64,000 bases of DNA from assembly GCA_027604005.1 (NCBI GenBank), contig JADGJT010000021.1:26568-90567 (forward strand). Reading direction: 5' to 3'. The position numbers were made by a program, and so were the translations under genes. The stretch comes from Dinochytrium kinnereticum. Lineage: Eukaryota; Chytridiomycota; Chytridiomycetes; Chytridiales; Chytridiaceae. Shown piece after piece: positions 1 through 64,000 of the stretch. Under the pieces are notes generated by a model. The model was not told where the DNA came from. It saw only the letters and a program-made list of their open reading frames with translations, and made no database searches. Each line of letters opens with the position of its first letter. The stretch's first letter is position 1.

Positions 1-622
1 GAAACCATCTAGCGCCAGCCGGTATCAATTCACGCGTACCATATGCAAGTGCTTCCAAGGTATCGAGACTTGACATGAGGATCTGAAGAAAGGTTACAAA
101 CGGGAATATGAGGACAGACAAAGCGGTCAAATGAATAGTGAGAAATCAGTAAAGCAAACTCTACGAACATGTCGAAATGTGATGTAAAGAAGCCTTCTCT
201 CGTTGATATCTTCCAAGGCATCATCCACCGAAATGGGAAGCCGTCTCACCTATGAATGTACTGAGTGTAAGCGACGGCAAGAGCAAGAGCTAAGCGAGGG
301 GCCAGCCGATCCCCATGCCAACACATCCGAAGAAGCATGGAAACAATTCAATTCGTCCAGCACACCCACAAAGTCCCTTAAACTGAACGATGGCGTCCCG
401 AAGACTTACAACTTCATCAGACTGGTCCGGGTCAGCCTGACTCTCGTCCTGCTCAGAAAACTCATCGTCCCCATCAGTGATGAGGGTGAATACAGGCTTT
501 GGCTTAGAGGGCTTTGATCCCTCGTTTTTTTCTGCAGAATCGATCGGTATAGTTTGCAGCAGCGAGGTGAGCCGTTGGATGTGCTGCCGGAAGAGGATGT
601 CCTTCCACTCGTCCGGTGTCAT
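1..622 (-). CDS. Unknown protein, 5' part only (runs off the left edge)
   Basis: The start codon is at 622 and the gene runs leftward out of the window. My model has four exons: 622..410, 289..250, 193..165 and 82..<1. The first donor is a perfect GTAAGT, the other introns use GT/AG, and phases fit throughout. The N-terminus (MTPDEWKDILFRQHIQRL) is followed by an acidic stretch (DGDDEFSEQDESQADPDQ). The two tiny exons (40 and 29 nt) encode hydrophobic sequence, and the last visible exon begins ILMSSLDTLEALAYGTREL. I do not recognise the family. If the first intron were not spliced, the frame would stop at 290 after a poor Cys-rich tail, so splicing is preferred. The neighbour is divergent, with about 1.2 kb between start codons. 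Confidence 0.5.
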
Positions 623-1815
623 CTTTCAACCCCTCCTCACTCAGAACGGCGCCCGTTGGCCCCCTCACACGAACGCACAGCAGCACGCACACTCCCCGTC
701 TCCTCAGAGTCGTCTCACGGCAGGCCGATGCGGGCGTCGCCAGCGAGTCGCTCGCCTGTCTCGTTCGTTGGGTGCTGGCGGATGGGCGTTGAGGTGTGCA
801 GATTGTCAACGCTCTTTTGCCCAGTGGTGACAAGTTGAGTGAAATCGGCGGCAGATTCGCGAGATGCGCAAGAGCCACACGCCGCCACCATTTGGCAGCT
901 GGCAGCCAACAACACGATCCCTGGCGCATTTCCAGCATGGCGCTAGGCGTTCGATCGACAGAAGATGCGCGCGGAAATCCCCCGAGTCGGATGGGGCAGG
1001 GGGGGAGAATTCCACACCTTGCGATGCGTTCCGCCGCCCTTTTCCCCACTGGAAATCTGCAAACGCTATCTGCGTTTATATGTGCAAAGTAAGGATTGAC
1101 CGCTCTTCTTGGTGAGGAGAAGCATGGTTTATCTGAGATTGAGAGCGCGCCAAGCACTGGAACTCTGTTCAGCGCAAGCATTAATCGCAGACACGCGTGC
1201 CCACCCCCATCGACCACCAGGCATGCGGCATCTGCCTCAGACACCCGCGCAGTGAGATGCGCATTGAGACTCCTCCCTGTGCCGCGCACCTGCACCTCTT
1301 CCTGCAGCAAACGCGTGAGGTCGTCCTGCAGTGAACCAGCGCGCGTCGAGGGTGCAGTGTGCAGGTGTGAGGGCCAACTTCAAACAAGTCAAAATTTCAT
1401 TTCTTTGGTGACCAAACAACGGCAGACAGCACAGAGAAGCCGGTCGAGAGCCCTCCAACGACACGCACCGACCGACTATCGCCTTGCAAGCACACGGCCA
1501 CCGCATACCGGGAAGCATCGAAAACCACCTGCTGAACTGCCTGCGGTTGGCATACCTGGCGGGAGCATCAGCGGCTCATCCTGACTGTGTTTGGCGCTGG
1601 AAGCAAGGGATTCCCGTACAGCAAGGACAGGTCTCAGGAGGGCGGATCCCTTTGCAAAAAAAAGAAGCGCTTGACCTGACAGAAATCGTTTCGGACCATA
1701 TCCGCACCCGCCTCCCCCAAAGCATCACAGCCTGAACGAAACGCTGGATATAAAGAGCGCCCCGAAGCTTGCCAGGAGATCCTCCGGAGGCAGCACCCCT
1801 GACATATCCTTCAAC
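623..1815. other. Long divergent intergenic region
   Basis: About 1.2 kb separates the leftward gene starting at 622 from the rightward gene starting at 1816. Long open frames exist on both strands (for example 504-1310 minus), but they are rich in Arg/Cys/Ser/Pro and lack splice or start logic, so I treat them as non-coding. Two ACGCGT hexamers (1193-1198 and 1311-1316) are the only motif I can point to. Confidence 0.5.
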
Positions 1816-2396
1816 ATGATCTCCGTGCCAAAGTTCTCAACAGCAAGTCTTCCAGCATCCTCTGCCTCTCCATCCTTCATCCCTTCCCGGCTCTCCTCCC
1901 AGAGCCTTCCAACCATCAACCCCTCGTCGTCTTCCACATTCTTTAGCACCGCTACTTACAAGCCTGGAAGGTCATGGCAAGCGGCTGTTCAAGCTTACAT
2001 TGCATCCTGGAGGGGATATTGGTATGGATCTTCGGCGCAGTATAATGCTGCTGGGGGTTATCGGATGGTGATTGATGAGGATGATGAGATCTGGAGGAGG
2101 GACTTTCCATTGTTGTGGAGGCTGGACCCCTGCACCATGGCAAAGACCGTTATATTCATGACCATTGCTTTGTGAGTATCTTGTCCTTACCTCAGCTGGT
2201 TATTTGGCGTTGTCTAACTCGTATGTTATTCTTACTCATGTTTGATTCATTGTGGTTATCGCATATGTTATTATTTGAAGATGGATCATAGTTGTCATGT
2301 ATCAGGTTCGTGAATCTTAGAGGTTCATCACGTTTTGTATTCATCTAACCTTTCCTTTTTTTTCATTATCAGATATATGCTGCGTCAGCAGCGTAG
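1816..2396 (+). CDS. Small protein with C-terminal membrane helix, possibly mitochondrial
   Basis: Three exons: 1816..2171, 2281..2305 and 2373..2396, giving 134 residues. The first donor is GTGAGT, and the 25-nt middle exon and 24-nt last exon restore a single frame. The N-terminal ~50 residues are rich in Ser, Pro and Thr with sparse Lys/Arg and no acidic residues, like a mitochondrial presequence. A conserved-looking centre follows (SWQAAVQAYIASWRGYWYGS). The C-terminus is a hydrophobic segment (TVIFMTIALWIIVVMYQIY) that only becomes continuous after splicing, which supports the model. I do not recognise the family. It could be a small inner-membrane subunit, but that is inference from composition. 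Confidence 0.55.
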
Positions 2397-2947
2397 ACGC
2401 CTCATATCCAAAGTGCCGATGATGATACAATATCTGTTGGTGGGTGAAACGATAACATCACACCCAAATGCTCACGGTCGATGACGATATATGATCTTGT
2501 AAAGGGATGCTTTCACTTGGGGTATTAGCGGAGTGTGTTCTTGTATTATGTCATTTTATTTTTTTCTTTGTTATCCCTTTTCCTCCTCTCTTTCTCTTAA
2601 TTTTATAAGTGTCGATTTGGCCCAACCTTCTTTATTTTCTTTTCAATGTTGTTGGCATTGAAAATATTGCGATCATAGAAGTTAATAAATAACGATTTTC
2701 AATACTACTCTTTTTCGTCCCTCTCGTTCAAATTTCTAACAAAGAATTATTATCAATTGAATTCACCAAAGTGCACCTCATCGTTTCGTATCTCACCACT
2801 ACAGGCTCTCTTTATTGAAGTTTTTTCGATTATAAATAGTTCAACTGAAACATGATTATGTGTGTATATTGAAAAGAAAGACATTTAAAAAATGGTAAGG
2901 ACCCAGTGCTCACCACGCCTTAAGAAGCCGAAGGCGAGAATAAAATC
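2397..2947. other. AT-rich convergent 3' intergenic region
   Basis: This 550-base stretch lies between two convergent stop codons. It is AT-rich with T-runs and AATAAA-like words (near 2684) that could serve 3' end formation. I see no gene in it. Confidence 0.5.
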
Positions 2948-5427
2948 TCACAGCTTTGACCCTCCCGAGAACGACGTTGGCGACAAGTAAACCGCAATAT
3001 CAGCAAGCCGCTGAGGCTTCAAATCTGCCATGCCCACATCTACCTGTGGGAGTGATGGATCCCCTGCTTGAACAGAAACGATTGAAAGCTTTGTATCAGC
3101 AGCCCAAGGGTTTGTCAACTTTTGCACGTCAACCCGTGGCAACTTGAATGACGAAGTGGGGTGCACTCGAGTGGCCGTTGTGTGAGGTTTGTCAAAGCTG
3201 TTGAGGGGTTTAGAGGAAGAGCAGGAAGGGACGCCAAAGATGTCATCAAAAAAGATGACATTCACAGTGATATCATCCCTGAACTTTCGCGAATAAGGCG
3301 CCGGAATCCCCAACAACCTTCCAAGCCTCTCCTCATTTCTTCCACCAAGCGCATTCCGGATCAAACAGGTCGCCGCATTCTCGTCAGACTGCGACCACCG
3401 ATCTCCTGCGACAACACCACCCTCACCGTCTGCGCCATCCGTTCGTAAAACACCTCGAGAGAGCATGTGGCCAGCTACAATTTCAACAATCTCCTCGCTT
3501 TCTAGCTCGTCAAACAGACCGTCGGTGGCCAGGACGAGGAACCGGTCACGGGAGAGATCGATTTTGTACCGTGTTATTACGGGTTCTGCGGTGAGATAGG
3601 GCGGTGTCAGGTAGTATGGGAGGGGATCTGAGCGACCGGTTAGACCAGGGAGAAGTTGTCTTTGGAGGTTTGTGGGCCATTTGAAGATAGCGTCGCCTAG
3701 GAAAGATGAGAAAACAACTGATTAGAAAGGCCTTCTCCTCATCATCAATCCGCCAAAATATGCAGGACGGAAAGAAAAAAAAATGACGGGACTGGGTCCC
3801 GACTCACCAAAAGCCCGCGATGGCATAAGATATCCCAATAACCTTCCTCTGACGACAACCGTCTCATCCTCTCCAGGATGCTCACCAACAAGCCTGTTCC
3901 TCTCCTCCGGATTGCTCCCAGTCTGATCGACCGACAGCTCCACGGCCTCCATCATCCATGGGAACGGTGGTCGACTGGTCCCACTCCCAACTCCAGATGC
4001 CGTTTGAGGTGGCTGAGCCCGCCTCCGCAATGCCACTTTCCCAGCCAAAGATGCAGAAGGCGAAGCATGCGGAGAGGCCATCGCGCCTGCGCGACGTCTC
4101 GGTCCACGCACTCCTCCATGAGCATCCCGGTGTGAAGAAGGAGCTGGTGCCGTTCTCCCAAGAACGGCCCTCGAATCCCCTGTGCAAGCCACATATAAAT
4201 CTTGACCATCCAAAATTGCCACAAGAGCGCAAGATCCCGATAAAGCCGGTGACAGCATCCTCCTCGCCAAAGCTTCCCTCTGCCTCATCGACGCATTTGA
4301 CGACATCGCGTCCCACTCATTTTTGGTTTTGACCACCATTGGGGGTTTCCAGGGAACGGCTAGACCAGCGGCTGAAGTGTTATGCGGAAGCGCGGAGTAA
4401 ATTTCTCTAGGATCTTGAAGGACACCACCTGCGATTAGATCGTCGTCAAGTCGAGCAAAAGCGGAACGGATCGCACGTTCCATCATTTGGTTGCGCTCAG
4501 ATTCGGCGATAGAGGGGTCTCGGTCGGGGATGATTGAAATGGCATGGGCTATGTAGCTTGGAAGGAGGGCTGAAACCATGTGGGCGCATTCATGTCCGTT
4601 GTGGCCGTCGAAAACGCTGTGGAATGTAACCAATACGGTCAGAAAACAACGGTCATGCAATGTCGCTTCTACTCACCCAAACAGGAGACGGCCCTTTCCG
4701 AGAGAAATTTGGCACTGGGCATCTTCGCAAGGCTCATTACTAGGAACACATCCAACATCAAATCTAACCACCCCAGTACGTGATGAATTTGTCTCCACAT
4801 TCACCGTATCTCCCGCCTCATGCTCCTTCCCCACACCTTCCTCCGTGGTGTTTTCGATCCCATTTAAAACAGCTCCGCGATCAGGTTTAATGACAACAAC
4901 GCGTTCAAATGCCTTAAGCTTTGCATCTGCCTGCGATCGTTCTAACCCCATGCCTCCTACAGCTGGTTTGAGTCTAGAGTTTGGATGATGCTGCTGAGGA
5001 AGGTGTTGGTGATTTTGGTGCTGGTGATGATGGTGATGAGTGATTGAAGACGGTGAGGATGGTGGCTTTGTTCCTGGGATCGCTTGAATGATTCGGGTGG
5101 TTGGTTTGTGGGGCTGTGGGGTGACTTTCTGCATGTTTTTTTTCGATTGTTATTCAGTTCAGGTTGCCTTTGACAAAAAGAAAGGCAGGCCATAGCTCGC
5201 TGCCTCACCTGCGTTTGTTTAACGGAAGAAGCGATAGATCGTAACGACGAGTTCAATCCACCGTTCGGCTGGTGATCTCTCCCAACCCGTCGATGAATCA
5301 GCCTAACAAAACGAACACCTCCTGAATCTATTACTGCAGATCTCACTGCAAGGCGTGTCAACGACCTTTTGAGATTGGGAAAGAAGCCGGCGAAACCCCC
5401 AGTCGTGATGGGCCGCTCGAGGACCAT
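2948..5427 (-). CDS. Pyruvate dehydrogenase phosphatase-type PP2C
   Basis: Four exons: 5427..5209, 5128..4677, 4616..3808 and 3696..2948, giving 742 residues with all phases consistent. It is a metal-dependent Ser/Thr phosphatase of the PP2C family. Visible motifs in order are FGVFDGHNGHECA (metal-binding Asp), CALVAILDGQDLYVACTGDSRAVLG, LSVDQTGSNPEERNRL, SRAFGDAIFKWP, FLVLATDGLFDEL and RDDITVNVIFF. The SRAFGDAxFKWP and DQTGxNPxExxRL signatures are those of mitochondrial PDH phosphatase, which dephosphorylates E1-alpha and reactivates the complex. The first exon is Arg-rich with few acids (SLTRLAVRSA), fitting a mitochondrial presequence. A His/Gln-rich stretch (HHHHHQHQNHQH) and a variable insert near the middle are lineage-specific additions. 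At 742 residues it is longer than typical PDPs (about 530). The ATG at 5427 was chosen as the first ATG in the frame. Confidence 0.88.
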
Positions 5428-5738
5428 CCAGGGTGAAGGCAACAAGTAGCCGACCCTTCAAGCTTCTTTCGTATCGGCAGCCAGCAGCGGACGGCCGTCT
5501 TGGTCCCGGATACGGAGTGCGCGAGCGGAGGTGATGAAGAAGCCAAGTGTCTGTTCAACAAAAATTTGTGGATTTCGGAACTGGATGCCGTCGCTTTGAC
5601 GGGACGCGACGGAGACGCGCTCGCGCAGTGATGCGATGCGACGAGGAGAATTCACAAGAGGGACGAGTATATTGAGGGGTTAAACAGAGCGAAAAGCAAG
5701 TGACGCATGTGCCCTTCTGAGACTGTTCAGGAGGCAAT

Positions 5739-7072
5739 TCACTTATCGGCGCTCACATCTGGGTAAACGTCGAATCTTCTCTGCAACGTCACTGGAATAG
5801 AGCTTCGGGTCTCGTCAATTACGGCGGGGTCAACATCAGCGTAGACAATCTCTTCTCCGTGATCAGCCTTTGACAAGACCCTGCCCATGGGATCAACGAT
5901 TGAGGAATGGCCCCATGCAATGTAGCTGGCCGCGGTGTCGCGGGCTGGGGAACAGGCGGCAACGTAAAACTGGTTATCGTTGGCGCGGGCGCGTTGGAGG
6001 AGCTCCCACTGATTTTGGGTAGAGATATGTTAGATCGCCCATTCAGTGTGATCGACAAGCAAAAAACGTACATGCAAGGGTCCGGTAGTCATGTTGAAGG
6101 CGCCAGGGTAGATCATGGCAACGCAGCCCTTCCTCGCGGCAACCATAGCCATCTCGGGAAATCGAATGTCGTAGCAAATTCCAATGCCAATGGGGCCGTA
6201 GCTAGTCGGAATCATTGTGAGCGATGATCCAGGGCTCAAGACTTCTGACTCTTGAAACCTGATCTTGCCAGGGACGTCAATGTCAAAAAGGTGCACCTAA
6301 ACAAGGCGGTGCAAGTTAGTCAAATGCCACACCGAGCTTGAATTCACAGCAGGTTTCCAACAAACCTTACGATGAACCCCAATCCTCTTCCCCGCAGGGT
6401 CCCATATGGTGCAAGTGTTAAAGAATTTGGGGTTGGCGGGAGGTGCTGTCGCGTTGGCTTTCGTGGGTTCGCTTTCTGGGAAGGATCCGCCGATGAGGTA
6501 GACTCCAGCATCAGCCGCCATCTTTGAGAGCGCCTTAGAGGTGGGGCCTCCTTCCAGAGGTTCTGCGTACTCAGGAAAGTACGAGGTACCATACGGGCTG
6601 TTGAAGCATTCTAGGCGTTGCGGGGTTGGATAGTGTCAGTGAGAAAGAAGACAACTTATTGACGTTCTAGTGGTGATAGTATGCATGTCGCATGCATGGC
6701 AGATGCATCGCATAAAAGGACCAACACAACCGTTGATGCCGGGGATGCATGGGCAGGACAAAACGATAAAAGATGTTTTCCTCAAGTCTCTCAACTGATG
6801 CAGAAAACCTAGACCCAAATTTATCAAACCATCCATAAAGCCAACGATGGCATTGAGCCCATTCATGAGAATAAGAGACGATCGCAGCCGGACCGATGCA
6901 GACAATATCAAACAACTTCCTGCTCACCTGGAAGCACAACGACATTCGCCCCGCCGACCTTGGCGGCATGCAGCACCTTCTCCCTCGCCCTCTCCAGGTT
7001 CGCCTCCTTGCTGGCGGACACCATCAGCTGCACCAGTGCGAGCCTGAACTTCGTTGACGCTGCTTGGGCCAT
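5739..7072 (-). CDS. NIT2: Omega-amidase / Nit2-type nitrilase
   Basis: Four exons: 7072..6928, 6610..6366, 6296..6072 and 6008..5739, giving 294 residues, close to Nit2 orthologues (about 280). It belongs to the carbon-nitrogen hydrolase superfamily. The Glu-Lys-Cys triad is visible: Glu in [13 protein letters not shown] (formed across the first splice), Lys in GVHRKVHLFD and Cys in [12 protein letters not shown]. Family-typical blocks include [17 protein letters not shown] ([14 protein letters not shown]) and the C-terminal [14 protein letters not shown]. Omega-amidase hydrolyses alpha-ketoglutaramate and alpha-ketosuccinamate to 2-oxoacids plus ammonia. No in-frame ATG lies upstream of 7072; the Arg/Ser-rich sequence upstream might encode a targeting peptide only with a non-ATG start. 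The 467-bp gap to the divergent gene at 7539 is a likely shared promoter. Confidence 0.92.
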
Positions 7073-7538
7073 CTGGATGCACTTTGAACAGCCCCAAAGT
7101 CTGATATTTTTGTCGAGAAGTGACAACCCACAGGACCGACAGGACCTCGCGAGGACGGAGCGACGGGCGGACGCGTTATTGAGAAGTGTCAACAACCCCG
7201 ACGCGCATCTGTTCTCTAGACATGTTCTCCGAGGAAGTCTCAAGTCAGTTAAGCGACCTCAAACTCCGTGCTCAGAGAGAGCGCGATTTACGCTGAACAA
7301 TCAGAAGCCGCTGGTGCCATCCTCGAGGACTGGACTGCTGCTGAAATGCTGTGGATGCGTTCACAAGCTTCCAAACCATCCATTTGCGTTTTTATCTTTC
7401 AGTGATGGATGATTTGTACGGCCGCCTTGCAGATGTGATTGGATGTAGCAGCCTTTGTTGAAGCGATATTTCACTCTCAAACCACGTTCATCACAGCTCT
7501 CCATACGTGACGCCCTTCTGCGTTGCTTCTGAGCAGCA

Positions 7539-10123
7539 ATGCCACGGACAACATACCTGCGTATCCCCACCAGCGACCCGTCAGACAATGACGACGACTT
7601 TGATGGCATCGATTCCCCCCAAAATCAACTGACACTGTCCATCCTACCCTCACCAAAGCGCCATCACAATCTCGTGCCGCTCTCACCCGTTGCCGAAGAT
7701 GCTGGCTCGCCCATCGATAGAGGTCGATTGATACGTCTCGTCGGTCTGCCAGAAGCCCAGTCGTCTAGTGCAGGACAGCCAGGTCGTTCCCCGATCCCAA
7801 CGCCGAGTCGAAAGAAGGCTGACGGGGATGATCTGGAGAGCCCTCAACACACTGCTCCGTCAACCTCGTCTTCAAACGGATACACAGCTATCCCACTGAT
7901 CCCGACAGGGGATTCAAAGGAAAGGGGGGGATCTTCGCCACTCTCCCCGTTGGCTGTCACGACCATAGATGTAATGAACGGACCAAACCAGACGTTTTCC
8001 GGGTCTTATGATGAACAAGGAAGGCCCATTGTTGATGTGCTTGATTCTATGAACGAGGATCCTTTTACGTTGGAGACTTTTGAGACTATGATTAGGTTGC
8101 ATGCGAATCGGGGGAAGGATTTTGTCATTGCACGCGTCACGACTGTGGATCCGAATGACGAGACGAGGTTTTATTACTCTTACTATGCTGCACATCACAT
8201 CAATAAGGTCCTTTTTCGAACTCAACCAGAGGAAGGATTGCTTCATCGCATGAAGGCTAGGAATGTAGGTTTGCTTTCGCTACTTCCTTTCTTCTTCTTT
8301 CATAATAGCCAACTAACTACAGACATCTTCTTCTTCTTCGTCTTCTTCGCCTTCTTCTTCTTTTTTTTCTTTTTTTTTCTTCTTTTTTCTAAAAAAAGCC
8401 TCTTAATAACATGCTCATCATTGGCGATGTTCATTATTACGGTAAGTCCCATTAATGATCAACCAGAATATTAAGACTCTTTCGTCGGATAACAAAAAAT
8501 GCAGCTATTCGCGCGTTAGCCGTCAACCTCTCCCGAGCTTGCGGCAGCACAGCCACTCGCCGCAAGTCCACCGACTCCCTCAGCACCTTCCTATCAACCA
8601 TCTCCAACACCATAAAAACTGCTGGTGAAAACCTTCTCTCCGCTGCCCGCGCCGCCCCCTCCAAAACACAACACGAAGACGACGAAGAATGGTGTGAATC
8701 TCCAACGGCAACTTCTCCTCTGTTTGGGTACGCAGAGGAGTCTCGAAGGAGGGGCGTAACTTCTCCCACGGGATCATTTGACGATCGGATGGGATCAGCA
8801 GTTGCCGCGAGGTTTGCTAGGAAGATGAGGAGATTGATGAGGGTTGTCGGGCTTGCGCGTGAGGGGGAGACAGAGGTGAGTGGCAGGAAGGTTTTGCATC
8901 TTGTGATGCGCCCGGAAGCCTTGGTGGAGGATGGGACTTTTATTGTTAGGAGAGGTTCTGCGGACGATGCGTATTTCGACCGTCCAAATCCTGAGGCGAC
9001 GGTGAATGCTGCGAAGAAAGCCAGGGAGATCTTAACACCCCAAATAGCATCTGCTATATCGCAGCAGGCAGGAATGGTTGGCAGCAACGGAACCGCCTTA
9101 TCAGCCTACAGAAAGGTTCGATCCATCTCTTTTTTAAACGATGCAAGCCGAAAGGCATCCATGAGCCTTGAAGAATGGATGCGTGACCACTCCTTTGCAA
9201 CTTCCCCAACCTCTCCATTTCGAATCAACACTTTCCCTCAGCAAGACTCCCCCTCTCTGGCCTCCACTTCAAAAGCCATACAGAATCCTTTGCAGCAGCA
9301 AGGCGATCACCCTTTAGCAAACTTGGGGGACGTTGAAATCGCCGCAGTTGAGCAACGGGGAATAGCATCATCTGCAATCGTCGCCGCAAAAGCACACATA
9401 AAGCATTTGCAAATTCCCACCCTCAGCTCCGGCAAGCGCAAAGACAAGAGAGCCGCACAATCAAAGCTTACAGCAAACATTACAGCAAACAACCTCGCCA
9501 CGTCACCATCCCCAACAACCCGTCCAAAACTCTATTATACAGCAGAGTTCATTGGCACAGATGATGATTTCTTGATGAAGGCATCAACACGGGCGTTCTT
9601 TAAGGAGAGCGCCCTGGAGACCCAGGATGCGGTCTTGTTTACCATTCCCGGATCTAGCGGGGAAATGGTTGTTGATGGGGAGCAGCACCCTGCTTTGTTG
9701 AACTTTGTGTTTGCTGTAAGGGAAAGGGAAGGACAGGAAGGTGATGATATTTGGAGGAATGCTGGCAATCGAGCGATTCGGGTGCTGGTGCTGGCGTACA
9801 GTTTGTTGGGTTTCCTATTGGTGAAGTTTGTTGGTAAGCTGATCAATATCTCAGATATATCTCTGTTTTTTTTTCTTCTCGTTATTTAGAACAGTTTATT
9901 TCTTTATCACGTCCTTAGATTGCTATTTGTTTCTGGGCACGAGTTAACTTCTCGCTGGAATTTTGTGCTAACCAAATATCTTCTTATCCTTGCATTTTGT
10001 CGGAATACAGTACCTCCAGCCTACGCTTTTGTAAGTAAATCATTCTTTCACACTTTCGTTTTTCCCCACTTGGTGTTTCCCTTGCATCTTTTATTGCCGC
10101 CTCACAAAGGAAAAACATCCTAA
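7539..10123 (+). CDS. Ser-rich protein with C-terminal membrane segment, unknown function
   Basis: Four exons: 7539..8264, 8399..8441, 8505..9833 and 10011..10123, giving 736 residues. The first intron is pyrimidine-saturated (TTC runs, 8300-8390). The N-terminal 140 residues are Ser/Pro/Asp-rich and look disordered. A well-ordered block follows (NEDPFTLETFETMIRLHANRG, FVIARVTTVDPNDETRFYYS, HHINKVLFRTQPEEGLLHRM) and continues across the 43-nt exon as PLNNMLIIGDVHYY then AIRALAVNLSRACG. The second half contains ELYYTAEF-like (RPKLYYTAEFIGTDDDFL) and a strongly hydrophobic stretch near residues 685-705 (VLVLAYSLLGFLLVKFVVPP), suggesting a tail-region membrane anchor. The block looks like a conserved fungal domain, but I cannot name it. 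The last ~35 residues are uncertain: a further intron starting GTAAGT at 10031 is possible. Confidence 0.7.
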
Positions 10124-10739
10124 ACTAACTTGTCTGATCATCTTATCGGGATCCGACACTCGCCGCTATTTCGTTGTCAAAGATCATCTCCTTCCTTCTC
10201 ATTTTCTTCCTGTGCTTGGTCCTTGTTCTTTGCCTTTAAATCGAAACGAGGGCAGGACCGTTTACTCTAGTCTTTTCACATTCGGAGAGGAAGGCTTCTT
10301 TTCTGCAAGCCTTCATTTTCGTTCTATTCGATCGAAATTTCAAAGGTTTTTCGTTGGATTCTTTTGTTAGATGATACCTACAGCCATATCTTTTTTTTCC
10401 GCACTATTTCACTCATTAACACATACAATAAAACATGCCACCTGCTGATAGCTTTATGATTTTTGACAGACAAAAACGAGCAGTAGCTGTATTAAACAGT
10501 TCCGAATATAATAATTTCCGCATGTGTGGTCGAAAAGAAGGTAGGAAAAAAAAAGAAAAAAGAACGTTGTGACTTTTTGCACTAAATACAGGAAAATGGA
10601 GATAAGGTGGGGGAATGTGGGATTGGTGACATACGAGAAAAAACCAAAGTGTAAAATAAAAAGATTTGAGACAAAGACTCATGAAATAGGTTGAATAGCT
10701 AGATTGAACAACTGTCTAACCTTTCAACTGCACAGAAAA
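10124..10739. other. Convergent 3' intergenic region
   Basis: About 615 bases lie between the stop at 10123 and the stop of the leftward CHS7 gene at 10740. The stretch is T-rich and contains no open frame that I believe. If the unknown gene's last exon is longer than modelled, its end would fall here. Confidence 0.4.
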
Positions 10740-11990
10740 TTAGAACCTCCTTTCAGGGTCCTGATTCCCAAGCAGAGGCTCTTTAACCTCCCAGTTACTG
10801 ATAGAGTTGTTAACAGAGAACTCAAAGTCTTCCTTGGTAACGTCATCCCAGAACTTATAGACCATCATCACGCTCAAAAGAGTCGCAATCGACCCAAACA
10901 TCATGCCATCCACATAGTGACCAAACGCTTCACAAATACGCATTCCAAGGATGTACTGGATGGCCTGTCCTCCAACAAAGAAGATAAGTCCGACAAGAAG
11001 GTCAAAGATTGGCCACTTGTCGCGAACATGAACGATAACAAGAATCATCGAGGTAATGAAGTAGAGGAGGACAAGCGCGAGGGTGAAGACGACGTAGACA
11101 ATGTAAAGGGCGAGCGGCTTAGAGGCGCTGAAGCTTACAGAGTTGTTAAAGGTGAAGAAGGAAATGACAAAGGCGGCTGCCCCGACTATTATGGCGCTGA
11201 TCCAGATAAGCTAAGATTTTGGATGGAACAGAGAATAATATGTTAGCTGCCTCATGATTTGCAAGTCAAATATTATAGAGGTGACTTACGGAAACGGAGA
11301 CCATAGTCCCATCCTCCATCCACTGGAATCCGACAAAGCTATTTGCAAACATCGACCACGCAGTTGCTAGCGTTAACGCAATCTGAGCGGCAACAAAGTA
11401 CTAGGGATAAAACATAAATTATAAATGAAATCAGTTGACAATAAATCGAGCAGTATGGACTAAAGGAATAAGAGGAGCTGCTAGAATACCTTGTAGTACG
11501 ATGCAGTGGTCTCAATAAGACCAGAGACCAAAAAGAAGTCGACAAGAACTGATGCAGCGTAGAAGTAGAAGAACGGAGTTATCTCCTTCCTCCCGACTCC
11601 AGTGTACTTGTTTCTGACATGGATGATCATCAGGAAGGTCATCATAATTGCCACAATGTAAACCAGAAGGACGGCTGTTCGATATTAATGTGTGAATTAG
11701 AGTTCGGATGGAAAGGTTTGAATATGGGAGGAAGGAGATTGGAAAGCTTGAACATCCAAAGCACATGGGAGGAAGAGCATTGGGAAGGAACGGCAATGCC
11801 TGCCTCAACGACATTCCTACGCACCTGGCTCAAAAATGGTCTTATTCGCGATCACGTCGAGAGGGCGAGCATAGCACAGCGGTTCGACACCACCATTCGG
11901 CCCCAGAAGAGGGCACAATGGCAGAGCAACCTGGTTGCAAAGGAAATCAAAGTTTCCAAAGGAGAAGGGGATGCTGGCAGCCTGAGACAT
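10740..11990 (-). CDS. CHS7: Chitin synthase export chaperone Chs7
   Basis: Four exons: 11990..11825, 11674..11490, 11400..11290 and 11210..10740, giving 310 residues, the normal size for Chs7. It is an ER multipass membrane protein needed for export of the class IV chitin synthase (Chs3 type). Family landmarks are the N-terminal FGNFDFLCNQVALPLCPLLG, then a His-Val-Arg loop after the second membrane span (MIIHVRNKYTGVGRKEITPFF), NSFVGFQWMEDGTMVSV, VRDKWPIFDLLVGLIFFVGGQ, ICEAFGHYVDGMMFGSIATL and the C-terminal YKFWDDVTKEDFEF. About seven hydrophobic spans are visible. The ATG at 11990 gives the family N-terminus. The family is confined to fungi, which fixes the kingdom of this window. Confidence 0.95.
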
Positions 11991-12056
11991 GGCTCCCGTT
12001 TGAACGCTTGCGAAAGGAATGTGGTTGAAGAGAAGGCTGCTTTTTGAAAGGACGCA

Positions 12057-12856
12057 GATGATTAGTTCCTGGACGAGGCCGTGAATTCCAACGGTGATGG
12101 GATCAAAAGGGCTGAGGCATTCGCATGCATGGAAAGGTGTCCCGAATGCAATGGGAGGAAGATTGAAAGAGAGCCGTACGGAGCATCATCACAAGCAGCG
12201 CTTGTGATATCCTTCGCGCCGAATGCGGTCCAAACAGATCCCTGGGGTTTAAGCAAGCTGCCTGTGCTCAGACTCACCACTCAAGGAAGCGATGCGATGC
12301 GCTGCGTCAAAGTCTCCGTCACAAGTCAGTCAGTCAGTCAGTCAGTCAGCGTCCAGAACGACGATGTGGATGCTGCTGGTTGGTTTTGCAGTCGTTCGTC
12401 TGCCCTCGTCGGCGGCTGGCTGAGGCGGGTGTGCACGTCGGGGCTGAAGAATTTGAAGAAATTCCAAATTTCACTTTCTGCCTGCGTCCCGCCACTGCAC
12501 TGGCCGACGGCTGGACAGTTGCCGACGCGAGGCAGGAGGGCGACGGCGGCGCTGTTGCTGTCTGTTGCTGCTGGTGGTGGAAGGAAGCATGCGCAGGATG
12601 CGTGCTGGTTGCGCTCTCTGGATGCGCGTTGACGCGGGGAACGGTGGCTGATGCGCGCTTTCTTGGTGCAGCCCATCATCGAACGCACATGCAGGCGACA
12701 GAGACACATCCTGTCCCCTTCGCAGTGCGTCCGTCGTCAGGCGTTGTTTCATGCCTCTCTCCAGCTGCCTGCGTCCGTTCAAGTCGCCCTTGACTGGCTG
12801 GCCGAACGTTGTTCAAATCTTTCCAAACACAAATCTCACCCATCGTGGAGACGGTC
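12057..12856. other. Divergent intergenic region with a GTCA microsatellite
   Basis: The ~870 bases between CHS7 (leftward from 11990) and the F-box gene (rightward from 12857) probably hold both promoters. An open frame at 12081-12632 on the plus strand is not supported: its composition is poor and it crosses the simple repeat. Confidence 0.45.
12325..12349. repeat. (GTCA)6 tetranucleotide repeat
   Basis: Six perfect tandem copies of GTCA sit in the intergenic region upstream of the F-box gene. No other long tetranucleotide tract occurs nearby. Confidence 0.85.
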
Positions 12857-14473
12857 ATGGCAACGGATGTGAGGCCGTCGCTGCGACGGCTGCCAGAGGA
12901 GCTCATCCTGCAGGTAATGCTGGCGATGGATCATCACGACTCGCTGCGAGACATGGCCGCCACCTGCAGGGCATTTCGAAGGCTGTCCGAGCCCATCCGA
13001 TGGAGGGCCATTCGATTCTCAACACCCACGAAAATCAGATCCCTGATGGCCATGGGCCCTCCGCCGCACGTTCTGCAGCACGTTCGCACCGTTTCTTGCT
13101 ATATGCAGTACCTGGGAGACTCGAAGGATCGCAGGCGGCGCAATGGGTCCGCAAAGCTTTTTGAGGGGCTTGATGCATTGGAGCTTCTCGCTTACAAGTT
13201 ACGGAACCCCGTCGAATGGAGGTTCTTGCCGAGCTACTTTTGCTTGAGTCTTCCAGACAGCGAGGCTCTGAGATCCCTCTCTCTCGTTCCACGTTTTCCC
13301 TTGATGGTGATAGGCAGGCCGACCCTTAGCTCTTGGCTCACATTCACTCAAAGGGACCAGGGCAGCACCTTTTCCAGACACATTAAGATCACTTATTCCC
13401 ACATCACTCACATTCAACTCAGTGACTGGAATTGGTTTACTTCGCGTATTATGACTGAGGCTCTTCGGGGCCTTCCGCAACTCGTCAAGATAAATGTTTC
13501 TTTTTCCACAAACGAACTCGCCAAGTTTCTGAGCCTTCAGTTTCCTTCCCTCCGTCACCTTCAAATGGACATCCGGGCATGCAATGACACCTGGGACACA
13601 CTCAACCAGTATGCTGGATGCCTATCGTCGCTACGGTCCTTGAGGGTCACCACAGAGGGCTCATCGCCTGAATTTGGGATTGCTATTCGTGCTCGACTTT
13701 GGGCGGAAAGCCTGTTGAGTCTCCTCAGCCAAGGCCTGGAAGAACTTTCGATCAATCTCTTCTCATACATGGACCAAGACATAATGGACATGATCCACTC
13801 GCTCTTGCCAAATTTGCGTGCATGCGAGCTTCATGGGCTTGACTCGGAACATCCCACCACGATTTCAAACTCAATATCCTTTCCTTTCCCCAAGATCGTC
13901 TACCTGTCCCTTCATCTAACAGCAACCTTTTTACAACAATATCTGTCGACCGATCAGATGGTTTCTGCAAGCACTGTTTGGGAAGGGATCCGGTGGATGC
14001 GTATCCGTCTTGACTCATTGCCCTTAGATCCAATGCACCTAGCTCCCTTATTGAAACGACTTTGCAACCTCGAAACTCTTGAGATTCATATCCTCTCAGT
14101 CTCATCCACCGACTTCATTCCAACCCTAAACGTCATCAGGGCCTTTACCACTCGATCCCTTCATAACCTGATCTTGAACGTGCCTGTAAGGACACTACAT
14201 TGCTTGGATCCCTATTTGCTCGGCATTCTGAGCTTCCCTTTGGAAGATAAGCGGGACGAAAGCATGCGGTCTACGGGCTGCTTCAAGGGCAGGCTGATGT
14301 ACCCGAATCTGGACTTGATTGATGTGGCGGTTGACGCGGATGTTGCAATGTCGTCGTTATGGAAACGGATAGTGGTTGATGCAAGTCAACAAGGTCTTAT
14401 GTTGAAGAAGCCTCAAGGAAGACTTCTTTATGGGACTTTTGATAGAAATAGTTGGGTGAATGAAGGATGGTGA
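12857..14473 (+). CDS. F-box protein
   Basis: A single uninterrupted frame of 538 residues, unusual among the intron-rich neighbours. The ATG at 12857 follows a frame that is open further upstream but lacks another ATG. Residues 7-55 form an F-box: SLRRLPEELILQVMLAMDHHDSL then DMAATCRAFRRLSEPIRWRAIRF, with the Leu-Pro-x-Glu start and Cys-Arg-x-Phe/Trp pattern. Such proteins recruit substrates to SCF (Skp1-cullin) ubiquitin ligases. The rest (about 480 residues) is Leu-rich with irregular repeats (SLRHLQMDIRACND, SLRSLRVTTEG, NLETLEIHIL), like the degenerate leucine-rich repeats of many fungal F-box proteins. The substrate cannot be inferred. Confidence 0.82.
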   Translation: MATDVRPSLRRLPEELILQVMLAMDHHDSLRDMAATCRAFRRLSEPIRWRAIRFSTPTKIRSLMAMGPPPHVLQHVRTVSCYMQYLGDSKDRRRRNGSAKLFEGLDALELLAYKLRNPVEWRFLPSYFCLSLPDSEALRSLSLVPRFPLMVIGRPTLSSWLTFTQRDQGSTFSRHIKITYSHITHIQLSDWNWFTSRIMTEALRGLPQLVKINVSFSTNELAKFLSLQFPSLRHLQMDIRACNDTWDTLNQYAGCLSSLRSLRVTTEGSSPEFGIAIRARLWAESLLSLLSQGLEELSINLFSYMDQDIMDMIHSLLPNLRACELHGLDSEHPTTISNSISFPFPKIVYLSLHLTATFLQQYLSTDQMVSASTVWEGIRWMRIRLDSLPLDPMHLAPLLKRLCNLETLEIHILSVSSTDFIPTLNVIRAFTTRSLHNLILNVPVRTLHCLDPYLLGILSFPLEDKRDESMRSTGCFKGRLMYPNLDLIDVAVDADVAMSSLWKRIVVDASQQGLMLKKPQGRLLYGTFDRNSWVNEGW

Positions 14474-14672
14474 TGTATCCTCTTCCTTCAATGGCACCCG
14501 TTCACAGTCCACACGCTAAAATAAAACATTGAGCAACGTGTGAGGCCTTGTTAGCCCTTGATTGAGCCCCTGGTGCCAGTACGTGTTGTTGCCAGCTGAC
14601 TGCTCCACTTGCGGGCATTATGGCGTGCCAACTTGGTCGATTCCATGCTGGCAAATTACTCCCTTTGACGTT

Positions 14673-15460
14673 ATGCCCCCTACCACCACCTTCAAAGTAG
14701 CGATAGGTGAGCAGTCGCAGCATCCGCGTCATCCAAACCGTATCTCACAAATCGCATGCCTGTCAGTCGGGGACTCTGGTACTGGGAAGAGCTCTCTGAT
14801 CAAGCGGCTGGCAACTGGAGTCTTTGAAGAGGACATTCAGCGTAAAGCATTCCGCCGATTCAATCGGAATCTGAAAGACATGTTTTTCAGGAACGCTCGG
14901 GGTTGAAGTAACTCACCTCACCTTAAAGACCACAGATGGGACCCTGATTGTGTTGGACTTTTGGGACGTTGTGCCGTGAGTGCCAGTTTGCGAGGGGATG
15001 CCAACTCATTTTTATTACCCCTCAGAGCGGAAAACCCTGTAACGATGAGATCGAGCTCATACTAGTAAGCTTTCGTCTCGAGTTATCTCTCAAAAACAGA
15101 GAAACAAAGACTGATGATGCTAACGAGGCCAACAAGCATGCAAAGCCATGCCGCCATCGTATTGTTCAACGTGATGGTAAAGGAGAGCAAAGAAAACGTC
15201 TCTTTCTGGAAAGCACTCCTTGCCGATCAATGCCCGGATATTCCTGTGGCCGTATGCGGCAACAAGGTCGACCTGAAGGTGAAAACAGACGTCTATGTTT
15301 GACCCTCTGACCGCGTCTTGTTGGTTTTCAGGAAAAGTCACAGAGCCGGCCGTGCAGCGAGAACCAATTCAACATTAGCGTCAAGGATAACATCAACATG
15401 AACAGATTATTGCTGTGGATCGCCCGTAGCCTCTCTGGGTTCGTTCAACCCACTAAGTAA
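14673..15460 (+). CDS. Degenerate Ran-like small GTPase
   Basis: Six short exons: 14673..14706, 14767..14841, 14891..14975, 15026..15064, 15137..15278 and 15332..15460, giving 167 residues. Phases agree at every junction and the product aligns by eye with Ran along its length. The P-loop is intact (VGDSGTGKSSLIKRL), as are the switch I threonine block (TLGVEVTHL, compare Ran TLGVEVHPL), the base-recognition motif (CGNKVDLK) and an SAK-like loop (NISVKDNINMNRLLLWIARSL). Switch II is altered: Ran's WDTAGQE is WDVVPAE here, so the catalytic Gln and the invariant Gly are gone. The region after GNKVDLK is shortened and the acidic Ran C-terminal tail is missing (Ran is about 215 residues). It may bind nucleotide without hydrolysing it, or be a decaying paralogue. 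Confidence 0.72.
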
Positions 15461-16078
15461 AATGTGATATGTGTTAATTCATTACACTTTAGCAATCCAT
15501 CGACGGAGATTCTCTTGGCGTAGATACTAACAACGATGAACTCGAGTATTCTGCTAAGGCAGCCCCTGCAACGCCCCCCGCATTTCCCCACCTTTTGAAT
15601 GCAAATACACACCCACAACCACACGAAATGAAACACATCCCAAACAGCCAAAGAGGTCTGGTGTGAAAAGCAGTTCGCGTCCACTTCCCTGCAGGTTAAC
15701 TTACCCATACGCGCACCGCGGCAGCATGCCCTTTATCCACCCAAGTCGCCAATAACGTCTGCTCCTAGCATGGTACGGGATGGTGTACCGTCGAGACGAA
15801 TTTCCAAAATCGGGTTGCTGACGGGAAAACACCCCAACGATGACCTCCTCAGCACCGCCGTCGACGTCTCCGTCGTCCCAGCCGAGCTCTGGGAGCAGCA
15901 TCTTTGTGAGGTCCATGCTTGCCGGTGGCATATCGAACATGATCTCGTCTTCCAGTTGAGTTGATTTGGTTGTCTTTGGGGCAAGACCCCGCTTATGCAT
16001 TGGTTTTTGAGGATGAGTTTAGACGGAAGGAGTTTTGGGGTGGTGTAATGAGGTGCATGCCTTACGACAGGAAACAAT
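15461..16078. other. Unassigned region; possible minus-strand open frame 15701-16000
   Basis: About 620 bases lie between the Ran-like gene and the mitochondrial carrier. On the minus strand a 99-codon frame from an ATG at 16000 contains a compositionally plausible acidic stretch (STQLEDEIMFDMPPASMDLT then LLPELGWDDGDVDGG), but I find no clear continuation by splicing. On the plus strand a competing frame exists at 15770-15964. I cannot decide whether this is a short gene, a missing first exon of the carrier, or non-coding. Confidence 0.25.
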
Positions 16079-17492
16079 ATGTTTGGTGTTTTGAAAGCAC
16101 TGAAGATGTTTATCTGGAACGCAATGACTATGGCGTTTCTGGGCCGCCAATCTGACCATCCCCTGCCCCATTCAGTTCTAAACCCAACAGACGTCTGCAA
16201 GGTCCGTCTTCAAGTCCAAAACATCTCATCCTCAAACTCCTCCCAAGCACCCCCAAAATATCGATCCCTCACCCACACCGCCGCCAGAATCTACGCAGAA
16301 GAAGGCATCGCAGGCCTTTTTGTCCCGGGCCTGTTTGCCACCGTCCTGCGAGAGCTGTGCTACTCCTCCTTGAGATTCGCTTTCTATGCACCCATCAAGA
16401 CTGGGTTGCATTCGTGGATTGTGGACGAGGAGACTGCGAATAATGTTCAGCAAGGGGGGGAACCGTTTTTGATAAAGCTGTTGTCGGGTCTTTCGTCGGG
16501 GATTTTGGGGTCGACTTTGGCTAATCCGACGGATGTGGTAAAGATTAGGCTGCAGAGTGAGGTTGGTTTTTTTTATTATTATTAGTATTTATTTGAGCTT
16601 GGCTTTCTGGGTTGTTGATGCTGTTTTTTCGTTTTTTTTTTTCTGTTTTCTTTCGGTTTGTTTCTTTCTAGCTTACTTTAAAATGGACAGGCGGGGCGAG
16701 TCGTTAATGGATTGTATGTTTCGGGGCTTCATGAAGGCCAGCCACCAACCTACAAAAATACTCTTCACGCATTTTATCGGATCGCCGTTGACGAGGGTTT
16801 TCCTGGGTTATATCGTGGAGTCATGTCGACCTTGCTCAGGGTATTGTTTTATGTTTTTTTCACCCATCCCAAGTTTTTCTTTTTCTTTGTTGAGTTCCTA
16901 AAACAATTAATGCTTTCACATCCTCAACGACCTTTTTCTTCTCGTGTCAATTTTATGTGTTGCTGATTCCATGCTCATACTTACTTTTGGCAACCAATAC
17001 ACTTTTTACAAGGCTGGAGCCGTGACTGGGGTTCAGCTGGCGTCTTACGATGAAACAAAGTACCTCTTGAAAAAGCACAATATCTTGCAAGAAGGGTTCA
17101 GTCTCCACTTAACCGCATCAGTCGTCGCAGGCGTTGTAACAAGTGAGTTCACTCAACAACCTCAACCAAACCGTCTCTTACATACCTTCCTTTCTCACCA
17201 TCCATCCCCCCTTCCCCGTTTCGTAAAAATCACCAACAACAAACCAGCAACCGCCTCCGCCCCTATCGACTTTGTCAAATCCCGAATCCTGAGTCAAAGC
17301 TCTGCAGCTCCAGACAGGTACACAGGCGTCCTCAACTGCATGTACCGTTCAGTGATGGTAGAGAACAAAGGCAACCCCGCCATTCTCTTCAGGGGCTGGC
17401 TTCCCTCCTACCTTCGTCTCGCTCCTCACTTTGTCATCGCTCTGCCTTTGAATGAGTGGTGTAGAAAGATGTTGGGGTTGAACGCGTTGTGA
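16079..17492 (+). CDS. Mitochondrial carrier family (SLC25) transporter
   Basis: Four exons: 16079..16561, 16691..16840, 17013..17142 and 17248..17492, giving 335 residues. Three tandem ~100-residue carrier repeats are visible from their signatures: NPTDVCKVRLQVQ, NPTDVVKIRLQSE and APIDFVKSRILSQ, with downstream elements such as EEGIAGLFVPGL, DEGFPGLYRGV and NKGNPAILFRGWLPSYLRLAPH. This is an inner-membrane exchanger. The Arg-Leu-Gln signatures and a QLASYDETK-like element recall the dicarboxylate/oxaloacetate/UCP branch, so the substrate is only guessed. The first helix is abnormal: the residues before the first signature (KMFIWNAMTMAFLG, then polar RQSDHPLPHS) do not form a standard GxxxG helix, so the true first exon may be elsewhere. 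Confidence 0.83.
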
Positions 17493-18002
17493 GGTGGCAG
17501 GGGGGGAAGCTTTTCTTTTTCTTTTTCTTTTTTTTTTTGAGATCATCGTTTCTTGCTTTCTTTTTGTGGCCTTTTTCTTTTGCGATTCATTTTTTTTTGT
17601 TAAGTGGTGGTATGTGCTGGGTGCGTTTTTTTTTTTGGCTTCTCTGGTTTAACCATCTTTCGGTTCGTTTGTGCCAGGACCGGGTTTCTGTCGCGCGTAC
17701 TCTTTACCTGAATAGAATAGACCAATACACCTTTTACCTTCTCCTCATTGTAGTTTTCGTTTGTCTGCCAATTGACGGTGGCAATCAGGGGTTGGGGTAG
17801 CTCATATAATGATTTCTCAGAGGCACTACCAGTGAAAAGATGATAAAAAAAGAACAGCGATCTGGTCAATGTATTCATCTCTTTCATTAAAAAAAGCTTC
17901 ATCAGGTATCGCCACAAAAACCACAACAAGTCAAACGCATTGTCCCTCACGAAGCAAAGGGCCAACACGAAGACAAACCACGTATCAGCCCAAAAACCCT
18001 GC
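17493..18002. other. T-rich convergent 3' region
   Basis: This lies between two convergent stops (carrier at 17492, mL38 at 18003). It is full of T-tracts (17515-17640). I see no gene. Confidence 0.5.
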
Positions 18003-20165
18003 TCAAACATTCTTGTATCGGTATGGCTTGAGCATAATCTTCTTTGTAACCTCCCCAACAACCTTTCCAGCAACATCCCCCTCCTTCGCCCTAACAATAC
18101 CAACGCTACCAATGGTGGTAACCCTGGGAATCTTCCTGTCCCCCTCCCTTACCAAAGCCTTTGCCCTAATCTTCTTCGTAGCATCCTTCGCCTCCCAAGC
18201 CTCTTTACTCTTCTCAGCTTCAATCATGCGTCTGGTAGTGCGGCGAGGCAGGCGAGGAGGAGCAACAACACCTGTGTTCAGAGGGGCAAGGTCGGTGGCG
18301 GAGAGAGATGATAAAGGTCCCTTGGAAGCGAGATCAGTGGCAACGGCAGTCGCAATCTGAATCTTGTTGACAAGGCTTGGGACTTGGCGAAGCTCGCCAT
18401 AGACGGGCTCGTGGATACCTTTTCAATTGACACAAGTTAGCGAGATGTCGGGATGCGGGGCAGAGAGAGATAGAGGGCTTTGTCTTGCTTGCATCAGGTT
18501 AAAGAAAGTTTTCTCCGCAGTGGATTGCTCAGAGAGATTCCCATTTTCTCATTCATCACTTGCGCAAGGAAAAGGTAGGATGCGAGAGGAGACTCACCCA
18601 GTCGACTGTAAATGTCCGAGGTGTGGAGGTTATACGACGACGTGAAGAACGCAAACCCGGCAAGGCTCATGTTGTGATCGGTCTTAAACTTCCAGGCCGG
18701 GAAAAGACCCCTATTGACAAAAAGGAACAGGTTAGGAGAGTATTCCAGGTTCACGACAACAAACTCCACAAAGACGACATACCTTTCCCTAACCTGCAAC
18801 TTCTGCTCGGCCTCCCCATATACAGACTTTAAGAAAGGTTTCTTCTTATCAACTCCAGAGTACCTTGCCTCAACAGCCTTCGCAGTCTCTGCCCAATCAA
18901 CAGTAACACCCTGCTTAGGCTGCCTGAAAGCATAGAGGACATATCGATGCAGGCGGCGAGGATTACTGTTGGGTGGATGGGGAGGGACGTAGGGAAGCAC
19001 CACATTCCCAGGAATCTCGGGAGGAGTTCCCGGCCTTGGAGGGTGGTAATCAAAACCACTCCTCTCAGCAGCACTGACTTGCGGCGCCGCCTTTCTGCCA
19101 AGGAAAGGTGAGGAGCCGCCCGGAATGACCAATCGGCCAGTGACAGGGATATCAGTAACTAGCCAATGGCACCATTCTTCGTAGCTGCGAGTATCAAGGT
19201 TGGGGCGGTCGAGGTCAGCGAGGAGGAGGGTGTAGTATTGGGTGTTGGGGTTTGTGGAGCTCAAGGTGATGGTAGGGGAGTAGAGTGCCTAAAATGAAGA
19301 ACCGGTTAATGTAAAAACAGCCAAAGAGTAGCGACAGAAGACAGGAGATGAATGATCTACTGACCCAGTTTGGCGGGACCGCATGCCCAAAGCAGCCTTC
19401 CCATTGCGTATTCGGAAAGTTGACCTCAACGTTGATCTCTGGCTTCATAGCCTTCAATATCTTTGAAGGAAAGGCATCCACAAAGAGATTGAACCGCTCA
19501 GCGGTTTTGACCAGCTTCGGCACAACGTAGCTCTCGAAACGCCGCCTCTTCATCGCCTCAAAAACAGCAGGATCAACCTCGCTAAGCTGAGGAAACTTTG
19601 TCTTGAGCTTCTCCACCTTCTCCAGCTCGGCCTTGCGCCCATTAAACACATAATGGTTGAACAGATCAGTGAAGCCAATGTCAATGTTGAGATTACGAAT
19701 CTTGAGCTCTAGATGCGCAATCTTCTTAGTAAGGTCCTTGTCTTCAGGTGCCTTGGCCTTGGCCGCAAGAGCCTGCTCAAGCTCGACGCGGCACGCATCG
19801 ATCTTTTGCCTCACAGATGACTTCTCCGACTCCAGAATGCTCATCGCAGCATCGTAAGCAGGGTCAGAACCAATCTTGGGCGGATCGTAACGCAACCTAT
19901 CGACAACATGCATCTTCTCGTTGGTGCAGACGGTGACTGACCGAGAGGGCTGCTGCAAGGAACTCCTTGAATGACGGATGAGCGGACGGGACGTGCAGGA
20001 AGATGAGGAGAGTGAGGATAATGGACGGCAGTGAATGGGGAGGAGGAATGGGGTTGAGAAGGGAGCTAGAGCGGGCAGAGGGGAGGCTGAAGAAGGACGT
20101 GATGCTGTGGAGGGGGGATGGGGAATGCGGAGCGAGATGCCCCTGAGGGGATGCGTTGACGGCAT
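18003..20165 (-). CDS. Mitochondrial large-subunit ribosomal protein mL38
   Basis: Four exons: 20165..19365, 19288..18783, 18710..18598 and 18418..18003, giving 611 residues. mL38 (yeast Mrpl35) carries a phosphatidylethanolamine-binding-protein (PEBP) fold in the mitoribosome large subunit. The N-terminus (Ser/Pro/Arg-rich, no acids for about 60 residues) is a mitochondrial presequence. Next comes a Lys/Glu-rich coiled segment, then NFPNTQWEGCFGHAVPPNW. The PEBP core follows: YYTLLLADLDRPNLDTRSYEEWCHWLVTDIPV, GNVVLPYVPPHPPNSNPRRLHRYVLYAFRQ, matching the DPD, GxxxxxYxPPxP and HRY/F signatures. After RGLFPAWKFKTDHNMSLAGFAFF, a basic C-terminal extension (KKIRAKALVREGDRKIPRV) of about 140 residues is visible. 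The small exon joins are unambiguous. Confidence 0.88.
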
Positions 20166-20742
20166 CTCCAGCAGTGATGGAGGAAGGAAAAACGGACGGA
20201 TGGATGGATGGATGCGTGTAGGGATGGATGGATGGATGGATGGATCCGTCCGTGCAGCTCCGAGGTCAACTCGACGGGTTGAGGTGAGGAGTGAGCGACG
20301 ACGAGGATTGAAGAAAAAATGAAAAAACGGAAAACACGAAAAAGTTGGACTTTAAATATTCCCTGCCTATTCTCCGATGCTTGCCTTCAACCCATCACTG
20401 AACGCGACACGCGTCAGCTGGCTGCTCACCCCTTGGGCTCTTTGACGCGTCAAGGATTCAGACGCGCTACGAGGCCACGCATCCCTTCCCACAACACGTC
20501 GCAGCTGAGAGAAGCATCCCTGCGTGCACACACCATCACCCATCAGCCCCGTCCCACCACCGCAATGCTGCAACCGGAGCGAGGGAGGGGAGACCGCTGC
20601 TGCCCGTTAGCCCGCCGAGGTTGAATTGACTGGCAAGGGGTACGTTCGTTGGGCGCTTCGTGCATGGCGTGAGGTCAGAGCACTGCCAATCTGACATTTC
20701 TCCGTTCCATTCACCCGAGCGAAGCTCAACCGACACAGAATA
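20166..20742. promoter_or_regulatory. Bidirectional promoter region with ACGCGT palindromes
   Basis: The 577 bases separate the start of the leftward mL38 gene from that of the rightward thioesterase. They contain two ACGCGT cores: 20409-20414, and a perfect 12-base palindrome TTGACGCGTCAA at 20442-20453. ACGCGT is the binding core (MCB) of the fungal MBF cell-cycle factor; whether it works so here is inference. Confidence 0.4.
20196..20246. repeat. GGAT tetranucleotide tract, interrupted
   Basis: Two runs of GGAT repeats (about 20197-20213 and 20222-20246) are separated by a short non-repeat spacer. They lie just upstream of the mL38 start codon, probably in its 5' UTR. Confidence 0.8.
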
Positions 20743-21687
20743 ATGTCCAGCGCTCGCTTCCTCAGGACGCTCACCGTCGCCGGTGGCTCGGCAGGCATCG
20801 GCGGCATCCTCGCTGTGAACTTTATGCCCCGTCGCTACGGCGACCAGATTGAGGACCACCACATGCCCGCAGATGCAATTCGAAGCAAGGTCGAGTCAAC
20901 GTCACTGGTGCGGTCGCTGTTGAAGAAGCCTGATCTTGAGATTGTTCCCTTCCGGCCTGTGTTGACGGCTTTGGGGGGTGATCCTATTGCTGAGAGGAAG
21001 GATGGGGCCATGCTTGGGACGATGAAGGTGGATGGGACGGTTGAGGAGGATCCAGTCGCTTACAGGTCTCATTTGCTGAGGGGGACTTCGCTGTATGGGC
21101 CCGGGAAGATTGAGTATGCTTTCGGACTTTTTTCGAGGAAGGATAAGGCGCTTATCAAAGTTACGAAGATTGGAGAGAACCTATGCGGCCATCCTGGTAT
21201 GCCTCTTTTTTGCTTTGGCGTGGATTAGGCTTAATGAGTCTAAATGTTAGGTATCGTTCATGGGGGTTTGATATCTGCCCTTTTTGATGACTACATGGGA
21301 GCTCTGTTTCTAATGAATGCATCCGGCAAGTATTCGGGCTTCACGGCCAACCTCAGCGTGGATTACAGGTGATTTTACTTATAACATTGGCACCTTTTTT
21401 GAATTTAACGCCATGCGAACAGAGTCCCAATGCCAGCACCATCTACTATAGCCATCGTCGTTTGGATTGAAAGAGTGGAGGGACGGAAAGTGTTCTTGAA
21501 GGCCGAGGCTCACGCATGCGAGCCTTCTGAGATTCCCTTCATCTTGAACGCCAAAGCGAAGGAGACCAGCCCACAGGTTGAGCGATGGATTGGATCCAAA
21601 TCGATCAAGTTTGCGGATGCTTCCAGTCTCTACATCATTCCAAGGGATCAATATGACAGGATGCTGAAGTCCACGGAGACAGTTTGA
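20743..21687 (+). CDS. Hotdog-fold thioesterase (PaaI/THEM4-like)
   Basis: Three exons: 20743..21196, 21251..21368 and 21423..21687, giving 278 residues. The second exon supplies the family core: GIVHGGLISALFDDYMGALF, with the HGG loop and catalytic acidic residue of the PaaI/4HBT thioesterase family, then GFTANLSVDYRVPMPA. The last exon holds the final strands (VVWIERVEGRKVFLKAEAH). Such enzymes hydrolyse acyl-CoA thioesters. The N-terminus (ARFLRTLTVAGGSAGIGG) has Arg followed by a glycine-rich hydrophobic stretch, which could be a mitochondrial presequence or membrane anchor, similar to other fungal members with an N-terminal hydrophobic segment. The acyl substrate cannot be told. Confidence 0.85.
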
Positions 21688-22364
21688 TTTTAATCAAGCT
21701 TCTTGCGTGTTTCTTTTGGTTTTGGCTTAAGGGGCGACATCGTTCACGTTATCACCGGCCAAGCTTGCCTTTTCTTTTTGGATTTTCTATTTCCGCATAC
21801 GCTTCACTTTCTTTCGTCAACCTCATTTTTTGTCACTTAACCACCTAACTGCACTTGTCCTCATATCGTCCCATATATTGGGTGTTTTTCAGGAAGGAGT
21901 CCCTTTGGCGTCAAGGACGCTACTATTTGATGAGACATTCAGTTGGGCCAAGCTCTTTCCCCCAAAAAGACATGCAAGCCAGAACAAAATAACAAACTAT
22001 TTATTGCTCCTGATCTTTTCCATCTCGTCGTTTGCCATGATTCCATTCTTCGCTGAAACAATAATAATGGAGGGAAGCGAACGAGGGTCGTCCTCCTCCT
22101 CCCCCCAACCCCCATCTCAAAACTCCAAACAAAAAAAATGTTTTGGCGGAGCTTGAACCAGCAGATCCAAATCATTGAGTGTCCTCGCCGCTCGCTGCTC
22201 GCAACTTGAATCTGACCTCAATCGACCACTGGCATCGTCCTCCTGCTCTCCCCACACCGCTCGAGCCGTCCGTCGCCATCGTCCAGCTGTCAAGCTTAGG
22301 TGGACGACGAGCTGAAAAATAACATTATCGTCCGAGTAGCCAACATCACAGCTCAAGACGAACT
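21688..22364. other. Intergenic region between thioesterase and ATP-grasp genes
   Basis: About 680 bases between two same-strand genes. T-rich 3' sequence of the thioesterase comes first, then probable promoter of the next gene. I saw no gene. A tRNA-like T-arm word near 22150 fails on stem pairing. Confidence 0.45.
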
Positions 22365-23885
22365 ATGCTTCCTCCATTATCGCATACGCACCCCTCAACC
22401 CCACCCCGTCATGTTATAATCTTCAGTCCAACTCAGAGCCTCCCATCAGACCCTGAGGAGCTTTCCCCCATGACCCTCTGCAATGAGTATGGTAAAGAGG
22501 ATATGATCTTGACCATTGTTCAGGCACTCAAAGATGCCGGAGTGGAGGTTGTTGAGGTCCTTCCGGTGACTCTTCAGAATTTTGGGCAATTGGTGGAGGA
22601 TGTTGGGGAGAGGAGGAAGAGGGGAGAGGACGTTGTTGTGTTTAACCTCTGCGACGGGACAGAGGATGACGGGTATCCTGTAAGCCATTCACTTTCTCTT
22701 TAATTGACGCTCTCTTTTATGCTCTTAAATGCGAGTATCTTCCACTCGAACCAAACGTGGGGCTTCCACGTCACCTATGCGACTTCTAATATCTCCATTG
22801 AATGGCTTTTAGGGGGCCAGTGTCGTCTCTGCTTGTGAGAAACTTCGAGTTCCTTTCACAGGAGCTTCATTATACTTTTTTGAGGTCACGACGTCAAAAC
22901 CTACGCTCAAGGAAATGCTTATAAGTGATAATGTTGCCACATCCCGATTTGTTGAGGTCAAGGAAGGAAAGGAGCGAGAGGCAGTTGATGAGGCTGAGAA
23001 GATTATTGGATGGCCATTGATTGTCAAGCCTTCAGGTAAGTTTAATGCCATTAGATCATGACTGGTTTCTTGTCGCTCTGGAAAGCTGCTTTGGCTGAAT
23101 AACTTAACTTACTTCAACCCTCTTCCTTAACTTTGACTCTCCTTTTCTCTCATCTTATCTCTTACTCTTTAACTTCCCTTATCTTACCACTTCCTCAGTA
23201 TCTTATGCGTCCCTCTCCATTTCCGACAAGTCAATCGTAAGAACAACTGAATCCGCTCTCGCCCAAATCACATCTGTTCAAACTATGACAACCCAAGGCA
23301 TCTTTCTCGAACGTTTTTTCGCAGGTCGAGAGTTCACTGCAGTCGTGGTTGGCGATAGCGTCACAGGTGTTAAAGCTTTTCCCGTGGCTGAGAGGGTGTT
23401 TCATGCCGGTTTAAAAAAGGATCAGAGGATTCTGGCTTTCGATCGGTATTGGGATGGGTACGATTTGCAGGGTGGGAAGGGGGCCGGGGAGCCCCTTTAT
23501 TGGTATGAGCTGGCCAATGCTGAGTGGCAGGAAGCCTTGCAAGGTAATTACTGACCCTACTATTCTTTTCACGTCTAATTTCATATATCCTCCAAAATGG
23601 TCTTAATAACCACAATTAAAAAACTGCATGAGCATAGATATCTCGCGTAGAGCCTACATTGCGTGCGGAGGGAGCGGTTATGGCCGTATTGATATCCGCA
23701 CCCCCACCTTAAACGAATGCGACCCATACGTGTTGGAAGTCAATGCGAACTGCGGTCTTAGCTTTGGAAAGGGCAGCAGCTCTTTAGGAGAGGTTTTGGA
23801 GCTCTCTGGTGTGTCCCCGGCCAGCTTTGTCACAGAGCTGTTGGATCATGCGCGTAGCAGGTTTTCAGTAGAGGCGATGCCTTGA
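22365..23885 (+). CDS. D-alanine-D-alanine ligase-like ATP-grasp enzyme
   Basis: Four exons: 22365..22679, 22813..23035, 23199..23543 and 23638..23885, giving 376 residues. The order of blocks is that of the Ddl/ATP-grasp fold: an N-terminal alpha/beta domain (VVEVLPVTLQNF, VFNLCDG), then PFTGASLYFFEVTTSKPTLKEML (compare Ddl 'YTGS...KxxxK'), ATP-binding IIGWPLIVKPS, the ATP-grasp loop with QGIFLERFFAGREFTAVVVG, and the metal-ligand region YGRIDIRTPTLNECDPYVLEVNANCGLSFGKGSS, where Asp, Glu and Asn sit in the expected positions. Bacterial Ddl makes the peptidoglycan dipeptide. Fungi lack peptidoglycan, so a different carboxylate-amine ligation is likely. It could come from ancient transfer, but introns and base use match the neighbours. 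Confidence 0.82.
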
Positions 23886-24249
23886 TGCTTCCTTTGCCCC
23901 CCCTGTGTGGATTCTCCATGTCCTTGCATCTTTTTTTCTTGCTTTCTTTGAATACACGATTCCCGTCGCAATCCTGTCACGTCTTCCACAGCTGTCCCGA
24001 TGCGCGCGTGAGGCGGCAAGTTGAGGGGAGAGTTGAAACTCTGCTGTCTCGTTTGCACCCACAAAAACGTTTGTCTTTTTCTGGGGCAACTCCCTGTGCA
24101 ACTGACACGACCGCCACCTCCCTGGCGACAAGATACAGAAACGACGTGATATCCCGTCCTGACGCCTCTGCACACGCATCGCATCCGCTCAGATACTCTC
24201 CACCGACGTCCGTAACAGCATACCTGATCCCCTGCTCAGAGAAGAGAAC

Positions 24250-25599
24250 ATGGCCTCCGTGCTCATCGGGCTGACCGCCCTCGCCGTTTACCGTTACGTC
24301 AAGAACCGCCGAGGGATGAGAACGCCCGAGATGATGCTCATCAACAGATGCTTCCCCAATGAGCTCCAGCAGCAGATTTTGAACGATTTTGATGAGTGCA
24401 TCTCCACTTTCACCGCTTCTCGATACGATAAGCATCAGCGGGCCATCTTGTTGCTGAAGCAGCAGCAGATCTTGGCCGCTGAGGAGGCCGCCGCATCCAT
24501 CACTGGTTTGGATGGAGACGCTTTGACGGCTGGATCCGTGGAATCGATGGAATCGGACGGGGCAATAGCTTCGGTTGCTGATGCTGAACCGCCCAAGCCG
24601 TCCAGGTTTTCATTCTTATTCCGCAAAAAGCCTGGCACCGCCGCCACCGGCAGCAGCCCGCCCTCCAGAAGAGGATCATCAAGCTCGACGGGTTCAACCT
24701 CGACGGAAGCTACGGTGTTTGATCCAGCAGTGATTCGGATGGAGGCTTGCCAATCACTTCTTCTGCTTTGGGCTTTGGTTGACGCACTGAAGAAGGGGAT
24801 CAATCGTGAGGTTTTCCTGAAGCTCGAGGATGATTCATCGGAAAAGGGGACATCAAGGTCGTCCACACCTCCGTTGATGGATTCCGATGATGACCGAGGC
24901 GAGACAGCCAAATCTCACTCTGAAGGAACCGCAACCGATGACATCCCAGAAGGCACATTGATGGATTTAGACAAGGTCAAGCAAGAAGCTGATGCCACCA
25001 GCGACAATGCCCCGCCACCCATGTCTCTGGCGGATCGAGAGCTGGAACTTCTCACTCCACTGGACACCGTCACTCTCCTCTCACTCCTCCAGATCCTCCA
25101 ATCCGTTGAATCCGTTCTTCTGGATCGTTTCATGTTCCTCCGCAACTACGGCGTCACAGCCATCCCTGTCTCCATTGGTGAACGTAGGCGCTCCTCTGCG
25201 TCCTCTTCAGAGCACCTCAACGCAGCGGCCGCCGCCGCCGCAGCAGCAGCAGCCCCCAGTAGCGTCACCCTGGATGACCTGGAATGCGACGGCTACATTC
25301 TTCACAAGATCTCGTTGGGGTGGGGATTCGTGCTCATGCTGCTTGAGGCGCGGAACACTGCTGAACTCAAAGAGCTGGTGATGGAGCATGATGCCATCAT
25401 GGATGGAAGGATGGATGGGTTCTTGGTCAACTCAATCCTGAAGGTGCTGGCCACCCGTGGGGTTGCGTTGCCGAGTGCAGTTTCGTCGATGTCGTCCTCA
25501 GAGTCCCTTGCGCCAACCGTCGTGCAGCCACCCCCTCCTCCCCTCGAGGCGACGCCTCCATCGCCCCGGCCCTCTGCACCGCAAGTCGCCGCGGCATGA
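24250..25599 (+). CDS. Unknown Ala/Ser-rich protein with N-terminal membrane segment
   Basis: A single exon of 449 residues. The start (MASVLIGLTALAVYRYVKNRRG) looks like an N-terminal signal anchor with positive residues on the C-terminal side. Two structured blocks are separated by low-complexity Ser/Thr/Asp/Glu linkers. One is near residues 25-65 (INRCFPNELQQQILNDFDEC). The other is in the second half (LTPLDTVTLLSLLQILQSVESVLLDRFMFLRNYG and DGYILHKISLGWGFVLMLLEARN). A run of 14 alanines interrupts the latter, and the C-terminus is Pro/Ala-rich. I do not recognise the family. An organelle outer-membrane or ER-anchored protein with a cytosolic helical domain is one reading. Confidence 0.7.
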   Translation: MASVLIGLTALAVYRYVKNRRGMRTPEMMLINRCFPNELQQQILNDFDECISTFTASRYDKHQRAILLLKQQQILAAEEAAASITGLDGDALTAGSVESMESDGAIASVADAEPPKPSRFSFLFRKKPGTAATGSSPPSRRGSSSSTGSTSTEATVFDPAVIRMEACQSLLLLWALVDALKKGINREVFLKLEDDSSEKGTSRSSTPPLMDSDDDRGETAKSHSEGTATDDIPEGTLMDLDKVKQEADATSDNAPPPMSLADRELELLTPLDTVTLLSLLQILQSVESVLLDRFMFLRNYGVTAIPVSIGERRRSSASSSEHLNAAAAAAAAAAAPSSVTLDDLECDGYILHKISLGWGFVLMLLEARNTAELKELVMEHDAIMDGRMDGFLVNSILKVLATRGVALPSAVSSMSSSESLAPTVVQPPPPPLEATPPSPRPSAPQVAAA

Positions 25600-25962
25600 C
25601 GCGTCGCATGCCAACAATAATAAACCGCATGTCCCAAACCGTGTTTTTTTTAGCGTTTTGTTTTTTCGCTTCCGAAATTTGTTTCCCAAAAGACGCGCCG
25701 ATCAAACAACAAACAAACAAACGACGCGCCTGCCTGGCCAACTGACCTCCAGCCTCAACTCTGCAAACAATAAACACACATTCAGCCCATTCACTGCGTT
25801 CGCTTCCATTGCCTGTCATCCGCCAGACCAGCGACGACGACGGCGACGACGGATCAAACGATCGTTTCCCTGTGCTTTGACACGCCGCTCACATCAGGAC
25901 AGCGCTTCCTTAAAGCGTTTGCCATAGAGTAGATTCGTAGAGCTTTTAGAACGATAGAAAAA

Positions 25963-28900
25963 ATGGTGACTGGAAGAAGGTGTGTTGTGCTTCTCGCCGT
26001 CACGGCTCTGGCATGTGCTTCCTTGGCCTCGGTGCACGCAGAACAGAAGCATTCTGGATACGAATTAGGTACGCTTTTACGCATGAATGTGTCGATAACG
26101 GTGGTGAACCCGTTCTCTTGCGTTGAGGCAAGGACATTAACACTTCTACTTCATATCGAAATTGCAGCATCTCATCATCGCCCAGGGCTCGATCGTCGCG
26201 CAGTATCTCCTGACTCTTCCACGAATTTCTCGACACCAGCGCTCTCGTCAAATGGGGGATGGGGTATTGAGATTTGGTCCTCCGCGGCTGCTGGCATCCG
26301 GAAGATGTTTCAGGGAAGCTTTGGATCAAAGGACTCATCGGTGACAGCGCAGCGGATTTTGATGGGATACATTGTAAGGAGATTCCTGTTATTTGTTGTT
26401 GCTGTTTTTTCTAAGCTATTGGTCCTATTTTTTTGTGTGTGTTTCCATTTACATGGTAGTATTATTGTTGCATAAACTAATTAATTACGATGAAAAAAAA
26501 ACATAAAACAACAACAGAGGTCACTGGTCTTGATGGGCTTCTTGATTCTATCGGCGTTTGCAAGCATCGCTGTTGCCATTATTGTGTCATGCTTTTGTCT
26601 CGGAAAGCCCAGAAAGTCCATGTCCCTTGGAGACCAGGACAGAACCTATGTCTCGATTGGTGCTGTAGTTGTCTCAACTTTTGCGATCTTGTAAGTTCTC
26701 ATAGCTTTTACTTTAGAGCTCGAGCTGCGCTAAACCCTTGATTTTCACCATTATTCAGCGTTTGTATCATTACCGGCATTCGCGGTTCCGCATACCTCAC
26801 CACCTCAATAAACACGTTCAGCGATACTCTTACCGTTGTTCCGCTTCATGTCCGTTCCTCCCTCGACAAAGTCCCTCGAATCATTAACGACACAGTTGAT
26901 GTTCTTTCATCAAACTTGAATAATACCATTGATGCAGGAGTATTTATGGCTGTTGATGTTCAGAGGATGGCTCGGGCTTTAGGAAGCTATGATTCTATCA
27001 ATGGCCCAGGAACGAATTTACTGGACAGCTTGAGGATTTTGACTTGGTTAGTCGGAAACTTTACGGCGAATACGACGGAGATGAATAGTCTTGCTGTTAA
27101 CATCAGCGTGGATTCCAATACCTTCTATAGAGGTGATGATTTTGTTATTAAGTTGTGAGGTTCTTACCTGCTATTCATTTTTATTGCGCCAAAACAGATC
27201 TAGCCTACCTCCAAAGAAATATAACCCAGATCAATCTTTCCTGGGCATCTATTGCTAACCCGACGCTCCGTTTCGAGCTTCTAGAAAAACTTCCTACAGT
27301 GAATTCGACGCCAGAAGTCTCAACCCTCAGCAATAGCGTGACAGCATCCTCATCAAACGCCATCACCCCTGCTTCTCAAACCCTTAGTTCTCTCCCAGAC
27401 TTCCCGGGAATATACGCTACGATCGACCCGTTGTTCCAAAATGTATCCGATACGATCAATAATCTGGCTCGTAATTATACCGATGGACCAAAGATTGAAA
27501 TCGGTGAAAAGATTTTGGAGGCAGGAAGAAAGGCTAGAGTCGAGTCTGTGAATGTTACGGTGGACATTCAGGAGGATGTGGATGGGTGGAAGAATGATAT
27601 TATGAGGTATTTGGACGATGGGAAGGGTGGAGGGATTTTATACTATAATGGTATAAGGGCTGTCGTTACGGCTCTATTGTTTGCCTCGGCTGGACTTATG
27701 ATCACTTTGATTGTTGTCAGCATTTTTGTGAAAAAGCCTATAATTGTGTCGATGTAGGTCCCTTTCAACTTGGAAGCTCTTAAATTGCCATATCTTTTTG
27801 TAGTAATGATAATAACCTACCTATATAGAGCTCTCCCAAACATGGCCATTCTGACCTTCCTCTTCCTTGTGATCGGAGCAGTCTTCTTTATGCTGGCAGT
27901 TATCCTAAGCGACGGTATTCGAGTTTCCCAGTTAAACTCAATACTAAATCTCTCTCATTAGGCTGTTTCCTAGTCGTTACAGAAAAAGGCGCTGTGATAA
28001 CAAGCCTGTCAAAGAACAACATGGTAGAGAATTTCTTTGTAGGAAGGGATCAGTGCATCGAAAACCCGACGAAGAGTTTAGTGTCTTTTGCGAGGCAGGT
28101 TGGAGTAAATACCGATGCTCTGAATTTGACCATGGCGGCCGCACCCTCGATTGAAGCGTTGAACCTTTCAGCGATTGCTAATTTGAATTTTTCGTGCGTA
28201 CATTTATTACCTGTCTGCGGTATTTCTAGAACCTACTCTGTGTTTGCCGGATCCTTTCCACACCAGTAGCCTCTAACTTTTCTACTCACATATTTATAGG
28301 ACTATACTACCCCCCGCTCTCTCGATCTTCCGCAACCAAAGCATACCTGCTCTCTTTTCAAGCCTCAACTCTACCCTCCGTTTAGACCTCTTCGCCCCTC
28401 TTCGATCATCCAACTTATCTATTCTCCTTCAGTCCATTGAAAACATTAAAATCACCACCAACTCTTTCCGCGGCGGTCCATCTAATTACACCAATCGAAT
28501 GGTATCGATCCCAGCTGGAGCAGCAGTTACCGCAGCGGATTTGCAAGGCTTTGATAGAGCGTTAAGTAATGTTGTCCTGATGACTGAAAGTGTTGAGAGG
28601 AGCGTCAGGGGAGTTGAGGATGGGGTTAGGAGGATTGTGAGGATGGTAGATTATATGGCGGAGGGGGTTAGGATTGGACAGGTTTGTTTTTTTCGTCTAT
28701 ATCTGTTTTGTCGGGCTTTGATCTATGTCTTCCTCGTCTTAGTCATTTAAGCTATTTTGTTTCTCTTTATTCAATAACCATTTCCTCTCGTATCATATAT
28801 TCAAACTCTAGAACGTCGGCGAAAGCGTCCCAGTTTACTTAAATGCAACCCTTAACCTCCTAAATCAATTCTCCCAAGAGATAAATCAGAACGTAGGTCC

Positions 28901-29785
28901 AATCATCGTCATCTCAACCTGGTTTAACACTACGCATGATCGTCACCAGGTCAATAGATACGCACCGATCGCCAAAAGAATGCTTTACGATTCAATCAAC
29001 TCTGATTATGAGAAGGCTATTTCCGAGTTACCGTGCAATGTACTTGCAGCCGATACAGTCGTACTTCAAGATAGCGTCTGTGTTGGGGTTAAGTGAGTTG
29101 AGCATTGTCTGCTGCCGCCCTTGGTCATTTTGCTTATAACTTCATGTTTCCTGGTCTTCTAGCGAATCATTCGATATAATGTGGTTTGCCTTTGCTACAT
29201 GTGGCATGAGCCTTTTCATGTGCTTGTCCTGCCTCGGATGTATATCCAACCGTTTGGTCTCAGGCCCTCCACAGTGGGATAAGACTGTGAAACGGGATGT
29301 ATCCATGTCAACCATTTCAACGGCTTCTGGGACTTTATTTAGTGAGAATGGGAAGAGGAGAAAGTTTGGAAAGGTAAAGAGAAATTCGACATAAACCCCT
29401 GCTCTTCAACATTCTTTATATATGCATTCATTAATAATTGGAATTCATTTAGGCCGAATACACAATCAAAGAGACCCGTCACGCCGACGATCTCCTTCCA
29501 TCTGACGACATCTACACACCGGAATGGAACACCGGAAACCACCCCCTCGGATCCAACGATACCTTTGAGGAGCCAACATCTCGGTCCGCAAATTACGCTG
29601 AATCTTACGACCATCAGCCTCCATCCCCTGTTCTGTCGTCCATGTCTGCGGTTCGTGGTCGACCTGGCCCTGTGACGTTGGTGACATCGAATGGGGATGA
29701 GATTAGGGTCATGCCATCCAGAAGAGCTTCGGATGTGCCCAGGAAGGCTAGGAGTCCCTCTGTGGCCAATTACTTTAAAGAGTAG
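25963..29785 (+). CDS. Prominin-like pentaspan membrane protein, copy 1
   Basis: Eleven exons: 25963..26068, 26168..26373, 26518..26690, 26759..27132, 27198..27753, 27829..27914, 27962..28193, 28300..28681, 28812..29092, 29163..29373 and 29453..29785, giving 979 residues with every phase consistent. The topology matches prominin (CD133): signal peptide (1-26), short ectodomain, TM1 near 106-133 ending in a Cys-containing juxtamembrane (VSCFCLGKPRK), TM2 near 146-168 (ending ITGIRG), a large N-glycosylation-rich loop, TM3 near 442-467, TM4 near 477-500, a second large loop with the family-like cysteines (RDQCIENP, SELPCNVLAADTVVLQDSVC), TM5 near 804-826, then a cytosolic tail of ~150 Ser/Pro-rich residues. 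Prominins bind cholesterol and shape membrane protrusions. A paralogue follows directly downstream. Confidence 0.8.
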
Positions 29786-30446
29786 AGAAATTAATCGCGG
29801 TTTTTTCACTGCTCTTTGAAGTCTTGATATTGGCGGGTTTGGTTCCATTGCTATTTGTTTTTTGTATGTCAAAGTCTTGAGCTTGTTTAATCCTCTTTCA
29901 TTAAGTTATTCTGGCCGTGTGTTCTTTTTATACAATTAATATGTGATTTTATTATTTTTTTTTGAGCTTAATGATGATTCTCGTGCTGAAATACATATGT
30001 CCTAGGTCATTTTAAGTGAAATCACATTCTGCCCTTTTCACAGTTAGCTTCTCTCACCGTTCTAGCTGCCTATATACACAAATCTCAGTATCGCCAATCC
30101 TTTTTTCATGAGTCATGTCGAGAAGAGACGACGAGATCTTAATGAAATATCCCCAACCGCCGCTCTTGTAATAAATCACTGTCGGTGTATAAGTACATAA
30201 TCCGCCGTGAAAATCTCAAGATCTACGGCGGGGTTCAGCAGGAGAGGTGTCCTCAGAACGGCGATCCTCCAAAAGGGCTCGACGAAAGCGACTGATAGCG
30301 GTGCAAATCTCCCTCGCCAAGTCCCTTGCGCGTCCTTCGACCCTTTTTGCCAGTTATTGTAATTGACATTTGCCTTGTCAACGTGTCCTGGACTGAACTG
30401 TTCCAACCATCACCTCCTGATATCGATATCAGCAGGATCCGCGGAG
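29786..30446. other. Intergenic spacer between the tandem prominin genes
   Basis: About 660 bases, AT-rich at the left (probable 3' UTR and terminator of copy 1) and nearer average composition at the right (probable promoter of copy 2). I see no gene and no remnant of a third copy. Confidence 0.5.
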
Positions 30447-33400
30447 ATGCTATCGCCACTCCTTCATTCCTCCCACAAAGGAAGGCTTCTCGTGTTTTTC
30501 GCTGGCTGCGGTTTCTTTGCACATGGTCTAGCTGATTCGTCAGGTATGCATGGAATGGACGGATACGAATCTTAACATTGATACAGCTGCGAAGGATCTG
30601 GAGGCCAGACAGCTTGCAATCGGTAGGATTATATTGATTGATCGGGTGTTTCCTCTAGCCGAAAGCTCGCTAACGATTCTTTCTTCTCTTATTCGATCTT
30701 CTGCAACAATAGGATCCGCGGAACCCAGTATGCCATCATTTTTTTCATCCCAGTTATCCTCATGCAACATGTGGTCATCGATGAAGGCTTACGTTCTTCG
30801 TGTCTTTCTTTTGATTTACAGTTGCCATCGCCGTACCCAACCCTGGCAGTCTTCCCGTAGCCGTTCCAGGCTTTAATCCTTCAGCTCCGGTGGGATCCAC
30901 TGTAGGGTCTCTTCCGTCATTGGGCGGGATTGCTTTACCAGGTTAATTATACCCCTGAGTCTTCCTCTCTTGGTCAAGTAATTATAACACCTTATCATCT
31001 TCACGGAAAGCAGGAACTGGTGATCCAAACACCATCTTGGCAAACACTGGTACTGGAGTTAGCATTCCTGGTTCATTGCCCGGAAGTCTCGGAACTGGTG
31101 TTATTGGAGGAGCAACTAGCGGTGGCATCGCAGGCAGTATTGGTAGTATTGGAACAGATATCCTCGGCGGGAATTCTGGCAGCAATCTCGCAAGCAGCAC
31201 TGGAGTCCTTGGGTCAATCGGATCTGGCATTCTTGGGTCAATTGGAAACACTGGTATCGCAGGTGGTCTTAACCTTGGAAATGCAGTTCCGATAATGGCG
31301 CCTGTAGATGGGACTACCGTTCTATCATCTGCTCAAGGAGTGGCCAATGGTATTGCTGGATCTGGAGCTGCAAATGCTATTACCTCCAATCCTCAGGTCC
31401 AAAATGCTATCAATTCAATCACGCCCCTCCAGGCTATCACTACTGGAGGTGGTGGTATTGAGATTTGGGGGAGCATTGCCAAGAGCTTTAGAAAAATCCT
31501 GCGGGGAGGGAAGTTTGGGATTCCGGAAGGTTTCATTAAAAGTGGAGGCGGTTTTGATATCGCCGTCGTCCAAAAGGCTTATCTGGTACTCCTTAGCCCC
31601 CTCCCACTCTTATCTTACCTGAAGTGCAAGACAACTGGAACTTATAGATTTCTTTTACTTTACATTTTTCGTTTTAGTTTACGGCGATAGTTATTGGTCT
31701 TTTCTTCATCTTGGCCGTGTTTAGCTGGCCCATATTTCTCTTTGCTTGCTGCTGTTGCTTATCAAGAAAAAAGAGAAATGCGATCAAGAAAAGCTTCTGC
31801 AGATGGCTATGTGCTTTTCTTCTTTTAATCATTGTTTCTTTAGCGGCTGGGTAAGTAGCAGTTTTGTTCTCAATTTTCACCCCGACATTCAATCATATTG
31901 AAAACATTTCCATAGAATTGGGTTTATCACTGGTATCCGAGGAAACACTCTTCTTGACAAGGGTCTGAACGACTTCAAGCACGCAGTTGATATCACTATC
32001 AATGACACCCTCGAAATCGTCGTGGTATTCCCCCAAGTCGTTAACACTTCCCTTCTATCCGTCACAAACGGTGTCGTCGGAGTACTCGACCTTAGCGCTG
32101 CTGCAGTTAAACCATCCGAGCTCGCCAAGACAGTAGGCAGTGTCTCTGAAAGCTCTGGGCTCGTCAACGATTTCTCTGTTGCCCTTAAAATCGTCACACC
32201 CGTGCTGAAAGACCTTAACACATTCGCTTCAAATGCGGACGGGGCTGTTGGCGATCTTGAGAATCGTGCTCAGACTATTGAGGCGAGTCTATCATCTTTG
32301 AAGACCACCATCGACACTTTGAACGGTGTTTACACTTTTCAGGGTGTCACCTTTAAACGATCGACGCCTTTCCCGTTGGATGCCGCTCTTGTATCAAAGT
32401 TCTCGACCATTTTAACACAATTGAGTAGAGCTAAGCAGTTGGATTTTAGAGTCTCGGATGCGTTTGCAACGTCTGGGTTCTCTGATTTGGGTGATTATGT
32501 TGCTGATGCTGAAGCGATGATCGCATTGCTTCAAGATCTTTCTGGTGCCGTAACTAAGGCAATGTTGAAAAAAGCTGAGTTGGCATCTGGTCCGATCAGG
32601 ACGCAGATGAAAAAGTTCTCGAACGAGATTAACTATGAAGCTGGAGATGCTTCAAGCAAGCTTAGAACAACTTTGCTAGATGCTGATAAGAACATTGACA
32701 ACATGTTTGCGTCAGGCTCTATAGGTGGCGTTGTTCAGAACAACCTCCAAAAGTTCTTCTTCTTCTTATTTGTGGCCGGTATCGCTATTGCTGGAGGGGT
32801 TATGCTGATTATTATGTTCCGGGCCCCAAGGGTCCTTAAAGGGTATAGTGTCCTGCGACTCTGATAAACTCTAATCATGGCAATACAGATTCTTAATAGC
32901 TGTCGTCATTGGAGCCTTCCTGTTTTTGGCATTCGCTGGTGTCTTCCTCCTACTCACCGTTGTTTTCAGTGACTGTAAGTGACTCTCTTCCGTCAAAATA
33001 ACCCTCTAATCTCATATTCAGTCTGCGGTGAAATCGATGATGTCGTGACCTCAAAACCAGAGAAATCAACATTGTGGGGAACGCCATTTGAGTACCTCCC
33101 CAAGCTTTTCTACTACCGCGAAAACAGTTGCATCAAGCAGGACCTTGGCCTGGTCCGATTCGGCTACCAGATGGGTGCCTTCCCCGAAAACATTGCGAAC
33201 CTCACTAGAGCCGTCACCCCTACTGTTAACGGATTTGACCTATCGCTCTTTGCATTCCTCACTACTCCGTAAGAAACCTTTGCGTTCTCTACAGTCGGAG
33301 CCAAAAATATGTTTTCCGCTTATCTTGTACTTTACAACACAGAGAATACTGGCTTCCAAGCAGCCGAACTGCAGTTGACTCAGTCTCGAGCGCGCTTAGC

Positions 33401-34371
33401 TCTTTCCTTCGCGCAAGGGCTTTCGAACCCTGGAAGACTATGGGCGACAACGATGTGTCTGCATCGACAGCCGACATCACAACTCTTAGCAACACTGTGA
33501 ACTCCGATATCGCTGACATAAACACCAACACAGCTTCAACATCCACTCCACCACAATTCACTGTCACTACTGGAACCCTGACATACGAGGCTGTGGCTGC
33601 GTCGCCGTACTTTTTGACTTTGCAAGGACTTCCCATCATTTTAACATCTCTTCTTGGGAATCTGAACGATTTCTTGGTTCAGTACCAGCCGCTCATCACG
33701 GCGGCCAAGAACATTAACACTAACGGGCAGAGTGCTGTGGTTAGTGCCTCTTTTTTAAATACCAATCAATCTGACTTATCAATTGTTTTTTTAAAACCTT
33801 CCCACACATCATGATAGAACCAATACCCCACCATTCCCAACTTGTTCAGCCAGGTCGCTTCTGGGCTGGACGATTACAGCGGATATGAGACCAACACAAA
33901 TCTTCGACCCTTCGAAGAGACCATGAAGTTCAACATGCTTGTAGCAGTTGAGGCGGCTCGTAATCAATTTGAGAGTGCTCTTCCGTGTAAAGTGCTTGCA
34001 AAAGACACGAATGTTATTCAGGATAGCATCTGTCTTGCAACTCTGTAAGAACTTTGTTTTTGTTTTTGGTTCCTGGCCAATGTAACATAACGACTAAACG
34101 GCATGTGCTTTAGGACTGGCGTTGACTCTCTGTGGTTGTCATTTGCGGCTATCGGTCTTGGACTGTTTATTTACATTCCTTGTTATGGCTGCCTCGTCAA
34201 CCGTCTTGCCTCCGGAAAGAGGAAGGGGAAGGGAAAGGTTGACCCTGAAGACGTTAAGGTAAGTTAAAAAACTTTGCACATAATATGTTGGTTTCTACGT
34301 CCTAACATAACATCATCGTTATCTTTTCTTTATATTCTTCAACTCAACAGGGCGGCGTTGACTCTTACTAG
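30447..34371 (+). CDS. Prominin-like pentaspan membrane protein, copy 2
   Basis: Thirteen exons: 30447..30543, 30587..30622, 30713..30727, 30822..30941, 31014..31585, 31678..31850, 31916..32842, 32889..32974, 33022..33268, 33343..33739, 33818..34044, 34114..34258 and 34351..34371, giving 1020 residues. After a signal peptide (LLVFFAGCGFFAHGLA) comes a Gly/Ile/Ser-rich ectodomain of about 200 residues. TM1 (281-307) runs into a prominin-type cysteine cluster (FACCCCLSRKKR). TM2 ends in GFITGIRGN, the first loop (344-615) is helical, TM3 and TM4 follow, then VVFSDFCGEIDD, a second loop with SALPCKVLAKDTNVIQDSIC, and TM5 near 972-994 with a 26-residue tail. The 15-nt third exon and 21-nt last exon are the weakest parts. 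Eight intron positions and phases match copy 1. Confidence 0.8.
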
Positions 34372-34749
34372 TTGATGGGTGAATTTGGCTAGCTGCCTCA
34401 TTCTTTATGGTTCTATCCTTAAACGGACTTACGTGTGGAAAAGATTCTGCCCCTTTCATCAGTTACAACTTCATAATCCTGGTTGATCTTCATTATTGTA
34501 CAGTCTTTTTTTTCTCTTCTTTTTCGGACCCCGTTGCCACTGAAAACACAAGTGGTGCAGATTGGACACCCATCACCCCATGTTCATAAAAATATAAGAA
34601 AAACACCGCCAAACTAGTTCCCATTTCGGCATATTTCCTACCATTCTGCTGGGCTGCCAGCTGAGTTAACGAAAAATAAAATGCCACAAATCTAACCAGC
34701 CAACAAACCACGGCTAAAGCGAACCACTCGAAAATGCAACATGCAGAAT

Positions 34750-34766
34750 GTATATATATATATATA
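34750..34766. repeat. Short (TA)n microsatellite
   Basis: Alternating TA for about eight units lies just downstream of the MPC2 stop codon, in its probable 3' UTR. Confidence 0.8.
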
Positions 34767-34797
34767 AGAAGTCAAAACGCGCTACAAAGGTCTATCC

Positions 34798-35553
34798 TTA
34801 AGCCTTAATCTGCTCGGTCTTCTTCTTCGCCTGCTCGTGACTGAAGCCCAGAGAAAAATAGATAAAAAACAAACACGTTAGTCTCATACAAAAAAACAAA
34901 CTTGAACAAATAGGCCAAAAGCAATAACACTAACCTCCAAATCCGGAAAAGCTGGTAAATACCAGTGGCCCCGACAAATAGATTAACGCTCATGAGGTTG
35001 TAATTAACAGGCGTGATGACCATGGAGTAGCGGGACCAGATGATACCGGTGGCAGCGAGAGCTAATTGTTTATGGGAGGGAGAAAGCGAATTAAGAGAAC
35101 TTATGCGGGAAGGGTTGGGGTTGTGGGGGTTCCTTTTTATGTTTACCAAAGTTTTGTTGAAACGACAGCTTTTCAACGGGACGGTTGATATCGCTGATTC
35201 CGGCGATGACGATTCCCTGGTTGATTTTCAAGACGAGGCATTTAGCGTTGAAGAGATGAAGAGGTGTAAAAAGGCCATGCATGCCATCGATAAGCACCAA
35301 GGTCAGTATTCTTACTCACCCATTTCGTCGCGGGTGCCCAGAAGAAGACGGTCTTTGGGCCTGCAAACAACCCACAAAGCCACGTTTAGCCCTCAAATCT
35401 CAATCAAACTAAATCGAAAGTCCAAAAAACCACAACAGCAACGCCGTTGGAGTCGCAACCCCATCATTGCCATCCCAAAACCTCACCGGCGGGATGGTTC
35501 CAGAACTTGGAGAAAGCCGACTGCGCAACAGGGGCCGCTGCCTGCGATGCCAT
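34798..35553 (-). CDS. MPC2: Mitochondrial pyruvate carrier subunit MPC2
   Basis: Five exons: 35553..35487, 35360..35320, 35216..35147, 35061..34935 and 34840..34798, giving 115 residues, the usual size. The sequence is diagnostic: FSKFWNHPAGPKTVFFWAPATKW, GIVIAGISDINRPVEKLS, ALAATGIIWSRYSMVITPVNYNLMSVNLFVGA and YQLFRIWRS, aligning with MPC2 rather than MPC1 (which has STHFWGP and lacks the WSRYS block). MPC2 pairs with MPC1 in the inner membrane to import pyruvate. The C-terminus is short and Lys-rich. The third exon is preceded by a long intron (35217-35319) whose own sequence is partly open, but only the acceptor at 35217 restores the conserved strand. Confidence 0.93.
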
Positions 35554-35986
35554 TTGCGATTTGATGGGACGGGTGGTGGCGGTGGTGGTGGTGAGGGAGG
35601 CGACGGGGTGATTGCGGTGGGATGGTTTCGCAGGTGGAGTGCGAAGGAGGTGAGGGCCACTTATCGCTCAAGATCTACTTTTTTTTGACTTTGAAATTTT
35701 GAGCCGCGAAAAGACGGGCTGGATATTGATTGCACTGCGAGAGATCAGAGACGTTGGCGAATTGAATCACAACAGGATGGATGGTGTTTGCTTTTGCTTT
35801 TAACGTATTCACTGGATATGCCACGATAAAGAGATACAGCAGCCGCGATAAATAACAGAGTTCAGTACGAAAGTAAATGAGATAATGATGCGACATCTGA
35901 TAAGACGAAGCCAAATGAAGAAAGAAGGAGGAAAAAAAAAGAGCGATCCATATCTAGAAACAACCAAAGAAGGAGAAAATCACATA

Positions 35987-38900
35987 TTATCCCCTCTTGG
36001 CTGCAGAGACAGGTAGAGGCGGTACATCACCCCCCATACCACCCGTGTAAACACTCTCGAGTCTCGCAAGCATCGCTTCGAAATCCATGGCACCAGGCAA
36101 AACCGATTTCCTCAGCGGAATACTGATGCTATCCCTCTTAGCCGCCTCCTCAACCGATCCGCGTCGCTTTCCCGATATCGGTGTATCACCAGCAACAGCC
36201 TCCTCTCCGTTAACTGTCACGGAATCTGATTGAGTGGTTGATGTGCGTGGGTGCATTGGGATTTGGCGTAAGGATGTTGTTGAGGGAGATGGGGAGAAGG
36301 CGGTGGAGTCCGAGGATATAGAGGAGACCGTTGATTTTGATCTAGGGATGGCTGCTGTCGCTGTTATTGCGACGGAAGATTTGAGTGGAGCTTTTGATGA
36401 CGCATATTCAATTTGAGTGTCAAGGTCTTCCATCAAGCTTGCCATCAGGTCATCCATCTTGCTTTTGCCGGAAACCTCTGAATTTCCAATCTCCTCTTTC
36501 AAGGTCACGGGCTCGGGAACAGATGAAGGAGAGGCTGGTGGAGCCTTCAGGCTAGCCTCAACCGACGAAGCTGAACAAAGGGCATCCAATTTTGCCTCCT
36601 CCGCATCATTGATAGGATGAACCGTTCCAATAGCCCAAGGCCTCCTCCCAGCCGTTGACGTTGAAGAAGTAGAAGAGACCGACCGCTTGGATCTCACTGA
36701 TGGAGGAGGAGGAGAGGGAGGTGGAATTTGAGGAAGCGCGCTTTCCTCGGGAGGTGGAGGGAGGGTTTTGGCAGCGGAGGATTCTGATATCACGGAAGAT
36801 CGACGGCGAGGTGGAAGTGGTGGAGGTATGGAAGAGACGGGGCTAGCCGATTTTTCGACCGACGTAGCGCACTCTCCCGTTTCTCCCTTTACAGATCCAG
36901 ACAGATTAATACCCATCGCCATCAGCTCATCATCCGCAAATAACTTAAAGTCCTCCTCAATCTTAACCGGACTTGGAAGCCCGTCCTCCGCATTATTCAC
37001 GAGAATCGGCGTGGCCAACCTCTCTGCTCGAACTTCTACGGCTAAATCCATTGACGCTTTCTTTTTCAATTTACTCTTGGTGTCATTGGCTTTGGATGCG
37101 GAGGAGGACTGGCTGCGGTCAAATAAACCTCCAAGACCTTTAACCCAAGTTGATTTCGGGGGCGGCACGGATGGGGTAGGCGCTGAGCGCTGGAGGAGAG
37201 AGAGAAGTTTCGTTTGGGTCGGCGCTGTTTGATTATTCTCGGAAAAGGTTACGGTTTTGGAAGGTTGAGATGACTCGGGTTCTGAACCGGGCTGCATGAG
37301 GAGTTAGCATAACTTTGAAAAGACGTGTAGTGGAACAGAACAGGGAGCGACAGTAGACAAAAAATCAAATCGAAAAGCTTACATACCTTTAATTCAAACT
37401 TCCTCCCTTCACCCTTTACCGAACGATCTAACGATATGGCTTCATCTTTGCTCCCAAACTCAACCCCCAAAGTTCCAGCCTGAAAGAAGCCACCCGAAAG
37501 CTTCTTCTTTAAAGGTCTTGGTGCCATTCCAAGTGACGATTTTGAACGAGGAGGTAGGTTTGACGATGTCGTCTCTTCAATCTCCAAACTTTCCATTTCT
37601 GGACTCTCTGTTTTGGGGGGAGGAAGGGGGGGAAGGCTGTACAATGGAGGTTAGGATTCATTTCTTTTTGTTTTTTGCAAGGCGACGAAGAGGGGAAAGA
37701 CAATCTCTTGTAAAAAGAAGAATACCTTGAAACAGACGACCGAGAGTTGCTCTCCTTTACTTCTTTATCGTAGCGGAATGTTCCTTCTAATGGAGATTCA
37801 GAGCTATAAGCGTCGAGCAGAAGTTGGCGGGTAGCCGACAAATCCACAGGCGTGGAAGCGTCGTTTTCGACGTCTTCTTCCACATCGTCATCTTCCAGAT
37901 CGTCACTCTCAAAGCCTTCAAACATCATGGTGCCCTTTTTTGGAGGTGCTTTCCAGATTCTGGCGGCTCGTCTTTCAGGCTCGGTTTCGGCATCCTCGAT
38001 GTCCTGCTTAGAGAAGAACGTGGAGGTTAAATAAAAAGGGTACGAAAAGCAAAAAAGCTGAAAAGTAAGATATGGGCTTATTAAACGCACCAAGACTTTG
38101 GCATGGCTACTCGAAAAGGGAGCTAAGGGCTTTGCAAAAGAAGATAAAGTAGAACCCCCACTAGTAGCCCTACCAACATCCTCCTCGCCCTCCTCCTCCT
38201 CCTCCTCAACAATCACCAACTCTTCAACATCATCATCATACTCATACACCTCCCCAGCCCCACCATCCACCGTAAAAAGCGAGGCCATCGATTTTCGATT
38301 CCGATAAAGCTCAAGCCTCGTCGTCGCATGAGCCGATGTGGGTCCACTCTCATCGGAATTTGCCGAGGCAAATGATGGCACTCTGGAATGACGCCCACTC
38401 CGCCTTACTCTTGATCGAATGTTTGGTGATCTGGGTCCACTCGGACTCCAAGATGAACCGTCAAAGGAAGGGTTGCGGGATTCTTGCAGCTCAGCTGCTG
38501 GGGCTGTTACAGAGCGGATGGAGGGGTCCTTATCATCATCCTCTGGATCATGGTGCAATTCTCCTTCGATGGTGGCTGGGCTCCATCGAGAGGCCATGGA
38601 GGTTCCCTCTGGATCTGAAGATGGTGGAGGGGTAGTAGCCGAAATGGTAGTAGGTCCGTCAAATGATCGTTGACGTCGAATGAGGTTATTGGCTCGCTTG
38701 GTCATCTTGCTGAAGATGCCACCAAACTTGGCGGGACCTGCCGAGGGGTTCGGATGTGCAGGGACGGCGATGACCGGGGTGGATGATTGAGAGGGTGGTA
38801 GAGTTTTTGAGCGGGAGACAAGACTGTCGTGAGACTGTTGCGAGGGGAGAAGAGGTGGCTTCCCTTCCAGGCTGCGACGAGAGGATGAAAAGTAGGGAAG

Positions 38901-39434
38901 AGGTGGGGCAATGTAATCCAATGATTCCGAGTCTGGGCCAGCAGATGAGGGTGGAGTTCCGTTGTTTCCTCGACGAGGGAGCGTCACAGCGGATGAAAAG
39001 AACGAGGTCGATGCTGAGGTCGGTGATGTCTCGCCATCCTCTCCAAACGATCTTGCGCTCCCAGGACCAGGATCCCTGCGATCATGCCTTCCCAGCGTTC
39101 CTCCAAGGCCCTTGTGCCCAATTTGATCTTCAGCCGAGCCAGTATGCTGCGATCCTTCAGTGTAGCTGTTGCTCCTGAGCGTTCCAAACATTGAGGAGGT
39201 TGCCTTTCCCTGGGAGGCGCTGACTGCCCCGGCACCAAAGTTGACTTTTTTACTGGATCCCTTCTTGAGAAAGGATGCCAGGGGGTTCTTTGATGATCCT
39301 GCGGTTGATGGGGCATGGACGATCCGTTCCAGCGGCCTTGAGTCGCCAACGATGGAGAGGTGAGGGTGAGACCCAACAGAAGAAGATGCAGATGCCGCCG
39401 AGACGGCATCTTCACGGAGATCACCCCCTCCCAT
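35987..39434 (-). CDS. Large disordered Ser/Pro-rich protein, scaffold-like
   Basis: Four exons: 39434..38091, 38006..37726, 37636..37387 and 37291..35987, giving 1059 residues. No enzymatic domain is visible. Features are many basic-Ser-x-Ser phosphorylation-type sites (RRGSVEEAA, RRQRSFDG), an acidic run (VEELVIVEEEEEEGEEDV, about residues 415-432), proline tracts of SH3/WW-ligand type (IPPPLPPRRRSS, IPPPSPPPPS), and short recurring hydrophobic motifs (MDDLMASLMEDLDTQIEYA; MDFEAMLARLESVY). A few blocks may be real motifs: KNPLASFLKKGSSKKVNFG and FGGIFSKMTKRANNLIRRQRS. Composition suggests a cytoskeletal or polarity adaptor, but I cannot name it. The start region is divergent from the gene at 40494, with about 1.06 kb between starts. 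Confidence 0.68.
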
Positions 39435-40493
39435 GCGTAGACGCTGCTTCCTTGCTGTTGTATTTGATGCAGTTGTTGCTGGTTATGGCCGTGGTCTGTT
39501 TGGTGTGAGGAGGGGCCAACCAATCCAGATCAGCAGCCTGTCTCTCTCTCCTTCCCCACCAGTGAATCTAATGAGTCCGCCGCCGCCAGAGTCTCTATGC
39601 TCCGTCACCGCCGTCTCTATGCTCCGCCGTCGTCTTCGTCTTCGTCGTCGTCGTCGCCGTCGCAGGTCGTTCAACGGGCAAGCGCTGGCTGGTTGGTCGT
39701 CGTCGTTTGTTTGTTTGACGAAACTGAAAAATTCAACTCAAAACGGCCACTGCTCAACTTGAACGCGCGCGACGCGTCAAGGAGGAAAAAAAGAAACGAA
39801 CGCGCGGTGGGTGCTGCGGACAGTGAGACGTGCCTTCGGAAATAGGGACGCGCGGCTGGCGACGCGCTTTTGATGTGGTTTGGCTGGGGGAGGTGCCTGG
39901 GAAACAATCAGCCCTACAGCAGTCTGTCTCCCCCTTTCCCTCCCCTCCCTCCTCTCCTTCTCCCTCCCCTTCTCCATTCCTTCCTTGTGTGCGCAGGGAT
40001 AAGAGTGATCGGATCATACCGATCCATCCCACCCCGCCTTTTGTCCCCTCTCCTCCATTGTGTTCCAACCATCCTCCCTGATCAGTTCCAGCCGCCGCCC
40101 GCTGCGTCTTCCGCAGTCTCCGCGGCCTTCTCCCTGACGTCTGAGATTGCTCCATCACCTGGCGACGGCGTGCTGCATGCGCATCGCTGCTGGGCGGGCA
40201 GTCTGTAGGTCGTCGCAGGGCCTCTGAGGCTATTTTTTTTTCGTTTCAAAAGTTGATTTTCCAACGGCGCCACTCACGACGAAGGGATTCCACCGGCACC
40301 TCGCATCGATCCCTCCCTCCATCCCTCCATCCCTCCACCCATCCATCCTGCTGCTGCTGCTGCCGAGTCTCTGGGAGCTCTCGACACAGATTCAGTCAGC
40401 CCCTTCCCCTACCCGTCATTCTCGTGGAGCCAAAACACCTCATCCATCGCCGACGGACACGCGACACCTGCAGAGATTGGGTAGGAATCAATC
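39435..40493. promoter_or_regulatory. Bidirectional upstream region, GACGCG-rich
   Basis: This ~1.06 kb stretch holds GACGCG words (39771-39777 as ACGCGT, and at about 39849 and 39860), pyrimidine runs (39930-39985) and CCATCCCTCC-type repeats (40310-40345). Open frames here are low-complexity and unsupported. Confidence 0.35.
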
Positions 40494-43400
40494 ATGCTCC
40501 TGACCGACGAGAACGGGTTCATCACCCACATGTCCATATTAGTCATGGGATGCGCATTCACGGGCAAGTCTGAGCTCATCTCCTCATTCGTGTCGGGTCG
40601 TTCCCAGACCCTCTCCGCGACATCTCCGGCACCTCCAGGGATGACCCCAACCACCCCAACGCCGTCTCCGCGAAACGGCGGTAGTACCCCATTCTCAGCG
40701 AAAGCCTCGAATCCACTTTCACCAGGGCCATCCCCCACGACGGGATCCGCGAGACTTGGCAACAGTGAGTCAGTCTTCTTGGGAGAGTATGAGCCAACCA
40801 TTGAGGATGCCGTCACCATTCAGTACGTTCTTCCTCACAATCCTTCCTATGAGGCTCCCTACGTTGAGCCGCCACCACCGCCTCCAAGTTTAGCCACCCA
40901 AGGTTTGGTTCAACAGCAACAAGGATCGCAGGGACCCGCGTCGACCATGTCCACATCCACATCCCCCGAACACTCCAGACGGCCCTCCAACACCTCAATC
41001 CTCTCATTCTTCTCCTCAAACAGCACCCCAACACCCACTTCCTCTTCAGACGGGCACCACCCTCCGACGCCCATGTACAGACGCAACTCCTCCCCAACTC
41101 CGGACGTGGATGACATGGAGGTCATCCCCGAAAAGAAAAGGCAGGACCGTCAGAGAATTGTGGTGACGATTATGGAGGTTGGAGGCCATCGCTGCTATTC
41201 CAGAGTTTGGGGGTCCTCGGCGGTCGTGGCGGATGCTGTGATGCTCGTTTATGACGTTGGGGAGAGAAGATCTTTTGACGCGCTCTGGGGGTTTGTGAAG
41301 TGTGTTGCGGAGGCAAAGAGGGTTGTGCCCAAGGATATTCCCTTTTTGCTTGTTGGGACGATGGTTGATACGGTTGGACGGTTAGTTCTTGACATCGTTT
41401 TATTTTATTTACAAGAAAGGCTTCCCCCTTTACTTTTTTTTCCTTCTTCTTCCCCACCAACTCCGTGTTCACAACATACCTAACCTTTCTTGTGATCTGC
41501 TTCGTCACTTTGTTCTCCCTCACCAACTCCGTATTCACAACATACCTAACCTTTCTTGTATTCTGCTTCGTCACTTCACGCGTCGTTAAAAAACCAAATA
41601 ACACACACTCGCCACCACTGTGTAAAAACCAGGGGCCGTACCCGCCAAGTGGCACTTGAGACCGCGGCCTCTTTCTCAAAAGTCCTCAACATCCCCTTTC
41701 TAGAAACAACCGCGCTGGCCACCAAATCCGTCGCGCACTGCTTCCGCACCCTCATCGAACAAACTCAGGTCAAGGTTCACGCCATTCTCGATAAAACCAT
41801 TCTCAGCATCAATTCGAATCCATCACTTGCGGCTGTGGTGTCAAACGCGCATCAGGGTGGGGAAAAGACCCGAGATGAGGTTGAGGTGACGGAGAGAGTC
41901 ACGATTATGAATGGGGTTGTGGAGTTGGGGAGGTCGGAGGCTTTGGAGGCTTTGATGGGCTCTGAGAGGGCCAGGAAAGTGCTTATGACCAGTGGGGAAG
42001 TGAGGTAAGAGACGTCCAAAACGCGTTTTTTTTTTTTTTGATCTAAAGGTGTGCTAACCCAAGCCTTTAACAACGACGCTTTCATGTCCAGACACGCTGC
42101 AGACTTTACCCACATAAACCGACGTCCCAGCAACTCCTTTTCAATTGCGTCGTCCTCGGGCTTCACCGCCACATCTTCCAATGTTACAGGCTCTCATCTC
42201 TCCCCGTTTATAGGGCCACGAAAGGGAAGCATGGGCGCCACAACAACCCTCCTTCAACGATCCATGTCATCTCGACTCCGTGACGACTCACCACGACCCA
42301 TGGACTCCTCACCAGCAGATGGCCCCCAAAACATCCACCGCTTCTCCTTTGAATCCCGTCGCCCCTCTGACGCCTCAATAATCTCACAAAACTCCTCCTC
42401 CTCCTCCTCACCTACAACCTCCTCCGCTTCCTCCCTCTGCTCAACAATCCTGTCCTCCTCATCTACGATCCATCAACAACCCCTTGACCGGGACCCACGT
42501 CGTGAAACTCAACCAGGACCACCCAAGCTCGGATCGTTGAGGTATAAACGGGATGTGGCTTACGCGGCGTGGATGGCTTTGAAGACTAGGGGACTTCAGA
42601 GGCCGTTTCCGAGGGGAACGGATGGGATGGTCAACCTTGGGGGCGGGGGAGAGAGTCTGGGAGTTGGGAAAGGGCATTTGCATATTGAGATTCCGCCCCG
42701 GAAAGGGTCGGTGCCTGGACCGAGGAATGGGGGGGGTGGACCGCCGGTTCCAAAGAAGGATTTAGGCGATAGGGAGATGGCTGGAGATGAGATCGGAAAG
42801 ATTGGTGAAGATGATGGTGTGAAGCTAGGGGAAGCAGGCCGCGGTGATGCGGTAGAAGATCAAGACAAGGCGTCGTTCCCATCTGCACATGCATCCCTTA
42901 TTTCTCCTCTCACCACCCCGACAGTCGAAAACTGTGAAGCAGACAAACCAAGGACGACCGACCTCACTGACCCGTCGAAGCCACCCGCCGTTCCATTAAA
43001 ATCAACGGCTGAATCAGGGAGCGCCGGAGTACGGTCACCTATCTTCGAGTCGATCGCGTTGCAGGGGCTGCTAGGGCTTGGTCGTTCGCCGGTTGATGAT
43101 GATGTGCACGAACTGAAGGGTTTGGAGGCGGTGACTTTCTCTGGTATTCAAAGTGGGGCGCCAGGTAGAGACGTCGTTGGGGAGAGTCCGGAGGGTGACG
43201 AAGTTGGTAGAGGGGATATTGTGGTGACGACTGACGATGTCTCAACGCGAATTGAGTTAGAGGTCTCGGCCGCGACGGAGGATGCAAGGATTAGGGCTGA
43301 GGCAAAGCGTTTTAAATCTCCTTCCACCACATCACCTCCAATCCTTACACAACCCGCAACTACAAACCCACCCATTACCTCCCCCACAGCTGACCCAACT

Positions 43401-44834
43401 CGAAGCATACTCAAACGACCCACTCCCCCAAGCATCATCTACCCACAGCAGCAAAGACTTCAACAGCCTTACCAAACCCCCAATGTCGCTCCGGTTGAGA
43501 TCGTAAACACTCCGACGAGAGAGGAGCTCCCGCCGCGAAATACTCGGGGCCGCGCTCCGACGCCCTTTGCGGGGCCAAGAAGGTTGGGTGGAATACCGGT
43601 ACCAGTTGCAAGACCCTCACCAAAGTCACCTGCATCGCCGTCGATGGCGGTTTCTTCGGTTGAAGGCATCGGGAATAAAATGGCGATAGTTGAATCCACG
43701 ATGAAGAAGAAGGAAGTTGAACCGCCAAGGAAGGACCCACCCGTTACGATGATCAGGGTCCCGTCGCGGAAAGGGAAAGAGAGGGAAGAGCCTCTACTGA
43801 CCACGGAAACAGCTGATGAAGAAGACGAGAAAGAGATAGCCAGGCGACGGCGTCGAAGAAAAAGGGCCTCACTTGCTGAAGCGCGGAAAAGTCTTCTTGA
43901 CATGATGGATGAGCTGGAAGCATTTAGAGCTGGCGCGATTGTGGTTGACGAGGGGCGAAATGGGCACGATGAAGAGGATGAAGATGAGGTTGGAAATATT
44001 CTTGACGAAGAACCACCTTACCCCTCTATGAGATGGTCGCGGATAAGCGCTCAAGGCGATTTAGACTCACCAGAAGACCCGCTATCATCAATCTCCTCCC
44101 CTGCCACTCCAGACCGATACCCTCAGCCCCTTGCCTTGAACCAACCTCAGGACAACGACGCCTCGGAACCCTCCCCACCCACATCATTCCCCGCCACGTC
44201 CGTCCAGCGACCACCAGGGACGCCAAACCCCAAGCAATCCCGCGACAAAATCCACAACACCATCATGCGATCTCTAGACATGTCCATAGTCGAAATGGAG
44301 ATGAACATGGTTCTTGCTCAACTGTCCGGCACATCTCGTAGCAAGCCCGTTGAAACCGTGAGATCCGTGAGCCCCTTGGTGACGGGAAGTCGGCTGCCGA
44401 GACCAGATTCACCCGCGGGGAGGTCGCAGATTCCGAGATCATCTCCTGTTCCAGGTCAAGCAAGGGCAGCCCGAGGGCTAGCACATGGCGATGATGATGG
44501 CGAGAATGCCGTTGGCGGTGGACGTCGAGGTGGCGATGCGGGATCCTCTGCATCGTCAGCACCGTCGTCGTTGTTCGGTCAAACGCAACTCCCAAGGTGG
44601 TCTCCAACCTCAAGTGGTGGGGGTTCACCATCCCCTCAAACGAGACGGCGTGGTTTGATGGACGATGCGACTGGTACCAATGTGTCGCGATCGCAATCGC
44701 CGCTGGAGAGCTTAACGGCGGGAGACGCGAGAATGGATCAACTCCGAGGCTTATTGGGAAATCTGAGCGAGGCCGAGTTCGTTGACGTTATTTCAGGGAT
44801 TTTGGGCAAGGATCAACGGCGTCGTCTTCCCTGA
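40494..44834 (+). CDS. Very large Ras-like pseudo-GTPase with low-complexity insertions
   Basis: Three exons: 40494..41380, 41633..42004 and 42092..44834, giving 1333 residues. The Ras fold can be traced in pieces: P-loop MGCAFTGKSELISSF (residues 18-32), a ~70-residue Pro/Ser insert, switch I-like YEPTIEDAVTIQYVLP (compare Ras YDPTIEDSY), a second insert of ~110 residues, then IVVTIMEVGGHRCYSRV in place of DTAGQEEY, DAVMLVYDVGERRSFDALWGFV, FLLVGTMVDTVG in place of NKxD, and ETTALATKSVAHCFRTLI matching ETSAK. Thus the DxxG Asp, the Gln and the NKxD Asn-Lys are lost. About 900 residues of Ser/Pro-rich sequence follow, with an acidic/basic helix (EIARRRRRRKRASLAEARKS) and IHNTIMRSLDMSIVEMEMN. 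The C-terminus AEFVDVISGILGKDQRRRL lacks a CaaX box. Confidence 0.72.
41455..41576. repeat. Tandem duplication (66-bp period) inside an intron
   Basis: Two near-identical copies starting CACCAACTCCGT lie at 41455-41510 and 41521-41576 within the first intron (41381-41632) of the Ras-like gene. They differ at only a few bases. Their presence explains why this intron is two to four times longer than most here. Confidence 0.85.
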
Positions 44835-45073
44835 TACTTTTTTCGTCCTCTTCTTTTCCTGAAACCTTTCACGTTGGAAGTCGACACAGCAGCATTTAAT
44901 AAAAAGTTAACAAAAAGTGACTTCAGGACTGTTGAACATGAAAAGAGTGCTCTACTGGACTCTTGATAGGTTTATTTGAACGTACAAAGTGAACTGAGAC
45001 CGTAAATCAGGTCTTGAAACTGGGAAGGAAGTGCGAAGGAACCTTTAAGCGATAAGCATCGGACAATAAATAC

Positions 45074-45918
45074 TCAGAAGCCATAAGCCAACATCATGGA
45101 GAACACCGAAATACCCCAGGAGGCGATTAAAGAACCTTTCGACTTCTGGGCACTCGAGGCAACAAAGTTCCCAGGCACGGTCGTGGTGGTATTCGGAGCA
45201 ACTAGACTCTCAGCCTTAACAACCTTGTCGTTAACCATAAACTGCATCTGCGTCCTTTCCAAGACCCGAATATAGCCTCCAGCCGCGTCAATACTATTGC
45301 AGGCCGTGGGGAGAGCCTGAAGATTTGAGACAGCATTGGTGATCAAGCTCTGGGCGCCGAGGTTGGGGCCACCCGCTGTTAAGATGCTGGCGATAGAGGT
45401 GAAGAAGGAGGAGGCGGGGACAGCGTTGACGATGCAGCCAGTACATTGCGACAATTGGGGAAACTATGGTGAGTGTGGAATCGGGGGTCAGCATTGCTTT
45501 CAATATCATTTGGACGAGGGAAGGAACTCAGACAATGACTGATATCACTCACCAAAGGCGCTGTATAAGCGAACGCACTCCCGCACATGCATGAAGCAAA
45601 CCCCTGCGCGCCAACCGCGGCATCAGCGACAGACAAGTAGTTTGGCCGAACACCCGATACGCATCGTTCAACCGACGGAACGACTGACGCGCAGTTCGCA
45701 ACGGCTGTCAGATCGCATAAGTTGAAACTGGCGGGGGCTGACCCTGGTGCGGTTGACGGCTGCTGCACAAAGGGAATGGAAGGGATGCCGGGGATGGACG
45801 GAATGGAGGGGATGGGGATGGAGGGAAGGAGAGGCAGTTGGGCCAAGGCCGTCAACGCCAGCGACGACAGCACCAGCGGGACAAAGGGGGTGATGAAGGG
45901 TCCTGTGGTTGAGCGCAT
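45074..45918 (-). CDS. Secreted Cys-containing protein with GPI-anchor signal
   Basis: Two exons: 45918..45553 and 45463..45074, giving 251 residues. An N-terminal signal peptide (PFVPLVLSSLALTALAQ) is followed by an Ile-Pro-Ser repeat (IPIPSIPSIPGIPSIPF). The body has regularly spaced cysteines (FNLCDLTAVANCA, VERCVSG, GFASCMCGSAFAY, QCTGCIVNAV, LPTACNSIDAAGG). The C-terminus is a Ser/Lys segment followed by a hydrophobic tail (SLIASWGISVFSMMLAYGF), the standard GPI-attachment arrangement. The likely location is therefore the plasma membrane outer leaflet or cell wall. Cys spacing faintly resembles CFEM domains but lacks the full eight-Cys pattern, so I leave the family open. The gene converges on the Ras-like gene, with ~240 bp between stops. 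Confidence 0.72.
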
Positions 45919-46972
45919 TGATCAAAGCGAGGGAAGACGGGTGCGGTGGGCGGTGATCGGCTGAAGGGAATGAAGGGGTTGACGGCGGGGTCGTTTGATC
46001 GTCCGTCCTTTAAGGAGGACCCCTCCACTTCGCACCATGGGTCCACCTGCCTACGTCCAGTGCTCCCGGACACCGGAGGACCTGCCCCTGAGGCGAGAGG
46101 CCCCGGCGCTGCACGCATCCGCACAAAGGACATGCGCAAAGATGCCCTTGCCCTCGCCGCGGGGTTCTGCCCAAGGGCGACTGGCGAAAGGGCAGCGTCC
46201 GATCAACTCGTGTGCTTTTGAGGACAAGGTGAACGAGGGTGGAAGAAAAGGCATTGTTGCTCTGGCCTGAGAAGGAGAATTCTCTGTGCGTTTGTGGAGG
46301 CGGCGAAAGGCTTCCGTTGGAGGTTGGCGGCTAAGCAAACATCTTTCTCTCTTTTAAGCGGCCCAAACCTCTGCTCTCCAGCAGGGTCGCTCGGAAACAA
46401 ACGATCAACGATCACTGTCTTGTGCTGCCGGCTCTGAGACCCAAAGGTACTCCTACAGATGATATGCCATTACGCACAGACGCCTTTGGCCCATCCCAGA
46501 AGTAGTAGACTTCTAGGAGATCAGGTTGCGTCTCTGTGTCAACCTCATCTTGATGCTGACGGAGGTCGTCATGCGATGATCATTCCGAAGCCAGGGGAAA
46601 GTCATCAGTTGAATACAGCGCGTTCCGCGGTGCGTCTCGCCTCCTCTTGAAGCGCCCTCTGCGTGTGAAGGGAGGGGGGCATCGGCGCCGTCGTCTGGCC
46701 ATCAGAGACGACGGAGGGATGGAACAACAGAAAAAAAAAAGAAAACAAATTCTGAGCCTTCAGGCCGCCTCAAACAGCGAAACCACCGAGAACGAGCTGA
46801 AGGAGGGCCGTCTCAACACCTGCTTGATTGACCTGATCAAGGAAGAAGCAGCTGGCGCCGGCGGTCAGGTTCTCGCAGGAGTTCTGCTGCCTTTTTCCCC
46901 GCGCATTCCGTCCAGCTTTGTCCTTCATCCTCAATCTTGCCGTCGACCCTTTCACCACTGGGTTGAAGGCTG
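45919..46972. other. Divergent intergenic region
   Basis: About 1.05 kb between the leftward GPI-protein gene and the rightward SUMO ligase gene. It contains short open frames on both strands with biased composition and an A-run at 46731-46745. I see nothing I can name; it should contain two promoters. Confidence 0.45.
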
Positions 46973-49900
46973 ATGGACCAGGGCAATGGCATTAACCAGC
47001 CGCCCACCAGCTTCAACAGTCTCCAGCAGAGCATGCAATTGATTGCGGCGGAATCTGCAGGCGGAGGGCTCCATACTGGAGGTTGGTTGAGGTTTCGTTC
47101 CCCATGTGGGGCATTATCTGAACGCTGATTCCACATCCCATTAGCGTCATCATCAGTGCCAGGACCTGGTTCTGAAGAATTTACCAGGCTAGCTAGCCGT
47201 GTAGAGGAGCTGGAGAGGCTGCTGCTGAAAAATAGCATGAACCCCCAGCTTCAGCAAACTGCGTCGGCCTCAGCATCATCACCCCCCATTTCCACCTTTC
47301 CACAGCTTACCCAGACCATCCCCTTTGCTGCTTCCGTGCCATCCTCCATCCAGAATCAAGCTTTTTACCCTTCTGGCAATGTCTCAATGATGACGACTCA
47401 AAACTCATATCCCCCGCCGTATATCACTCAAGTCGGCAGCCAGAGTCAAGGACACGGATCCGCCATGGCTTACCACCCTTCGGCTCAGGCTGCAGGAAGC
47501 ATTTCAAGTGAGAGCATCTTTCTTCCTTTTCTTCCTTTGCGTTTTCTTTTTCTGATATGGTGAGATTAGACCACCAGCATCCCATGGCCATGCAGCAGAA
47601 CGCTTTCCGTCCGGCGCCGCGCCCACTTAACAACCAGAACTTGCCGCCATCATACACGCAGGGAAGCCCCCCAGCTATTTCTTCAACCCCCAATCACCTT
47701 CCTTCGACCTATGCTCCCTTAAACGACACACTTATCAGAGATAGTTTCAATCGCCAGATGCAAGAGCATGCAAATAATGCTGCTCGCAGACAGCAGCAAA
47801 TCAACTCTGACCAGTATCAAACTGTTTTCTCGGCTCATGGACCTAGGACTGGCGGCTTAACGAACGCTGGTCGGCCAGTCCCGGCCCCTCAACAACCTGC
47901 TCTTTCTACACACACTGCCCTCGCTTCGGAAATAGCTGGGAATGACCAGGTCTCGCTGGCGGATGAAAGTGTCTACCAGTCCACAAGAAAAACCTTTGCA
48001 GAGTTTATGACCGCTACTACCCCTGAGGCGTTTGAGAACAATGCTGGGCAATTGAAAGCGTGGCTACAAGATACTCGGGCGTACTCAAAGCACCTTCAAA
48101 AAGATGTTTTAAGAATTCTTTTGGTAAGTCTATACCATCCCCACCAGTTCTGAGGCTTCTTTCTCTACAGTTCTTCATCAATACTTGCACAAAACCGGGA
48201 TACAAGATTACACCTATATTTGATATGCTCAATGTTGTCTTAACCTATCTACCAGTCGTGGTTCAGGATCAAAAAGGTTAGTGTGGAACTTCAAACACAA
48301 TATTCACTGAACTATCAGATTACGCCATCAGGCTCTTCAAATTGTGCAAGCGCTTTTTTGACCATGTCCTAAAGCCCAGGTGTTACATCTCCTTCTTGCC
48401 CTCCGTAGTCGCAAATTCGGGAGGAACGCCGGCCGAAATGGAAGGTCGAAGATCGAAATTAGATTACCCTCCTGGTACTCTTCCAAAGCTCATGGAGCAT
48501 ACAGTAAAACCATTTCGTCTCTCTATTGATGCGGGTGATCGACTAGAGATTGCGTTCACTCTCTCACGCGAAGCTGCCGCTTTCTTCATTGAAAGTCTCT
48601 CTCCAGCGCCCGGGCTTTTACCCAACGGGATGCAAAAAACCGTACCAGCTTATAGGCTCTATTTTTCCTTGGTTTACTCGGCTGATCTTGTCAACCCGGA
48701 TCTGGAGTGGGGTCAGGACCGGTATAATGTTTGGATCAATGGGATAAGGGTTCCAATGCGTGGGTATAGCGATGTAGCGTCGAAACGATTAGGTTCTCTA
48801 CCTGGCGTTGACCCTCAGGTGATTAGGGCGAATGAACTTAGGAGATTCTGGGATTTGACGCCGTATGTATCGCAGGGGCTGAATGGACTTTGCTTGATGT
48901 CAAAGTCATCACCAAGCGTGCGGCTGTTTGCTTCTGTGGATGCACTGATTTTTAAGGATTCTAAAGAAATTACCGCATCCCTGCTTTCTAATCCGGGGTC
49001 TTTAATTAAGGTTGAAGAGTCTATACTTCTAGGTAACTGCCATATGGTCTTTAAGATTTCCTCCGTCTTTTATTCTCTCTCCCTTTTATTCCTGATTTAT
49101 AAATTTGTTTTTCTTTCCGTTTGCTTTCTCTCGTATCGGATAATAATTAATTTCTGTGTACCTCTTTAAGCCAAAACCCGTAACGAGCTGGATGGTGTTC
49201 CGGTCAGGAGTTTAAGTCTTCTTTGCCCCATAAGCAAGGCTCGACCAACCCAGCCTATGCGAGGGAAAAATTGCGTACATCTTGAGGTATGTTTTGAGGG
49301 TCGTGGCAACTCAAGCTCAAATGTATTAATTATTTTATGTTCAAGTGCTTTGATCTTAATTCCTTTCTTTTGGATGGATCTCGCCGGAGCGTTCAGTTTC
49401 CATGCCCAATTTGCGGGAAGCAAATGACTATGGAGAACCTCGCTATTGATATGTTTTACATATCTGTCATGTCGAAAGTTGGGCCTTCAGTCTCGAAGGT
49501 TTTGGTTCGATCTGATGGAGCTTTTTCTGCAGCTGATGAATCGCCGCAACCGGTCATTGAGTTGGCTAGTGGGTTGGGGACAAGGTTTATATTTATTTTA
49601 GTTTTTTGTTGTTTTTTTTTTTTGTTTTTTTTATTAGTCTCATAAATGCCTTTTTTGATTGGTTAAGGTCTAATGCTGTCAACTCTCCTTTAAACATCAG
49701 TGAAAAGCGCAAGGTTATTGTGAATTCGGAAGCGGGGGCTGAGGCAAAGAAGCCGCGATTAGATGCAGCACAGGCTCCAACTACGCTTATCGATCTTTCA
49801 AGCCCTGTTTTGATTCCAAAAACGTCTGTCCCCATAGTTCCTGCTTCAAGCGTTGCAGTTATCTCATCCTCCGCAGCCGCCCGCATAAATCCCGTTCAGT

Positions 49901-52900
49901 TACCCGCTGCAAAATCTCTTAAGGACGCTGCGCCGCCTCAGCTCAGCAACATAGCTCTGCAGGCAGGCTCTTTAGTGACGTCGACTACAACCGAGCCATA
50001 TTCCAAAGAATCCACAATCGGGCTTAATAGCCAAGGCTCAATCGAGGCAAAAGTTCCTGTAGATTCGGCTGTCGAACCGATTACCATATCTCTTCTTCCC
50101 CCTTTTGTTTTAACCCGCTTCGATATAACTGAAGGAAAAGCCAATACGTTGACTGAAGGAAAATGCAAACGATGTGGGCAGGTTTTTGCGTTATCGAGGG
50201 CTGGGAACCTTCATACGGTTTCAAAAATTCTTACCAGTCATTTTCATGAGCTGCATCCTGGAGATTTATGGAATGAAACGCCGAGTTCTCTACGTACTAT
50301 ATCTGCTTCGTTGACCAAGTCTACTGTTGTCCCTAGGGAGGCGGCGAAGCCGTTAGTTGCAGGATCCGGCTATACCGATAATGCTCCCCCGAAGACGCAA
50401 AAGCCTTCTGATGTTTGTGTTGATAAAACACTGAAGATGCCATCGCTTGAGACCTCTGCTCTATCCGTTAAAACCGGTGTAGAGACGGCGACTTCTCAAC
50501 ACAAGGCGGTGCCACTGGCGGTGAGCTCACCCGTTTCGACTTCAGCAAAGGATATTCTACGGGATGCTCAATCATTTGGAATAGACGCCATGCTAGGAAA
50601 GACCATATCTGCGTCAATATCTGATCAACAGCCACTGCCCATTTCTACTGTGGTCGGTGAGCGTCGCATTGAACCGGCTGTGGTTAAAGGAAATACCTCA
50701 ACGTCGACTTTAGAGACGGAGCGGAGTGTTATTGGGCAGCCGACGGTAGCGTCACCGACCGGTGCTTTGGAATCGCTTCAAGAAGCACCCTCATATTTAC
50801 CGGATAATATGGAAGACGTTAAACGGGATTTGCCGAAACGGTTAGATTCTTTAGGATGCCCGACTCGCAATAACGACGCTGGACTTGATAATCTAAAGAA
50901 ATCCTCTATCGCGACGTCAAACGTCAACGACTCTGGCGTTACTATTTCACTTGGAGATGGATTGTTGAGGGTTGGATCTTCGCCTCAACGAACGGTCGAG
51001 GCTAGCAATGGCGAGAATTTGGAAGTCGGAAAGAGAATGGATAACATTTATGAGATTGTGGAGAGCACGTCGCCTGTGCTCTCTGGCGAGGTGTATCATA
51101 CACCTACTGAGGATCCAATGGCCGTTGTAGAGATTCCAGCGATAGTTGAGGATGCGATGGATTGTGAGGATGATTTTATGTTTAGTGCTGGTGGTAAAGA
51201 AGTCGATGTCATGTGGGTGCCATTTTTGCCGTTGATATCTTTGCCCAGTTGTTAGGTTTTTTGTTTATGATCTTCTACGTTGCTATCTGGTGTTTCTCGT
51301 TATAACTTAATCTCCACCATCATGATATTGGAACAAAAAAACAGTGCCCGTGCCATTAGGCGAGATCTTGAATCGGGTTGGCCTATGTGGCAGCTAAGCT
51401 CATACGGCTGCTTACCGAGAGGCAACTGTTTAATCGCCGGGATGGACGCTTCACCAGAAGAGATGAGGTTGATTTGGTGGATGGCTTTAGCTAAGGGATC
51501 TGACGAAGGAGCTGTAAGTTTATACAAAAACTCTTAGCCCTTTCAAGGTGGCATCTAATTTCTCTCCATCGGTGCAGAAAAAAGTTTTCAGTGGATGCGA
51601 GGCTTCTCGGAAAGTAGCGATTAACCGTGTCATTCAAGATCCCGAGCGGGCATACCGTGATCTTTCCGCTCGTGGTCCGTCGGCTGTGACTCCGTCTCGA
51701 CTTGCAGAGTACATTGGAAGCTACATTAAGAAGTCATTTGTGCAAAGTGGCTCTGACGTTGGCACATCAAGAGGTGCAAGTCTTGGGGCTAAGAGCGATT
51801 CTGGTAGCCTAGGTACAAGGCCGATAATTATCCACACTTCGGCGTCCTCACCATCAGTCGCTCCTTTGTTAGCGGCGAAGAATAACGCGGCCTCGGTGTT
51901 GCCACGACCGGTGTTTACGCTCGGTGCCTCTTTATCTCGCCGGACCGAGGATTTCCATGCCAGTAACACTCTCATACCGTCCATTAAGTTACCGATATCC
52001 GGACAAGTATCAGGCTCCGCGACTGTCATGGCTAAAGATCCTAGCAGCAAGGATAGCACACGTGGCCTGCAGGTATCTCTTGAGTTGTCCGAGCAGTTAC
52101 CATCACACCGCGCAAAAGCACCCACCTCAGAGATACCGCAAACGTTAGTTACCCCGCCACGTATACCACGGGGTTCGATTACGAGCCCTTTAGACAAGGG
52201 GGATGTTACGTCTGCGGAGAAGGCGGGTGAGAAGCCGGCCATTTTTAGCGCGCAGAAAATCTCGTTTGCGGCTCTGGCTGCCGCTCATACTTCCACCCAG
52301 GCGAAAGCGACACCGTTGGTTGGGCTTGAGAAGGATTTGAAGATCAATCAATTTGCGAGCCAGAACAAGGAGGACCTTACTGCTTTTAAGAAGACTGGAC
52401 AAAGTGGAACGGAACTTGTTCCCGTCGCTCAATCTGCGTCAGGGCCTCCTCCTCCTTCTGCTGGAAAGGATACACCTAAAACAGTGCCCGGGACAATACC
52501 GACGGGAACACCCGATTCTTTAAGGTCTATGCGGATGGTCACACCCCCTGCTTTTTTAGCATCTGGAGATGGACTGCTGGGGATGCAAGGAGCTTCTGTT
52601 GCTGGGGAAATCGAGGAAGAAACCCCTGAGGGCCCGGCCGAAAGAACCTCGACTCCGGCGAAACACTCAGACCTAAGGAGCCAGGCGACATCGGCCCGGA
52701 AGGTCTCAATACCCCTCCCGGGATATCGCGCTTCCCCAATCACTCAAGCTTCCGCTGCTTCCTCTGAAAAGTCTGTCGATTTTGGTCTTGCAACTGTGGC
52801 TGGAGGGAAAACGGAATCCCTGGTGGCGGTTGCTCGCTCCGAAGATATCCCGAGGATCGAAAGTGGTAAAGTGTCGATGGATGCGCCGATTGCTGCTGTG

Positions 52901-53113
52901 ATTCAGTCACAGCCAAAGTCTTTTAGCGTTGATTCCGATCTGGCTGCTGACCATAAGGCTGGAGAGCCAGCTGGTGCGATGGAGGCTCAGGTGGCAGAGG
53001 CTAAGCCTGCACAGAGCGATAATAGAACTCCTCAGAGGACGTCGCTGATACCTGCTGATTTCGAGGAGAAGCGATACCTTCAGGATGTTGCTGATGATAG
53101 CGAGTGGATGTAG
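46973..53113 (+). CDS. SP-RING (PIAS/Siz) SUMO E3 ligase, giant form
   Basis: Ten exons: 46973..47081, 47145..47507, 47570..48123, 48171..48276, 48319..49032, 49171..49286, 49346..49584, 49668..51212, 51345..51513 and 51578..53113, giving 1816 residues. A PINIT-like region precedes the MIZ/SP-RING: LSLLCPISKARPTQPMRGKNCVHLECFDLNSFL then FPCPICGKQMTMENLAIDMF, with the C..H..C..C-x2-C ligand spacing of PIAS/Siz proteins, which move SUMO from Ubc9 to substrates. Next is a basic stretch (EKRKVIVNS, KKPRLD) and a SUMO-interacting-type motif (TTLIDLSS). A possible BED-like finger follows (KCKRCGQVFAL...HFHELHPG). Exons 9-10 encode RRDLESGWPMWQLSSYG, NCLIAGMDASPEEMRLIWW and VIQDPERAYRDLS, recalling a module of Nup42-type nucleoporins. 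The rest is Ser/Thr/Ala-rich. The usual N-terminal SAP domain is not visible. Confidence 0.82.
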
Positions 53114-53563
53114 CCTTTGCTTAAAGAGCATGGATTTGGTGCATTTTGTGTTTTCTGCATGTTTGGATGAAGGGATGGTGTTTTTGCACACTTGCTTTTA
53201 CGCTGCCTTTTTTATCTTGTTTGGCATTGCTTTTTCGCTCGCTTTGATTCTTGGAGGGAATAATATAAATTAATTATAGCTGACTGACGGATGATGTTTG
53301 GTGGTTTTTTAGCAGATTTATTCTGTATCGTCAGCTGAGGCATGAGAGTCCAGACATTTCAATTGTTGCAGTGCCAGAAACACCTGGAAGACAAAGAGGT
53401 ATATACTAGTAGAAGGTTGATACCTTTTTTACTTCAGAAATGGTTTATGTCGGACTTTAAAAATGAGTGAGTGTTTTATTTTGTTTTTTGTTGACCATCC
53501 GTTCCTATCGCTCGACTGTTCGTCCCCAACGACGGCCCGTCTGCATCATCCACAATCAGCAAG
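53114..53563. other. Intergenic region
   Basis: About 450 bases between two same-strand genes. The left half is T-rich 3' sequence; the right half should carry the promoter and possibly a missed signal-peptide exon of the next gene. Confidence 0.4.
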
Positions 53564-54919
53564 ATGCAGTCGCCCACCTCGAGTGATCCCACCAAGCCAG
53601 CCCCTACCTGCACCCCACTCTCATACACCCCATCAGTCTGCAGAGAATGGGCACCCAGCAACTCCTTCTTCCCTCCAAACGAAACCCTCTTCTCCCAGGC
53701 CACCGACGCAACAGCTTTTGACGCGATCTTCACCGACGAGAGACTCCTCACCTCCACTCTCACCAACCTTGGCTGCCACCTTGGATCACGAGCACCTGTA
53801 CGGTACTCCACGTCTTTTGCTTGCTCGACCTTGTTTGAACCCTGTGGAGACCGGGAGGGACGGCTTCGACTGTGTCGGGACATTTGCTCTGTTTTCTATG
53901 GTGATCTGTATGCTGTTTTGAGGGACCCCGCGATATGCTTGCCTGCTGTTTCGGGATCGGATCTGGAAAAAAGGAGGGAAACGGTTTTGGCGGATGTTGC
54001 TGGATGGTGTGGGGGGTTGAAGGCTGTTGATGGTTGCTTGGGTGGGGATGGTGTTGATTACACTACCTGTGGTGAGTCCCGGTGTTTGATAAACATTTCT
54101 GGGGTGTTGATTTTGTTTATCTGAATGTAGGGTTTGGTAAAGGCCCTGGGGCTCGAGACCGGATTGCTCAATTCTGCGCCGGTCCCTACCCTGACCCCTG
54201 TTGCAAGAATCTTGTGCTTCAGACGTCGTCGACAGAAGCAGCTTCTTCTACCCCACCGGTGTCGCTTGGACCCGAAGAGCCAACTGTCCGTGTCGCTGTT
54301 GTTGGGATGATTGTGGCCTTTATGATCATTGTGGCGGCTCTGATGATTCTTCGAGTCGTCCGACCTTGGACCGTTAAACCCCCGAATAGCGTCCCAGCGG
54401 TCCTTACCCAGAAACCAGACGTTGAAACTGGTAAAGTCGATCGGGTCAGCATGTCGGTGGATGAGCGAAGGCTGTCTATAGCCAATTTGGATGGATGCAT
54501 AATTGGGCCTTGTCAAGTTGATGAGATGGAGGGTGGGAGGGTGGGAGTTTTTGGTGGAGAGGAGCATGGCGAGGATCGCCTCGCGTCTTTGTCTGTAGCT
54601 GAGATGGGTGCTGTGGATTTGGGGGAAGTGCAACTTGAGACGGCGCTTTGTCATGCGAGGGCTAGCAAGGCATTTAGTCCAACTCTTTCGGATGAGATTC
54701 CACTTCAATGTGGGGATTCGATTCAGGTTCATTCTGTCTTTGATGATGGTGAGCTTCAACATCTTGGCATACCTTATATCTCCTTACTGTTTTTGGGGCC
54801 CCCATACTGTTTTCTTTCTTTCTTGCTGATGTCTGGTGCTTTTAGGCTGGGCTTATGGATTGAACAAGACCACCAATCAAATCGGCACATTCCCGGTCGT
54901 TGCAATCAGTCTTCTCTAG
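53564..54919 (+). CDS. Cysteine-rich ectodomain / single TM / SH3 receptor-like protein
   Basis: Three exons: 53564..54071, 54131..54748 and 54846..54919, giving 399 residues from this start. The first half is a Cys-rich domain (CTPLSYTPSVCREWAP, NLGCHLGSR, SFACSTLFEPCG, RLCRDICSVFYGDL, PAICLPAVS) whose FxC-x4-PC then LCRxxC pattern resembles a Frizzled-type cysteine-rich domain. A further Cys cluster (PYPDPCCKNL) leads to one membrane span near residues 221-247 (VAVVGMIVAFMIIVAALMILRVVRPW). The cytosolic part ends in an SH3 domain (SKAFSPTLSDEIPLQCGDSI then FDDGWAYGLNKTTNQIGTFPVVAIS); the last exon supplies its final strands, a strong check on the splice. No signal peptide precedes the cysteines in this model, so a first exon may be missing upstream. 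Ligand and partners are unknown. Confidence 0.75.
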
Positions 54920-55362
54920 ACCATATTCGTTTATTCACTGTGCTTGACTTTCATTCTTCCTCATCTTCTTCAACATCTGTGCTTATTTATTTATTTACAT
55001 ACCTACTTATTTTTACTCTCGCTCTTCCGACCCCTTTTTTTTTCTCGTTTGATTCTTTAAACCTGCAGCTCTGCAGTCCGTGAAGCAGCAATTTGTGTTT
55101 TCTTGCTGTCTCAAGAATTTACACCCTCCTCCCCCATTCCAGAGCGACGGAAAGAAAGCATAGTACAACAAACCACCGCGCAACTCAATTCAACTTTCAT
55201 CCCTCCATCACTTCCCGGCCTTTCCCCCCCAAAGAAAAGAAAAGAAAAGAAAAGAAACGGACGCGTTCCCTTCCTCCACAGCCTCTCGTCACAAAAACAA
55301 TTTCGAAGAAAATAAAAACTGATCCCCAGAAAACAATAAAGGGTTTTGAGGGGATAACAATC

Positions 55363-56178
55363 ATGTCCTCTACCTTATCCAAACGAACACCGTTCACTCG
55401 CAGCGATGATGGCGACTCCACAAAGAAGCTCTCGGACGAGAACGAGATTCTGGATGAAGAAGGTGAGTCTGGTCAGTCTTCTTTTTTTTTCTGATTCACG
55501 GTGCGTCCAAGATGCATGGCTGGAGTGAGTGATTGACGTTATTCTTGCAGAACAGGAGGCCCTCATTGACGAGTTGAGACGGAAGAATGAGTTTTCAAAC
55601 TACGTCTTCAAGGTTTGCTTTTCTCTAGTGGGGGGAGGGGGAAAGGGGGGTTCCGATGAGGTTGCTGAATCTTGCTTGTTCTGTCAACAGCTTTGTCTAT
55701 CCGTCCTCCTCGTTTCTCTCACCGTCGTGTAAGTCATTCTTCCCCGACCCGCTTCTGAAAAAGCTAACAGCAGAAAAACAATCCATCCAGCGTCTTCATC
55801 CTAACCCTCCGAACCCTCGCAGAACCTTCCACCCTCCTCCCCCTCTCCCTTCTCCTCTCCTCCCTCTCCTTCCTCTCAACCCTCGTCTACCTCACAACAG
55901 TCACCCCACACATTCCATACACATCTCAACCCACTCAACCGGCTCCTCCACCAACCTCCATCGCGAGCGGGTGGATCTGGGTGGCTGTTGGGTTGGGGGT
56001 TGGGGCCGCTGCGGTTATCATGTGGGGGGGGGAGGATGTTGGGTGGGTTCTGGGACCGTTTTTGGTCGCGCCTTTGGGGGTTGCGGGGTTTGTGAGGTCT
56101 GTTGTGGGGTCGATGGGTGGTGTGGATGTTGCCTTGGAGGGGTTGGAGAAGGCAAAGTATAAGTTGAAGGGGGCGTAA
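55363..56178 (+). CDS. Small multispan membrane protein, unknown
   Basis: Four exons: 55363..55462, 55551..55612, 55691..55728 and 55791..56178, giving 195 residues. The N-terminal 55 residues are charged and hydrophilic (SKRTPFTRSDDGDSTKKLSDENE; QEALIDELRRKNEFSNYVFK). Then come about four hydrophobic spans: LCLSVLLVSLTVVVFILTL, LLPLSLLLSSLSFLSTLVYL, IWVAVGLGVGAAAVIMW and WVLGPFLVAPLGVAGFV. The C-terminus is a short amphipathic helix (VALEGLEKAKYKLKGA). The short 38-nt exon sits inside the first span, and the span is hydrophobic throughout only when spliced as modelled. I do not recognise the family. Its N-terminal helix and tetraspan form would suit an endomembrane protein. Confidence 0.7.
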
Positions 56179-56941
56179 AGACGGCCTTCTTTGACTGGAG
56201 AGTAATTGGGGTTGGCCTTTTTTTTGTGAGGACGTAAAGATACCTTGTGCCGTTGCCTTATTTACAGTGCCTCGTTGATTGAACATGCAGCGCGTATAAA
56301 CACTTCAAACAGAACTGAAACAAGAACGTTGGAGAGGCAATCGAAGGGTTAAGCCCCCAAGAGAGCTCATCCCAAAGAAACATACCAAAGGGGTAAAACA
56401 ACTTGACCAAAACAACATTAGCAAGCAAAGAAAGGGATCATTCCTCACAGGAACAAGGAAATTCATAGAACCACAAAACAAAAACAATCAAAATAGGAGT
56501 GGAGTAAACTCATCCACATAAAACAGAGGGGAGGAGAGTATAGAGAGAGTCCACCAACAGGGCAAAGAGAGAAGAAAAAAAACTATTTACAAAAGAGGAT
56601 GTTCAAAGAGACAGACAAGGTGGAGAACGACTGGTAGATAAACCGACTCAGTAAAATGAGAAGACTGCAATCAAAGAAGAGTAGCTCCATAGAAAAGATG
56701 CAATCAAAGAAGAGTGGCACCATAGAAAAGATAACTTATAAAAAAGAAAGCAGACTGGAAATGACGACCGTCGAGATAGACGAAGAGGTAAAGACCGACC
56801 ACCCACAAAAACAAAACTGGTTCAACAAACCAAGTAGAGTGAACGAAAACTTGACTCTAAATTAACAAGAAAAGGAAAAGATGCAAACCGCCCGCCAAAA
56901 AAAAAAAAGAAGTGACGAACAAAAAAAAAGAGAAAAGTAAA
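56179..56941. other. A-rich convergent 3' region
   Basis: About 760 bases lie between two convergent stops. The right part is A-rich, and an imperfect repeat CAATCAAAGAAGAGT occurs twice (about 56669 and 56701) together with CATAGAAAAGAT. I see no convincing gene; the open frame at 56656-56865 is low-complexity. Confidence 0.5.
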
Positions 56942-59900
56942 CTACCGCTCCCCACCAACATCAACCCCTCCCCTTCCAAGCACCATCTTCAACCTCGCAA
57001 AAGGATTCCGCGCCGTAGGCCTCGAGAACATCGTGTCACCACCCCCACCAGACCCCACCACCTCATTCCTCCTCTCATTACTAACCTCTCCCATCTCCTC
57101 CCTCGATAGCCCCATAAACAGGGTTGAAAACGCAAACCCTCTCTGAGCAGGGACCACATCTACCGGCTTCCGCACGGCTTCTACAGCAGGTGGCTTGGAG
57201 TCAGCGGGTGGGAAATGGTGGACGGGGATAGCGGGTAACGGTTTAGCACCCTCGTCCTCCTCGTCGTCTCTACCCACCACCGCTTCCCCACCACTCGAAG
57301 AAGGCTCAGCCGTCAAAGCACCTTCACCCGTTCCAGCCGACATCAAGGAGGTTGACATCCTCGGAGGCGGTTTTGGGGACGTCTCGATCTTGCCAGGTGG
57401 CAGGCGAGGGGAGACGGCGGTCCGTGAGATTTGTTTCTTGCGAGGTGAAGGGGGAGGGTGTGAGGGGTTTGTTGAGGGAAGGTAGAATTTGGGCCAGAGG
57501 CTTGTTGGCGGTGTTAGGGTCGTGGTGGTGTAAGAGGGGTCTTCAACGTTGGGGGTAGTGGTGGTGGTGGAGCGAACTGACGGGGTGAAAGGTGAGTCTG
57601 GAGTTTGTTCAACAGGGTCTGCGGTTTCAGGCGTCTTCTCAGGTGCCTTTGTAGGATCGAGAGCAGGGAGGTGATTCTTGGAATTATTGGGATTCGGTAA
57701 CGGCTTGGTCTCTGCCTTCGAGTCCGCGAGAATGTCATTATCGGGAGTATAGTCATTGACCTCCGTCGCCGCCTGAACCTCATTCACCTCACTAGGTAGC
57801 GGATCAAGTATCTTTAACGTCTCAGCCTCCTTCAACTCAGTAGGTAGCGTATCAGGTATCTTTACCATCTCAACCTCACTCGACTCGAAACCTCTACGTG
57901 TAACCTGACACCCTTTCAAGGTCTCAGCATCGTTCACGTCAGTCACCGAGACTTCTTTCTTAAAATCAACATTATCAGCTGACTTCACGTCGATACTTTC
58001 AGCGACAAGGTTAGCGTGACGATCCTCATCCTCTTTGAACACCTTGGCGTCGTTAGGCTTGAAACCAGAGACGTCGTAAGAGACATCAGACTTCTCAACC
58101 ACCTCATCCTCGCTGAACTCCACAGCCTTGAAAGCAACATCACGCACCTCAACTTCCTCGAACGCTTCATCTTCCACAAACGGAACACCTTCCTCAACTT
58201 TTTCCATTTCTCGAATGGCTTTATCTCCCATCAACGCAGCACGCTCTTCCACCTTCACCATCTCTCCAACCACACCACCACTCACATCCCCCACCTCCCG
58301 CTCCACCGACCCCCTCCCAATCGCTCCAATCTCCCCACCACTCGTCTCCCTCCACGCCCCCCACCTCCCAAACCTCTTCCCAGCCTGTCCTCCGAATATC
58401 GGAACCGAGCTCAACGAGCGTCGCGGAGACTCGGGGGGGGAGAGAAGCGGACTCAAGCGAGTGTCTTCGGATTGACGCGGTGAGGAGGGTGGGGACGGAT
58501 GCGGGGTCTTGGGCTGGCGGAGACGGGTAATCCATATTGTGAGTTTTTGGAGGGGGTCGGAGGTTGGGGGTTGTTTGGGTGGTGGGGAGGTGAAGAGGGT
58601 TGGAGATCGTGGAGGGTGAGGGTTCGAGTAGAACGTTGGGGTTGGGAGGGGTTTAAGGTCGTTCGGGTTGTTGATGGTTAAATCTCTTATTGGTGCCGTG
58701 ATATTGCCTTGCAGAGTTAGCTCCTTCGTGATTGATGGAACATCCAGAGCAGTTGTGGGCTGATTACTCTCAACAACATTGACTAGCTCATAGTCCTTTC
58801 TAGCATCATGAGCAGACTCAGTCCTCTGACCCCCATCAACTTCACCTTGCTGACCGCCCTCCAATTTATCACCCTCAAACCTCCCAATCTTAACCACACC
58901 CTCAGCTACCCCCAAATCTCTCCTTGTTCTGTCCACTAACGCGTCAACAGGCTTTACATCCATGTCAGCGTGGGCACCGTCAACCTTATTATAAGCCAAG
59001 ACCGTAGGGTTAGTTACGATCGGAGTATTGATGACGTCCACATTCACTGGAAGTGATTTGGGGAGCAGAGGGATAGGAAGCGTTTGAATTTCAACGTCGG
59101 TACGAGTGGTCGTCATCTTCTTGTCATTTGCAGATGCAGCCGGGATCATCATATCCTCATGATGAAAGTGCTCAACGTGAAATTTGCCCGAGTTTGGTTC
59201 AACAATGTTGGCGACGGGAGGCAGAGTGATCGTTGAAATAGGATCCTTGGATCGGACCTGCTCTTCCCCGACCTTTTCTGTAGCTACTGGAGGCGTTGGA
59301 GCTTGAATATTCGTTTGAATCTCCTCTACCCTCACTTTATCCGTAACCACTGAAATCGTTGGAATAATCTCCTTTCCAACCCCCGCTATCGTCAATCCGT
59401 CCGCTTTAGCAATCACAGGCATTGTGACGGCTGAAACGGGAATTTCCTCATAACCTTCCAGTCGTTTCCCTTCCACATCATGACTGGTATGGTCCTCTCG
59501 TGGTGTCTCCAGCATTTTAACAGGTTCCTCTGATACATCCTGGAGCCTCTCAGATGCACCTTTAGCCATACCAGGCAGCGGGACAACAGGCACCGACCCC
59601 CCCAACCCCCCAACCACTCCCACCCGATCTACCTCAGATACATCTCGAACAACAACAGAAGGCGTGAACATCTGTCCACCCTCCCCAGCAACCCCAGAAG
59701 GGTCCAACCCTACTGCAGCCGGGAAATAATATCTATGGCCCCCAACCGGTGTCCTAGTTGTGGGTGTACTGGCAGTGATGGTGAGCTCTGACATACGCCG
59801 GGAGGCGTCGTCTTTTGGTTGGGCTTGGTCAGCGGGGAATGGTGGGGTGGCGTGCGCCGGCATAGGAGGGCCTCGGTGGTCAACGTTGTACGGAAGGTAG

Positions 59901-60945
59901 TAAGGAATGGGTGGTGGGGAGGAGTGCGATTGGGTGTCGCCAGGAATGGGTGGGGGAGGAGGTGGCGGGAGGTTGTAAATGGCATAATTGTGGAGAGGTG
60001 ATGGGTTGGTTTTTATGCGAAGAGAATTGGTGGTCGTGGTGGTGGGAGGAGGAGGGATGGCGTTGTCAGGGTAGTAAGGCACTGTTTCAACAGGAGGCTC
60101 TTTCTTGAGCCCAAACGACGACACCACCCAACGTCCAGACGAGACATCCTTTGAAACTCCCTGCACATTATACAACCCCAGAGACCCCTGCAATTCTCCA
60201 GCAGCAGTGCCAGCAAGGTCTTTGGAGGCGTCCAGACCTTTCCTCTTATTTGCAAAGATACGATCAAACCCGTTCTTCCTCGCCTCGGTTCCTCTCTTGA
60301 GACAAGAGAGTATGGCAGACATCCACCGAGTGTATACCACGGAGGAACCAGCGATGAAATGAAGGCTTGTGCCGCCCTTACGGGATTGAATGATGAAATG
60401 GCCGGGACGTCTCAGAGATGTTTCGTCGGCTATAGCGAGGATGTCGGAGAAGTGAATGTAGTCGTACTGGTCGGTGGAGCGGGAGGAGTGAGGAGGAAAG
60501 ATGATGAGCAGAGGGGAGCCTTGAGGGTAAATAAAAATGGGGAGAATGGTTAGTAATTCAGAGGTGAGGCTGCAAGCTAACCATTGACAGCAGCCTTTGT
60601 GATCTCTCCGAGGGACTTGACAACCACGCCTTCCTCAGCAAGCAAGCCATCCCCAGCCATCATCAGGGACATCATGTCAACAGGCAAGAGATCATGCAGC
60701 TGTGCAAAGATGGTGGCAACGTCTTTCATTGATTTTGGGTCGACGAGCATGACAGTTCGCTCAATCTTTTCAGAATAGGAGGGCATGATGAAGGGTATTC
60801 CTGACGATATGCTGGTTCTCTTTGTAGATGGTGCCCCTGGTGTGGAGGAGAAGGAGGAGCCACCCCTTGCTTTGTGCACATTGAGAGGGCCCACTGCGAT
60901 GGTTGGGTTGAGACGCCTCATTCCTCCAGTGCCGGCGTCGTCCAT
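56942..60945 (-). CDS. Long proline-rich protein with N-terminal PH-like domain
   Basis: Two exons: 60945..60582 and 60519..56942, giving 1313 residues. The first ~210 residues are structured: SEKIERTVMLVDPKSMKDVATIFAQLHDLLPVDMM (Vps/Skg-like helical start), then across the splice SPLLIIFPPHS, YDYIHFSDILAIADE, GHFIIQSRKGGTSLHFIAGSS and VYTRWMSAIL, which together look like the strands and closing Trp-bearing helix of a PH domain. The rest is low-complexity: polyproline (IYNLPPPPPPPIPG), long acidic/Val-Glu repeats (VEEGVPFVEDEAFEEVEVRDVAF) and duplicated blocks ending LPTELKEAETLKILD and LPSEVNEVQ. PH domains usually bind phosphoinositides or protein partners, so a membrane-cortex adaptor is plausible. 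The start at 60945 is the first ATG of an otherwise open exon. Confidence 0.68.
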
Positions 60946-61333
60946 TGGTCGATGGAGCAGGGGTATCTGAGAGGAGATGGCGGTAGCGGTGTGGTTGGTT
61001 GGTTGGTTGGTGGTTGGTCGTCGGTGGAGGGGATGAGTGGGAGGGGGAGGGTGCCGACGCCGTCAAGACGGCCTGTCGAATGGGATGGTTGATGCAGGAA
61101 GCGTGAGAAAAAACAAGAAATAAATCAAATCAAACTGCACCACTGAGCGTTGCACAGACTGCCGTCCGAATGAGCTGGACACAGTGTGTTGAAGCACTGC
61201 CCCAATAAACGTCTGTACATTGATTGATTCAGAGTTCAGCCGAACGCAGGGCAAAGCAGAATTCCACCGAGCAGTCGATCCCTCCCCACCCAGCCAGCCA
61301 GCGTCCACCTGTTCCCTGCAAACCACCGCAAGA

Positions 61334-62619
61334 ATGGCCCCGAGCGTCAACGGAAAGGTCGTCCTCATCACTGGCGCATCCAGCGGTACGCTCCCTCCCC
61401 TCGTCTGCCCTCATCGCATCCTCACTCACACTTGCCCTCCCGTCATCCCTTCCCTTCGTCCCTTCGCATCGCAGGATTCGGAAAGCTCATCGCAGAGAGG
61501 CTGGCTCCCCTCGGCGCAAAGCTCATCCTCAGCGACATCCAGCAAGACCAAGGCCAGGCACTGGCAACGGCCCTCAACGCCTCCCACGGCAACAACACGG
61601 CCGTCTTTGTAAAGTGCAATGTTGGCGACGTGGATGACCTCAAGCGGCTCTTTGAGGTGCCTGTCAAGAGGTTTGGCCGATTAGATGTGAGTTTTTCTTT
61701 CTTTCTTTCGTTTGTTCTTTTGGGTCGTGCTTTTGTTGTTGACGGGGTGTTGGGATAGATCTGCTTCAACAATGCGGGTATCTCTGAGAAGGGGCTATTT
61801 GTTGCTGAGCCTGATGCTGACTGGAAGAAAGTCATTGACGTTGACCTGAACTGTACGTTTGTTTTTTTTCATTCTTGTCGCCACCATCCCGAACTGAGCT
61901 AACCATCTCCCTCTTCTCCCCGCCGAAAAAAAAAACAAAAAACGAAACCAAACAACAAACAAAAGCCGTCATCCAAGGCACCCAACTCGCCATGAACATC
62001 ATGCGATCTCAATCCCCTCAGGGTGGAGTCATTGTCAACACAGCCTCCATGGCTGGTTTCATTCCTGGAATTGGGATGCCTGTCTACTGTGCTGCAAAGT
62101 TTGGTGTCGTTGGATTCACAAGATCCCTTGATCGTCAGCTCACCGTTCAGACTGGGATCAGGGTAGTTGGCATTGCTCCCACCTTTTCAGAGACGCCTCT
62201 ATTGACCAGTGGCGAGGCTCAGGCTAATCATGGTATGATGTAGTTGTTTTTATTTGTGGTTGTTCTTTTTGTCCTCCCATTCTCTCCTCCATTGCTTTCA
62301 TGCGTTTGTTAGAATTTCCTGGGGTTTTCATTTCGTTGTTATCCCCTATTTCCGATTTTGATCCTTTCTAATCTCTGACCTCTACAAAAAAAAACAAAAA
62401 CAAAAACAAAAACAAAAAACAAAAAACAAAACCTAACTCCCCATCCCACCCTCAGCCCTCGTCCAAACCGTCAAAGCAGCCGGCACCGTCCCTGTACCAC
62501 TGGTTATTGACGCCTTCATGATGGCTCTTGAAGACGAATCTCTCGCAGGCGACATTATCAGAATCACAAGGAAGTATGGAATCGACGTGTTGGGACGAAA
62601 GCCTGCGTCAAAGATGTAG
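61334..62619 (+). CDS. Short-chain dehydrogenase/reductase
   Basis: Five exons: 61334..61385, 61475..61686, 61759..61852, 61966..62232 and 62456..62619, giving 262 residues, normal for a classical SDR. The cofactor site is VLITGASSGFGKLIAERL (TGxxxGxG completed by the first splice), with Asp at the end of beta-2 (LILSDIQ) favouring NAD(H). Further motifs are CNVGDVDDL, FNNAGISEKG, the catalytic Ser in NTASMAGF and YCAAKFG (YxxxK). The C-terminal part (IVLTPLLTSGE-like) and length resemble 15-hydroxyprostaglandin dehydrogenase-type SDRs, but the substrate cannot be inferred. Intron 4 contains an ACAAAAA repeat tract (62390-62430). An AATAAA lies downstream at about 62768. Confidence 0.9.
62390..62432. 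repeat. CAAAAA-type A-rich tract in an intron
   Basis: Repeated CAAAAA units fill the last part of the fourth intron of the dehydrogenase gene, just before its acceptor. Confidence 0.75.
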
Positions 62620-62887
62620 ATTGAGACATTGTGACGGAGGGGAAATACACGATGAATATGGTTGACGGGTAGGATTGATGTGGAGGCTGGATTAAGTTTT
62701 ATTTTCTTTTCGTGTTTTTTTCTTATTTTTGCTTCTTTTTTATTCCACTCCTTTTTTTTTGCAATTCAATAAAAGGAAACTCATTGTTGTTCCTTGCTTC
62801 TCGCGTGTATGTTGCCACCCTCGTTTGATATTATTACATAAAAAGGAGAATGTGAAATAACGACTCCATCTCAACGGATCAAACCTC

Positions 62888-63840
62888 TCAAACCCCGTAC
62901 ATGGCCCTGCTATTCTCTCTTGTCACCCTAAAAACCTCATCAACTCCAATCCCCTTCAGCTCTGCAACCATCAACCCCGTATACGGAGTCATGCCGCAAT
63001 GCGCCGTCCTGGTCACCGCTCTCCCTCTTCCACCTCCATTTCCCATCACCTCCTCCACCTCCTCCGCCACCAAGTTCCTAGGCACGAAAAACGGTGCATC
63101 CGTCTCCAACAGCATCCTGTCAAGTGGCACAATATCTCTCACGATCTCTTGGACGTTTCGCGCATTATGGAACGTCACCACTCCTGTGAACCCCAGGAAG
63201 GCGTTTGGGAAATGGGTCAGGAGCTTGTCGGCGAGGTAGGCTGAACTCGTGAAGCAGTGGACGTGAACGGGATGCGTGTGGGGGAGGTAGGTTTGAAGGA
63301 TTTCGAGGGTGTCGGTGTCGGCTTCGCGGGTGTGGATGACGAGAGGTTTTTGGTGGGTGATGGCGAGGTTAATCTTGACGTTGTTATTGATGTGTTTTTT
63401 TAGTCGGTGAGATTGAGGTGAGCAGAGGTGAGTGGGCCTCGCGGAAAGATATGAGGCGTGTGTTTACCTGCTTGATGAATACTTTTTTTTGAAGGTCTTT
63501 TGGGACGGTGGATTTGGCGTAATCCAGCCCTATCTCACCGAGCGCAACGTTCTTGGGATGCGCGAGAGCGGAAATAATATCCCTTTCAACGGCATTGCTA
63601 GAAAGAAAAAATCCGAGACAGAAGAAAGTTTATCAAGCAGCTCTTTCTCAACCCAATATTTCTGCTCCAGATCCTCCCCCCCCAAAAACAAACAAAAAAA
63701 AAAAAAATCGCCCCAGCGGGTGTACGAAGAAAGGCAAAACATACCAACTCCACTCCCTCCATGCTAGAAACAACGGGTGCCAAATGAAACCCAGACACGT
63801 TCAACGCAAACACATCCTTTTGCAACGATTCGGCAAACTC
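62888..63840 (-). CDS. TatD-family metal-dependent nuclease, 5' end missing
   Basis: Visible exons: about 63840..63757, 63597..63468 and 63373..62888 (stop). The family motifs present are GEIGLDY (metal-binding Glu), KPLVIHTREAD (His), VHVHCFTSSAYLADK (His-Cys-Phe), LLETDAPFF (Asp) and a C-terminal ELKGIGVDEVFRVTRENSRAMYGV. These are the later metal ligands of TatD 3'-5' DNases. The first ligand pair (HxH, close to the N-terminus in this family) is not in the visible sequence, so one or more 5' exons must lie beyond or within the corrupted window end. The donor of the 63757-63840 exon is ambiguous (phase fits a GTTGGT donor near 63757). TatD proteins act in DNA repair and apoptosis-like DNA degradation. 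Confidence 0.82.
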
Positions 63841-63924
63841 TTGTTTCGTTCAAACAACAGAATTAGGGAGAACAAACACACCAAGAACTAAAAAAAAAGA
63901 GAGAGAGATGGTGAAGCCTCTCCC

Positions 63925-64000
63925 CCCGTGACCCGGGGGGGGGGGCGCGGGGGGGGCGGGCGCGGGCGCGGGCCGGCGGCCCGGGCGTGGTGGACCCCGG
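63925..64000. other. Anomalous G/C-only window end
   Basis: The last ~70 bases switch abruptly from A-rich sequence to almost pure G and C (runs of up to eleven G, and GCGGGC repeats). This is unlike anything else in the 64 kb. I read it as a low-quality assembly or read end rather than a genomic feature. Confidence 0.6.

Follow-up and report, generated by a model that had tools for sequence, protein, structure and literature searches.

Two tandem prominin-like pentaspan genes in the chytrid Dinochytrium kinnereticum look distantly related to animal prominin and Tweety

Two neighbouring genes of the chytrid fungus Dinochytrium kinnereticum pose the question whether this organism carries a tandem pair of prominin-type pentaspan proteins, as an earlier note had suggested, and how such a pair might act. 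They lie in a 64,000-nucleotide stretch of one contig, here called the window, to which all positions refer. In the passages drawn on here, Bell et al. (2024, PMC11405016) define a prominin by five membrane spans in a 2+2+1 arrangement, by outer loops of more than 300 aa and inner loops of less than 25 aa, and by its homology to the prominins of metazoans. The same passages list prominins from fungi, excavates, SAR and green plants. The presence of such proteins in a fungus is thus not new and less of a surprise than the earlier note, which called it unusual, had held. No chytrid prominin was found in the literature searched, nor any paper that links Prm1 with prominins in fungi, and the fungal set of Bell et al., as described in these passages, may or may not include chytrids. 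At a probability of about 0.58, we read the two genes as anciently duplicated prominin-like pentaspans of the prominin/Tweety superfamily, accompanied in D. kinnereticum by at least one further family member and putatively involved in membrane bending.

Both genes are oriented head to tail on the forward strand and contain many introns. Gene 1 (25963-29785; GenBank HDU67_003553, P0003) was spliced by hand from 12 exons (25963-26068, 26168-26373, 26518-26690, 26759-27132, 27198-27753, 27829-27914, 27962-28193, 28300-28681, 28812-28892, 28950-29092, 29163-29373 and 29453-29785) and encodes 960 aa. Gene 2 (30447-34371; HDU67_003554, P0001) was spliced in the same way from 13 exons (30447-30543, 30587-30622, 30713-30727, 30822-30941, 31014-31585, 31678-31850, 31916-32842, 32889-32974, 33022-33268, 33343-33739, 33818-34044, 34114-34258 and 34351-34371) and encodes 1020 aa. 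All introns in both models are bounded by GT..AG. The starts and ends first proposed for the two genes agree with these models, and the spacing, previously put at about 660 bp, computes to 661 bp. The size proposed for the gene 2 product stands. For gene 1, the proposed 979 aa result only if a candidate in-frame GT-AG intron of 57 nt (28893-28949) is kept; the GenBank model retains this stretch, and the alignment with gene 2 mildly favours splicing it out. Ten neighbouring frames were also scanned against Pfam; the five that matched (mitochondrial carrier, PP2C, PEBP, Ras and, below the cut-off, F-box-like) are all ordinary.

HDU67_003553 is 97% identical to gene 1 over 96% of the searched part, and HDU67_003554 is 94% identical to gene 2 across the searched part. 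The GenBank models differ from ours in the membrane spans. HDU67_003554 lacks most of TM1 and TM2, as it includes only the two ends of the 173-nt exon (31678-31850) that encodes TM1, a CCCC motif and TM2. HDU67_003553 lacks the GCFL motif after TM4 and most of the TM5 exon (29163-29373), which carries the tryptophan of a C-x7-D-x2-W motif. Our exon joins were picked by hand with the paralogue partly in view. The parts omitted by GenBank align to the other paralogue; in addition, the TM1/TM2 part of gene 2 aligns closely to its ortholog from Phlyctochytrium planicorne, and GCFL of gene 1 aligns to GCYL of the gene 1 ortholog from the same species. We favour the hand joins because the omitted parts align to these relatives, because exons of 173 nt and 86 nt recur in all three paralogues found in D. 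kinnereticum, and because intron columns and phases coincide. This loss of spans in automatic gene models means that surveys of predicted proteomes may undercount such proteins.

An alignment of the two predicted proteins spans 792 columns with 21.6% identity (E 8e-36), and six introns of the two genes fall at identical columns and phases. Since this likeness extends over so many columns at such an E value and includes the intron positions, it exceeds chance, and we regard the two as ancient paralogues. The earlier view of a tandem pair in a fungus is borne out. The exon encoding TM1, a short cysteine-bearing loop and most of TM2 measures 173 nt in gene 1 (26518-26690), with the same length and the same flanking intron columns and phases in gene 2 and in a third paralogue. 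The TM4 exon measures 86 nt in gene 1 (27829-27914) and gene 2 (32889-32974), again with equal intron columns and phases, and 86 nt in the third copy. This third paralogue was found on another contig (C30) by an exon-by-exon search of the D. kinnereticum genome. Its partial model, from which the TM3 exon is missing, aligns with an E value of 5e-49 to gene 2 and of 1e-29 to gene 1. Six of its intron positions recur in gene 1, and five of these six in gene 2 as well. A match on a further contig (C9, E 0.10) was rejected as an additional copy, as recomparison gave mainly short or low-complexity alignments, the best of which (E 2e-5) placed the Gly/Ser-rich N-terminus against the other strand. By eye, the frames of C9 resemble fasciclin repeats. 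The own-genome search also returned a weak match on contig C135 (E 0.097).

Each member of the pair has an ortholog in P. planicorne, a species of the same family: HDU97_000851 (P0004) for gene 1, with 48.7% identity, and HDU97_000852 (P0002) for gene 2, with 49.7% identity. That the two are paired there as well is based on locus tags that follow one another and on the same contig size being listed for both. As both orthologs are present in P. planicorne, the duplication is older than the split of the two genera. In the protein database, relatives came from these two species only, and a profile search returned only the products of gene 2 and its ortholog; about 8000 candidates were scored per search, so relatives may be missed.

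Membrane spans were called by Kyte-Doolittle hydropathy only, with a cut-off of 1.6 and approximate segment ends. Both proteins are predicted to have five spans in the order 2+2+1, at residues 108-126, 151-169, 446-464, 479-497 and 789-807 in gene 1 and 284-302, 324-342, 619-637, 649-667 and 976-994 in gene 2, where loop 1 contains one marginal extra segment (384-402, 1.66). A hydrophobic N-terminal core is strong in gene 1 and below the cut-off in gene 2, whose signal peptide is therefore called by eye only. The short loops measure 24 and 14 aa in gene 1 (four and two basic, two and no acidic residues) and 21 and 11 aa in gene 2 (seven and three basic, no acidic residues), all shorter than the 25 aa given by Bell et al. 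for inner loops (in the passages cited), and their basic-rich charge is as expected for the inner face. The long loops, predicted to be outside, measure approximately 276 and 291 aa in gene 1, 276 (spanning the marginal segment) and 308 aa in gene 2, and 281 and 298 aa in the gene 2 ortholog; most thus fall slightly short of the 300 aa in the definition cited from that paper.

The proteins share a set of conserved residues. Cysteines follow TM1 (C129/C131 in gene 1, C304-C307 in gene 2), and TGIRG follows TM2 in both genes and both orthologs (in gene 1 on the next exon, 26759-27132), with TGLRS in the third paralogue. The first long loop is free of cysteines in all five genes. Comparison of the second long loop and TM5 covers four genes, since the public model of the gene 1 ortholog stops before TM5. 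In all four, the second loop has exactly four cysteines (502, 532, 761 and 776 in gene 1; 677, 712, 947 and 962 in gene 2). The spacing within the first pair is 30 residues in gene 1 and 35 in the other three, and within the last pair it is 15 throughout. The fourth cysteine is that of C-x7-D-x2-W at TM5, and NRL follows this span. The tryptophan of the motif (W787; W973 in gene 2, on exon 34114-34258 together with the basic cytoplasmic end; W974; W726) stands at the start of TM5. Trp-795 is nearly perfectly conserved in prominins and is reported to lack an equivalent in Tweety homologs (TTYH), as stated in the passages of Bell et al. used here; we equate the chytrid residue with it by position rather than from a PROM1 alignment. 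The prominin-type layout described in the earlier note (2+2+1 spans, cysteines after TM1, TGIRG after TM2, large loops) is thus seen in both genes. Shared with the prominin family (PF05478; human PROM1/CD133 and PROM2, and the set of Bell et al. as cited) are the 2+2+1 spans predicted by hydropathy, two loops of about 300 aa, short inner loops, the tryptophan at the start of TM5 and a cysteine-bearing second loop. Gene 2 differs from that family in its Gly/Ser/Ala-rich N-terminal sequence of about 205 aa, and the chytrid pair as a whole in its tandem arrangement and its contrasting sequon numbers and tails.

Does this likeness extend to homology? PF05478 is the top Pfam match for gene 2 (E 8.7e-5, 21.3 bits; core alone 22.0), its ortholog (23.8 bits; core alone 24.9), which also bears a precomputed PF05478.17 label, and the third paralogue (19.4 bits), all below the gathering score of 34.3 bits; these are three of the five distinct genes with TM1/TM2. 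A consensus of the three reaches 29.7 bits. In the Pfam scan, no Prominin match appeared in gene 1, its GenBank model or its ortholog, and no scanned sequence reached the gathering score of either PF05478 or PF04906 (Tweety, 31.8 bits) in the Pfam copy used. Scans of the whole D. kinnereticum genome with both profiles gave 0 matches, which can arise from a weak signal split over exons. The family call made in the earlier note is thus only half upheld by PF05478: three of the five genes show a weak, sub-threshold relation, and gene 1 has no match in either species. Given this sub-threshold homology and the loops of mostly less than 300 aa, we place the proteins as prominin-like members of the superfamily, not as certified members of PF05478. 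Animal prominin (CD133) and Tweety look like distant relatives of the pair.

A different, though unlikely, placement puts the proteins on the Tweety side of the superfamily, as TTYH-type lipid-binding membrane proteins and not prominins. TTYH1-3 likewise have five spans. For gene 2, PF04906 scores almost as well as PF05478 (20.4 bits, E 2.4e-4), with 20.6 bits for its ortholog, and for a consensus of five sequences it overtakes PF05478 (23.2 bits, E 3.4e-5 versus 5.8e-5). When gene 2 was searched against PDB sequences, one irrelevant match was returned. The profile returned human TTYH1 third (E 0.012), behind two unrelated helical proteins, and a second stretch of this match contains SDFC after TM4, also found in gene 2. 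In a fold search with a low-confidence model of the gene 2 ortholog, TTYH chains lead among the matches listed; no prominin chain is among the 50 listed, which carries no information on prominin. However, Bell et al., as cited above, ascribe to TTYH a 'more minimal extracellular domain', against 276-308 aa loops here, and the TM5 tryptophan that they report to be missing from TTYH is present in the chytrid proteins. Moreover, the three-gene consensus described above scores 12 bits higher for Prominin than for Tweety.

More doubtful still is a separate fungal pentaspan family that would have arrived at the prominin layout by convergence, for instance as kin of the mating fusion protein Prm1. 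This would fit the failure of every scanned sequence to reach a Pfam gathering score, the absence of any convincing match for gene 1 and its ortholog, and the restriction of database relatives to two species among the candidates scored. Convergence is argued against by Prominin being the top match of three genes and absent from two reversed controls, one of which matched Tweety at E 0.23, and by TTYH leading the fold matches listed. Like the chytrid proteins, Prm1 is a protein of the fungal surface that crosses the membrane several times and has large ectodomains, but it has four spans instead of the five predicted here. It is very improbable that one gene is mis-modelled or decaying and the pair amounts to one working gene. 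Spans are missing from the GenBank models, but both reading frames stay open through their 12-13 exons, the intron phases match, and a second genus has an ortholog of each gene at 49-50% identity.

Within the prominin-like pair, the two members are built in opposite ways. N-glycosylation sequons were counted from TGIRG to TM5 and compared with 2000 shuffles. Gene 1 has 20 sequons where the shuffles average 8.5, and none of the 2000 shuffles reaches 20; its ortholog has 17 against 9.7 (19 of 2000), in a public model that stops before TM5. In contrast, gene 2 has 3 against 6.3 and its ortholog 1 against 6.4, with as many or more in 1934 and 1999 of the 2000 shuffles, respectively. For the third paralogue, the count is 5 and the shuffle mean 2.4 (155 of 2000). 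The cytoplasmic tail of gene 1 (exon 29453-29785) has motifs common to both genera, with A[ED]YTIK.., PPSPVLSSM.A.RGRP and NYF kept in the P. planicorne alignment, whereas the tails of gene 2 and its ortholog comprise 26 and 22 aa. A Gly/Ser/Ala-rich stretch follows the N-terminus in gene 2 (203 aa) and its ortholog (209 aa); in gene 2, much of it is encoded by exon 31014-31585, which also carries a GGGGIEIW motif. The contrast in sequons, tails and N-terminus is present in both genera and suggests a division of labour, in which the two proteins are perhaps subunits of one complex. Within the reach of our searches, what is new is the conserved pair, the opposite sequon patterns of its members and the third copy.

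How might prominin-like pentaspans of this kind act? Human Prom1 and Ttyh1 both induce extracellular vesicles (Bell et al. 2024, PMC11405016, passages cited above). If the chytrid proteins work in a like manner, the five-helix membrane domain would act together with sterol. The two long helical outer lobes would crowd the outer surface, and clusters of the protein may bend the membrane outward, helping to shape or shed protrusions or vesicles. The role at the zoospore flagellum raised in the earlier note stays putative. In excerpts from Weete et al. (2010, PMC2878339), cholesterol is the main sterol in four of five Chytridiales species, the fifth having 24-methyl cholesterol, and the cited part of a 2016 paper (PMC5062065) describes a high sterol content of chytrid zoospores, cholesterol in particular. 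The ligand of animal prominins would thus be available in this order, although Dinochytrium itself is not among these data.

A more elaborate possibility, which we regard as tentative and rather unlikely, is that the two proteins are complementary subunits of one hetero-oligomeric, cholesterol-dependent membrane-shaping complex, encoded side by side since before the genera split. Gene 1 would contribute a sequon-rich and probably heavily N-glycosylated ectodomain with a long conserved cytoplasmic tail, and gene 2 an ectodomain almost free of sequons, a long N-terminus rich in Gly and Ser, and a tail that is short and basic. If this is true, the family would have shrunk in fungi as ergosterol replaced cholesterol and flagella disappeared.

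Taken together, we propose that the prominin-like pair of D. kinnereticum offers a setting in a flagellated fungus in which to ask about non-animal roles of prominin and Tweety proteins, in an order where cholesterol predominates in most of the species covered by the cited data.

A third prominin-like paralogue lies apart from the tandem pair, on contig C30 of the same assembly (stretch L024, about 867-6865). Its C-terminal tail is long, with abundant RQDS-type repeats. The model described here does not include a TM3 exon, and the sequence at that point is rich in poly-T and poly-G. Contig C9 of the assembly (stretch L025, about 3400-8400) carries adjoining frames with repeated TVFVPTNAAF and FVPIDSAF motifs, which, judging these motifs by eye, we take to resemble fasciclin-type secreted proteins. 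These frames are unrelated to the prominin-like finding.

Within the window, a large open frame with a hydrophobic N-terminal segment is located directly upstream of gene 1 (24253-25596, forward strand), for which the Pfam scan returned no matches at E 0.01. A Ras-family frame containing long low-complexity stretches is found at 40494-41480 (forward strand; PF00071, E 8e-9 in the Pfam scan).

The GenBank models of both tandem genes (25963-29785 and 30447-34371) lack membrane spans, so that surveys of predicted proteomes would overlook their five-span layout.
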